From the NCBI RefSeq assembly GCF_000021725.1, contig NC_012115.1, positions 1,640,001 through 1,676,444 on the forward strand: a stretch of DNA of 36,444 nt, read 5' to 3'. The notes below the pieces were generated by a model, which worked only from the letters and a program-made list of their open reading frames with translations, made no database searches and was not told the origin of the DNA. This document shows positions 1 through 36,444 of the stretch, in pieces (position 1 is the stretch's first letter; each line of letters opens with the position of its first letter). A program made the position numbers and the translations under genes. Source of the DNA: Nautilia profundicola AmH (GTDB lineage: Bacteria > Campylobacterota > Campylobacteria > Campylobacterales > Nautiliaceae).

Positions 1-547
1 TGTTTACCGAAATTACCTGAGACTGAGTGGATAGCGAAAGGGCTTTATTTAGAGTTTTAAAATGTTCAATCCTCTCTTTTCCCCATCTTGCGGGTACAAA
101 TATAATATCCACACCTCTGAAACTTTGCCAGTATTCAAGGAATCTAAGCTCAAAGCAGACAAGACTTGCACATTTTAAACCTCTAAATTCAAAAATTTCA
201 GGCTTGCTTCCAATTTCAAAATATCTGTTTTCATCTCCAAACAGATTATATTTAGCCCTCTCATATTTAAGGCCGCTATCAAATAAACAAAAATAATTTT
301 TATTATTATATATTAATGTAAGCGCAAAAGGTTTGGTTAATTTTGAAAGTTCTTTTAAAGCATATTCGCCAAATAAGTTAACTTCATTCCACTTTTCATA
401 ATCAAATCCGGTAAGACACACTTCAGGAAAAAGAAGAAAATCGGCGGGTGAATTTTCAACTGTTTCAACCACCCGCTTTAGATTGTATTCATAATCTTTT
501 GAAGTTTTAAAGTTTACCAGTTCAACCCTTAATTCTCCATTCTCCAT
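1..547 (-). CDS. Carbon-nitrogen hydrolase (nitrilase superfamily), 3' end cut by window edge
   Basis: The minus frame is open from ATG 547 (or TTG 553) to the window edge, about 182 residues. The visible part carries the nitrilase-superfamily triad in order: Glu in LLFPEVCLTGFDY, Lys in ERAKYNLFGDE and Cys in ASLVCFELRF, followed by DIIFVPARWGKER. Members hydrolyse nonpeptide C-N bonds such as amides, nitriles or carbamoyl groups; the substrate cannot be told from sequence. It lies 13 bp downstream of purB in the same direction, so the two are probably cotranscribed. The start is uncertain because a 7-bp tandem repeat covers it. A GGGGAG Shine-Dalgarno-like stretch overlapping the purB stop sits 10 nt before TTG 553 but 16 nt before ATG 547. 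Confidence 0.85.
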   Translation of the reverse strand, partial: MENGELRVELVNFKTSKDYEYNLKRVVETVENSPADFLLFPEVCLTGFDYEKWNEVNLFGEYALKELSKLTKPFALTLIYNNKNYFCLFDSGLKYERAKYNLFGDENRYFEIGSKPEIFEFRGLKCASLVCFELRFLEYWQSFRGVDIIFVPARWGKERIEHFKTLNKALSLSTQSQVISVN

Positions 548-560
548 TCTCAATTCTCAA
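533..560 (-). repeat. Four heptamer tandem repeats across the hydrolase start
   Basis: Read on the minus strand, positions 560-533 are two copies of TTGAGAA followed by two of TGGAGAA, starting right after the purB stop codon. The unit is 7 bp, so each gain or loss of a copy changes which TTG/ATG is in frame with the downstream hydrolase. Confidence 0.8.
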
Positions 561-1892
561 TTACTCCCCGTAAACTCTTTTATAAATTCTGTCCACATTT
601 CTTGTATAGTAATCATAATCGAAAAGTCCTCTGATTTCTTCATCACTCAGATATTTTTTAAGATCTTCGTCTTTTAATAAGTTTTCAAGGAAAAGACTTT
701 CACCTTTTTCATTTAGAGGGGCGTGTCCTTTTTGAATCTCTTCCCATACTTTCATAGCGTTTCTTTGAACGATTTTGTATGCGTCTTCTCTGCTGACACC
801 TCTTTTAGGAAGTTCAAGCAGAACTCTTTGAGAAAACACAAGTCCACCTGTCAGGTTTAGGTTTTTCATCATGTTTTCCGGATATACGACAAGGTTTGCA
901 ATAATGTTGTTTAGTCTGTGTAGCATAAAATCAGTCGTAATAAACGCATCAGGAAGCCAGAATCTTTCGGTTGAGCTGTGGCTTATATCTCTTTCATGCC
1001 AAAGTGCCACGTTTTCCATTGCAGGAACCGTATAACTTCTGATGATTCTCGCAAGTCCTGTGATATTTTCGCTTAAAACAGGATTTCTTTTATGAGGCAT
1101 TGCGGAAGAACCTTTTTGCCCTTTTGAGAAAAATTCTTCAGCTTCATAAACTTCCGTTCTTTGGAAATGTCTGATATTTACTGCAATTTTCTCAACTGTA
1201 GAAGCGAGAAGTCCAAGAGCTGACGCAAGTCTTGCGTATCTGTCCCTTTGGATTACCTGATTTGAAATCGGTGCAGGTTTGAGACCTAAAAATTCACACG
1301 TAAGCTCTTCAAGCTCAACAGGAGCATGTGCGAAGTTACCCATAGCACCGCTGATTTTACCGACACTGATTACTTCAAGCGTTTCTTCAAGGTTTTTAAG
1401 ATGTCTTTTCATTTCATCATACCAGATTGACAAAACAAGTCCGAATGTAATCGGCTCACCGTGAATACCGTGACTTCTTCCGACCATCAAAGTATATTTA
1501 TGCTCCATGGCTCTTTTTTTGATTGATTCCATTACCATTTTTACATCATCGATAATTATTTTAAGTGAATCTCTCATCTGAAGTGCAACCGCGGTATCGA
1601 TAGTGTCACTTGAAGTCATACCGTAATGAACCCATCTGCTCTCTTCCCCGAGGCTCTCCGCCACACTTGTTAAGAATGCGATAACGTCGTGTTTTGTTTC
1701 TCTTTCGATTTCATCTATTCTTTTAATGTCAAATTTAGCGTTTTGTTCGATTTTTTTTGCGTCTTCATCAGGAATAAGCCCAAGTTTATTCCACGCTTTC
1801 ACCGCCGCTATTTCCACATCAAGCCACGCTTTATACTTTGCGTTCATATCCCAGAGTTTTTTCATTTCTTCTCTTGCGTATCTTTCAACCAT
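561..1892 (-). CDS. purB: Adenylosuccinate lyase
   Basis: A cytosolic enzyme of purine synthesis that acts twice: it splits SAICAR to AICAR plus fumarate and adenylosuccinate to AMP plus fumarate. The 443-residue length is normal. The fumarase/aspartase signature GSSAMPHKRNP is intact at about residues 262-272. The upstream catalytic region has VHYGMTSSDTIDTA (about 89-102) and the His-containing VGRSHGIHGEP (about 138-148). The ATG at 1892 is preceded by an AAAAAGG-type ribosome site. It diverges from tatB across a 71-bp gap, and a TACAAT-like -10 is visible on the minus strand at 1913-1918. The nitrilase-family gene follows closely downstream. Confidence 0.97.
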   Translation of the reverse strand: MVERYAREEMKKLWDMNAKYKAWLDVEIAAVKAWNKLGLIPDEDAKKIEQNAKFDIKRIDEIERETKHDVIAFLTSVAESLGEESRWVHYGMTSSDTIDTAVALQMRDSLKIIIDDVKMVMESIKKRAMEHKYTLMVGRSHGIHGEPITFGLVLSIWYDEMKRHLKNLEETLEVISVGKISGAMGNFAHAPVELEELTCEFLGLKPAPISNQVIQRDRYARLASALGLLASTVEKIAVNIRHFQRTEVYEAEEFFSKGQKGSSAMPHKRNPVLSENITGLARIIRSYTVPAMENVALWHERDISHSSTERFWLPDAFITTDFMLHRLNNIIANLVVYPENMMKNLNLTGGLVFSQRVLLELPKRGVSREDAYKIVQRNAMKVWEEIQKGHAPLNEKGESLFLENLLKDEDLKKYLSDEEIRGLFDYDYYTRNVDRIYKRVYGE

Positions 1893-1938
1893 ACCCAGCC
1901 TTTTTTAATGTAATTGTATCAAATTAACGTAGTTGTGA

Positions 1939-1944
1939 TATAAT
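1939..1944 (+). promoter_or_regulatory. TATAAT -10 element for tatB
   Basis: A perfect TATAAT lies 19 bp before the tatB ATG, in the divergent purB/tatB gap. No convincing -35 is seen, which is usual for sigma-70 promoters in this phylum. Confidence 0.55.
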
Positions 1945-1963
1945 TCAGGAAAAAAGGTCCGAT

Positions 1964-2290
1964 ATGCCAGATATGGGATTTACCGAAATACTATTTATTG
2001 CCGTTATTGCTATTATTGTTTTAGGTCCGGACAAACTTCCCGAAGCTATGGTTCAAATTGGAAGATTTGTAGGAAAAATTAAAAAAATGTGGAGAGACGC
2101 AACGGCTGATATCAGAAAAGAGCTTGAACTTGAAGAAATGAAAGAAGAGATGCAAAAATACAAAAAACAGCTTGAAGAACTGCAGAAAAAAGTGGATACC
2201 GACGTCGGAGAGATAAACAGCGGCTTGACTTCACTCGACGATTTAACCGCAATGGGAAAAAAGAAAGATTTTTCGGATATGATTAAATAA
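1964..2290 (+). CDS. tatB: Sec-independent (Tat) translocase subunit TatB
   Basis: Inner-membrane component of the twin-arginine system, which exports folded proteins and with TatC forms the signal-peptide receptor. The short N-terminal segment MGFTEILFIAVIAIIVLGPDKLPEA is the family hallmark: one transmembrane helix, then GPxKLP and an amphipathic helix (about residues 25-45). A charged, coiled-coil-like tail follows (about 46-85). At 108 residues it fits the shorter TatB proteins of Campylobacterota. TatA is the main alternative, but the Glu near the membrane helix start and the long acidic tail favour TatB. No tatC is present in this window. Its TAA overlaps the next ATG by one base, so translation is probably coupled. 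Confidence 0.88.
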   Translation: MPDMGFTEILFIAVIAIIVLGPDKLPEAMVQIGRFVGKIKKMWRDATADIRKELELEEMKEEMQKYKKQLEELQKKVDTDVGEINSGLTSLDDLTAMGKKKDFSDMIK

Positions 2291-3174
2291 TGGGCTTCAT
2301 TGTCAAAGAATTTGAAATAAAAGATGAAAAAGTCCTCGATTTTTTAGTCAAAAAACTGGGTTTCAACGTACGCGAAGCCAAAAGGGCGATTGACAGGGGA
2401 AGAGTAAGCGTAAACGATAAAAGAATTACGAAAAAATCTCAAAGAGCTACAGGCAGACTAAAATGTATAGTATTCGAACCTAACGGCTACGGACTAAAAC
2501 CGATATTTGAAACAACACACTTCGCCGTATTTGACAAACCAAGCGGCGTGGCGATACATCCTAAAAAACTCGCCAATACAAAGAGCCTGCTTGATGATGT
2601 TAGATCTTTATGGGGGAATGATGCGAACCTCGTACACAGACTCGATAAAGAAACAAGCGGCCTTGTAATGGCCAGCAAAAACAAATTCAGCGAATCTGTC
2701 CTAAAAAAAGCCTTTCAGGATAAAGAAATTCAAAAAAAATACCTGGCTTTGGTAAAAGGACACCTTGAAAAAGATCTGACAATCAAAAAACCTATTGCCG
2801 TTAATAAAGATGAAAACATTAAAGTAAAAGTGATGATCCATCCTGAAGGAAAAGAATCGGTTACGATAATCAAACCGATTAAAAAAATAGGTGAAAACAC
2901 ACTTGTGGAATGCATTCCGCTTACAGGCAGACAGCATCAGATAAGAGTCCATCTTTTCAGCATTGGCCATCCGATAGTAGGGGATCCGCTATACGGGGTT
3001 GATAACGAATTTGCCGACAGATACTTAAATAAACTGATTGATGAAAAAGAACGTATTGAAAAAACGGGAGCAAAAAGGCTTATGCTTCATGCTTATTATC
3101 TTGAATTTATGTTTATGAATAACAAATATGTAATTACAAGCAGATCTTTTGAGAAAGAATTAAGCGAAAATTAA
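2290..3174 (+). CDS. RluA-family 23S rRNA/tRNA pseudouridine synthase
   Basis: Isomerises specific uridines in structured RNA to pseudouridine. An N-terminal S4 RNA-binding domain (about residues 10-55, with LGFNVREAKRAIDRGRVSVN) is followed by the catalytic domain. The catalytic Asp lies in NLVHRLDKETSGLVMASK (about 116-133), the classic HRLDxxTSG motif. The C-terminal signature LTGRQHQIRVHLFSIGHPIVGD is intact. At 294 residues it has the usual RluA/RluD-type length. Whether it modifies 23S rRNA, tRNA or both cannot be told from sequence. It overlaps tatB by one base and shares its promoter. Confidence 0.93.
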   Translation: MGFIVKEFEIKDEKVLDFLVKKLGFNVREAKRAIDRGRVSVNDKRITKKSQRATGRLKCIVFEPNGYGLKPIFETTHFAVFDKPSGVAIHPKKLANTKSLLDDVRSLWGNDANLVHRLDKETSGLVMASKNKFSESVLKKAFQDKEIQKKYLALVKGHLEKDLTIKKPIAVNKDENIKVKVMIHPEGKESVTIIKPIKKIGENTLVECIPLTGRQHQIRVHLFSIGHPIVGDPLYGVDNEFADRYLNKLIDEKERIEKTGAKRLMLHAYYLEFMFMNNKYVITSRSFEKELSEN

Positions 3175-3534
3175 GATTTTTTCGTTATAATTCAAACTCA
3201 ATTTCCCCTCCTTAAAAGTTTTAAAACCTCCTCTACAAGGCCTTTTGGCCTGTTTAGGTATTCTATATAAAAAGTGTCTGGCACTATATAAGTAGTGAGG
3301 TTCATTTTTCTGTTTGATTAATTGTTACTAATTGATTTTAAGGATTGATTGGTTTATTAATAAATAATTGATAAACATTTTCTTATCTAATTTACCTATT
3401 CTCAGGTACTGCAGTGAAATACAGTTTAACATTTCTTGTTATTGTGTATTTTATACGTAATTTGAATTCATTTACACTATATGTTTATTTTATGAAACAT
3501 AACTTAACACTACTAATGATTAGAAATTTGTAAG
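3175..3534. other. 360-bp gene-poor stretch with a possible coding remnant
   Basis: There is no convincing gene between the pseudouridine synthase and the tRNAs. A 35-codon minus-strand frame at 3305-3198 has a protein-like composition at its end (EYLNRPKGLVEEVLKLLRR). It lacks a ribosome site and has a stop just upstream, so it may be the tail of a decayed gene. The stretch also holds a perfect AGGCC-TTTT-GGCCT hairpin near 3238-3251 and one of two AGTG...CACT palindromes. The remainder is very AT-rich with nothing recognisable. Confidence 0.5.
3273..3285. repeat. Imperfect palindrome AGTGTCTGGCACT, copy 1
   Basis: A 13-bp near-palindrome flanked by an AT-rich ATATAAAAA / ATATA context. A second copy at 3619-3631 matches its reverse complement at 12 of 13 positions, and the pair brackets tRNA-Thr. 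Confidence 0.6.
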
Positions 3535-3611
3535 TGGAGCCGGCGAAGGGACTCGAACCCCCGACCTGCTGATTACAAATCAGCTGCTCTAGCCAACTGA
3601 GCTACGCCGGC
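3535..3611 (-). tRNA. tRNA-Thr (anticodon TGT)
   Basis: The reverse complement folds as a complete cloverleaf. The acceptor stem is GCCGGCG/CGCCGGC, and the D arm contains GCTCAGTTGGC. The anticodon stem CTGAT/ATCAG encloses TTGTAAT (anticodon TGT), and the T arm contains GGTTCGAGTCC. The 3' CCA is encoded at 3535-3537. It follows tRNA-Asn by about 40 bp in the same direction and is probably processed from the same transcript. Confidence 0.96.
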
Positions 3612-3618
3612 ATATAAA

Positions 3619-3631
3619 AGTGACAGACACT
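3619..3631. repeat. Imperfect palindrome AGTGACAGACACT, copy 2
   Basis: It lies between the two tRNA genes and is the inverted partner of the 3273-3285 copy (12 of 13 positions). The AT-rich flanks of the two copies are also alike in direct orientation. Confidence 0.6.
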
Positions 3632-3650
3632 AAATAGTAAGATTTTTAAA

Positions 3651-3726
3651 TGGCTCCGGCGAGAGGACTCGAACCTCTGACCCAACGGTTAACAGCCGTT
3701 TGCTCTACCGACTGAGCTACGCCGGA
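3651..3726 (-). tRNA. tRNA-Asn (anticodon GTT)
   Basis: The reverse complement gives a complete cloverleaf. The acceptor stem is TCCGGCG/CGCCGGA, and the D arm contains GCTCAGTCGGTAGAGC. The anticodon stem AACGG/CCGTT encloses CTGTTAA (anticodon GTT), and the T arm contains AGGTTCGAGTCCT. CCA is encoded at 3651-3653. It is the promoter-proximal gene of the tRNA pair. Confidence 0.96.
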
Positions 3727-3738
3727 ATGTGGATTGAA

Positions 3739-3767
3739 ATTATATGCAAAAATTTAATTCATGTCAA
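3739..3767 (-). promoter_or_regulatory. Consensus sigma-70 promoter for the tRNA pair
   Basis: On the minus strand TTGACA (3767-3762) and TATAAT (3744-3739) are both perfect and separated by exactly 17 bp, about 12 bp before the mature tRNA-Asn 5' end. It overlaps the stop codon of the upstream membrane-protein gene. It is the strongest-looking promoter in the window. Confidence 0.85.
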
Positions 3768-4177
3768 GAATTTTTTGAAATTTTTTTCAAATACCAATAA
3801 ATCGCAGGCAACCCGTCTAATATTTCAATAAATATAGTCGCAATCCTGCTCCCTATACTTCCGTGATATATGTAAGCAATAAAGCCTACTGCCGGCACTA
3901 CGAAAACCAAAGCCCTCCAAAGAATGGCAAAGTAGAGCTTTAAATACCCTGTAAACCTGTTTTGAAACGTAACGATTCCGTGTTTTTCAAAAAAATAACC
4001 TATTGCAAATATGCTAAATAATATCGTTACAGTAAAAAGCCCGATAAATATTTCTTTCATATAAAAAAACAATCCCCAATAGATTAGTAAATCTTCAAAC
4101 AGCATAAAGTCCACAACAATTATAATATACATAAATATAGCAATATCAAGCCAAAGATAAAAGGCTTTTTTAAACAT
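3764..4177 (-). CDS. Small integral membrane protein of unknown function
   Basis: I do not recognise a family. The 137 residues form about four hydrophobic helices (about residues 8-28, 32-62, 83-105 and 108-125) with basic ends. There is no signal peptidase site or obvious catalytic motif. A GGAG ribosome site precedes ATG 4177. It diverges from the AraC-type regulator across a 75-bp gap, so regulation by that protein is possible but not shown. Its 3' end contains the -35 region of the tRNA promoter. Confidence 0.75.
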   Translation of the reverse strand: MFKKAFYLWLDIAIFMYIIIVVDFMLFEDLLIYWGLFFYMKEIFIGLFTVTILFSIFAIGYFFEKHGIVTFQNRFTGYLKLYFAILWRALVFVVPAVGFIAYIYHGSIGSRIATIFIEILDGLPAIYWYLKKISKNS

Positions 4178-4252
4178 ATTACACTCCGCAATTTTTTTCT
4201 ATGATTTTAATCAATTCAATGATACAATAATTATATTTCAAAAAGGTTAAAT

Positions 4253-4963
4253 ATGATTAAATTCGACAAAACTGCGGCATATATTGAGGATATTCACAAC
4301 AATACGGAATTTAAACCGCATTTTCACCAGACATACTCTTTTGCGCTTATTACAAACGGATCGTGTATTGTCGAATTTAAAAACAAAACCCTTAACTATG
4401 AAAAAAACGATTTCAGGATTATAAATCCGAATGAAATACATCTTGTTAAATCCGGTATATGGGAATATAAAAGTATTGTACTGGAAAAAGATTTCGTCAA
4501 TCAAATAACCTTTGAAATCGCTTCTGCAAAAGATCTAAACTTTCAAAACAAAATAACCTCAAACGAAATCAATACGCTTTTTTGCAAGATGTACAACAAA
4601 AACGAAGAAGCGGTATATTTCTTCTTTGAAAAGCTGATTTCCTACACCCAGGAGATTGAGCTTCCCGATATAAAATTAAAAAGATCTATTCAGCTGATTG
4701 ATGAAAACTTTACACAAAAACTCGACCTGCAAACCCTTGCAGAATCTGAAAGTTTAAGCAAATATCATTTTTTGAGGCTTTTTAAAAACCAGCTCGGACT
4801 CACCCCTCATCAATACATAATAGTTAAACGCTTAAATTACGCACTTGAACTTATGAAAAAAGAAAACAGCCTCTCAATCGTGGCGGTAAGTGCCGGATTT
4901 AGCGATCAGAGCCATTTTATAAAAGAGTTTAAAAAAGTTTTCGGATTTACTCCCAAGCATTAA
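4253..4963 (+). CDS. AraC-family transcriptional regulator
   Basis: A cytosolic DNA-binding regulator of 236 residues. The N-terminal part (about 1-120) has an AraC-type cupin with histidines in FKPHFHQTYSFAL and NPNEIHLV. The C-terminal 95 residues hold two helix-turn-helix units: DLQTLAESESLSKYHFLRLF, and later SIVAVSAGFSDQSHFIKEFK ending in KVFGFTP. An AAAAAGG ribosome site lies 6 nt before the ATG. The ligand and targets are unknown. It is divergent to the membrane-protein gene and immediately upstream of the Fur-family/zinc-uptake genes, which have their own promoter. Confidence 0.92.
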   Translation: MIKFDKTAAYIEDIHNNTEFKPHFHQTYSFALITNGSCIVEFKNKTLNYEKNDFRIINPNEIHLVKSGIWEYKSIVLEKDFVNQITFEIASAKDLNFQNKITSNEINTLFCKMYNKNEEAVYFFFEKLISYTQEIELPDIKLKRSIQLIDENFTQKLDLQTLAESESLSKYHFLRLFKNQLGLTPHQYIIVKRLNYALELMKKENSLSIVAVSAGFSDQSHFIKEFKKVFGFTPKH

Positions 4964-4964
4964 T

Positions 4965-4993
4965 TTTGCAACTCAGTTGCATTTTGATATAAT
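4965..4993 (+). promoter_or_regulatory. Promoter with 15-bp palindromic operator for the Fur-like/znu operon
   Basis: A perfect 15-bp palindrome, TGCAACT-C-AGTTGCA, occupies 4967-4981. It overlaps a TTTGCA -35 (4965-4970) and the 17-bp spacer before a perfect TATAAT (4988-4993). A repressor bound here would block RNA polymerase. The likely repressor is the Fur-family protein encoded next (inference). The predicted start of transcription, about 7 nt after the -10, falls at the ATG itself, so the message may be leaderless. Confidence 0.75.
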
Positions 4994-4999
4994 TTCATT

Positions 5000-5398
5000 A
5001 TGAGTTGTGAAAATATAGAAAATCTTAAAAAAACCGAACTTAAAATAGCTTTGTTGTTAGAAGAAAAACATCTTTTAAGTGCAAAAGAGTTGCAGAATAT
5101 TTTAAATGTAGATAAAGCCACGATCTATAGGAATATAAAACACCTGCTTAAAAAACAGACAATCAGAGAAATTAAAAACAGTGAAGGTGTGGGCTTTTAT
5201 GAACTGAACTGTAAAATCCACAATCCTATACATCCGCATTTTGAATGCAGGGTCTGTAAAAAGATCTATTGTCTTAAACCTTTTAACGCCGAGGATATTT
5301 TAAGCCTTTCCAATTACAGCGAATACGATATAGAAGAAATAGAAGTTATATTTAAAGGAATATGTGATGAATGCAAAACAGTTACCAGTGAAAAGTGA
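5000..5398 (+). CDS. Fur-family metalloregulator, probably Zur-like
   Basis: Metal-sensing repressor of 132 residues. An N-terminal winged helix contains SAKELQNILNVDKATIYRNIKHL (about 27-49), the Fur recognition-helix pattern. A dimerisation domain carries the structural zinc cysteines C83-x2-C86 and C122-x2-C125 plus the His-rich HNPIHPHFEC (about 74-83). The zinc role is inferred from its position: a TroA/ZnuA-type uptake operon starts within its 3' end. Fur or PerR function cannot be excluded. The final codons (TVTSEK) come from a heptamer repeat, so the ancestral protein probably ended near CDECK. No Shine-Dalgarno is seen and the message looks leaderless. Confidence 0.88.
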   Translation: MSCENIENLKKTELKIALLLEEKHLLSAKELQNILNVDKATIYRNIKHLLKKQTIREIKNSEGVGFYELNCKIHNPIHPHFECRVCKKIYCLKPFNAEDILSLSNYSEYDIEEIEVIFKGICDECKTVTSEK

Positions 5399-6170
5399 AA
5401 AATTAAAAGTTTTATTGATTTTATTTTTTCTGACACCGCTTTTTGCGTTGAATATAAGCGTAACGATACTACCTCAAAAAGGCGTTGTAAAAGCTATCGG
5501 AGGCGACAAGGTAAACGTTAACGTAATGGTGCCTCCAGGGAATTCCCCTGCCACATATGCACCTAATTTTAAACAGTTAAAAGAGCTGAAAAAATCGGAT
5601 ATTTATTTCACAATAGGTGTGCCGTTTGATAAAAAGTATCTTTCTAAAATACAAGAAATCAATCCTGAAATTAAAATCTTATATTTCGGAAACCTTATCA
5701 AAACAACCAACAACCCGCATATCTGGCTAAGCCCAGCCCTCTTACAGCTTCAGGCAAAAACGGTTCTTGACACATTGATTGATAGCGATCCGACAAACAG
5801 GGCATATTATCTAAACAATTACAAAAGCTATATTAAAACGCTTGCAAACCTTGAAGTTAAAGGATTTAAAAACATACACCAAAAAGCGTTTATTACGTTT
5901 CATCCTTCATTTTACTATTTCGCAAAAGATTTTCACATTAAACAAATCGCCATACAAAAAGAAGGAAAAGCCCCGAGTTTCGCATACCTTGCCAAAATTA
6001 TCAAACTCGCAAAAGCAAACGGCGTAAAAACGGTAATAATTTCGCCTGAATTCCCTACCAAATACGCAAAAATAGTAGCCGATAAAATAGGTGCGAAAGT
6101 GGTTGTCGTATCGCCTTTAAACGAAAGACCGGAAGATACCATAAATCAACTCACAGAGGTGCTTAAATGA
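5367..6170 (+). CDS. znuA: Metal ABC transporter substrate-binding protein (ZnuA/TroA family)
   Basis: A periplasmic receptor that should deliver Zn2+ (or Mn2+) to the cognate permease. Start ATG 5367 is 7 nt after AAAGGA; GTG 5364 would add one residue. A signal peptide (about residues 1-28, core LLILFFLTPLFA) precedes the cluster 9 fold. Ligand candidates are His118 (NNPHIWLSP), His179 (TFHPSFYYFAKDF) and Glu228 (IISPEFP). The first His, usual in a DPHTYEP-like motif, is replaced: the sequence reads NSPATYAPN at about 59-67. No His-rich loop is present. The N-terminal QLPVKSEKLK comes from a heptamer repeat overlapping the regulator gene. It overlaps the ATPase gene by 4 bp. Confidence 0.9.
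   Translation: MNAKQLPVKSEKLKVLLILFFLTPLFALNISVTILPQKGVVKAIGGDKVNVNVMVPPGNSPATYAPNFKQLKELKKSDIYFTIGVPFDKKYLSKIQEINPEIKILYFGNLIKTTNNPHIWLSPALLQLQAKTVLDTLIDSDPTNRAYYLNNYKSYIKTLANLEVKGFKNIHQKAFITFHPSFYYFAKDFHIKQIAIQKEGKAPSFAYLAKIIKLAKANGVKTVIISPEFPTKYAKIVADKIGAKVVVVSPLNERPEDTINQLTEVLK
5379..5413 (+). repeat. Heptamer-period repeat at the regulator/znuA overlap
   Basis: Five consecutive 7-mers, CAGTTAC, CAGTGAA, AAGTGAA, AAATTAA and AAGTTTT, form a degenerate tandem array. It encodes both the C-terminal tail of the Fur-family protein and the n-region of the ZnuA signal peptide, in different frames. Confidence 0.65.
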
Positions 6171-6889
6171 AAGCACTTGAAGTTAGTAACCTTTATTTTA
6201 AATACGACAAAGAAACGGTGCTTGAAAATATAAATTTCAGCCTTGAAGACAAAGAATTTATGGCTATAATCGGTCCTAACGGAGGCGGTAAAACGACTCT
6301 TTTGAAACTGATACTGGGATTTTTGAAGCCTTTTAAGGGAGAAATTAAAATATACGGCAAATCGCCTCAGGAAGTGAGCGAGCTTATAGGATATGTACCT
6401 CAGCACACAAACTTTTCACTTGATATTCCTATTACGGTATTTGACATAGTGCTTCAGGGAAGACTAAAAAAGGGAAAGTTTTTTTACAACAATAAAGACA
6501 TAGAAAAAGCCGAAGAAGTACTTAAAACACTGAAAATTGAAGAATTTAAAAACAGAAAAATAAAAGACCTTTCAGGGGGACAGAGACAAAAAGTGCTTAT
6601 TGCCAGGGCACTTGTAAGCGAACCTAAAATAATAATAATGGACGAGCCGACAAGTGCAATCGACCCTACTGGGCAAAAAGAGATTTTGGACCTCATCGAA
6701 AACCTTGAGATCACAAGGGTCGTGGTAAGCCATGATATAAAAATACTTCTAAGAAAAGTGGACAAAATTGCCTTTATCAACAAAAAAGCGGTAATTCATG
6801 AGGGACCTAAACTAAATATCCCTAAAGATAAACATTTCTGTGAAGTTGAACTTATAGAATTTTTAAAGGATGAAACGTGTGGGATTTAA
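6167..6889 (+). CDS. znuC: Metal ABC transporter ATP-binding protein
   Basis: Cytosolic ATPase of the zinc-type uptake system, 240 residues. Walker A is IGPNGGGKTTLLK (about 36-48) with a Gly in place of the usual second Ser/Cys, which is common in ZnuC/TroB. The Q-loop is in GYVPQH, the ABC signature is LSGGQRQKVLIARAL, Walker B is IIIMDEPTSAID, and the switch His is in RVVVSHD. The start overlaps the binding-protein stop by 4 bp (ATGA) and its end overlaps the permease by 13 bp, indicating coupled translation. Confidence 0.94.
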   Translation: MKALEVSNLYFKYDKETVLENINFSLEDKEFMAIIGPNGGGKTTLLKLILGFLKPFKGEIKIYGKSPQEVSELIGYVPQHTNFSLDIPITVFDIVLQGRLKKGKFFYNNKDIEKAEEVLKTLKIEEFKNRKIKDLSGGQRQKVLIARALVSEPKIIIMDEPTSAIDPTGQKEILDLIENLEITRVVVSHDIKILLRKVDKIAFINKKAVIHEGPKLNIPKDKHFCEVELIEFLKDETCGI

Positions 6890-7656
6890 TAGGAAACTCC
6901 ATATATGCCGGGATACTAATAAGCATTGCGATAGGAATTATAGGAAGCCTGATAGTTATCAACAAAGCAACCTCAATTACCGGAAGCATTGCTCACGGAA
7001 GTTTTGGTGGTATCGGAATCGGTATATTTTTAGGTGTCAATATACTACTTTCGACTACTATTTTTACACTGTTTTTGGCACTGCTTCTTGCAGTAATTAC
7101 GATCTATTACAAACACCGGGCCGACAGTCTGATAGGTGTAATATGGGCGCTTGGAATGAGTGTGGGTATTATATTTTTAAATCTGGCACCGGGGTATAAT
7201 GCTGACGCGCTCAGTTATCTTTTCGGGAACATACTTTTAATTGAAAAAAGCGATCTTTTTATGATGAGCGGTGTAGATCTGCTGCTTTTAGTATCAATTA
7301 TCATTCTTTACAACAGATTTCTGGCAATGAGCTATGATATGGAGTTTCTCAAAGTCAGAGGAATAAACGGGGCTTTATTGTATACCTATTTTTTAGTATT
7401 AACTTCCCTTACGATTGTAATGAGCGTACGGGCTATCGGTATTATATTAATCCTGGCGCTTTTTACCATTCCGCCTCTTATTGCGGAAAAATTTACAAGA
7501 AAATTTTATCAGATGATCGTTTTAAGCTCATTCCTCTCCGCCGTATTTATTATTAGCGGTATACTGATAAGCTATTTTTATGATTTGGCCCCGACACCGG
7601 TTATCGTTATACTTGCGGCTGGGGGGCTGTTTTTGAGTATGTTTAAAAGAAATTAG
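6877..7656 (+). CDS. znuB: Metal ABC transporter permease (ABC-3 family)
   Basis: Inner-membrane permease of the same transporter. The 259 residues carry about 7-8 hydrophobic helices, with family-typical stretches ITGSIAHGSFGGIGIGIF (about 34-51), LIGVIWALGMSVGIIFLNLAPGYNADALSYLFGNIL and RAIGIILILALFTIPPLIAEKF. The start is GTG 6877, chosen because AAAGGA lies 6 nt upstream and no closer ATG is in frame. The gene begins inside the end of the ATPase gene. Zinc is the likely substrate from context. Confidence 0.92.
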   Translation: MWDLIGNSIYAGILISIAIGIIGSLIVINKATSITGSIAHGSFGGIGIGIFLGVNILLSTTIFTLFLALLLAVITIYYKHRADSLIGVIWALGMSVGIIFLNLAPGYNADALSYLFGNILLIEKSDLFMMSGVDLLLLVSIIILYNRFLAMSYDMEFLKVRGINGALLYTYFLVLTSLTIVMSVRAIGIILILALFTIPPLIAEKFTRKFYQMIVLSSFLSAVFIISGILISYFYDLAPTPVIVILAAGGLFLSMFKRN

Positions 7657-7682
7657 TATAATTCCATTCAAAAAGGAAAATC

Positions 7683-8312
7683 TTGTATCTTGTAAGCGAA
7701 GAGCGTCTTGAAAAAATGAAAAACATCCTAAATACCCGTCAAAACACCCTGAGAGTGTTTATGGATTACGTATTCTCATCTCACAACCTCTCGGCAATCG
7801 TCAGAACGTGCGATGCTGTAAATGTAGGTAAACTTTATTACAGACATCAGAGAAAAGTTAGACTAAACAATGACATAACAATGGGAGCACATAAGTGGAT
7901 ATTTCATGAATATGTTGAAGATATTGAAGAGTTTTACAAAAACATAAAAAAAGAAGGTTATCAGGTTGTGGTAACCCTTCTTGATGAGGAAACGGTTGAT
8001 TTCAGAGAAGTAGATTATACAAAACCAACTCTTATAGTACTCGGTAACGAAGTGGACGGCGCAAGCGATATAAGTATAAAATACGCGGATAAAAAAGTAA
8101 TAATCCCGATGTACGGTATGAGCCAGTCTCTTAACGTATCCGTTGCAAACGCCGTAATCTTATATGAAGCACAAAGACAAAGAGCCGCAAAAGGAATGTA
8201 CGACACACCTTCGCTGCCGGAAGATGTAATCGAAAAAACACTTAAAAAATGGGCTTACGACGATATCATTGAAAAAGAATTAAGACGTGTAAGACATAAA
8301 CCCAAAAATTAA
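7683..8312 (+). CDS. trmH: TrmH-family tRNA (guanosine-2'-O-)-methyltransferase
   Basis: SPOUT-class S-adenosylmethionine methyltransferase, 209 residues, expected to methylate the ribose of G18 in tRNA. The three SpoU motifs are intact: motif 1 HNLSAIVRTCDA (about 34-45), motif 2 LIVLGNEVDGAS (about 117-128) and motif 3 IPMYGMSQSLNVSVANAVILYEAQRQ (about 140-165), where the trefoil knot binds cofactor. The C-terminal extension after 165 is typical of TrmH. The start is TTG 7683 with an AAAAGGA ribosome site. It follows the permease by 26 bp. Its stop abuts the stop of the convergent lipoprotein gene with no spacer. Confidence 0.92.
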   Translation: MYLVSEERLEKMKNILNTRQNTLRVFMDYVFSSHNLSAIVRTCDAVNVGKLYYRHQRKVRLNNDITMGAHKWIFHEYVEDIEEFYKNIKKEGYQVVVTLLDEETVDFREVDYTKPTLIVLGNEVDGASDISIKYADKKVIIPMYGMSQSLNVSVANAVILYEAQRQRAAKGMYDTPSLPEDVIEKTLKKWAYDDIIEKELRRVRHKPKN

Positions 8313-8450
8313 CTACTGATTATCTAATTCTCTCCACGCCTTTTCGGCATCCTGTTTTTGCATTTGAATTGTATCTGTGTTGTTTATTTCTTTACTTGCA
8401 CACCCTGCGATAAACAATATTGTTAAAATTAAAAAAACAACCTTTTTCAT
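8313..8450 (-). CDS. Very small lipoprotein (45 aa)
   Basis: The reverse strand encodes 45 residues: a basic start and hydrophobic core (MKKVVFLILTILFIAGC) ending in a lipobox with Cys17, then a charged polar tail (ASKEINNTDTIQMQKQDAEKAWRELDNQ). It should be lipidated and membrane-anchored in the periplasm. The ribosome site AAAGGA is formed by the last codons of the CAP-domain gene, whose stop lies one base before this ATG, so the two are translationally linked. The stop is directly adjacent to the convergent trmH stop. Function unknown. Confidence 0.8.
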   Translation of the reverse strand: MKKVVFLILTILFIAGCASKEINNTDTIQMQKQDAEKAWRELDNQ

Positions 8451-8451
8451 T

Positions 8452-9609
8452 TTAATCCTTTATAACTAAAATAATTTTTCTTTTTTTTGTAGTGATTTTA
8501 AGTTTTTTACCAGGATATCCAGAAATGTTTAAATAGATGGTATTTGCGTCTTTATAGCCTATTTTGTTTATTTTTAAGCCCTTTATATATTCATATTTTA
8601 ACCCAGAAAGCCTATCGTTAGAGTTTAAAGGTTTAAAATAGATCAAATATGTGATATTTGATTTTATAAAATATTTTCCGTTTGTACCGATTACGGTAAT
8701 TACCGGTATTCTTTTTTCCTCGACGTCAAACCCCCACTCAAAACTTTTCATCCTGCCGTTTATTATGAAATCCGCCTTTACATCATAATGAGCTCCGTAT
8801 TCGAGCCTTTCAAGCGGGAAAAGTACAAACTGGGTTTTTTTAAGCATACGGTTTACATCGTTTTTGTAAGTAATTATTTTGGTTTTTTCCACTTTTTTAC
8901 CGTTTTTATAGAGTTCAAAAGATATAAGACTGATTTTTTTATTTTCATAATAGTACGGATTAAAACTGATACTTACAGGATATCCGCATACTCCATATTC
9001 AGGCAGAGGATCCGGAATTTCTTCATAAAATACGGCGGGAGTGTTTTTCATTCCGTCATAAGGCCAAGTTACCATCTGAGGATTTGTTTTCATCTGGTCA
9101 TAATATACGCCCTTTGGAATAATTTTGTTTTTATCCCTGCAAAGCCCTGCAAATCCGCTTTTATAATCGCTTTTTATTTTACAGGCTCTGTTTATAAAAC
9201 TGTTACCCATATTGTAAACATAAATATCGTTCAGCTTATAATAGCCTATTTCATTTATATTGAAATTTAAAAACCCGAACCTGTGATATATCGCACCGAA
9301 TAGATCTTTTATGGATTCATTATAGCTCTTTTCACCTCGTGAAAGATTTTCTATCACATACCTGCTCTCATATCCGCATGAGATAGCTCTATCCGCAGGT
9401 GTTTTTCCACTAAAATATCTTCCGTATTTTCTTTGTATATGAGTAATTTCATTATTGGCATAAATATATTTTGCATGCCATTTAGCCGCAAGCGTTAAAG
9501 AAGGATTCTCATCTAAAGGATTAAGCCTTACGGCATTTCTGTATTCGTTAATGGTAAAAAGAGGATTAGCAAAAAGAAAAACGGCTAAAAAAAGTATCAG
9601 CTTTTTCAA
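8452..9609 (-). CDS. Secreted CAP (SCP/PR-1) domain protein
   Basis: An exported protein of 385 residues with a signal peptide (KKLILFLAVFLFANP). A CAP domain lies at about residues 20-155: NEYRNAVRLNPL...NPSLTLAAKWHAKYI...ITHIQ, then a DLFGAIYHRFGFLNFNINEIGYY stretch. The CAP cavity histidines may correspond to those in AAKWHAKY and YHRFGF. The remaining about 220 residues are beta-rich with no family I recognise. The start is TTG 9609, overlapping the MBL-hydrolase stop as TTGA. The activity of bacterial CAP proteins is mostly unknown. It belongs to the leftward operon and is followed by the small lipoprotein. Confidence 0.8.
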   Translation of the reverse strand: MKKLILFLAVFLFANPLFTINEYRNAVRLNPLDENPSLTLAAKWHAKYIYANNEITHIQRKYGRYFSGKTPADRAISCGYESRYVIENLSRGEKSYNESIKDLFGAIYHRFGFLNFNINEIGYYKLNDIYVYNMGNSFINRACKIKSDYKSGFAGLCRDKNKIIPKGVYYDQMKTNPQMVTWPYDGMKNTPAVFYEEIPDPLPEYGVCGYPVSISFNPYYYENKKISLISFELYKNGKKVEKTKIITYKNDVNRMLKKTQFVLFPLERLEYGAHYDVKADFIINGRMKSFEWGFDVEEKRIPVITVIGTNGKYFIKSNITYLIYFKPLNSNDRLSGLKYEYIKGLKINKIGYKDANTIYLNISGYPGKKLKITTKKRKIILVIKD

Positions 9610-10301
9610 AACTCTATCACCCTTCCTACTCCTCCCGGGATATAATTCTCCCCGTATGCTTCTTTAAACATTTCTATCGCAATATCTCCACTGCAATGGG
9701 TAGGAGTAACGTATTCTACTCCTAAATTTTTAAGTTCGCTAATTGTTTCAATTATCGCTGCTTCGGAGCTTCTCATAAGATGAAAACCTCCCAATGCGTA
9801 TAAAACAGGTTTGCCCAGCATTTCTATTGCTCTTTTTACAATATTTACGATTCCGGGATGAGCACAGCCTGTTACAACCACACTGAATTCCCCCTCGTCA
9901 ATCACAAGACTCTGCTCTCCTATTGGCTCCATCACACCCGTAGTATAAAAACTTCCAAAAAGTTTCTTAGGACTACTGTCCACTACAATTGTTTCACGTG
10001 AAAGCGTTTTTAGATCTTTTATATAAAGTTTTGAGAGCGAATTAGGTAGTATCAGACTCATTTTTCTGTTTACATCCACAATACTGTCGATTCCGCCTAT
10101 ATGATCCCAATGAGGATGGGATATAAAAAGGTATTTAAACTCATTAATATCAAATCCCATTTTTGCTATGTTTCTTACAAGTGCACGCCCGTTGCTTCCC
10201 GTATCAAAAAGAAAATAGTCATTGATTACACACGAAAACCCCCAAAAACTCTCCAGTTTTTCATTTGCTATGTAATTGTCAAAAACTATTGAAAATTTCA
10301 T
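9606..10301 (-). CDS. MBL-fold metallohydrolase (dihydropterin phosphate synthase-like)
   Basis: Metallo-beta-lactamase fold of 231 residues. The binuclear metal motif HPHWDHIGG is at about 61-69. Further ligand candidates are in VVTGCAHPGIVNIV (about 142-155) and in the closing THCSGD (about 201-206). The TGCAHPGI and GGFHL features resemble the archaeal-type 7,8-dihydropterin-6-methyl-4-(ribofuranosyl)aminobenzene 5'-phosphate synthase-related subgroup. The true substrate is unknown. It overlaps the nuclease-helicase upstream and the CAP-domain gene downstream by 4 bp each, so it is part of the same message. A parS-like site lies within the gene. Confidence 0.85.
   Translation of the reverse strand: MKFSIVFDNYIANEKLESFWGFSCVINDYFLFDTGSNGRALVRNIAKMGFDINEFKYLFISHPHWDHIGGIDSIVDVNRKMSLILPNSLSKLYIKDLKTLSRETIVVDSSPKKLFGSFYTTGVMEPIGEQSLVIDEGEFSVVVTGCAHPGIVNIVKRAIEMLGKPVLYALGGFHLMRSSEAAIIETISELKNLGVEYVTPTHCSGDIAIEMFKEAYGENYIPGGVGRVIEF
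9990..10005. other. parS-like site (14/16), inside the MBL gene
   Basis: TGTTTCACGTGAAAGC matches the widely conserved chromosomal parS consensus TGTTTCACGTGAAACA at 14 of 16 positions; both mismatches are at one end. The central 12-bp palindrome is intact. ParB would be expected to bind here. Confidence 0.6.
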
Positions 10302-12067
10302 ATTCTTTTCCTTAAATATTCTTTTAAATTTTTATCCGCACAATACACAAAACAACCTTTCATTCCTCTACTCATAAGCACTCTGTAAGTGTTTTTTATA
10401 ATTTGATCTGCCATTCCCTCTGCTTTTAAAGGATCTTCTTTAAGCATTTTTTTATATCCTGATAAAGATTTATCTGTTTTTGCTCTTTTAGACGGATCAG
10501 TTATTATACCATCTTCATATCTTAAGTCATTCCCGATGATTACGCCTATATAATCAACTTCAAGTCCCTGAACAGTATGAATACATCCTATCTGATTTAA
10601 AGAATTTTTCATAATCCAAAGTGCTCCGTCATCAGCCAAATTCCATTTTTTACTGAAATTTCCTATCACTATATCGTCAACATCTTCTTTTTTACTCACC
10701 CAGTCCCAGCAGTATCCCGCAACTATGGCTGAATTTTTATATTTATTCAATGTTTCATACATTTCATTGACATCATCAAACACCCTAAAATCATATTCTA
10801 TTCCCTCAAGTGTTTTATTTGCGGTATTTTTAATCTCCAATACATCGTCAAGCCAGGCAAGATATCCGTCACTTCCGTTACATCTGAATTGAGAAGTAAG
10901 TTCATCCTCATAAACTTTAGCTCCTAGTTCATTTGCCCATTTTTTTATCTCATCCACAGATCCGATATCTTTAAATGTAACCTTTTGATCTTCGTCTATG
11001 AAAAATATTGAAACTTTTGAAGAATTGATAATTTCTTTTATCTGATTTTCACCTTTTGCGAAAAGTCCGCTTTTTTCGTTAAGTCTGTGAGCCTCGTCCA
11101 CTATCAAAACGTCAAACTCATTCTCAAGCGTAGTAGTAAAACTACCTGATGATGTAAATAAAGAATCTATTACCTTGTTTTTAAATTTACCTTTTAATTT
11201 TGATTTGTATACTTCTCTTGGAGCAAGGTTTTTGGTTACATATCTTACGTTTTTGCCTTTTTTTAAAAATTCGGCAAGTAAATTAACCGCCACTACGCTT
11301 TTTCCGCTTCCCGGTCCTCCTTTTACAATAAATACGCTTTTAGGTTTTAAACTAAGAGCCTTTTCAAATACAACCCTCTGATCATCCAAAAGTATAAACT
11401 CTTCATTTCCTTCAAGCATACTTACAATTGCATCAACAAGTGATTTGGACGGAGAAAGCGCGGAAGCGTCTATTTTTTCCAAAATATCCTTTTTTGGTGC
11501 TTTCACAGCTAAAAACTCTGCAAGTTTTTTTGTATCTTCTTTAAAAAAGACTTCCGTTTTTTCTACAATATCGTAATCCAAGAAATCACTATTTTTTGAC
11601 ATATTATGCATAAAAACAACAGGTATTATTTCCAAATTTTTTCTTACAAATTCATTAAAATCCTCAATAAATCTTTTATAACTGTATACCTGATACGAAG
11701 GATGAACAACTTCCCTTACTTTCCTTCCAAGATAGGTTTTTACAATATTCGGCATGGAAGTTTTTTCAATACTTTCCCACTGTTTTAATTCTACGATAAA
11801 AAGTTTTTTATCCGAAACAGCCAAAAAGTCTATTCTTTTTGAAGTCGCAGGAATTTGGTATTCAATGGCAACAATTACATCATCTTCCATTTTAGAAGCG
11901 TTTAATACCATGTACATTTTGCTAAGCGAATTCTCCCACGATCTCTTTTCCGACGGAGAAACGGTTACGTTTAAAATTTCTTTCGTTAGAGTTTCAAGCA
12001 GGTTTACTATACTACCGCTTAACACGTCTTCCAAAAAACCGGATTTAGTGTTTTGGTAAACTATCAT
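10298..12067 (-). CDS. PD-(D/E)XK nuclease-DUF2075 helicase fusion, copy 1
   Basis: A 589-residue protein. The N-terminal domain has a restriction-endonuclease-like pattern: E69 (IEYQIP), D80 (RIDFLAV), then E93-L-K95 (FIVELKQW). A DUF2075 / Schlafen-group-3-type helicase domain follows: Walker A GGPGSGKS (about 250-257), DEAH (about 324-327), QFRCNGSDGY (about 393), IHTVQGLEVDYIGVIIG (about 496-512) and NTYRVLMSRGMKGCFVY near the C-terminus. Cleavage or unwinding of nucleic acid is expected but the target is unknown. I chose ATG 12067 because TAAGG lies 7 nt upstream; ATG 12091 would add 8 residues. It overlaps the GP88-like gene upstream and the MBL gene downstream. It is paralogous to the 13148-14695 gene. 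Confidence 0.85.
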   Translation of the reverse strand: MIVYQNTKSGFLEDVLSGSIVNLLETLTKEILNVTVSPSEKRSWENSLSKMYMVLNASKMEDDVIVAIEYQIPATSKRIDFLAVSDKKLFIVELKQWESIEKTSMPNIVKTYLGRKVREVVHPSYQVYSYKRFIEDFNEFVRKNLEIIPVVFMHNMSKNSDFLDYDIVEKTEVFFKEDTKKLAEFLAVKAPKKDILEKIDASALSPSKSLVDAIVSMLEGNEEFILLDDQRVVFEKALSLKPKSVFIVKGGPGSGKSVVAVNLLAEFLKKGKNVRYVTKNLAPREVYKSKLKGKFKNKVIDSLFTSSGSFTTTLENEFDVLIVDEAHRLNEKSGLFAKGENQIKEIINSSKVSIFFIDEDQKVTFKDIGSVDEIKKWANELGAKVYEDELTSQFRCNGSDGYLAWLDDVLEIKNTANKTLEGIEYDFRVFDDVNEMYETLNKYKNSAIVAGYCWDWVSKKEDVDDIVIGNFSKKWNLADDGALWIMKNSLNQIGCIHTVQGLEVDYIGVIIGNDLRYEDGIITDPSKRAKTDKSLSGYKKMLKEDPLKAEGMADQIIKNTYRVLMSRGMKGCFVYCADKNLKEYLRKRI

Positions 12068-13151
12068 TGAAAGCCTTATTAAATTGCTCATTTATTTCTT
12101 CTATTTTTTCTTTTATCTCATTATAATCCAAATAATATTTTTCATCTTCACTATCTTTTTTAATTCCCGTTTTAGCGTTATACTCCAAAAGTACGATTTT
12201 TGCCAATCTATCTTGATTTTTTAAATCAAAAATCCTACAATCATCCAAATCTCCGTCAATAAGTTCAATATACTCATATTTATTTTCAATTTTACATTTA
12301 TGTTTCAATAAACTAATCTTGACTTTTTTATCAACTATAAAAGCAATTGAAAATTTTTGAAGATTTTTCTTAAGGATCTTAACCATATTCCCATTGATTG
12401 ATTTAATTAAATTCTGATAATCTTTAGTATTTTTTTTATCATAAGAATAAGTTAAAAAATAATTTCTTGGAAAATCACCTTTTAGATAATTCTTAAATCT
12501 CTCAGGAATTTTTGTGTAATCGTAAAAAAGTATTTCGGGAAAATATGAAAAAATATTTTTCTTCGAATAATGATTTTGCTTACTTTTATTACTTAATTTT
12601 TTTAAAAAAACATTTTGATACTTATATTCTATTTCTTTTCTTTGATAATCATCTATTTCTATTTCTTCCCAAAGAAGATCAGAAAAATTGTTTAATCTAA
12701 AAACAATATTTTGAAATCGTTTTTCAGATTTATAATATTTTATTTTATCTTCAATCTCTTGAAATAAATTTGACAAGTCATTAAATATACAGCCTAATCT
12801 TATTAATTGTTTTATATATTGCTGATGTCCAGAAACAGAAACTCCTACACAAACATCTCTACAATATCCTGCTTTAACACAAGTATTGCTAATTTTAAAA
12901 TTATTATTCTCTACTTCTTTTAAATTAGTATCAGGCGCTAGATTCAAAACAAAAATTTTAGTACTTCCATTTTTAAATCTTTCATTGCTTGGAACAGAAA
13001 GCAACTTATTTACTGATATTAAATCTATATCTACATTTCCCAATTTTAATAAATTACCCTCAATTTTTAATTCTTCTTCGCTTTTAGAAAATTTTTCACA
13101 ATATTTTTTTAAAATAATATTTTGTGAATTAATTGTATATTTGTTACTCAT
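12045..13151 (-). CDS. GP88-like Cys-rich protein between two nuclease-helicases
   Basis: A 368-residue, very AT-rich gene. I see similarity to the phage 'gene product 88' family: KIFVLNLAPD, then a cysteine motif C91-x5-C97-x3-C101 (CVKAGYCRDVC), FRLNNFSDLLWEE (about 151-163), ILFYDYTKIPERF (about 207-219) and YFLTYSYDKK, in the family's order. The family's biochemical function is not established. The cysteine spacing could hold a metal or Fe-S cluster (inference). It overlaps the upstream helicase gene by 4 bp (ATGA) and the downstream one by 23 bp, so all three are cotranslated. Its composition differs from its neighbours, consistent with phage-type acquisition. The family call is tentative. 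Confidence 0.6.
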   Translation of the reverse strand: MSNKYTINSQNIILKKYCEKFSKSEEELKIEGNLLKLGNVDIDLISVNKLLSVPSNERFKNGSTKIFVLNLAPDTNLKEVENNNFKISNTCVKAGYCRDVCVGVSVSGHQQYIKQLIRLGCIFNDLSNLFQEIEDKIKYYKSEKRFQNIVFRLNNFSDLLWEEIEIDDYQRKEIEYKYQNVFLKKLSNKSKQNHYSKKNIFSYFPEILFYDYTKIPERFKNYLKGDFPRNYFLTYSYDKKNTKDYQNLIKSINGNMVKILKKNLQKFSIAFIVDKKVKISLLKHKCKIENKYEYIELIDGDLDDCRIFDLKNQDRLAKIVLLEYNAKTGIKKDSEDEKYYLDYNEIKEKIEEINEQFNKAFNDSLPKH

Positions 13152-14695
13152 GATATTCCCTTTTTCAAATACTCCCTAAGTCCTTCATCAATACAGTAAA
13201 CGAAACACCCTTTCATTCCTCTTGTCAGAAGGACTCTGTAGGTGTTTTTGATAATTCTATCATAATCGCATCTGCCTTTTACCGTAAAATCATCACTCGC
13301 TCTTTTTGTAACATCAGCAATAATTTTACCGTTTTCGTATCTTAAATCTTCTCCAATTATTACACCCGCATAATCAAATTCCATTCCCTGGGCTGTATGA
13401 ATGCATCCGATTTTATCTTTTTGAGATTCATCCACGCTCCATAAAAATTGCTTTTTCCAGTTCTTTTCATCATGCATGTTCCATTGCCATTTATGATTAC
13501 CTATTTCTATGTCATAAGCGTTTTTATTTTTCCTACTTTTCCATTCCCAGTAGTATCCTGCAGTAATTTTTGCATTATATTCCTCACATGCTTTTACAAA
13601 TTCATCAATATCATCAAACACTCTAAAATCATATGAAAACTTTACTTTTCCTTCTTCTCCGTAAAGCAAAGAATCTATCCATCTTACATACCCGTCCGAA
13701 GAATTACATCTGAATTGATCAGTTAATTCTACAACCTCATCCACATAGTTATAAATTTCATTTCCAATATCTTCACATGAAACTATCTGTCTATCGTCAT
13801 AAAAAAGTATTGCTGATTCGGAACCATTTATAATATTATTTATCTGTTCTTTTGTAAGCCTGTGGGCTTCATCTACAATAGCCACTTTACTTTGTTTAAA
13901 AGTATTTGGAGAGTGTAACAACAACCTATAAGCGTTCTCTTCGGACGCAAACTCATATACCACTCTCGGGGTTGCATTTTTTGTTATGTATGAAGAAGTG
14001 ATGCTTTTTTCCAAAAAATAAAAATGCAGACTCAAAGCAAGTACGCTTTTCCCACTGCCAGGCATTCCTGTGATTAAAAGATTTCTTTTATTCTTATATG
14101 AGTTAATGGCTTTATACGCCACTTCCTGCTGAAGAGTTGAAAGTTTAAGGGACTTTCTAACATTTTTAACCACATCAACAAGTTTTTTTGTCGGCATTAC
14201 GTTATATTTGAATGTTGATGGTTTACTCAGTTTATCTTTTAGAAAAATATTTAGTTTCTCATATTCATTTTTATAAAATATATTTTCACCGTATATTTCA
14301 CCTTCGAAATTATGCATAAATACAACAGGAACTATTTCCCTTTTAAAATCTGTATGAAGTAAAAAATGCTCTTTATATCCTTTAACCTGAAGATAGGGAT
14401 TGAGTTTTTCTTCTCCCAATACTTTTAACATTTTTTTATCTATTATTTCAATATTTTCCCTGCTCCACTGTTTAAGCTCGATAAATATTATACTTTCTCC
14501 TACTATTACAACATCTATTCTTTCAGGAGAATTGGGAAGCTGATATTCTAAATAAATATCAAACTCTTCCAATCCTTCTAAAGCCTTTTGAAGATGCGGC
14601 AGGGAATTTTGCCAAGATCTAAATTCGGATTCGCTTGTATTTTCGTCTTTTAAAAATTCAAAATTATTTAATTTAAGAAACTCTTTAACTTTCAT
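13148..14695 (-). CDS. PD-(D/E)XK nuclease-DUF2075 helicase fusion, copy 2
   Basis: A 515-residue protein with the same architecture as the 10298-12067 product. The nuclease pattern is E50 (YLEYQLP), D61 (RIDVVIV) and E73-L-K75 (FIELKQW). PVVFMHNF links to the helicase: Walker A GMPGSGKS (210-217), DEAH (275-278), QFRCNSSDGY (327-336), IHTAQGMEFDYAGVIIG and NTYRVLLTRGMKGCFVY. The two copies share the last motif almost exactly, indicating an old tandem duplication. The ATG overlaps the MazG-like gene by 11 bp and lacks a strong ribosome site, suggesting translation by coupling. Confidence 0.87.
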   Translation of the reverse strand: MKVKEFLKLNNFEFLKDENTSESEFRSWQNSLPHLQKALEGLEEFDIYLEYQLPNSPERIDVVIVGESIIFIELKQWSRENIEIIDKKMLKVLGEEKLNPYLQVKGYKEHFLLHTDFKREIVPVVFMHNFEGEIYGENIFYKNEYEKLNIFLKDKLSKPSTFKYNVMPTKKLVDVVKNVRKSLKLSTLQQEVAYKAINSYKNKRNLLITGMPGSGKSVLALSLHFYFLEKSITSSYITKNATPRVVYEFASEENAYRLLLHSPNTFKQSKVAIVDEAHRLTKEQINNIINGSESAILFYDDRQIVSCEDIGNEIYNYVDEVVELTDQFRCNSSDGYVRWIDSLLYGEEGKVKFSYDFRVFDDIDEFVKACEEYNAKITAGYYWEWKSRKNKNAYDIEIGNHKWQWNMHDEKNWKKQFLWSVDESQKDKIGCIHTAQGMEFDYAGVIIGEDLRYENGKIIADVTKRASDDFTVKGRCDYDRIIKNTYRVLLTRGMKGCFVYCIDEGLREYLKKGIS

Positions 14696-15014
14696 ATGCT
14701 GTATACTTTTTGGAAGATCCTTTTACTTTATTGGCGGGATATTTTTTTTTGTTTATTTCCATTTTTTCCAAAAATGCTTTTTCAAGATCTATTGAACATT
14801 CATCTGCAAGCAAAAGAAGATATGCTAATATATCAGCCATTTCATATGAAATATCTTTTTTATTTTCACACCCTTCTTTCCATTGAAAATGCTCAAGTAA
14901 CTCCCCTGCTTCTATGGAAATCGATACGGCTAAATTTTTTGGAGTATGAAACTGTTTCCAATCCCTTTCATCCCTGAAGTCTGAAATAATTCTCTGCATA
15001 TCTTTAATATTCAC
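14685..15014 (-). CDS. MazG-like nucleotide pyrophosphohydrolase
   Basis: An all-alpha dNTP pyrophosphatase of 109 residues, cytosolic, converting (d)NTPs to monophosphates plus pyrophosphate. The metal-binding pattern is E35-x2-E38 (SIEAGELLEHFQW) and E58-x2-D61 (EMADILAYLLLLAD). The C-terminal KKYPANKVKGSSKKY is typical of the small dCTPase/RS21-C6-type subgroup. It starts inside the methyltransferase gene (4-bp overlap) and overlaps the nuclease-helicase gene by 11 bp. Being encoded between ribonucleotide reductase genes and nuclease-helicases, it may tune or deplete dNTP pools (inference). Confidence 0.9.
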   Translation of the reverse strand: MNIKDMQRIISDFRDERDWKQFHTPKNLAVSISIEAGELLEHFQWKEGCENKKDISYEMADILAYLLLLADECSIDLEKAFLEKMEINKKKYPANKVKGSSKKYTAYES

Positions 15015-15619
15015 TTCTTCCCCTTTACAACTTTAAAAGCTCCGCCATTGCAGTCGTTTATTCCGAATTTAAGACTATCAAGCCTATCACCGTAAAGGTT
15101 TTCTTTGCATTCAAAATCATTAAACCCGGCTTTTTTCATTAGGTTTATTATATCGTTTTTGGTAAAAAACGTAGCAGGTGCGTAAAATTTAGATTTTGCT
15201 TTGTTTTTTTCATACATTCTGCCAAGAGGCGAATCCAGATCAACAAAGGCAACCAAAAGATACCCGCCTTTTTTAAGTGCTCTGTAGCAATTAGAAATAG
15301 TTTTTTCAGGATCTTTTACAAAGCATATTGTAGTAACCATCAATATAAAATCAAATTCATCCTCAAAATCCATCTTTTCAGCCGTAGTTTCAACAACTTC
15401 AATACCTCTGCTTCTTGCAATTTCAGCCATTTTATGACTCGGTTCTATCCCGAATTTGATACCAAGAGGCGTGGCAAACCTCCCGCTTCCGACTCCCACT
15501 TCCATCCCTCTGCCTCTTGGCAAAAGGGTTTTTACGGTTTTAAGCTCTTCTTCATAGATTTTGCGGTGTTTTTCAAACCACTCTTCATAGTCTTTATAAT
15601 ACAAATCAAACAGACTCAT
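15011..15619 (-). CDS. Class I SAM-dependent methyltransferase
   Basis: A 202-residue Rossmann-type methyltransferase of the Methyltransf_11/UbiE-like kind. Motif I is GMEVGVGSGRFATPLG (about 38-53), an acidic residue in GIEPSHKMAEIAR ends beta-2, and EFDFILMVTTICFVKDPEKTI is the motif IV region (about 88-108). RALKKGGYLLVAFVD is motif VI. The substrate is unknown; small molecules are more usual for this subgroup than DNA, and no target-recognition domain or DPPY-like motif is present. It lies 24 bp downstream of nrdG and overlaps the MazG-like gene by 4 bp. Confidence 0.87.
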   Translation of the reverse strand: MSLFDLYYKDYEEWFEKHRKIYEEELKTVKTLLPRGRGMEVGVGSGRFATPLGIKFGIEPSHKMAEIARSRGIEVVETTAEKMDFEDEFDFILMVTTICFVKDPEKTISNCYRALKKGGYLLVAFVDLDSPLGRMYEKNKAKSKFYAPATFFTKNDIINLMKKAGFNDFECKENLYGDRLDSLKFGINDCNGGAFKVVKGKK

Positions 15620-15643
15620 AAATCCTCTTTTTGTTTGATTATA

Positions 15644-16321
15644 CTAAAAATTCCTAAATTCTACAGGTATTAAGTCTGATATTTTGGAAGTGTCAAGTTT
15701 TCTTTTTTGAGGACCGATATTACCGAGTGTTTCTTTATCGGTTTCGAAGTAGTTTTGAAGGTAATACTTGCCTTTGTAGCCTTTAGTGTGAAGAATTTTA
15801 ATTATTTCGTTTATATCATTTTCATCGAGCAAGTCGGTATGTATCGTTGTACGCACTTCAAATTCAACATCGCTTGATATTAAAAAATCGAGTGTTTTTT
15901 CGTATTTGTCGAAATGTTTGTTTTTGGTAACCGTCTCAAACTTTTCGGGCGGTGCTTTAAAATCAAGCGCAATATAATCAACCAGATTCTCTTCAACCAT
16001 TTCTCTCACAACGTCAAAATTCAATCCGTTGGTGTCGAGCTTGATTTCAAAACCCATCTCTTTTATTTTTCTGCTAAAAGGAATAATGTTTTTATAAAGC
16101 GTGGCTTCCCCGCCTGTAAAACTTACACCGTCAAGCAGCCCTATACGCTTTTTCAGAAATTCCAGCACCTCGTCTTCTTCTATCTGCTTTTCCCCAAATA
16201 CGACGTCTTTGTTATAACAGTACGGACAGCGCATATTACAGCCGCTAAACCATAAAATCGCACAAAGACGTCCGGGAAAATCAAGAGAAGAAAACTTCTG
16301 AATAGAATATATACCTAACAT
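15644..16321 (-). CDS. nrdG: Anaerobic ribonucleotide reductase activating protein
   Basis: Radical SAM activase, 225 residues, that installs the glycyl radical on class III ribonucleotide reductase. The [4Fe-4S] motif C-x3-C-x2-C is in SGCNMRCPYCYN (about 28-39) and the SAM-binding stretch is VSFTGGEATL (about 70-79). It is longer than the roughly 155-residue E. coli NrdG, like the NrdG forms with a fuller radical-SAM barrel. Its start overlaps the 55-codon glycyl-radical ORF by 7 bp. This fits its job, because the predicted substrate Gly lies in that small product. Confidence 0.92.
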   Translation of the reverse strand: MLGIYSIQKFSSLDFPGRLCAILWFSGCNMRCPYCYNKDVVFGEKQIEEDEVLEFLKKRIGLLDGVSFTGGEATLYKNIIPFSRKIKEMGFEIKLDTNGLNFDVVREMVEENLVDYIALDFKAPPEKFETVTKNKHFDKYEKTLDFLISSDVEFEVRTTIHTDLLDENDINEIIKILHTKGYKGKYYLQNYFETDKETLGNIGPQKRKLDTSKISDLIPVEFRNF

Positions 16322-16482
16322 TCTTTGAAATATTTTCTTTCTTTATGCTCTGCTTTTTTACCAATATTGAAACTCTCTACCGGTCTGTGGTAACCCATTA
16401 CTCTTGTGTATACCATGCATTTTTTTCTTTTGTCTTTAAGTTTTTCCAAGATTTCTGTTTTATTTAGTTCTTTTACTTCCAT
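16315..16482 (-). CDS. Separate glycyl-radical peptide of NrdD (55 aa)
   Basis: The 55-residue ORF aligns with the extreme C-terminus of ordinary NrdD. CMVYTRVMGYHRPVESFN contains RVxGY, the glycyl-radical loop (Gly30), and IGKKAEHKERKYF matches the conserved GKQEExKxRxxH/Y tail. The 703-residue NrdD upstream stops just after its zinc site and lacks this motif, so the radical glycine appears to be supplied in trans. The ATG is 19 bp past the nrdD stop and has its own strong AAGGAG ribosome site, arguing against a sequencing frameshift. Two cysteines (C22, C55) are present. Its end overlaps nrdG by 7 bp. Confidence 0.85.
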   Translation of the reverse strand: MEVKELNKTEILEKLKDKRKKCMVYTRVMGYHRPVESFNIGKKAEHKERKYFKEC

Positions 16483-16501
16483 TTTCTCTCCTTTTTAAAT
16501 T

Positions 16502-18613
16502 TTAATCGTCAAGATCTATTTCACCGTTTTCAATTTTTTCAAGCAGCTCCGCATCACAGTAAGGACAGTATTCGTGTTCACCCGCAATATATCCGTGTTT
16601 CGGACATACCGAAAATACAGGGGTAATTGAAATATAAGGCAGTCTGAATCTTGTAATCGCCTTTTTCACAAGGTTTTTAGCAGCTTCGGGTGAACTTAAT
16701 TTCTCACTCATATAAAGATGAAGCACCGTACCTCCCGTATACATTGTCTGCAGCTCATCCTGAAGCTCAAGGGCTTCAAAAGGATCGTCCGTATAGTCTG
16801 CAGGCAGCTGGGATGAGTTCGTATAATAAGGTGCATCATCAAATCCCGCCTGAATCATATTAGGGAATCTTTTTTTGTCTTCTTTTGCGAATCTGTAAGT
16901 GGTACCTTCCGCAGGTGTCGCTTCAAGGTTATAAAGATTTCCTGTTTCTTCCTGATATTTTTTAAGTTTTTCTCTCATAAAATCAAGAATTTCTTTTGCA
17001 AATTCCACTCCCCATTCACTTGCAATATTTTCCCTGTCATTCGTAAAGTTTCTGATCATTTCGTTCATACCGTTTACACCGATTGTTGAGAAGTGGTTAT
17101 TAAATCCCGGAAGATATCTTTTTGTATAAGGATAAAGGCCTCTATCGTACATTTCCTGAACGAATTTACGTTTCTTCTCAAGCGTTGATTTGGCTAAATC
17201 CATCAAATCTTCAAGTCTTTCAAGCAGTGCTTCTTTATCACCTTTGTAAAGATATCCGAGTCTTGCCATATTTATCGTTACAACTCCGATACTTCCCGTC
17301 ATCTCCGCACTACCGAAAAGTCCTCCCCCTCTTTTTAGAAGTTCTCTCAAATCAAGCTGGAGTCTGCAGCACATACTTCTGACCGCTCCCGGTTCGTATG
17401 CGTTCGGGTTTCTTACCCTGTTGCCGTTTTCATCGATTATATACTGGCTTCCTATGAAGTTTTGAAAATAACTGCTTCCTATTCTTGCCGTATTTTCCCA
17501 AAGTGCCTTTGCCGCAGGAGAATCCCAGTCGAAATCTTCCGTAATATTTACGGTCGGAATCGGAAACGTAAACGGCTGCCCTACGCTGTCCCCGTGAGTC
17601 ATTACCTCATAAAACGCTTTAATGATTTCCTGCATTTCAGGCTCGAAATCTTTATAAGTGGCGTCGGTCAGTTTTTTGATTTTAGGGTTTCTTTTTTGTA
17701 GTCTTTTTAAAAGTTCTTCATCCTCAACACCCTCTAAAAGATGTTTGTTGTTGCGTGTAGGAATCTGGTCTTTCAAATCATCAGGCACAGTAAAGTCAAT
17801 GGTAATATTCGTAAACGGACTCTGTCCCCAACGTGCCGGGACGTTTAGGTTGTATACAAAACTTTCAATCGCTTCTTTTATTTCATCGTATGAGAGCTTG
17901 TCTTTAAATACATACGGCGCCAGGTACGTATCAAAACTACTGAATGCCTGAGCCCCGGCCCATTCACTTTGAAGAATTCCCAGGAAATTCGCCATCTGCC
18001 CAAGCGCACTTCTAAAATGTGCGGGAGCCTTTGCTTCAACCCTTCCTCTTACACCGTTAAAACCTTCGTTAAGGAGATTTCTAAGACTCCACCCCGCACA
18101 GTATGGAGCCAGACAGTCAAGATCGTGAATATGATAGTCTCCGTCTCTGTGTGCTTTTCCTTCGGCTGAAGAATAGACTTTATCCAGCCAGTAGTTTGCA
18201 ATTACTTTACCTGCTGTATTATTTATAAGCCCTGCATGGGAATAGCCTGTATTTGAGTTTGCGTTAATCCTCCAATCCTGTTTTGAGATGTATTCGTCAA
18301 TGGTGGTGTTACAGTTGATGTATGTAGCCTCCCTGTCAAGCAGGTTTTCCCTTTGGAGTTTATGCAGGTGTCTATAAAGCATAAAGTTTTTCATTACGTC
18401 AAAATAGCCGTGTTTGTATAAAGAATGCTCTATTAAATCCTGAATATATTCAACTTCCGGCATTTCTATTTTTTGTATCTGCTTGATCACCTCTTCGAAA
18501 ACGTGTGGATCGTACGATACGTTTGTCGCTTCAAAAGCTTTTTTTATCGCATCTTCGATTTTATATGGGAAATAGTTTTGTACGGAGCCGTCACGCTTGA
18601 TTACTTTTTTCAT
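16502..18613 (-). CDS. nrdD: Anaerobic (class III) ribonucleoside-triphosphate reductase, catalytic part
   Basis: Reduces ribonucleotides to deoxyribonucleotides under anoxia. ATG 18613 (703 residues) is preferred over TTG 18637 because CAGGAG lies 5 nt upstream. An ATP-cone at about 1-90 (KKVIKRDGSVQNYFPYKIEDAI) suggests allosteric control. The 10-stranded barrel follows, with GDYHIHDLDCLAPYCAGW, GQMANFLGILQSEWAGAQAFSSFD and GVNGMNEMIRNF among typical stretches. The C-terminal zinc site is C670-x2-H673 and C683-x2-C686, with His in one position normally held by Cys. The protein then ends ENGEIDLDD without RVxGY; that segment is in the next ORF. It heads the nrdD-peptide-nrdG group. Confidence 0.95.
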   Translation of the reverse strand: MKKVIKRDGSVQNYFPYKIEDAIKKAFEATNVSYDPHVFEEVIKQIQKIEMPEVEYIQDLIEHSLYKHGYFDVMKNFMLYRHLHKLQRENLLDREATYINCNTTIDEYISKQDWRINANSNTGYSHAGLINNTAGKVIANYWLDKVYSSAEGKAHRDGDYHIHDLDCLAPYCAGWSLRNLLNEGFNGVRGRVEAKAPAHFRSALGQMANFLGILQSEWAGAQAFSSFDTYLAPYVFKDKLSYDEIKEAIESFVYNLNVPARWGQSPFTNITIDFTVPDDLKDQIPTRNNKHLLEGVEDEELLKRLQKRNPKIKKLTDATYKDFEPEMQEIIKAFYEVMTHGDSVGQPFTFPIPTVNITEDFDWDSPAAKALWENTARIGSSYFQNFIGSQYIIDENGNRVRNPNAYEPGAVRSMCCRLQLDLRELLKRGGGLFGSAEMTGSIGVVTINMARLGYLYKGDKEALLERLEDLMDLAKSTLEKKRKFVQEMYDRGLYPYTKRYLPGFNNHFSTIGVNGMNEMIRNFTNDRENIASEWGVEFAKEILDFMREKLKKYQEETGNLYNLEATPAEGTTYRFAKEDKKRFPNMIQAGFDDAPYYTNSSQLPADYTDDPFEALELQDELQTMYTGGTVLHLYMSEKLSSPEAAKNLVKKAITRFRLPYISITPVFSVCPKHGYIAGEHEYCPYCDAELLEKIENGEIDLDD

Positions 18614-18645
18614 TTTTACTCCTGAATTTTTGTTCAATAATAAGA

Positions 18646-18728
18646 ATTATATATCCTTTTTTCTTAATTAACGCTTAAAAAATGCCGCGATTTCGGGAGT
18701 ATTTTTGTCTTAATAAGAGTTTTTTGTC
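18646..18728 (-). promoter_or_regulatory. nrdD promoter with upstream direct repeats
   Basis: On the minus strand a perfect TATAAT (18651-18646) is followed about 33 nt later by the nrdD ATG, and its -35 position (GCGTTA) is poor. Two direct copies of GACAAAAAxACTC (18709-18697 and, one base shorter, 18728-18717) lie about 20 bp apart, near -60 and -80 of the predicted start. Their position and two-turn spacing suit an activator; its identity is unknown. Confidence 0.5.
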
Positions 18729-18761
18729 CTATTTTAGGGAAAAAAAGAGAAGAAAAATTTT

Positions 18762-19736
18762 TTAGAAATTTTTTACGCTATAAGAAAATCTTTTACCTGC
18801 AAACATCGGTTTAACTTCCCCTACCATCTGAGGAGCAATATACTCTTCTTCCACAAGTACCACTTCTTTTTCAGGAATGTTTAAATCAAAGTTTTCTCTT
18901 GCGTTATCACTGATGAATTTTTGGAACGTATCATTGTCACCGTCAAAAAATTCAGCAAGTGCGGGAAGAATCACAGGTGCACTGAAAAGCCCTGCCGCAC
19001 CTTTAAGTTTGTTTTCTATCGAATGAGGAGCACTGTCGCTTCCGAACATTACTTTTTTATGGCCTGAACGTACAATCTCCTGAAGAGCATCCCTGTCTTT
19101 TGGTGTTTTAACCACGGGCTTGCAGAAGTTATGCGGATTTAACGCACCTCCAATAAGATCGTCAAGCGTTAAAAGAAGATGATGGAGTGTGACAGTTGCG
19201 TATAAATTATCATGCTTATCCAAAAGATCTACAAGGTTATATGTTGATATATGCTCCATTATTATTTTAAGGTTTGGAAAATCACGTGCGAGTTTTTCAT
19301 AAACTACGGCAAATTCCCTCTCCCTGTCAAGTACAAATCCGTTTGTTTCACCGTGCACTGAAAGAGGAATACCGAGTTCTTGCATAATCTCAAGTACAGG
19401 ATATACGTTTTCTATCGATTTTACTCCTGCTTCGCTATTTGTAGTTATACCCGCCGGATAAAGTTTAATAGCAAAAATATCGTTTTTTAAATCTTCAAGT
19501 TCTTCTTTTGTATATTCTCTCATAAACACATTCATAAGAGGCGTGAAGTTTTCACTGTTTTGCAGTATCTCATCCCTGTAGCTTTCAAGTCTTTCTTTGT
19601 TATCCACAGGAGGTACGAGGTTCGGCATAACAACAGCCGCCGCAAACTGATTATAGGTATAAGGGATTACGTCACGAAGCATCTTACCTTCACGCAGATG
19701 AAGATGCATATCTATAGGAGTGTTCAGAGTAATCAT
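18762..19736 (-). CDS. pyrC: Dihydroorotase
   Basis: Zinc amidohydrolase of pyrimidine synthesis, converting carbamoyl-aspartate to dihydroorotate. At 324 residues it is class II (E. coli PyrC-like). The metal and catalytic motifs are present: HxH in DMHLHLREG (about 9-17), the carboxylated Lys in AIKLYPAGITTNSEAG (about 88-103), His in PLSVHGET and IIMEHIST, ATVTLHHLLLT, and the catalytic Asp in MFGSDSAPH (about 248-256). It lies upstream of nrdD in the same direction, with 148 bp between, and nrdD has its own promoter there. Confidence 0.95.
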   Translation of the reverse strand: MITLNTPIDMHLHLREGKMLRDVIPYTYNQFAAAVVMPNLVPPVDNKERLESYRDEILQNSENFTPLMNVFMREYTKEELEDLKNDIFAIKLYPAGITTNSEAGVKSIENVYPVLEIMQELGIPLSVHGETNGFVLDREREFAVVYEKLARDFPNLKIIMEHISTYNLVDLLDKHDNLYATVTLHHLLLTLDDLIGGALNPHNFCKPVVKTPKDRDALQEIVRSGHKKVMFGSDSAPHSIENKLKGAAGLFSAPVILPALAEFFDGDNDTFQKFISDNARENFDLNIPEKEVVLVEEEYIAPQMVGEVKPMFAGKRFSYSVKNF

Positions 19737-19790
19737 AGGTAGCCTTTTTTATGTAATTTTATCATAAGTTATAAAGTAGAAAAAAAGAGA

Positions 19791-20039
19791 TTAAAGAACA
19801 AATTTGATATCCTTGTGTTCCTGAAGTCTTTTGAAAAACTCGTTTCTTTCCTCTTCGCTTGTAACGTAAGCTTCGAATTTTTGAGAGTGGTATTTACCGT
19901 GGGATTTATTGTCTTCCACGTTACATTCCTGGTTGTTTATACATTCTTTAACGGCCTGACGCATTTTTTCCTTATCTTCGCCTATTATTCTGAATCCCCA
20001 CATTCTTGGATATTCGATTTTGTTTTCTTTTTCAGACAT
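19791..20039 (-). CDS. DUF493 family protein (YbeD-like)
   Basis: A small cytosolic protein of 82 residues with the DUF493 pattern: an N-terminal strand in PRMWGFRIIGEDKEKMRQAV, the mid-region GKYHSQKFEAYVTSEEERNEFFKRLQEH, and a final strand DIKFVL. The family has a compact alpha/beta ferredoxin-like, ACT-like fold and no settled function. In the same direction as rnj and pyrC, with short gaps on both sides. Confidence 0.85.
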   Translation of the reverse strand: MSEKENKIEYPRMWGFRIIGEDKEKMRQAVKECINNQECNVEDNKSHGKYHSQKFEAYVTSEEERNEFFKRLQEHKDIKFVL

Positions 20040-20113
20040 ACTGCCTCCTTAAAACTTATATATTTATTAATATTATAGCAAATTTTTAAGGAAAAGTTAA
20101 GAAAAGGGAGAGT

Positions 20114-21943
20114 TTACATAAAGTAAACAATCGGAACTATAGTAGGGTATTTTTTTGTTTTTCTAAATACGTGTTTTCTGATTACGTTTCTGAGTTCATT
20201 TTCAAAAATTCTTGTTTTTTCGTATACGTAATCTTTTGCATGATCGATGTAGTTTACTAAAATATCCTCCATCTCTTTTGCAAAGTTTTTGTCTTCTTTG
20301 TCCGCAATAATTCCGTATGTAGTTACGCGAGGACGTGAAAGAAGTTTTTTCTTCTGTTTATCCACCTGCGCAACTATCATTATAATACCTTCGTTTGCGA
20401 GTTTTTGTCTGTCAAGTACTATATCCGTTTCGATTTTTTCATTGATTTGATTATCGATATAGATTTTACCTACTTTTACTGATTTAACTTTTCTGACTCT
20501 CTTAGGTGTAATTTCCCACTGCTCACCATCTTCCATAACAAATATATTATTTTCGCTCATCCCTATGCTCATTGCAGTTTCTCTATGTTTCATAAGGTGA
20601 TTATACTCACCGTGCACAGGGAAGAAATATTTAGGTTTTACAAGTCTTAGCATCAGTTTTTGTTCTTCCTGAGCCGCGTGACCTGAAACGTGAATTTCAC
20701 TGAAATCCTGATACGCAACTTTTGCGCCTTTTTTCATTAAGAAGTTAATAAGCTGTGATACAGTCGGTTCATTCCCCGGAATGGCTTTAGCCGAAATGAT
20801 AATCTGATCGCCCTCTTTAATTTTTACGTGTCTGTGCTCATCAATAGCCATTCTGTAAAGAGCACTCATGCTCTCACCCTGGCTTCCCGTTGTAACGATT
20901 AAAATTTCGCTGTCTTCATATTTTCCAATTTCGTACGGGTCTATGAATATATCGCGAGGAAGTTTGATATACCCGAGATCCATCGCTACATTTAGGTTTT
21001 GTTCCATACTTCTACCGATAATACAAACTTTTCTTCCGTATTTGATACCTGTTGCAATTGCTTGATACACCCTGTGAATGTTTGAAGAGAACGTCGACAT
21101 TATTACTCTTCCTTTTGTTCTTAAAAACAGATCGTCAAACGTTTTCCCTACAACACTTTCACTTGGGGTAACTCCCGGTTTATACGAGTTTGTTGAATCA
21201 CTGAAAAGCGCTAAAACACCTTTTTCTCCGTAATATGCAAATCTATGTAAATCAGGTGCGTATCCGTCAATAGGTGTGTGGTCAATCTTGAAATCACCCG
21301 TATGGATTATAGTTCCCACAGGTGTCTGAATTGCAAGCGACGAGCTGTCGATAATTGAGTGAGTCATATGAATCCACTCTATTTTAAAATCTCCTATTTG
21401 AATAGGATGGCGTTTTTTAACACTTCTGAAATAACTTTTGTATTGTAATAATTTATGCTCTTTAAATTTATTTTCTATCATTGCAAGAGGTAAACTCGTA
21501 CCGTAGATTGGAAACTGCATCTCTTTAAAGAGATACGGCACCGCCCCGATATGGTCCTCATGTCCGTGCGTAATAATAAGACCTTTAATTTTATGTCGGA
21601 TTTCTCTTAGATAACTAAAATCAGGTATTAATATATCAACCCCGTGCATATCTTCATTAGGGAAGCTCATCCCGCAGTCGATAATAATTGCACTGTTTTC
21701 CGTTTCAAGTACAGCACAGTTTCCACCGATTTCATCAAGTCCCCCAAGAGGTGTAAATCTAACCCACCCTTTTGCATTATTATCAATTTTTGTATGTGAA
21801 TTAAGTCTTGCTTGTTGTATTTTCTCATTTTCATTAAATGCTTTATTTAAATCTTTAAACCATACAAAATTTTTAGGATCTACTTTTTTTTGTTGTACAG
21901 GTTTTTTTGATTTAACAACGGCTTTTTGATTTTTTTCTTCCAT
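20114..21943 (-). CDS. rnj: Ribonuclease J
   Basis: MBL/beta-CASP ribonuclease for mRNA decay and rRNA maturation, 609 residues. An unusually long basic N-terminal extension (about residues 1-58, rich in Lys and Gln) precedes GGLDEIGGNCAVLE; similar extensions are known in Helicobacter RNase J. The metal motif is THGHEDHIGAVPY. Further ligands lie in TGDFKIDHTPID, and the beta-CASP/C-terminal motif HVSGHAAQEE is followed by KYFFPVHGEYNHL. AAAGGAG precedes ATG 21943. It sits 20 bp downstream of rsmA, a pairing also known in Helicobacter. Confidence 0.95.
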   Translation of the reverse strand: MEEKNQKAVVKSKKPVQQKKVDPKNFVWFKDLNKAFNENEKIQQARLNSHTKIDNNAKGWVRFTPLGGLDEIGGNCAVLETENSAIIIDCGMSFPNEDMHGVDILIPDFSYLREIRHKIKGLIITHGHEDHIGAVPYLFKEMQFPIYGTSLPLAMIENKFKEHKLLQYKSYFRSVKKRHPIQIGDFKIEWIHMTHSIIDSSSLAIQTPVGTIIHTGDFKIDHTPIDGYAPDLHRFAYYGEKGVLALFSDSTNSYKPGVTPSESVVGKTFDDLFLRTKGRVIMSTFSSNIHRVYQAIATGIKYGRKVCIIGRSMEQNLNVAMDLGYIKLPRDIFIDPYEIGKYEDSEILIVTTGSQGESMSALYRMAIDEHRHVKIKEGDQIIISAKAIPGNEPTVSQLINFLMKKGAKVAYQDFSEIHVSGHAAQEEQKLMLRLVKPKYFFPVHGEYNHLMKHRETAMSIGMSENNIFVMEDGEQWEITPKRVRKVKSVKVGKIYIDNQINEKIETDIVLDRQKLANEGIIMIVAQVDKQKKKLLSRPRVTTYGIIADKEDKNFAKEMEDILVNYIDHAKDYVYEKTRIFENELRNVIRKHVFRKTKKYPTIVPIVYFM

Positions 21944-21963
21944 ATAATCTCCTTTCTTTAAGC

Positions 21964-22695
21964 CTAGCGCACATTAGAAAAGAGCTGGAAAAAAGTAGAG
22001 CCGTCAATTTGATGAGGTCTTATATTTTTGGCAAGTCCAAAATCCTCAGGATTAAAATTTTTGTATTTTGCGGATAAGTTTTTTTTAAGTGTTTTTCTTG
22101 GATTAGCAAAAGCGACTTTTAAAAATTTTGCAAACTCCTCATCAAAAGAGTTTTCAAATTTTTCAAAAAGTATTACACTGCTTGTTACCTTAGGAGCCGG
22201 AACAAATGCTCCCGGCGGTATATCAAACAGTTTTTTCACTTTAGCTACACTTTGCGCAAGTATTGCTAAAGATGAATAATTTTTATCCCCCGCTTTTGCA
22301 GAAAATTTATCCGCAACTTCCTTTTGAATTAAAACAAGTATGTTTTTTGCATTTTTATCTTTTAATGCTTTTAAAATAATGTTCGTTGCAATATAATAAG
22401 GTAAATTTGCAATCAAATCATACTTTTCATTTTCCAGAGTTTCTTGCCAAAACTCTAATACATCACCACATTTTAAATTTAGATTTGGAAATTTTTTTTT
22501 CAAAATTTCACATAAATCTTTATCAATTTCATAAGCTGTTACTCTTCTTTTTTCCAGCAGCTTTTCCGTTAAATCGCCTAAGCCAGGCCCAATCTCAATT
22601 ACCATATTATCGGTCTTGGGCATCGCTTGGACGATTTTTTCTAAATAATGTTTATCTTTTAAAAAATTTTGTCCAAATTTTTTCTTTGCCTTGAT
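21964..22695 (-). CDS. rsmA: 16S rRNA dimethyladenosine transferase, start codon problematic
   Basis: Methylates two adjacent adenines near the 3' end of 16S rRNA. Motif I is MVIEIGPGLGDLTEKL, motif IV is NLPYYIATNI, and the C-terminal helical part contains PPGAFVPAPKVTSSV and FANPRKTLKKNL. The conserved N-terminus (KAKKKFGQNFLKDKHYLEKI) is encoded upstream of the first ATG in frame (22623), yet no ATG/GTG/TTG precedes it. I therefore extend to ATC 22695 (ATA 22698 is equally possible); AAAAGGA lies 6-9 nt before. An out-of-frame ATG at 22703-22701 would be in frame if one base were added after it. That suggests either a rare AUA/AUC start or a one-base change or error. rnj follows. Confidence 0.85.
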   Translation of the reverse strand: MKAKKKFGQNFLKDKHYLEKIVQAMPKTDNMVIEIGPGLGDLTEKLLEKRRVTAYEIDKDLCEILKKKFPNLNLKCGDVLEFWQETLENEKYDLIANLPYYIATNIILKALKDKNAKNILVLIQKEVADKFSAKAGDKNYSSLAILAQSVAKVKKLFDIPPGAFVPAPKVTSSVILFEKFENSFDEEFAKFLKVAFANPRKTLKKNLSAKYKNFNPEDFGLAKNIRPHQIDGSTFFQLFSNVR

Positions 22696-22799
22696 TATAT
22701 CATATCCTTTTACTAAATGTAAATAGTTTGATAAAATTATAACAAAAAACAGATAAGAAGATATACTACATATAAATGTATAAAAAACAAAGGACCTGT

Positions 22800-23564
22800 A
22801 TGGAATATTTTGCTAAACGTATTATTCCTTGTCTTGATGTAAAAGACGGAAGAGTTGTTAAGGGTGTGAATTTCGTAGGTTTGCGCGATGCTGGAGACCC
22901 TGTTGAAGCTGCTATAAGATACAATGAAGAAGGAGCAGATGAGCTTACTTTTTTAGATATTACAGCCAGCCATGAAGGAAGAAAACCGATTGTTGATATT
23001 GTTAAAGAAGTAGCCAAAGAAGTTTTTATACCTTTAACAGTCGGGGGTGGTATCAGTGAACTGAGTGATATTTACGATTTATTAAATGTGGGCTGTGATA
23101 AAGTTTCAATAAATTCAGCCGCAGTTAAAAATCCTGATTTTATTAACAAATCAAGTAAAAGATTTGGTAGTCAGTGTATAGTTGTTGCAATTGATGTTAA
23201 AAAGATTGCCCCAAATAAATGGCATGTGTTTATAAAAGGAGGAAGAGAGGATACAGGTCTTGATGCGATTGAATGGGCAAAAGAAGTTGTCGACAGAGGT
23301 GCAGGAGAAATATTGTTAACATCAATGGATACAGACGGTACAAAAGCCGGTTTTGATATTGAAATAACTGAAATTATTTCAAAACTTGTGCATGTACCAG
23401 TAATAGCGAGTGGAGGCGCTGGTAAAATGGAACACTTTAAAGAAGTGTTTGAACATTCTGCCGATGCAGCACTTGCTGCAAGTATTTTTCACTTTAAAGA
23501 AATAGATATAATGGATTTAAAACAGTATCTTCATAAGAATAATATCAGTGTAAGAATAAATTGA
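22800..23564 (+). CDS. hisF: Imidazole glycerol phosphate synthase cyclase subunit
   Basis: TIM-barrel subunit that uses ammonia from HisH to form imidazole glycerol phosphate and AICAR in histidine synthesis. At 254 residues it has standard length. The N-terminal catalytic Asp is in [19 protein letters not shown], the first phosphate loop is TVGGGISE, the second catalytic Asp is in [14 protein letters not shown], and the second phosphate site is [16 protein letters not shown] 22800 was chosen because AAAGGA lies 7 nt upstream and the conserved N-terminus starts there; an in-frame ATG at 22776 lacks both. Other his genes are not present. It diverges from rsmA. Confidence 0.95.
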
Positions 23565-23581
23565 AACAGGAGAATTAAAAA

Positions 23582-24013
23582 TTGAGAAGTTTTTTATTAA
23601 TATTATCTTTTATATATCTTAATGCATTTGAAGTTGAATATACTAAAGTTTATACTCAATATGTTGTTCCAAAAAATGAAGCAATAAAAATCATTACCAA
23701 AAAAGAAGGATTAACATTTCCTTTTCCTTTTATCAAAACAAAAGACGGATATATTCTTTACGGCAATATTGACCAAATAAACATGTGGCTTGATAATGAA
23801 TTTTATGCCCCGGATGATGCAAAATTTCAAACTGTTAAATATACCAAAGTAGATTTTGATAAAATCCAATATCGTATAATAAACAAAACAAAACATATTT
23901 ATAAATCATGTAAGATAAAAAAGATTATTTTTTTAACACCTGATGAGGATAAAATAATTACCAAACCTACAAACATTACTTTAAAATATAAAATAGAATT
24001 AAACTGTAAATGA
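23582..24013 (+). CDS. Conserved-looking periplasmic protein of unknown function
   Basis: I do not recognise a family. 143 residues start at TTG 23582 after AGGAG. A short signal peptide (MRSFLLILSFIYLNA) is followed by a beta-rich domain with EYTKVYTQYVVPKNEAIKI and FPFPFIKTKDGYILYGNIDQ. Two cysteines, C110 in YKSCKIKK and the penultimate residue C142, could form a disulfide. It follows hisF by 17 bp and probably shares its transcript. A parS-like site overlaps its TGA stop. Confidence 0.65.
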   Translation: MRSFLLILSFIYLNAFEVEYTKVYTQYVVPKNEAIKIITKKEGLTFPFPFIKTKDGYILYGNIDQINMWLDNEFYAPDDAKFQTVKYTKVDFDKIQYRIINKTKHIYKSCKIKKIIFLTPDEDKIITKPTNITLKYKIELNCK

Positions 24014-24026
24014 TTCACGTGAAACA
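24011..24026. other. parS-like site (15/16)
   Basis: TGATTCACGTGAAACA differs from the parS consensus TGTTTCACGTGAAACA at one position. It overlaps the stop of the preceding gene and lies 12 bp before the next ATG. Confidence 0.75.
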
Positions 24027-24038
24027 AAAAAGGTTACA

Positions 24039-24599
24039 ATGAAAAATATAAAAATAATATCTGCAGGGAAAACAGAATTATTTGATTTTGCAGAACCTAT
24101 AGGAATTGGATTAATTAATTCGGCAATAAATTTAACAAGAATATGTTTATTTGACAAACCAGATTATTTAATTTTTATTGGAACTGCAGGAAGTTATGGA
24201 AAAAAAAATATATTTGACATTGTTGAAACAACTAGTGCATCTAATATCGAACAATGCTTTGTTGAAAAAAACTGCTATACGCCATTAGATAACATCATAA
24301 GTTTTTCAAATGATGTTTCCCGTGAAACAATAGTAAATTCTTCAAACTATATTACAACAAATGCAGAAGTGGCGAAAAAATATTTAAAACTAAACATTGA
24401 TATTGAAAATATGGAGTTTTACAGTGTTATGAGCGTGGCTAAAGAATTTGAAATACCAACTCTTGGAATTTTTGTAGTTACGAATTACTGCAATAATAAC
24501 GCACATGAAGATTACATAACAAATATATCAAAAGCAAAAGATCTTTTAATACAAAGATTGATAGATAAAAGAATAATAATAAAGGAAAAAAATGGATAA
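24039..24599 (+). CDS. PNP/MTAN-family nucleoside phosphorylase-like protein
   Basis: A 186-residue protein of the PNP_UDP_1 fold, shorter than MTAN (about 230). The phosphate/ribose loop is [15 protein letters not shown] (about 42-56) and the ribose-binding Met-Glu is in [24 protein letters not shown] (about 121-144). The usual catalytic Asp (SDxA in nucleosidases) is replaced by Asn in [14 protein letters not shown], as in some phosphorylases. It may cleave a purine nucleoside; specificity is not readable from sequence. Its ribosome site is AAAGG, it overlaps rlmN by 8 bp, and a parS-like site lies within it. Confidence 0.8.
24314..24329. other. parS-like site (15/16), inside the phosphorylase-like gene
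   Basis: TGTTTCCCGTGAAACA differs from the consensus parS at one position. It is 303 bp from the 24011 site (start to start). There it encodes DVSRET in the protein. Confidence 0.75.
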
Positions 24600-25656
24600 A
24601 AAAATCTTTATGGATTATCTTCCGGAAGAATTGATGGAGTTTGGTATCCAGCCGAAATTCAGAACAAAGCAGCTGTATCAATGGGTATACAGAAAGTACG
24701 TAGATGATTTTGAAGAGATGAAAAACATACCAAAAGATCTAAAAGCAAAATTAAAAAAAGAATTTATAATTAATCCATTAGAACTCATAAACCATGAAAT
24801 AGCAACAGACGGAACTGAAAAATTTTTATTTAAAATGCACGATAACCATACGGTTGAGACAGTACTTATTAAAATGAAAGATGAAGAGATTAAAGATGGT
24901 AAAATTAAAGAAGCCAAATATACAGTTTGTGTTTCTACACAGGTTGGCTGTAAAGTGGGATGTGCTTTTTGTCTGACAGCAAAAGGGGGATTTGTAAGAA
25001 ATCTAAGTGCCGGAGAGATTGTAGCACAGGTGTGGTGGATGAAAAAATTTAAGAACTTTGATGAAAACAAAGCATTAAATGTAGTATATATGGGAATGGG
25101 TGAACCACTTGATAATTACGATGCGTTAGTTAAAGCTATTAAAATTCTCGCAAATCCAGACGGTATGAATATATCCCCAAGAAGACAGACCGTATCCACT
25201 TCAGGAATTGCACCAAAAATTAAAAGATTAGGAAATGAAAACTTAGGTGTAAATTTAGCTATTTCATTACATGCGGTGGATGATGAATTAAGAGAGCAGT
25301 TGATTCCTCTGAACAAAGCATACAACATCGAAAGTGTAATAGATGCAATCAGAGAATTTCCAATTGATAAAAGAAAAAAAGTAATGTTTGAATATCTTGT
25401 AATAAAAGACGTTAACGACGATATAGAATCTGCAAAAAAACTCGTAAAACTGTTAAACGGGATTCCAAGTAAAGTTAACTTAATATATTTCAACCCATAT
25501 CCGGGAACAAATTTCAAAAGACCGGATGATGCAACTATGAAAAAGTTTCAGGATTATCTGATCAACAAAGGGATAATGTGTACAATCAGAAAAAGTAAAG
25601 GCATGGATATTTCAGCAGCATGCGGGCAGTTAAGAGAAAAAGAAATCAATAAGTAA
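24592..25656 (+). CDS. rlmN: 23S rRNA/tRNA adenine C2-methyltransferase
   Basis: Radical SAM methyltransferase that makes 2-methyladenosine at A2503 of 23S rRNA and A37 of some tRNAs. At 354 residues it has usual length. The cluster motif C-x3-C-x2-C is in [19 protein letters not shown] (about 119-137). The catalytic C-terminal Cys lies in [16 protein letters not shown] (about 335-350), with the partner Cys at [23 protein letters not shown] is a family signature. It overlaps the phosphorylase-like gene by 8 bp and precedes the DUF3343 gene by 9 bp. Confidence 0.96.
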
Positions 25657-25665
25657 GGAAATAAA

Positions 25666-26001
25666 ATGGCGGAAATTAAATATTTACCAGCGGGAATAAG
25701 ACTACATTTAAAAGAAATAATTTACAAATTTACAGATGATTTAAGCACTTATTATTATTTTCATTTTGAAGATATACCGACTGGACTTAAAGCGGAAAAA
25801 ATTTTAAAACAATATAATATAAAATCAATACCTACTCCTGATGAGATATTTGAAGACTGTGGAGTATCTATTCTTACAAAAGAAAAAGAAAAAATAAAAG
25901 AGATACTGAAAAAAGAAAATATTGATTTTGAAATCTGGATTTATGAAAACGGTTTTAAAAAAATAGAAGGAAATATTGAAAATAAATCTTGTAAGATTTA
26001 A
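25666..26001 (+). CDS. DUF3343 domain protein (putative Se/S carrier-like)
   Basis: A 111-residue protein. Residues about 30-100 match the DUF3343 pattern: YYYFHFEDIPTGLKAEKILK, then IKSIPTPDEIFEDCGVSILT with the single conserved Cys (C65) in a DCG context, ending EIWIYENGFKKIEG. The family is proposed to carry selenium or sulfur and often sits near selenium or Fe-S genes; here the neighbour is rlmN. A second Cys is near the C-terminus (KSCKI). The stop overlaps the convergent SurA-like gene by 4 bp. Confidence 0.8.
   Translation: MAEIKYLPAGIRLHLKEIIYKFTDDLSTYYYFHFEDIPTGLKAEKILKQYNIKSIPTPDEIFEDCGVSILTKEKEKIKEILKKENIDFEIWIYENGFKKIEGNIENKSCKI
25984..25999. terminator. Possible weak bidirectional terminator at a convergent junction
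   Basis: The inverted repeat AAATCTT-GT-AAGATTT spans the overlapping stop codons of the DUF3343 and SurA-like genes. The stem is AT-rich and only short T runs flank it, so termination is plausible but weak. Confidence 0.35.
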
Positions 26002-26810
26002 TTATAAAACTTTATATAAGCCCTGTTTTTTAATTTATTAAAATAGTCTTTCAAAATCATTTCCCTCTTCTGAGCAGCCAATTTATTCGCTATTGCATTT
26101 TTTACCTTTTCAAAAGGTATATAAACACTTCCGTCTTTTCTCGCCACATAATACATACTGTAAGCCAAACCGTCATTAATTATTGGCGTAAATTCCCCTA
26201 CTTTCGTCTGTTTAAATAAAAATAACAGTCCCAAAGGAAGCTCGTTATAACTGTAAACTTTAGTTTCAGTTTTTACATTAGCATTTGCTAATGGATTCTT
26301 TTTAATCTCATTTAAACTTTTTTTATTATTTGCTGTATATTTTGTTACTTGAACAGTAGAAAAGATTTTGAACTGATCTTTATTATTTTCATAAAAATTT
26401 TTCAGCTCATCTTGTGATATTTTAAGTTTCGTTTGCACAATCTGATTAAATAATTTTTCTTTTAATAAATCATCCTTTATTTTATTTCTCAATTGTTGAT
26501 ATTGCCCTTTTTGCATTAAAATATTTTTAAATTCGAAAAGGCTTAAACCGTTTTGTTTAGCAATTTTTTCCATTGCGTTTTCAATTTCAAAATCATCTAC
26601 GTCAATACCTCTTTTTTGAATTTCACTTTGAATCAATTTCTGATCTAAAAGATATTGAAGAGCTTTATCTTTAGAAATTTTAAGACTTGAAGCAAGTTTA
26701 TCAACTTCATATGATGTTATTGGAATATTGTTAACTGTTGCGATTATTTTATCAATTACTTCAGAATGTAATGATATAATTAAACTTAAAACAAATAATA
26801 TTTTTTTCAT
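25998..26810 (-). CDS. SurA/PEB4-like periplasmic peptidyl-prolyl isomerase-chaperone
   Basis: A 270-residue exported protein with a signal peptide (KKILFVLSLIISLHS). An N-terminal SurA-type helical chaperone domain follows: VIDKIIATVNNIPITSYEVDK (about 18-38), LDQKLIQSEIQKRGIDVDDFEIENAMEKIA (about 55-84) and ISQDELKNFYENN. The C-terminal half resembles a parvulin (PpiC) domain (FSTVQVTKY...GEFTPIINDGLAYSMYYVARK), but I cannot confirm the active-site residues. It probably helps outer-membrane proteins fold, as PEB4 does in Campylobacter. It lies 9 bp downstream of the MarR-type gene in the same direction. Confidence 0.85.
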   Translation of the reverse strand: MKKILFVLSLIISLHSEVIDKIIATVNNIPITSYEVDKLASSLKISKDKALQYLLDQKLIQSEIQKRGIDVDDFEIENAMEKIAKQNGLSLFEFKNILMQKGQYQQLRNKIKDDLLKEKLFNQIVQTKLKISQDELKNFYENNKDQFKIFSTVQVTKYTANNKKSLNEIKKNPLANANVKTETKVYSYNELPLGLLFLFKQTKVGEFTPIINDGLAYSMYYVARKDGSVYIPFEKVKNAIANKLAAQKREMILKDYFNKLKNRAYIKFYN

Positions 26811-26819
26811 TTAAAACCT

Positions 26820-27236
26820 TTAAAATATTTCTCTTATTTTTTTTAATGTTTCCAACATATGTTTTATATCTTCTTCACCTACTTTTTCCATTATCATTTT
26901 ATGGTATTTTAGAGCAATTTCATCTGCTTTTTGAAGCATATCTTTTCCGTTTTTGGTTAATTTAATATAAAAAGATCTATTATTTATATTTTCTTTTTTT
27001 ATCAATTTTTTGCTGCCAAGCGATTTTATAATTCTTGTTATAGTAGCTTTATCTCTATTTAAAAGTTCGGAAATTTGTGTAGGAGTGAGTTTTTTTGCTT
27101 CAGAAACCAACTTTAAAACTCCATATTGTTCAGAACTTAAATCGAAATTCTTAATTTCTCTATTGAAATTTTTCCTAAGCAAATTTAAAGTAGTAGTTAA
27201 TGCATAACCTACTGATGTTTCTTTATTATATTGCAT
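26820..27236 (-). CDS. MarR-family transcriptional regulator
   Basis: A winged-helix dimeric regulator of 138 residues. The recognition region is KLTPTQISELLNRDKATITRIIKSLGSKKLIKKE (about 49-82), with the wing NINNRSFYIKLTKNGKDML. The N- and C-terminal helices are typical for dimerisation. The ligand is unknown. No cysteines are present, so it is not a classical thiol-based OhrR-type sensor, although tpx lies just upstream. A palindrome over its own -10 suggests autorepression. Confidence 0.92.
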   Translation of the reverse strand: MQYNKETSVGYALTTTLNLLRKNFNREIKNFDLSSEQYGVLKLVSEAKKLTPTQISELLNRDKATITRIIKSLGSKKLIKKENINNRSFYIKLTKNGKDMLQKADEIALKYHKMIMEKVGEEDIKHMLETLKKIREIF

Positions 27237-27257
27237 GAAAATCCTTTCAATTGATTA

Positions 27258-27290
27258 TGCAATTATTGCAAGTGTAATAAATTAAGTCAA
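27258..27290 (-). promoter_or_regulatory. MarR-gene promoter with palindromic operator
   Basis: On the minus strand TTGACT (27290-27285), a 17-bp spacer and AATAAT (27267-27262) form a promoter. A perfect palindrome TGCAAT-T-ATTGCA (27258-27270) covers the -10, a typical autorepression layout. Confidence 0.6.
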
Positions 27291-27346
27291 GTAAATAAAT
27301 TAAGTTTAAAAAAGTAGATTGATAATGAAAAGGAGAGAGGAAAAAA

Positions 27347-27865
27347 TTATTTAGCTGCCGCTTCTTTTAAAGCAGCAAGTGCAGCTTCATAATCAGGCTC
27401 AGCAGTAATTTCTTCTACCAATTCTTTGTAAACAACTTTTCCGTCTTTTCCAATTACAAAAATTGCTCTCGCACTTAGTCCTCTAAGCGGTCCTTCTGCA
27501 ATTAAAGTTCCGTATGCAGCTGAGAAACATTTATCTCTGAAGTCACTAAGTACCTGTAGGTTTTCAATTCCTTCAGTTGAACAGAATCTTTTTGCTGCAA
27601 ACGGTAAATCCATAGATACCACATATACAGTAGCACCTTCTACGTTAGCAGCCTGATTGTTGAATTTTGTTGTCTCCATTGCACATACAGGTGTATCAAG
27701 ACTTGGTACTGCAACAATAAGCTGAGCTTTATCCTGAGCTCCACCAATAGTTACTTCTTCTAAACCGCTGTTTGGTAATGTTACAACAGGTGCACTGTCA
27801 CCTACGTTTACTTGATTTCCGTATAACGCTACGTCGTTACCTTTTAATTTTGTTAATGTTGGCAT
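27347..27865 (-). CDS. tpx: Thiol peroxidase
   Basis: An atypical 2-Cys peroxiredoxin that reduces peroxides with thioredoxin; Tpx is known from both the periplasm and cytoplasm of various bacteria and no signal peptide is seen here. 172 residues. The peroxidatic Cys61 is in VPSLDTPVCAMET and the resolving Cys95 in FAAKRFCSTEGIENL, with the partner Arg in FRDKCFSAAYG. VGDSAPVVTLPN is the standard N-terminal stretch. The ribosome site is AAAAAGGA. A monocistronic look is likely, since the MarR-type gene downstream has its own promoter. Confidence 0.96.
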   Translation of the reverse strand: MPTLTKLKGNDVALYGNQVNVGDSAPVVTLPNSGLEEVTIGGAQDKAQLIVAVPSLDTPVCAMETTKFNNQAANVEGATVYVVSMDLPFAAKRFCSTEGIENLQVLSDFRDKCFSAAYGTLIAEGPLRGLSARAIFVIGKDGKVVYKELVEEITAEPDYEAALAALKEAAAK

Positions 27866-27948
27866 AATTAATCCTTTTTTTATTGAAGTATAACAGAAAA
27901 GAAAGAAATAAAAAAGAGTATTTTTATCTTTTATTAAAATATGTTACT

Positions 27949-28677
27949 TTATGTAACGTTAAATGTAGTGATAAAAGTGTTTTTTACTTTACCTTTGAAA
28001 TAAAGTCTGTTGTTTTTAAGTTTTATATGAAGTTCTTCGCCGCTTTTAGGGTAAACTGTTACTTCATTACCCACTAATCCCTGTTCACGCGCAAAAAGAA
28101 AACTCGCACACATTCCGGTACCGCAGGCAAGTGTCTCATCCTCAACACCTCTTTCATATGTACGTACGTATAAATTACCGTCTTTTACTTCGGCAACGTT
28201 TACGTTTGCATTATGTTCATATCTTAGTTTTCTGGCTTCTTCGATATTAAAACTATTAATATCATCAATTTTCACTAAATGTGGAACTCCGGTATCAAAC
28301 AGTTTCCATTCCCCTACTTCTTTGATTATTTTATGTTCGGTTAACTGCGACTCAACAATATCACCGTCAACCTCAGCTTCAATAACTCCTGCAATTGTCA
28401 AAAATTGCATTTTTTTTGGAGCCAATTCGTTAACATATGCATAATGAGCGGCCGCCCTGCTCCCGTTACCACACATTTCTGCTTCACTTCCGTCAGCATT
28501 GTAAAACTGCCATTCAAAATCATATTGTTCATGAGGAAGTATAACGATAAGTCCGTCAGCACCTACTCCGTTTTGTCTGTCACATAAAATCTTAGCTATT
28601 TCGCTCCTGTCTTTTTTCAAAAATGCGTGAAATATAACAAAATCATTTCCACTCGCACTATATTTGCTCACTACCAT
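27949..28677 (-). CDS. dapF: Diaminopimelate epimerase
   Basis: PLP-independent epimerase that converts LL- to meso-diaminopimelate for lysine and peptidoglycan. At 242 residues it is at the short end of the family. Both catalytic cysteines are in their motifs: ADGSEAEMCGNGSRAAAHY (about 60-78) and EDETLACGTGMCASF (about 178-192). The N-terminal [11 protein letters not shown] is standard. Its first 20 bp lie within the 3' end of the GGDEF-EAL gene, so translation is probably coupled to it. Confidence 0.96.
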   Translation of the reverse strand: MVVSKYSASGNDFVIFHAFLKKDRSEIAKILCDRQNGVGADGLIVILPHEQYDFEWQFYNADGSEAEMCGNGSRAAAHYAYVNELAPKKMQFLTIAGVIEAEVDGDIVESQLTEHKIIKEVGEWKLFDTGVPHLVKIDDINSFNIEEARKLRYEHNANVNVAEVKDGNLYVRTYERGVEDETLACGTGMCASFLFAREQGLVGNEVTVYPKSGEELHIKLKNNRLYFKGKVKNTFITTFNVT

Positions 28678-30718
28678 AAATAACCTTTAAATACTTTTCT
28701 TCAAAATGATTTTTATCAATAGGCATAGAATAATATTCGCCTTGAATAAAGTCACAGCCTTTATCTATTACAAACTGTCTTTGAATTTTAGTTTTGACAC
28801 CTTCAGCCACAACTTTTAAATCCAAGTTTTTCCCTAAATTAATAATTGCTTTCGTAATTATAACATCATCCCTATTATAAGGGATATCGGAAATGAAACT
28901 TTGATCGATTTTGATTTTATCTATTGGTAATTTTTTTAAATAAGCTAAAGAAGAATAACCAGTTCCAAAATCATCAACACTTATACTGATACCTAACTCT
29001 TTTATTAAGTTTAACATTTTTATTGAAATTTGAGGATTTTTCATAATACTTTCTTCTGTAATTTCAAGATTCAAAATACCTGGATTAATTTTATATTTAT
29101 TTATAATTTCTTTAATTTCAGAAAAAAAATCGTTCTTCTGAAGCTGACACATTGTTACATTCCATGAAAGAACACCGGGATTGTAACCTTTTTCATACCA
29201 ATGTTTATACGTTTTAACAGCCTCTTCAAACACATATAAATCTATTTTGTCAATTAATCCTAATTCAATAGCATAAGGTATAAATTTTTCAGGGTATAAA
29301 AATCCTTTATCAGGGTGATTCCAACGTACTAATACTTCACTGCCATATAAATATTCAAATTTATCAAACTGGGGCTGAAAATAAATCTCAAACTCTTTAT
29401 TTTTAAGACCCTGCATAATTTCTTGTTTTAAAGAAAGATAATCTTCAGCTTTTTTATTATAATCAATATTATAAAAATTAAACCTATCTTTTCCGTCGTT
29501 TTTGGACTGATACATTGCTATGTCGGCATAAATAATAAGTTTGTCCAAATCTTCCCCATTATCAGGATAAATACTTATTCCTATACTACCGGTTACATAG
29601 TATTTCTTACTGTTTATTTCAATTTCTTTTTTAATTTCTTCTAAAATTCTTTGGGTATAGATAATTACATCTTCAATGCTATGGATATCTTTTAATAAAA
29701 CTAAAAATTCATCTCCACCAAACCTTGAAACTACATCTGTTTTTCGTACACTTTTTTTAAGTCTTTCTGCCAATATTTTTAAAACTTTATCACCTACTTT
29801 ATGCCCATCAGTATCATTAATTTGTTTAAAATAGTCTATATCAATAAACAAAACCGCAAATTTTTTATTATTTCTTATAGAATCATAATAAGCATCTTTT
29901 AATTTCTGCATAAAACATTCTCTGTTACAAAGACCTGTAAGGGCATCGAAATTAGCCCTTATAAACAGTTTATGTTTTTCCGATTGAATAGTTTTATCGT
30001 ATACTCTAAAAAGTTTGTTTACTATTATAGAAAGTAAGTACATAATAAACATAGTTATTATCATAGATATAAAAGAGACTAAGAGAATTATTTTAATAAC
30101 ATCATTTAAAAGTTCTTTTTGTTTCTGTTTTTTTGCTATTAAATTCTTATCAAGATAATTCAAATATATTCCGGTTCCTATAACTAAGTCTAAAGGTTTA
30201 TAATATTTTACATATGATATTTTTTCCATAGATTTTTTATTGGGAAAATAAGCCGCATATTTAACAAAAGTCCCTTCAGGATGTTTTAAAGCCGCATTTA
30301 TTATCATTTGAACGATTTTTTGGCCATTTCTTTCAATATTCCATCTATTTTGACCTATAAAAGCATGATTTATATGATAAATCGTATTTCCTTTAGAATC
30401 AAATATAAATATATACCCGTTATCCGGCCATCTGAATTTATCCATTACATTTCTTATAAGTAAAACAGTATTATTTTTATCTAAAGTATGATTTTTATAT
30501 AACGCATCAATTACATTAAACGTTAAATCAATTCTTTGTTTAGTTGTATATTTTAAGTTTTTAAAAAATTCTTCTTCAGTCTGTTTAAGTTCTTTCTCGA
30601 AAGTATGTTTTATCGTATAAATTGTTCCGATGCTAATTAATATAATAGAAATTAAAACCGAAATTACCGGTAAGGCTATTATTAGCTTCGGTATAAGTTT
30701 CGATTTGTTTTTATGCAT
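28658..30718 (-). CDS. Membrane Cache-GGDEF-EAL c-di-GMP enzyme
   Basis: A 686-residue inner-membrane signalling protein. Transmembrane helices at about 10-32 and 207-235 flank a periplasmic Cache-type sensor ([19 protein letters not shown]..., [17 protein letters not shown]). The cytosolic GGDEF domain has an intact RFGGDEF (332-338) and an inhibitory I-site R-K-T-D five residues before GGDEF. The EAL domain reads EVL (461-463) but keeps [25 protein letters not shown] and VAEGVKT, so both synthesis and hydrolysis of c-di-GMP are possible. It overlaps dapF by 20 bp and diverges from kdsA. Confidence 0.92.
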
Positions 30719-30742
30719 TTTTCCAATCTTTCTTTTTCAAGT

Positions 30743-30783
30743 ATTATAGCATTAAATGTTAAATTAAAAATATCTGATATAAT
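30743..30783. promoter_or_regulatory. Divergent -10 elements between the GGDEF-EAL gene and kdsA
   Basis: On the minus strand TGCTATAAT (an extended -10; hexamer 30748-30743) points to the GGDEF-EAL gene. On the plus strand TATAAT at 30778-30783 points to kdsA, 25 bp before its ATG. Neither has a clear -35. Confidence 0.5.
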
Positions 30784-30808
30784 TTTAATAAAAATCAAAA
30801 GGTTAAAA

Positions 30809-31594
30809 ATGATATTGATTGCCGGGCCATGTGTTATCGAAAGCAGGGAACAGATTTTCAAAATTGCAGAATATTTAAAACCGTACAATGAAAAATACGA
30901 TTTTTATTTCAAAGCAAGTTACGACAAAGCAAACAGAACATCATTAAACAGTTACAGAGGCCCTGGGATTGATAAAGGTTTGGAAATATTAAATGAAGTA
31001 AAAGAAAAATTCGGTTACAAACTTTTAACAGACGTACATGAAACATGGCAAGTTAAAAAAGCCGCTGAGGTAGTAGACGTACTTCAGATTCCGGCATTTT
31101 TGTGCAGACAGACTGATCTTTTGGTGGAAGCTGCAAAAACAGATAAAGTAGTAAATATTAAAAAAGGGCAGTTTATGAATCCTGCCGATATGAAATATTC
31201 GGTTCTTAAAGTGTTACAAACAAGAGGATGTAACGAAGCAACTTACGAAAACTCCCTAAAACACAAAGTGTGGCTTACTGAAAGAGGTACGACGTTCGGA
31301 TACGGAAACCTTGTAGTAGATATGAGAAGTCTTTATATAATGAGAGAATATGCTCCTGTAATTTTCGACGCAACACATGCGGTTCAGATGCCTGGCGGAG
31401 CAGGAGGCAAAAGCAGTGGAAAAAGAGAATACGTACCTGTTTTAAGCCGTGCGGCTGCTGCTGTAGGTATAGACGGATTTTTCTTTGAAACACACTATAA
31501 TCCGGATGAAGCATTAAGTGACGGTCCTAATATGATAACTCCGGAAACTTTGGAAAAAACGCTTAAAGAAATAGATTGTATAAATAAATGCTAA
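30809..31594 (+). CDS. kdsA: 3-deoxy-8-phosphooctulonate (KDO-8-P) synthase
   Basis: Condenses phosphoenolpyruvate with arabinose 5-phosphate for lipopolysaccharide KDO. ATG 30809 (261 residues) is chosen because AAAAGG lies 6 nt upstream and the conserved [12 protein letters not shown] begins there. Motifs are [12 protein letters not shown], the PEP-binding [34 protein letters not shown] and [12 protein letters not shown]. The Cys in IAGPC and the FDATHA context are compatible with a metal-dependent form, but I cannot assign this firmly. ribH follows 9 bp later. Confidence 0.96.
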
Positions 31595-31603
31595 GGAGAA
31601 CTA

Positions 31604-32068
31604 ATGAAAACGATAGAAGGTAATTTACAATTAAAAGGAAATGAAAAAATAGCTATTATTGCAAGCAGATTTAATCACTTAATTACAGATAGATTGGTAG
31701 AAGGTGCAAAAGATGCATTTTTAAGAAACGGTGGTAAAGAAGAAAATATTGAGCTTATTTTGGTTCCTGGAGCATTTGAACTTCCTTTCGGGCTAAAAAG
31801 AGCTATAAAAACAGGCAAATATGACGGGATTGTTTGTGTCGGAGCGGTGATTAGAGGAGCTACACCTCATTTTGATTATGTAGCTGCTGAAGCCACAAAA
31901 GGTATAGCAAATACCACTCTTCAGGCTGATATTCCGGTTACATTCGGCCTTTTGACTACTGATACTATAGAGCAAGCAATTGAAAGAGCCGGAACAAAAG
32001 CCGGAAACAAAGGTTTCGAGGCAATGCTCGGTTTAATAGAAATGATTAATTTATATAAGGAACTTTAA
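31604..32068 (+). CDS. ribH: 6,7-dimethyl-8-ribityllumazine synthase
   Basis: The penultimate enzyme of riboflavin synthesis; it usually assembles as an icosahedral or pentameric shell. 154 residues. [18 protein letters not shown] (about 19-36), [15 protein letters not shown] (about 53-67), [24 protein letters not shown] with the catalytic His (about 78-101) and [26 protein letters not shown] (about 111-136) are all intact. It sits between kdsA and nusB; its stop overlaps the nusB ATG by one base. Confidence 0.97.
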
Positions 32069-32478
32069 TGGCTACTATAACACACGCAAGAGAAGCGGTA
32101 ATTCAAACCCTTTATGCACAAGAAATGGGAAATGATCAGGCAATTGAACAGTTTGATGAAATATTAAAAGATAAAAAAGTCAAAGGTTCAAAAGCTGAAT
32201 TTGCAAAAAAACTTTTAAAAGGCGTATCAGAACATATTGACAAAATTGACGAAATAATAAAAAATCATCTTATTGACTGGGATTTCGAAAGGCTTGATAA
32301 AGTTGACAAACAAATCTTAAGAGTGGGTATTTATGAAATACTGTATACTGACACTCCTTATCAAATTGTTATAGATGAAGCAGTAAAAATTGCTAAAAAT
32401 TTCTCCGAAGATAAAGCCAAAAGTTTTATAAACGGAATTCTTGATAGAGTTGCCAAGGAAAAAATGAGTAATGAGTAA
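32068..32478 (+). CDS. nusB: Transcription antitermination factor NusB
   Basis: An all-helical factor that with NusE (S10) binds boxA RNA in rRNA antitermination complexes. 136 residues. Typical stretches are AREAVIQTLYAQEMGN (about 7-22), DWDFERLDKVDKQILRVGIYEILY (about 69-92) and TPYQIVIDEAVKIAKNFSEDKAKSFINGILDRV. It overlaps ribH by one base and the next gene by 8 bp, so the downstream signalling gene is translated from the same message. Confidence 0.95.
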   Translation: MATITHAREAVIQTLYAQEMGNDQAIEQFDEILKDKKVKGSKAEFAKKLLKGVSEHIDKIDEIIKNHLIDWDFERLDKVDKQILRVGIYEILYTDTPYQIVIDEAVKIAKNFSEDKAKSFINGILDRVAKEKMSNE

Positions 32479-34822
32479 AATTGAAAACCTAAAAGGGAAA
32501 ATACTCAAACATAATACTTTTTCTATCTTTATAATTCTTACATTCATTACAATTTTTTCTTTCCTTATTACTTATATCATCATATATGAAAAATATCAAA
32601 GCGAAATTGATATGATAAAAAATAACTACATAGAAAATCAAAAAAACATGATGAAACATCAGGTTAATAATATTATTAACCTTATCGAAACATTAAGAAC
32701 TGCTAAAACTCAAAACGTTAAAGATGAATTAAAAACAGTAAATATAACTTCCGCAAAAATTTTAGAACTTTCAGCAAAAAATAAATATTTTCCCATATTA
32801 TCTCAATTAGATAATCAGCACGAATGTATGTCTTTTACACTTAGTGACTTAAATGCCAATTTGATATATACAAAAACATCCGATTATAATAAAACAAAAA
32901 GAATGAATTTAATAAAAAAACTATTAAAAGAAAATAAAAACAGCGATTATTTTATTCATAAAACACCAAAAGGCACTAAAATCACCTATCAACATATTTT
33001 TAACAATTTTTTACTTACAACTTTCACATATCAAGCTATTATTGATAAATTTGTAAAAAATAGAATTATTCAAGTAATTTACAATATCAGATTCGGGCCG
33101 AAAAACAACGGGTATATTTCAGTAGCTGAAATTCTAAATTACAAAGGCGGAAAAAATTTCGCCAAAGTTGTGGCTCTTCCGGTTAAACCTTCAATGGTAG
33201 GAAAACTATTAAGTGATGATAAAAAAGACGCAAAAGGTAAACTTTATAGAAAAGAATACCTTAAAATTGCAAATACGACCGGTGAAGGCTTTGTTAGTTA
33301 TTGGTTTTACAAATATTCAGACAAGATTATAAGACCCAAAATTTCTTATGTAAAATTATATAAACCATGGAACTGGCTTATTTTTACAAGTGTTTTCATA
33401 GATGATATTGATAACGTTTTATCAAAAAAAGAAGCAATGTTTAAACAAGAAATAAAAAAACTTGTAATTTTTTATATTGCTCTTTATTTGGTTATTTTCT
33501 TAATTACGATTTTTATAGTTAGAAGAGAAAATGGGATTATAAAGTCCATTATAGATGAATTTGAACGTAAACTACAAGAAAAAAGCATTCTCCTTGAACA
33601 TTTAAACAAAAACTTAATGAATGAAGTAATTAGAAAAACAGACGAACTTACTAAAAATATGTTTACCGACAATTTAACAAATCTACCAAATAGAGAAAAA
33701 CTTATTAACGATTTTAAAGATAAGTATATTGCAATTATAAATATTGATGACTTCAAGGAAATAAACGACTTTTTCGGTGTTAATGAAGGTGATAAACTGA
33801 TAAAAGAGTTTGGAGAGTTTTTAAACAGTATTGATAAAACATATAAACTTTCAGCAGATGAGTACGCAATAATTGATGATAAGCCAGCAAAATTAAAACA
33901 CAAAGCAACAGAAATTATAAATAAATTAAAAAATAAAAAATTTAAAATCGGTAATGATGAAATTAAAATAAATATTACAGTAGGTATTGGTGAAACTCTC
34001 GCACAAGCGGACACAGCATTAAAATACGCCAAAAAAAGAAAGAAACAGATTATAGTTTACAATAAAAATCTTCCTATACTAAAAGAATTTGAAGAAAATT
34101 TAAAATGGAAAAAAATTATAAACGAAGCCATAGAAAATAATAATGTTATTCCTTATATTCAAGCAATAATAGACAATAAAACAAAAAAAATAAAAAAATA
34201 TGAATGTTTAATGAGAATAAAACATGAAGGAAAAATATTTACACCATATTATTTTTTAGAAATAGCTAAAAAAACCCATCAATATGAAACATTGCAAAAA
34301 ATAATAATAGAAAAATGTTTTAAGAAGTTTTCAAAACTTCCATATAATTTTTCAATAAATCTTTCATTAAGAGACTTAAAAAACGAACAATTTATAAAAT
34401 ACCTTATTAAGAAAATAGAAAAATATAACGTGGCAGAAAAATTAACTATAGAATTATTGGAAGATGAGGAAATGATTTCAGATAAAAAAATAAATGAGAT
34501 CATTCATCAACTCTCAAAAATGGGAGTAAAAATCGCTATTGACGATTTTGGTAGCGGATATTCCAATTTTGTATATTTAATTAAAAACCTTCCAATTAAT
34601 ACAATTAAAATTGATGGAACACTCGTTAAAGATATTATCAATGATGAAAAATTAAAAAAGCTTCTTAAAAAGATTGTAGAAATCGCAAAAGAGTTTAATT
34701 TTGAAACAATTGCAGAGTTTGTTGAAAATGAGGAACTATATATAGAACTTCTTCATTTAGATGTGGATGCTTCACAAGGATATCACTTTTCTAAACCTTT
34801 TGATATAGAAGAGCTGAAATAG
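32471..34822 (+). CDS. Membrane sensor with degenerate GGDEF and EAL-type domain
   Basis: A 783-residue protein with transmembrane helices at about 17-40 and 329-350. They bracket a large periplasmic sensor region that ends in a Cache-like part (NNGYISVAEILNYKGG..., VKLYKPWNWLIFTSVFIDDI). The GGDEF signature is replaced by SADEY (461-465), so cyclase activity is unlikely. The EAL domain reads ECL (578-580) but retains FSINLSLRDL, ELLEDEEM, IDDFGSGYSNF, IKIDGTL and IAEFVE, which suggests a c-di-GMP phosphodiesterase. It overlaps nusB by 8 bp and ends in a strong terminator. It is a distant paralogue of the 28658-30718 product. Confidence 0.9.
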   Translation: MSKIENLKGKILKHNTFSIFIILTFITIFSFLITYIIIYEKYQSEIDMIKNNYIENQKNMMKHQVNNIINLIETLRTAKTQNVKDELKTVNITSAKILELSAKNKYFPILSQLDNQHECMSFTLSDLNANLIYTKTSDYNKTKRMNLIKKLLKENKNSDYFIHKTPKGTKITYQHIFNNFLLTTFTYQAIIDKFVKNRIIQVIYNIRFGPKNNGYISVAEILNYKGGKNFAKVVALPVKPSMVGKLLSDDKKDAKGKLYRKEYLKIANTTGEGFVSYWFYKYSDKIIRPKISYVKLYKPWNWLIFTSVFIDDIDNVLSKKEAMFKQEIKKLVIFYIALYLVIFLITIFIVRRENGIIKSIIDEFERKLQEKSILLEHLNKNLMNEVIRKTDELTKNMFTDNLTNLPNREKLINDFKDKYIAIINIDDFKEINDFFGVNEGDKLIKEFGEFLNSIDKTYKLSADEYAIIDDKPAKLKHKATEIINKLKNKKFKIGNDEIKINITVGIGETLAQADTALKYAKKRKKQIIVYNKNLPILKEFEENLKWKKIINEAIENNNVIPYIQAIIDNKTKKIKKYECLMRIKHEGKIFTPYYFLEIAKKTHQYETLQKIIIEKCFKKFSKLPYNFSINLSLRDLKNEQFIKYLIKKIEKYNVAEKLTIELLEDEEMISDKKINEIIHQLSKMGVKIAIDDFGSGYSNFVYLIKNLPINTIKIDGTLVKDIINDEKLKKLLKKIVEIAKEFNFETIAEFVENEELYIELLHLDVDASQGYHFSKPFDIEELK

Positions 34823-34834
34823 CTCTTCTCTTTT
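34807..34834 (+). terminator. Rho-independent terminator of the kdsA operon
   Basis: A perfect 9-bp stem AGAAGAGCT / AGCTCTTCT with a GAAAT loop is followed by CTTTT. It includes the last codons and stop of the sensor gene. This is the clearest terminator in the window. Confidence 0.85.
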
Positions 34835-34837
34835 AAT

Positions 34838-35308
34838 TTATTTTAAAATTTCCGGCTTAAACTCGTCTATTAATTTATTTTTGTCAATTTTCAATAAATC
34901 TTTTTCCACTAATCTATAAATTTTAGAACTATTTTTTAAATAAGATAAAACATCGTTTGCTATAGGTTTAGGAAGTGATAAAAACACTTTTTTTTCACCA
35001 TACTGTTCTATTAACATATCTATATCTTCAGCTACTGCTTTTACAGCTTCTTTATATATTTCTGCTTTTAAATTATGATTTTCACCGCTGAAAGCCCTGT
35101 TTAAAAATCCTGGTTTATTAGCGCCTTCAATTCCTGTTACCAAATCCTGAACTTTTTTATGAGCCTGAACAATATCAATAGCAGTTATTAAATCAAGTTT
35201 TACCTCATTAGGTTTAAGCCCTGCTTCCGCTTCCGGAGTTCTTGGGTTAGCTTTATATGCTTTAATTTCTCCAAGAGTAGCAACAATTACTAAATCTCCT
35301 ACTTTCAT
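34838..35308 (-). CDS. Host_attach / baeRF-like domain protein
   Basis: A 156-residue soluble protein. The N-terminal VGDLVIVATLGEIKAYKAN and the C-terminal half (EIYKEAVKAVAEDIDMLIEQYG..., VFLSLPKPIANDVLSYLKN, IYRLVEKDLLKIDKNKLIDEF) resemble the family annotated as 'protein required for attachment to host cells', which is related to baeRF1-like release-factor folds. The name derives from one organism and says little about function here. AAGGAG precedes ATG 35308. It converges on the kdsA operon terminator and follows the UPF0126 gene by 35 bp. Confidence 0.6.
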   Translation of the reverse strand: MKVGDLVIVATLGEIKAYKANPRTPEAEAGLKPNEVKLDLITAIDIVQAHKKVQDLVTGIEGANKPGFLNRAFSGENHNLKAEIYKEAVKAVAEDIDMLIEQYGEKKVFLSLPKPIANDVLSYLKNSSKIYRLVEKDLLKIDKNKLIDEFKPEILK

Positions 35309-35343
35309 ACCGTCTCCTTTTAATTTTGTATATTAATTATACA

Positions 35344-35928
35344 TCAAAAAGTAGGTAATTTCCAATTTTTCTTATGCGCAATTATCCTTATTATCACTCC
35401 TATAATTAAAATTAATATAATCATTTGGTCAGAAATACCAAAAACATATAAAAAAACACTTACAAATATGCTTACACTCCCATAAAAGTTTTCTTTTAAA
35501 ATAAACGGTATTTTATTTATTAAAATATCCCTTATCATACCACCGCCAACAGCGGTAATTAACGCTAAAAACACCACACCATAAATATTAAATCCTGAAT
35601 TTATAGCAACAATACTTCCTGAAATTGAAAAAGAAACCAGTCCTATTGAATCACTTATTAAAAATAGGTCTTTATTTTCAAAATCATACTCGTGTAACTT
35701 AAAATATATTCCTACTATTAAAACGCCTAAGACAATGCTTCCAGGAATAATATCGGTAAATGAATATATATGTCTATCAGCCAAAACATCTCTTATTATA
35801 CCGCCTCCAAGAGCCGTTAAAAAAGCACTGATGGTAATACCCAAAAGATCTAACCTGTTTCTTACCCCTACAATAAATCCACTTATAGCAAAAGCAATTA
35901 TTCCTATAATATCAGTAATCTCTAACAT
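35344..35928 (-). CDS. UPF0126 / TRIC-like membrane channel protein
   Basis: Inner-membrane protein of 194 residues with about seven helices arranged as two three-helix repeats. Each repeat ends in a glycine-rich hinge plus [19 protein letters not shown] (about 39-55) and [17 protein letters not shown] (about 125-141). Bacterial UPF0126 (YicG-type) proteins are homologous to TRIC cation channels; the ion carried here is not established. Its ATG lies within the last codons of ruvC (7-bp overlap), so the two are translated from one message. Confidence 0.9.
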
Positions 35929-36386
35929 TTGACCCTCTGCGAATGAGTTATTGCAACAGCAATGGCGTCTGTAATATCAAGAGGTTTTATATCTCCTTTA
36001 ATTCCCAAAATACGCTTAACCATAAAAGCCACCTGCTCTTTTTTAGCCTTTCCGTTTCCAGTAACCGCCCTTTTAACCTGAAGAGGTGTATATTCGCTGA
36101 AATTACCATGTATCTGAAGTATTCTAAGAGAAAGAGCGCCTCTAAACTGCGCAAGTTTTAATACTGTTTTGGGATTATAGGCGAAAAAAATATCCTCAAT
36201 CGCAACTTCATCTATTGAAGAATCATAAATCATATCGATACCTTCTATTAATTGTGAAAGCTGATACTGAAGCTCTTTTTCCGTAATTTTTATAAAACCA
36301 GCATCAATTAATGTAAGCTTCGGTTTTGTTTCAATTATTGCATAGCCACATTTAATTGTCCCAGGATCTATTCCGAGTATTTTCAT
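35922..36386 (-). CDS. ruvC: Holliday junction resolvase RuvC
   Basis: Endonuclease that resolves Holliday junctions together with RuvAB. 154 residues. Catalytic acidic residues are in [14 protein letters not shown] (Asp6), [13 protein letters not shown] (Glu and nearby acid, about 61-73) and [15 protein letters not shown] (Asp near 137-140). The basic DNA-binding stretch [14 protein letters not shown] is present. It is the last gene before the window edge and reads away from the DnaA-box cluster; UPF0126 follows with a 7-bp overlap. Confidence 0.95.
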
Positions 36387-36413
36387 TTATTCCTTTCACA
36401 TCTATTTCAACAG

Positions 36414-36443
36414 TTATTCACTACTTATTCACTATGTGAACGA
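36414..36443. other. DnaA-box cluster, probable edge of oriC
   Basis: Two direct copies of TTATTCACT (36414-36422, 36425-36433) are spaced 11 bp apart. TGTGAACGA (36435-36443; TCGTTCACA on the other strand) follows. They resemble Campylobacterota DnaA boxes such as the Helicobacter TCATTCACA and the E. coli TTATCCACA. The cluster lies in the non-coding region upstream of ruvC and runs off the window end. Confidence 0.6.
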
Positions 36444-36444
36444 A

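Follow-up and report, generated by a model that had tools for sequence, protein, structure and literature searches.

A probable bipartite replication origin in Nautilia profundicola, with DnaA boxes at a spacing that recurs among its relatives

The closest described chromosomal origins are those of other Campylobacterota, in which DnaA boxes flank dnaA in two clusters, oriC1 between ruvC and dnaA and oriC2 between dnaA and dnaN. A 2016 study described this layout by footprinting in three relatives of N. profundicola; for its four species it reports that no particular arrangement of boxes is shared, but notes that the DUE-proximal box keeps its direction, and it calls the interplay of oriC1 and oriC2 unexplained (PMC5043019). 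For the deep-sea vent bacterium N. profundicola Am-H itself, the genome paper reports a single circular chromosome (1,676,444 bp) whose base 1 was set upstream of dnaA, and judges the origin likely to lie upstream of dnaA from a shift in GC skew (PMC2628731). Here we examined the DNA next to ruvC at the end of this record. With a probability of about 0.95, the boxes found there form the left part of oriC1 in a bipartite origin of the Campylobacterota type, oriC1 being the half that lies upstream of dnaA.

Position of the window and gene order across the record end

The window, that is, the whole stretch of DNA analyzed, consists of the last 36,444 bases of the closed 1,676,444-bp chromosome, a single contig (positions 1,640,001–1,676,444). 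The first-pass annotation had treated its right edge as a contig end to be extended. It is the point at which a circular record was arbitrarily opened rather than the limit of an unfinished contig, and the DNA resumes at record base 1. Across the cut, the features are as follows.

Window 35922..36386, minus strand: ruvC, divergent from dnaA and the left border of oriC1 (Pfam RuvC, E 1e-52)
Window 36387..36444: left part of the ruvC–dnaA intergenic region (oriC1), 58 bp of 158 bp, the remaining 100 bp being record bases 1–100
Record bases 101–1411: dnaA, with a TTG start
Record bases 1534–2586: dnaN
Record bases 2620–4896: gyrB

The gene order ruvC–dnaA–dnaN–gyrB is therefore present when the record is read across its joined end and start; dnaN and gyrB were identified by translation and position rather than by family search. 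Among 21 Nautiliaceae genomes, 20 contained dnaA, of which oriC1 was measured in 19 and oriC2 in 20. In 19 of the 20 dnaA loci, ruvC lies divergent beside dnaA, and the twentieth locus ends at a contig end. We considered whether joining the record end to its start had produced an artificial junction and rejected this, because the unjoined contigs of relatives match the gap size (149–192 bp, and 226 bp in the genome G062, compared with 158 bp here) and carry the box lattice described below without a break. Near ruvC, window positions 34838–35308 (minus strand) encode a 156-aa ORF with no Pfam match.

The earlier proposal of a probable oriC next to ruvC is thus supported by dnaA, dnaN and gyrB beyond the edge and by the box clusters, and also by GC skew. 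In sampled stretches, which cover about 256 kb of the 1.68 Mb, the skew was positive in all ten 10-kb stretches between 60 and 790 kb and negative in nine of the ten between 860 and 1590 kb. In the 56 kb of contiguous sequence spanning the junction, the cumulative skew reaches its minimum at record base 826, the skew being weak near the origin. An origin elsewhere was rejected: besides the switch at this locus, which the first-pass annotation had named as a check, the sole other lasting switch among the samples falls between 780 and 860 kb, about opposite, where the second one is expected. The stretch at 1,420,001–1,430,000 (L080) has a skew of +0.098, the wrong sign for the left arm, and may represent an inversion or an island.

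The parS sites cited earlier as a sign of origin proximity are also real. The genome contains three parS-like sites (at most two mismatches), all on the origin side within 26.5 kb of the record end, and a control pattern gave 0 matches.

Window 9990..10005: parS-like site, two mismatches to TGTTTCACGTGAAACA, 26.4 kb from the record end
Window 24011..24026: parS-like site, one mismatch to TGTTTCACGTGAAACA, 12.4 kb from the record end
Window 24314..24329: parS-like site, one mismatch to TGTTTCACGTGAAACA, 12.1 kb from the record end

Two of them (24011–24329) lie in or beside a phosphorylase-superfamily gene. The sole ParB_N match is at 274 kb (274436), which puts parB far from parS in N. profundicola. 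HobA, which partners DnaA in H. pylori, is encoded at 1,116,673. Downstream of the origin, a block of about 21% GC (locus L004, 7556–11556) carries ORFs that, by eye, resemble a type II secretion or pilus set.

DnaA boxes on either side of dnaA

The part of the ruvC–dnaA gap inside the window contains four boxes with a TTCAC core.

Window 36392..36400, plus strand: TTCAC-core box CCTTTCACA, outside the eight-site lattice
Window 36414..36422, plus strand: DnaA box TTATTCACT, lattice site 1, TTCAC core in 19/19 Nautiliaceae
Window 36425..36433, plus strand: DnaA box TTATTCACT, lattice site 2, TTCAC core in 18/19 Nautiliaceae
Window 36435..36443, minus strand: DnaA box TCGTTCACA, lattice site 3, head-to-head with site 2, core in 17/19 Nautiliaceae

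The two TTATTCACT boxes are 11 bp apart, start to start, and together with the inverted TCGTTCACA they take up 30 bp of non-coding DNA, as the first-pass annotation had noted; the fourth core, CCTTTCACA, had been overlooked. Extending the sequence rightward, as had been suggested, yields dnaA and five further TTCAC-core boxes at record bases 36–90. The 158-bp gap thereby holds nine cores, four of them inside the window, while 0.31 would be expected from the genome rate, as determined from 250,900 bases of other sequence of the same genome. In this background, the densest 158-bp stretch has four cores, and just 2 of 486 core-anchored 31-bp stretches contain at least three. The motif TTATTCAC[AT] occurs three times in the gap (0.002 expected) and three times in all 250,900 background bases. 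Exact TTATTCACT was found at no other place on either strand of the window, and with one mismatch allowed the same motif is no commoner there than expected (14 matches for 20.6 expected). The signal thus lies in the exact core and its clustering. Column conservation in Nautiliaceae oriC1 (18 rows, G062 left out) was 0.977 for the cores, 0.795 for the rest of the boxes and 0.775 for the DNA outside them.

Counted from the first TTATTCACT, the oriC1 boxes start at 0 (forward), 11 (forward), 21 (reverse), 66 (forward), 78 (forward), 89 (forward), 99 (reverse) and 112 (forward). The three boxes at the window edge form a triplet, two forward boxes 11 bp apart and a reverse box 10 bp on, which is repeated exactly 78 bp further. 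In 14 of the 19 Nautiliaceae, a TTCAC core stands at every one of the eight lattice sites, give or take 1 bp; the other five genomes have 7, 7, 6, 6 and 4, the last being G062. When the same boxes are placed at random, 2.2–3.1 sites are filled on average. The ruvC–dnaA gap of G062 (L050) contains eleven boxes, all in one direction, a different oriC1 design, and its DnaA is only 61% identical, as against 80–97% for the rest of the family.

On the other side of dnaA, the 122-bp dnaA–dnaN gap holds three TTCAC cores (0.24 expected), with one more at the extreme end of dnaA.

Record 1403–1411, minus strand: oriC2 box
Record 1426–1434, plus strand: oriC2 box
Record 1432–1440, plus strand: oriC2 box
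Record 1474–1482, plus strand: oriC2 box

The last of these boxes points at the predicted unwinding element and the distal one points away. Five consecutive 5′-YTA-3′ triplets, the complement of DnaA-trios, start 12 bp past the last forward box. The stringent trio, 3′-GAT-5′, which reads 5′-CTA-3′ on the top strand, has a described role in opening (PMC8235120, PMC8287927). At least three consecutive YTA triplets follow the last oriC2 forward box in 20/20 Nautiliaceae. Across 66 loci (a 67th, which had no forward box, was dropped), 45 have at least three in a row no more than 35 bp past that box, compared with 0.86 expected from shuffles and one on the reverse strand. From its sequence, the five-fold DnaA-trio between dnaA and dnaN is probably the unwinding element, about 1.5 kb past the window edge. 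Of the features that had been placed just beyond position 36444, dnaA is there, whereas this predicted element is not.

Box spacing across the Campylobacterota

Two spacing rules were set down after 26 loci of other families had been inspected and before 26 held-out loci were fetched. The oriC1 rule specifies a forward box, a second forward box 11 or 12 bp on and a reverse box 10 or 11 bp after that. The oriC2 rule specifies two reverse boxes 9 or 10 bp apart, followed after 61–63 bp by a forward box, or by a tandem box 8 bp further (69–71). Within the Nautiliaceae, the oriC1 spacing occurs in 17 of 19 genomes, N. profundicola included, and the oriC2 spacing in 18 of 20. The oriC2 of N. profundicola departs from it, since its second reverse box has no TTCAC core.

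The training loci, in which oriC1 was measurable in 20 and oriC2 in 26, showed the respective spacings 8 and 18 times. The held-out loci were measurable for oriC1 in 19 cases and for oriC2 in 21, the remainder having been lost to contig ends, to dnaA at the record start or to ruvC or dnaN not being found; two of the held-out contigs, neither of them measurable, belong to a single genome (G021) that has 8% contamination. In this set, we found the oriC1 spacing in 10/19 loci and the oriC2 spacing in 12/21, where random placement gives 0.02 in each case; these counts cover related genomes and are not independent events. Controls with mirrored rules and wrong-gap rules gave 0/39 and 0/47. Previously unseen families account for 13 of the 19 oriC1 loci in this held-out set, and six of the 13 have the spacing (families f2, f10 and f15). 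It was absent from f9 (4/4 loci), f14 (3/3) and f13, f16 and f8 (1/1 each). Overall, at least one genome with the oriC1 spacing was found in 10 of 15 other families.

From a set of 80 named loci, 14 were analyzed, comprising 12 Campylobacterota plus Hippea and Desulfurellaceae. Among the 12, the strict oriC1 spacing is present in 2 of the 10 measurable loci, and the inward pair alone, a forward box with a reverse box 10 bp on, in 8 of the 10, as read by eye. The oriC2 spacing is present in 6 of 12, and in two others the distance is 60 bp instead of 61–63. Hippea and Desulfurellaceae represent the sister class. Their loci, one each, contain no TTCAC core in the dnaA–dnaN gap, and no ruvC was found upstream, so the geometry is traced within the class only. 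A draw of 121 genomes from the phylum gave only genomes of the same order. One locus, from a Sulfurovum MAG (L120), has a 569-bp dnaA–dnaN gap with 16 TTCAC cores in an apparent repeated array, unlike other loci. In two genomes (G020 and G105), many near-identical weak Bac_DnaA matches are scattered genome-wide, possibly transposon ATPases.

On these grounds, we consider it fairly probable that the DnaA boxes of Campylobacterota origins follow a common ancestral geometry, in which spacing and direction, not letters, are fixed.

Possible working of the origin and comparison with known systems

Beyond the observed sequence, synteny, skew, conservation and spacing, we infer DnaA binding, looping, unwinding and dnaA autoregulation as follows. 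DnaA would bind the box arrays on either side of dnaA, in oriC1 and in oriC2, and the two complexes would join with dnaA looped out. A DnaA filament would then start at the DUE-proximal oriC2 box and extend along the strand that carries the DnaA-trios (record ~1495–1509). The duplex would open at the trio end of oriC2, where the helicase would load and two forks depart. This model of filling both clusters, looping and opening at oriC2 is drawn by analogy with the footprinted relatives (PMC5043019).

A predicted dnaA promoter, TTTACA-17-TAAAAT with TG, occupies record 6–34, between the two oriC1 triplets. The promoter scan itself gave 4 sites and shuffles gave 2.7, about equal, so the case for this promoter rests better on conservation: its −10 part, TATGnTAAAAT, is nearly invariant in the Nautiliaceae. 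Given that the triplets bracket it, one just upstream and the other just downstream, DnaA there should also control dnaA, and bound DnaA would repress or tune the gene. The same bracketing would suit boxes that serve mainly as an operator, through which DnaA controls dnaA and ruvC, with oriC2 as the sole site of replication start, as at the monopartite C. jejuni origin. Published accounts lend this some substance, in that the C. jejuni dnaA–dnaN region with two dnaA-end boxes is reported to have sufficed for a minichromosome (PMC6052347) and oriC2 alone is described as unwinding in vitro in relatives (PMC5043019). However, eight boxes on a fixed lattice exceed, in our judgement, the needs of a simple operator, and oriC1 deletion is described as lethal in H. 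pylori and B. subtilis (PMC5043019). We therefore regard a mainly regulatory function as unlikely.

It is also doubtful that some of the boxes are sites of an orphan response regulator of the HP1021/Cj1509 type competing with DnaA. HP1021 is reported to preclude DnaA binding at the H. pylori origin, and Cj1509 box 1 in C. jejuni is given as TTTCACA (PMC6052347), a sequence found inside three of the nine oriC1 boxes but missing from the other six. Such sites would in any case overlay the origin rather than replace it. Finally, that AT-rich 9-mers have clustered by chance in a divergent promoter region, which would agree with the one-mismatch motif not being enriched in the window, is exceedingly improbable and was rejected, given the excess of exact cores, the recurrence of the lattice in the Nautiliaceae and the spacings found in the held-out loci.

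For the bipartite origin preferred here, the position is already in print, and the overall layout is the class layout described in 2016. The fixed box spacing across relatives goes beyond the 2016 account and appears to be new: a search of the open literature found no description of class-wide spacing or of the N. profundicola boxes, while DoriC and supplementary tables, outside that search, may hold a predicted entry for this genome. If the geometry is indeed ancestral, oriC1 would be built from a triplet of two forward boxes 11–12 bp apart and a reverse box 10–11 bp on, duplicated at 78 bp in the Nautiliaceae, and oriC2 from two reverse boxes 9–10 bp apart and, at 61–63 bp, the forward box from which unwinding starts. 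The published finding of no conserved pattern would then reflect the choice of lineages, the pattern having eroded in those sampled. On this view, the rigid inward-facing pair would be a unit dedicated to DnaA assembly, either a loop bridge or a dnaA operator, testable through changes in spacing alone. That the spacing and direction of DnaA boxes, beyond their sequence, are held across families of the phylum could matter in two ways: the geometry would give oriC1 a defined, testable unit, and it would supply a sequence rule for locating origins in unassembled vent genomes.

The B. subtilis origin differs from that of N. profundicola in gene neighbours and box geometry. As described, the two are alike in being bipartite around dnaA and in the tandem boxes followed by DnaA-trios of the basal unwinding system, but the box sequences are unlike (PMC8287927). 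C. jejuni has an oriC2-type cluster between dnaA and dnaN with TTCAC boxes, but its origin is described as probably monopartite (PMC6052347), whereas the oriC1 array of N. profundicola is dense. In H. pylori, two box clusters lie around dnaA and DnaA-trios directly follow the DUE-proximal oriC2 box (PMC8235120); there, however, dnaA is reported not to adjoin ruvC (PMC6052347), and the box pattern differs. The closest likeness is to the bipartite origins of Arcobacter butzleri, Sulfurimonas denitrificans and Wolinella succinogenes, which are described with the same ruvC–oriC1–dnaA–oriC2–dnaN layout, the same TTCAC-core boxes, a DUE-pointing box and an oriC2 DnaA-trio (PMC5043019). That study reports no box arrangement as conserved among its species, whereas the oriC1 boxes of N. 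profundicola form a repeated triplet on a fixed lattice.
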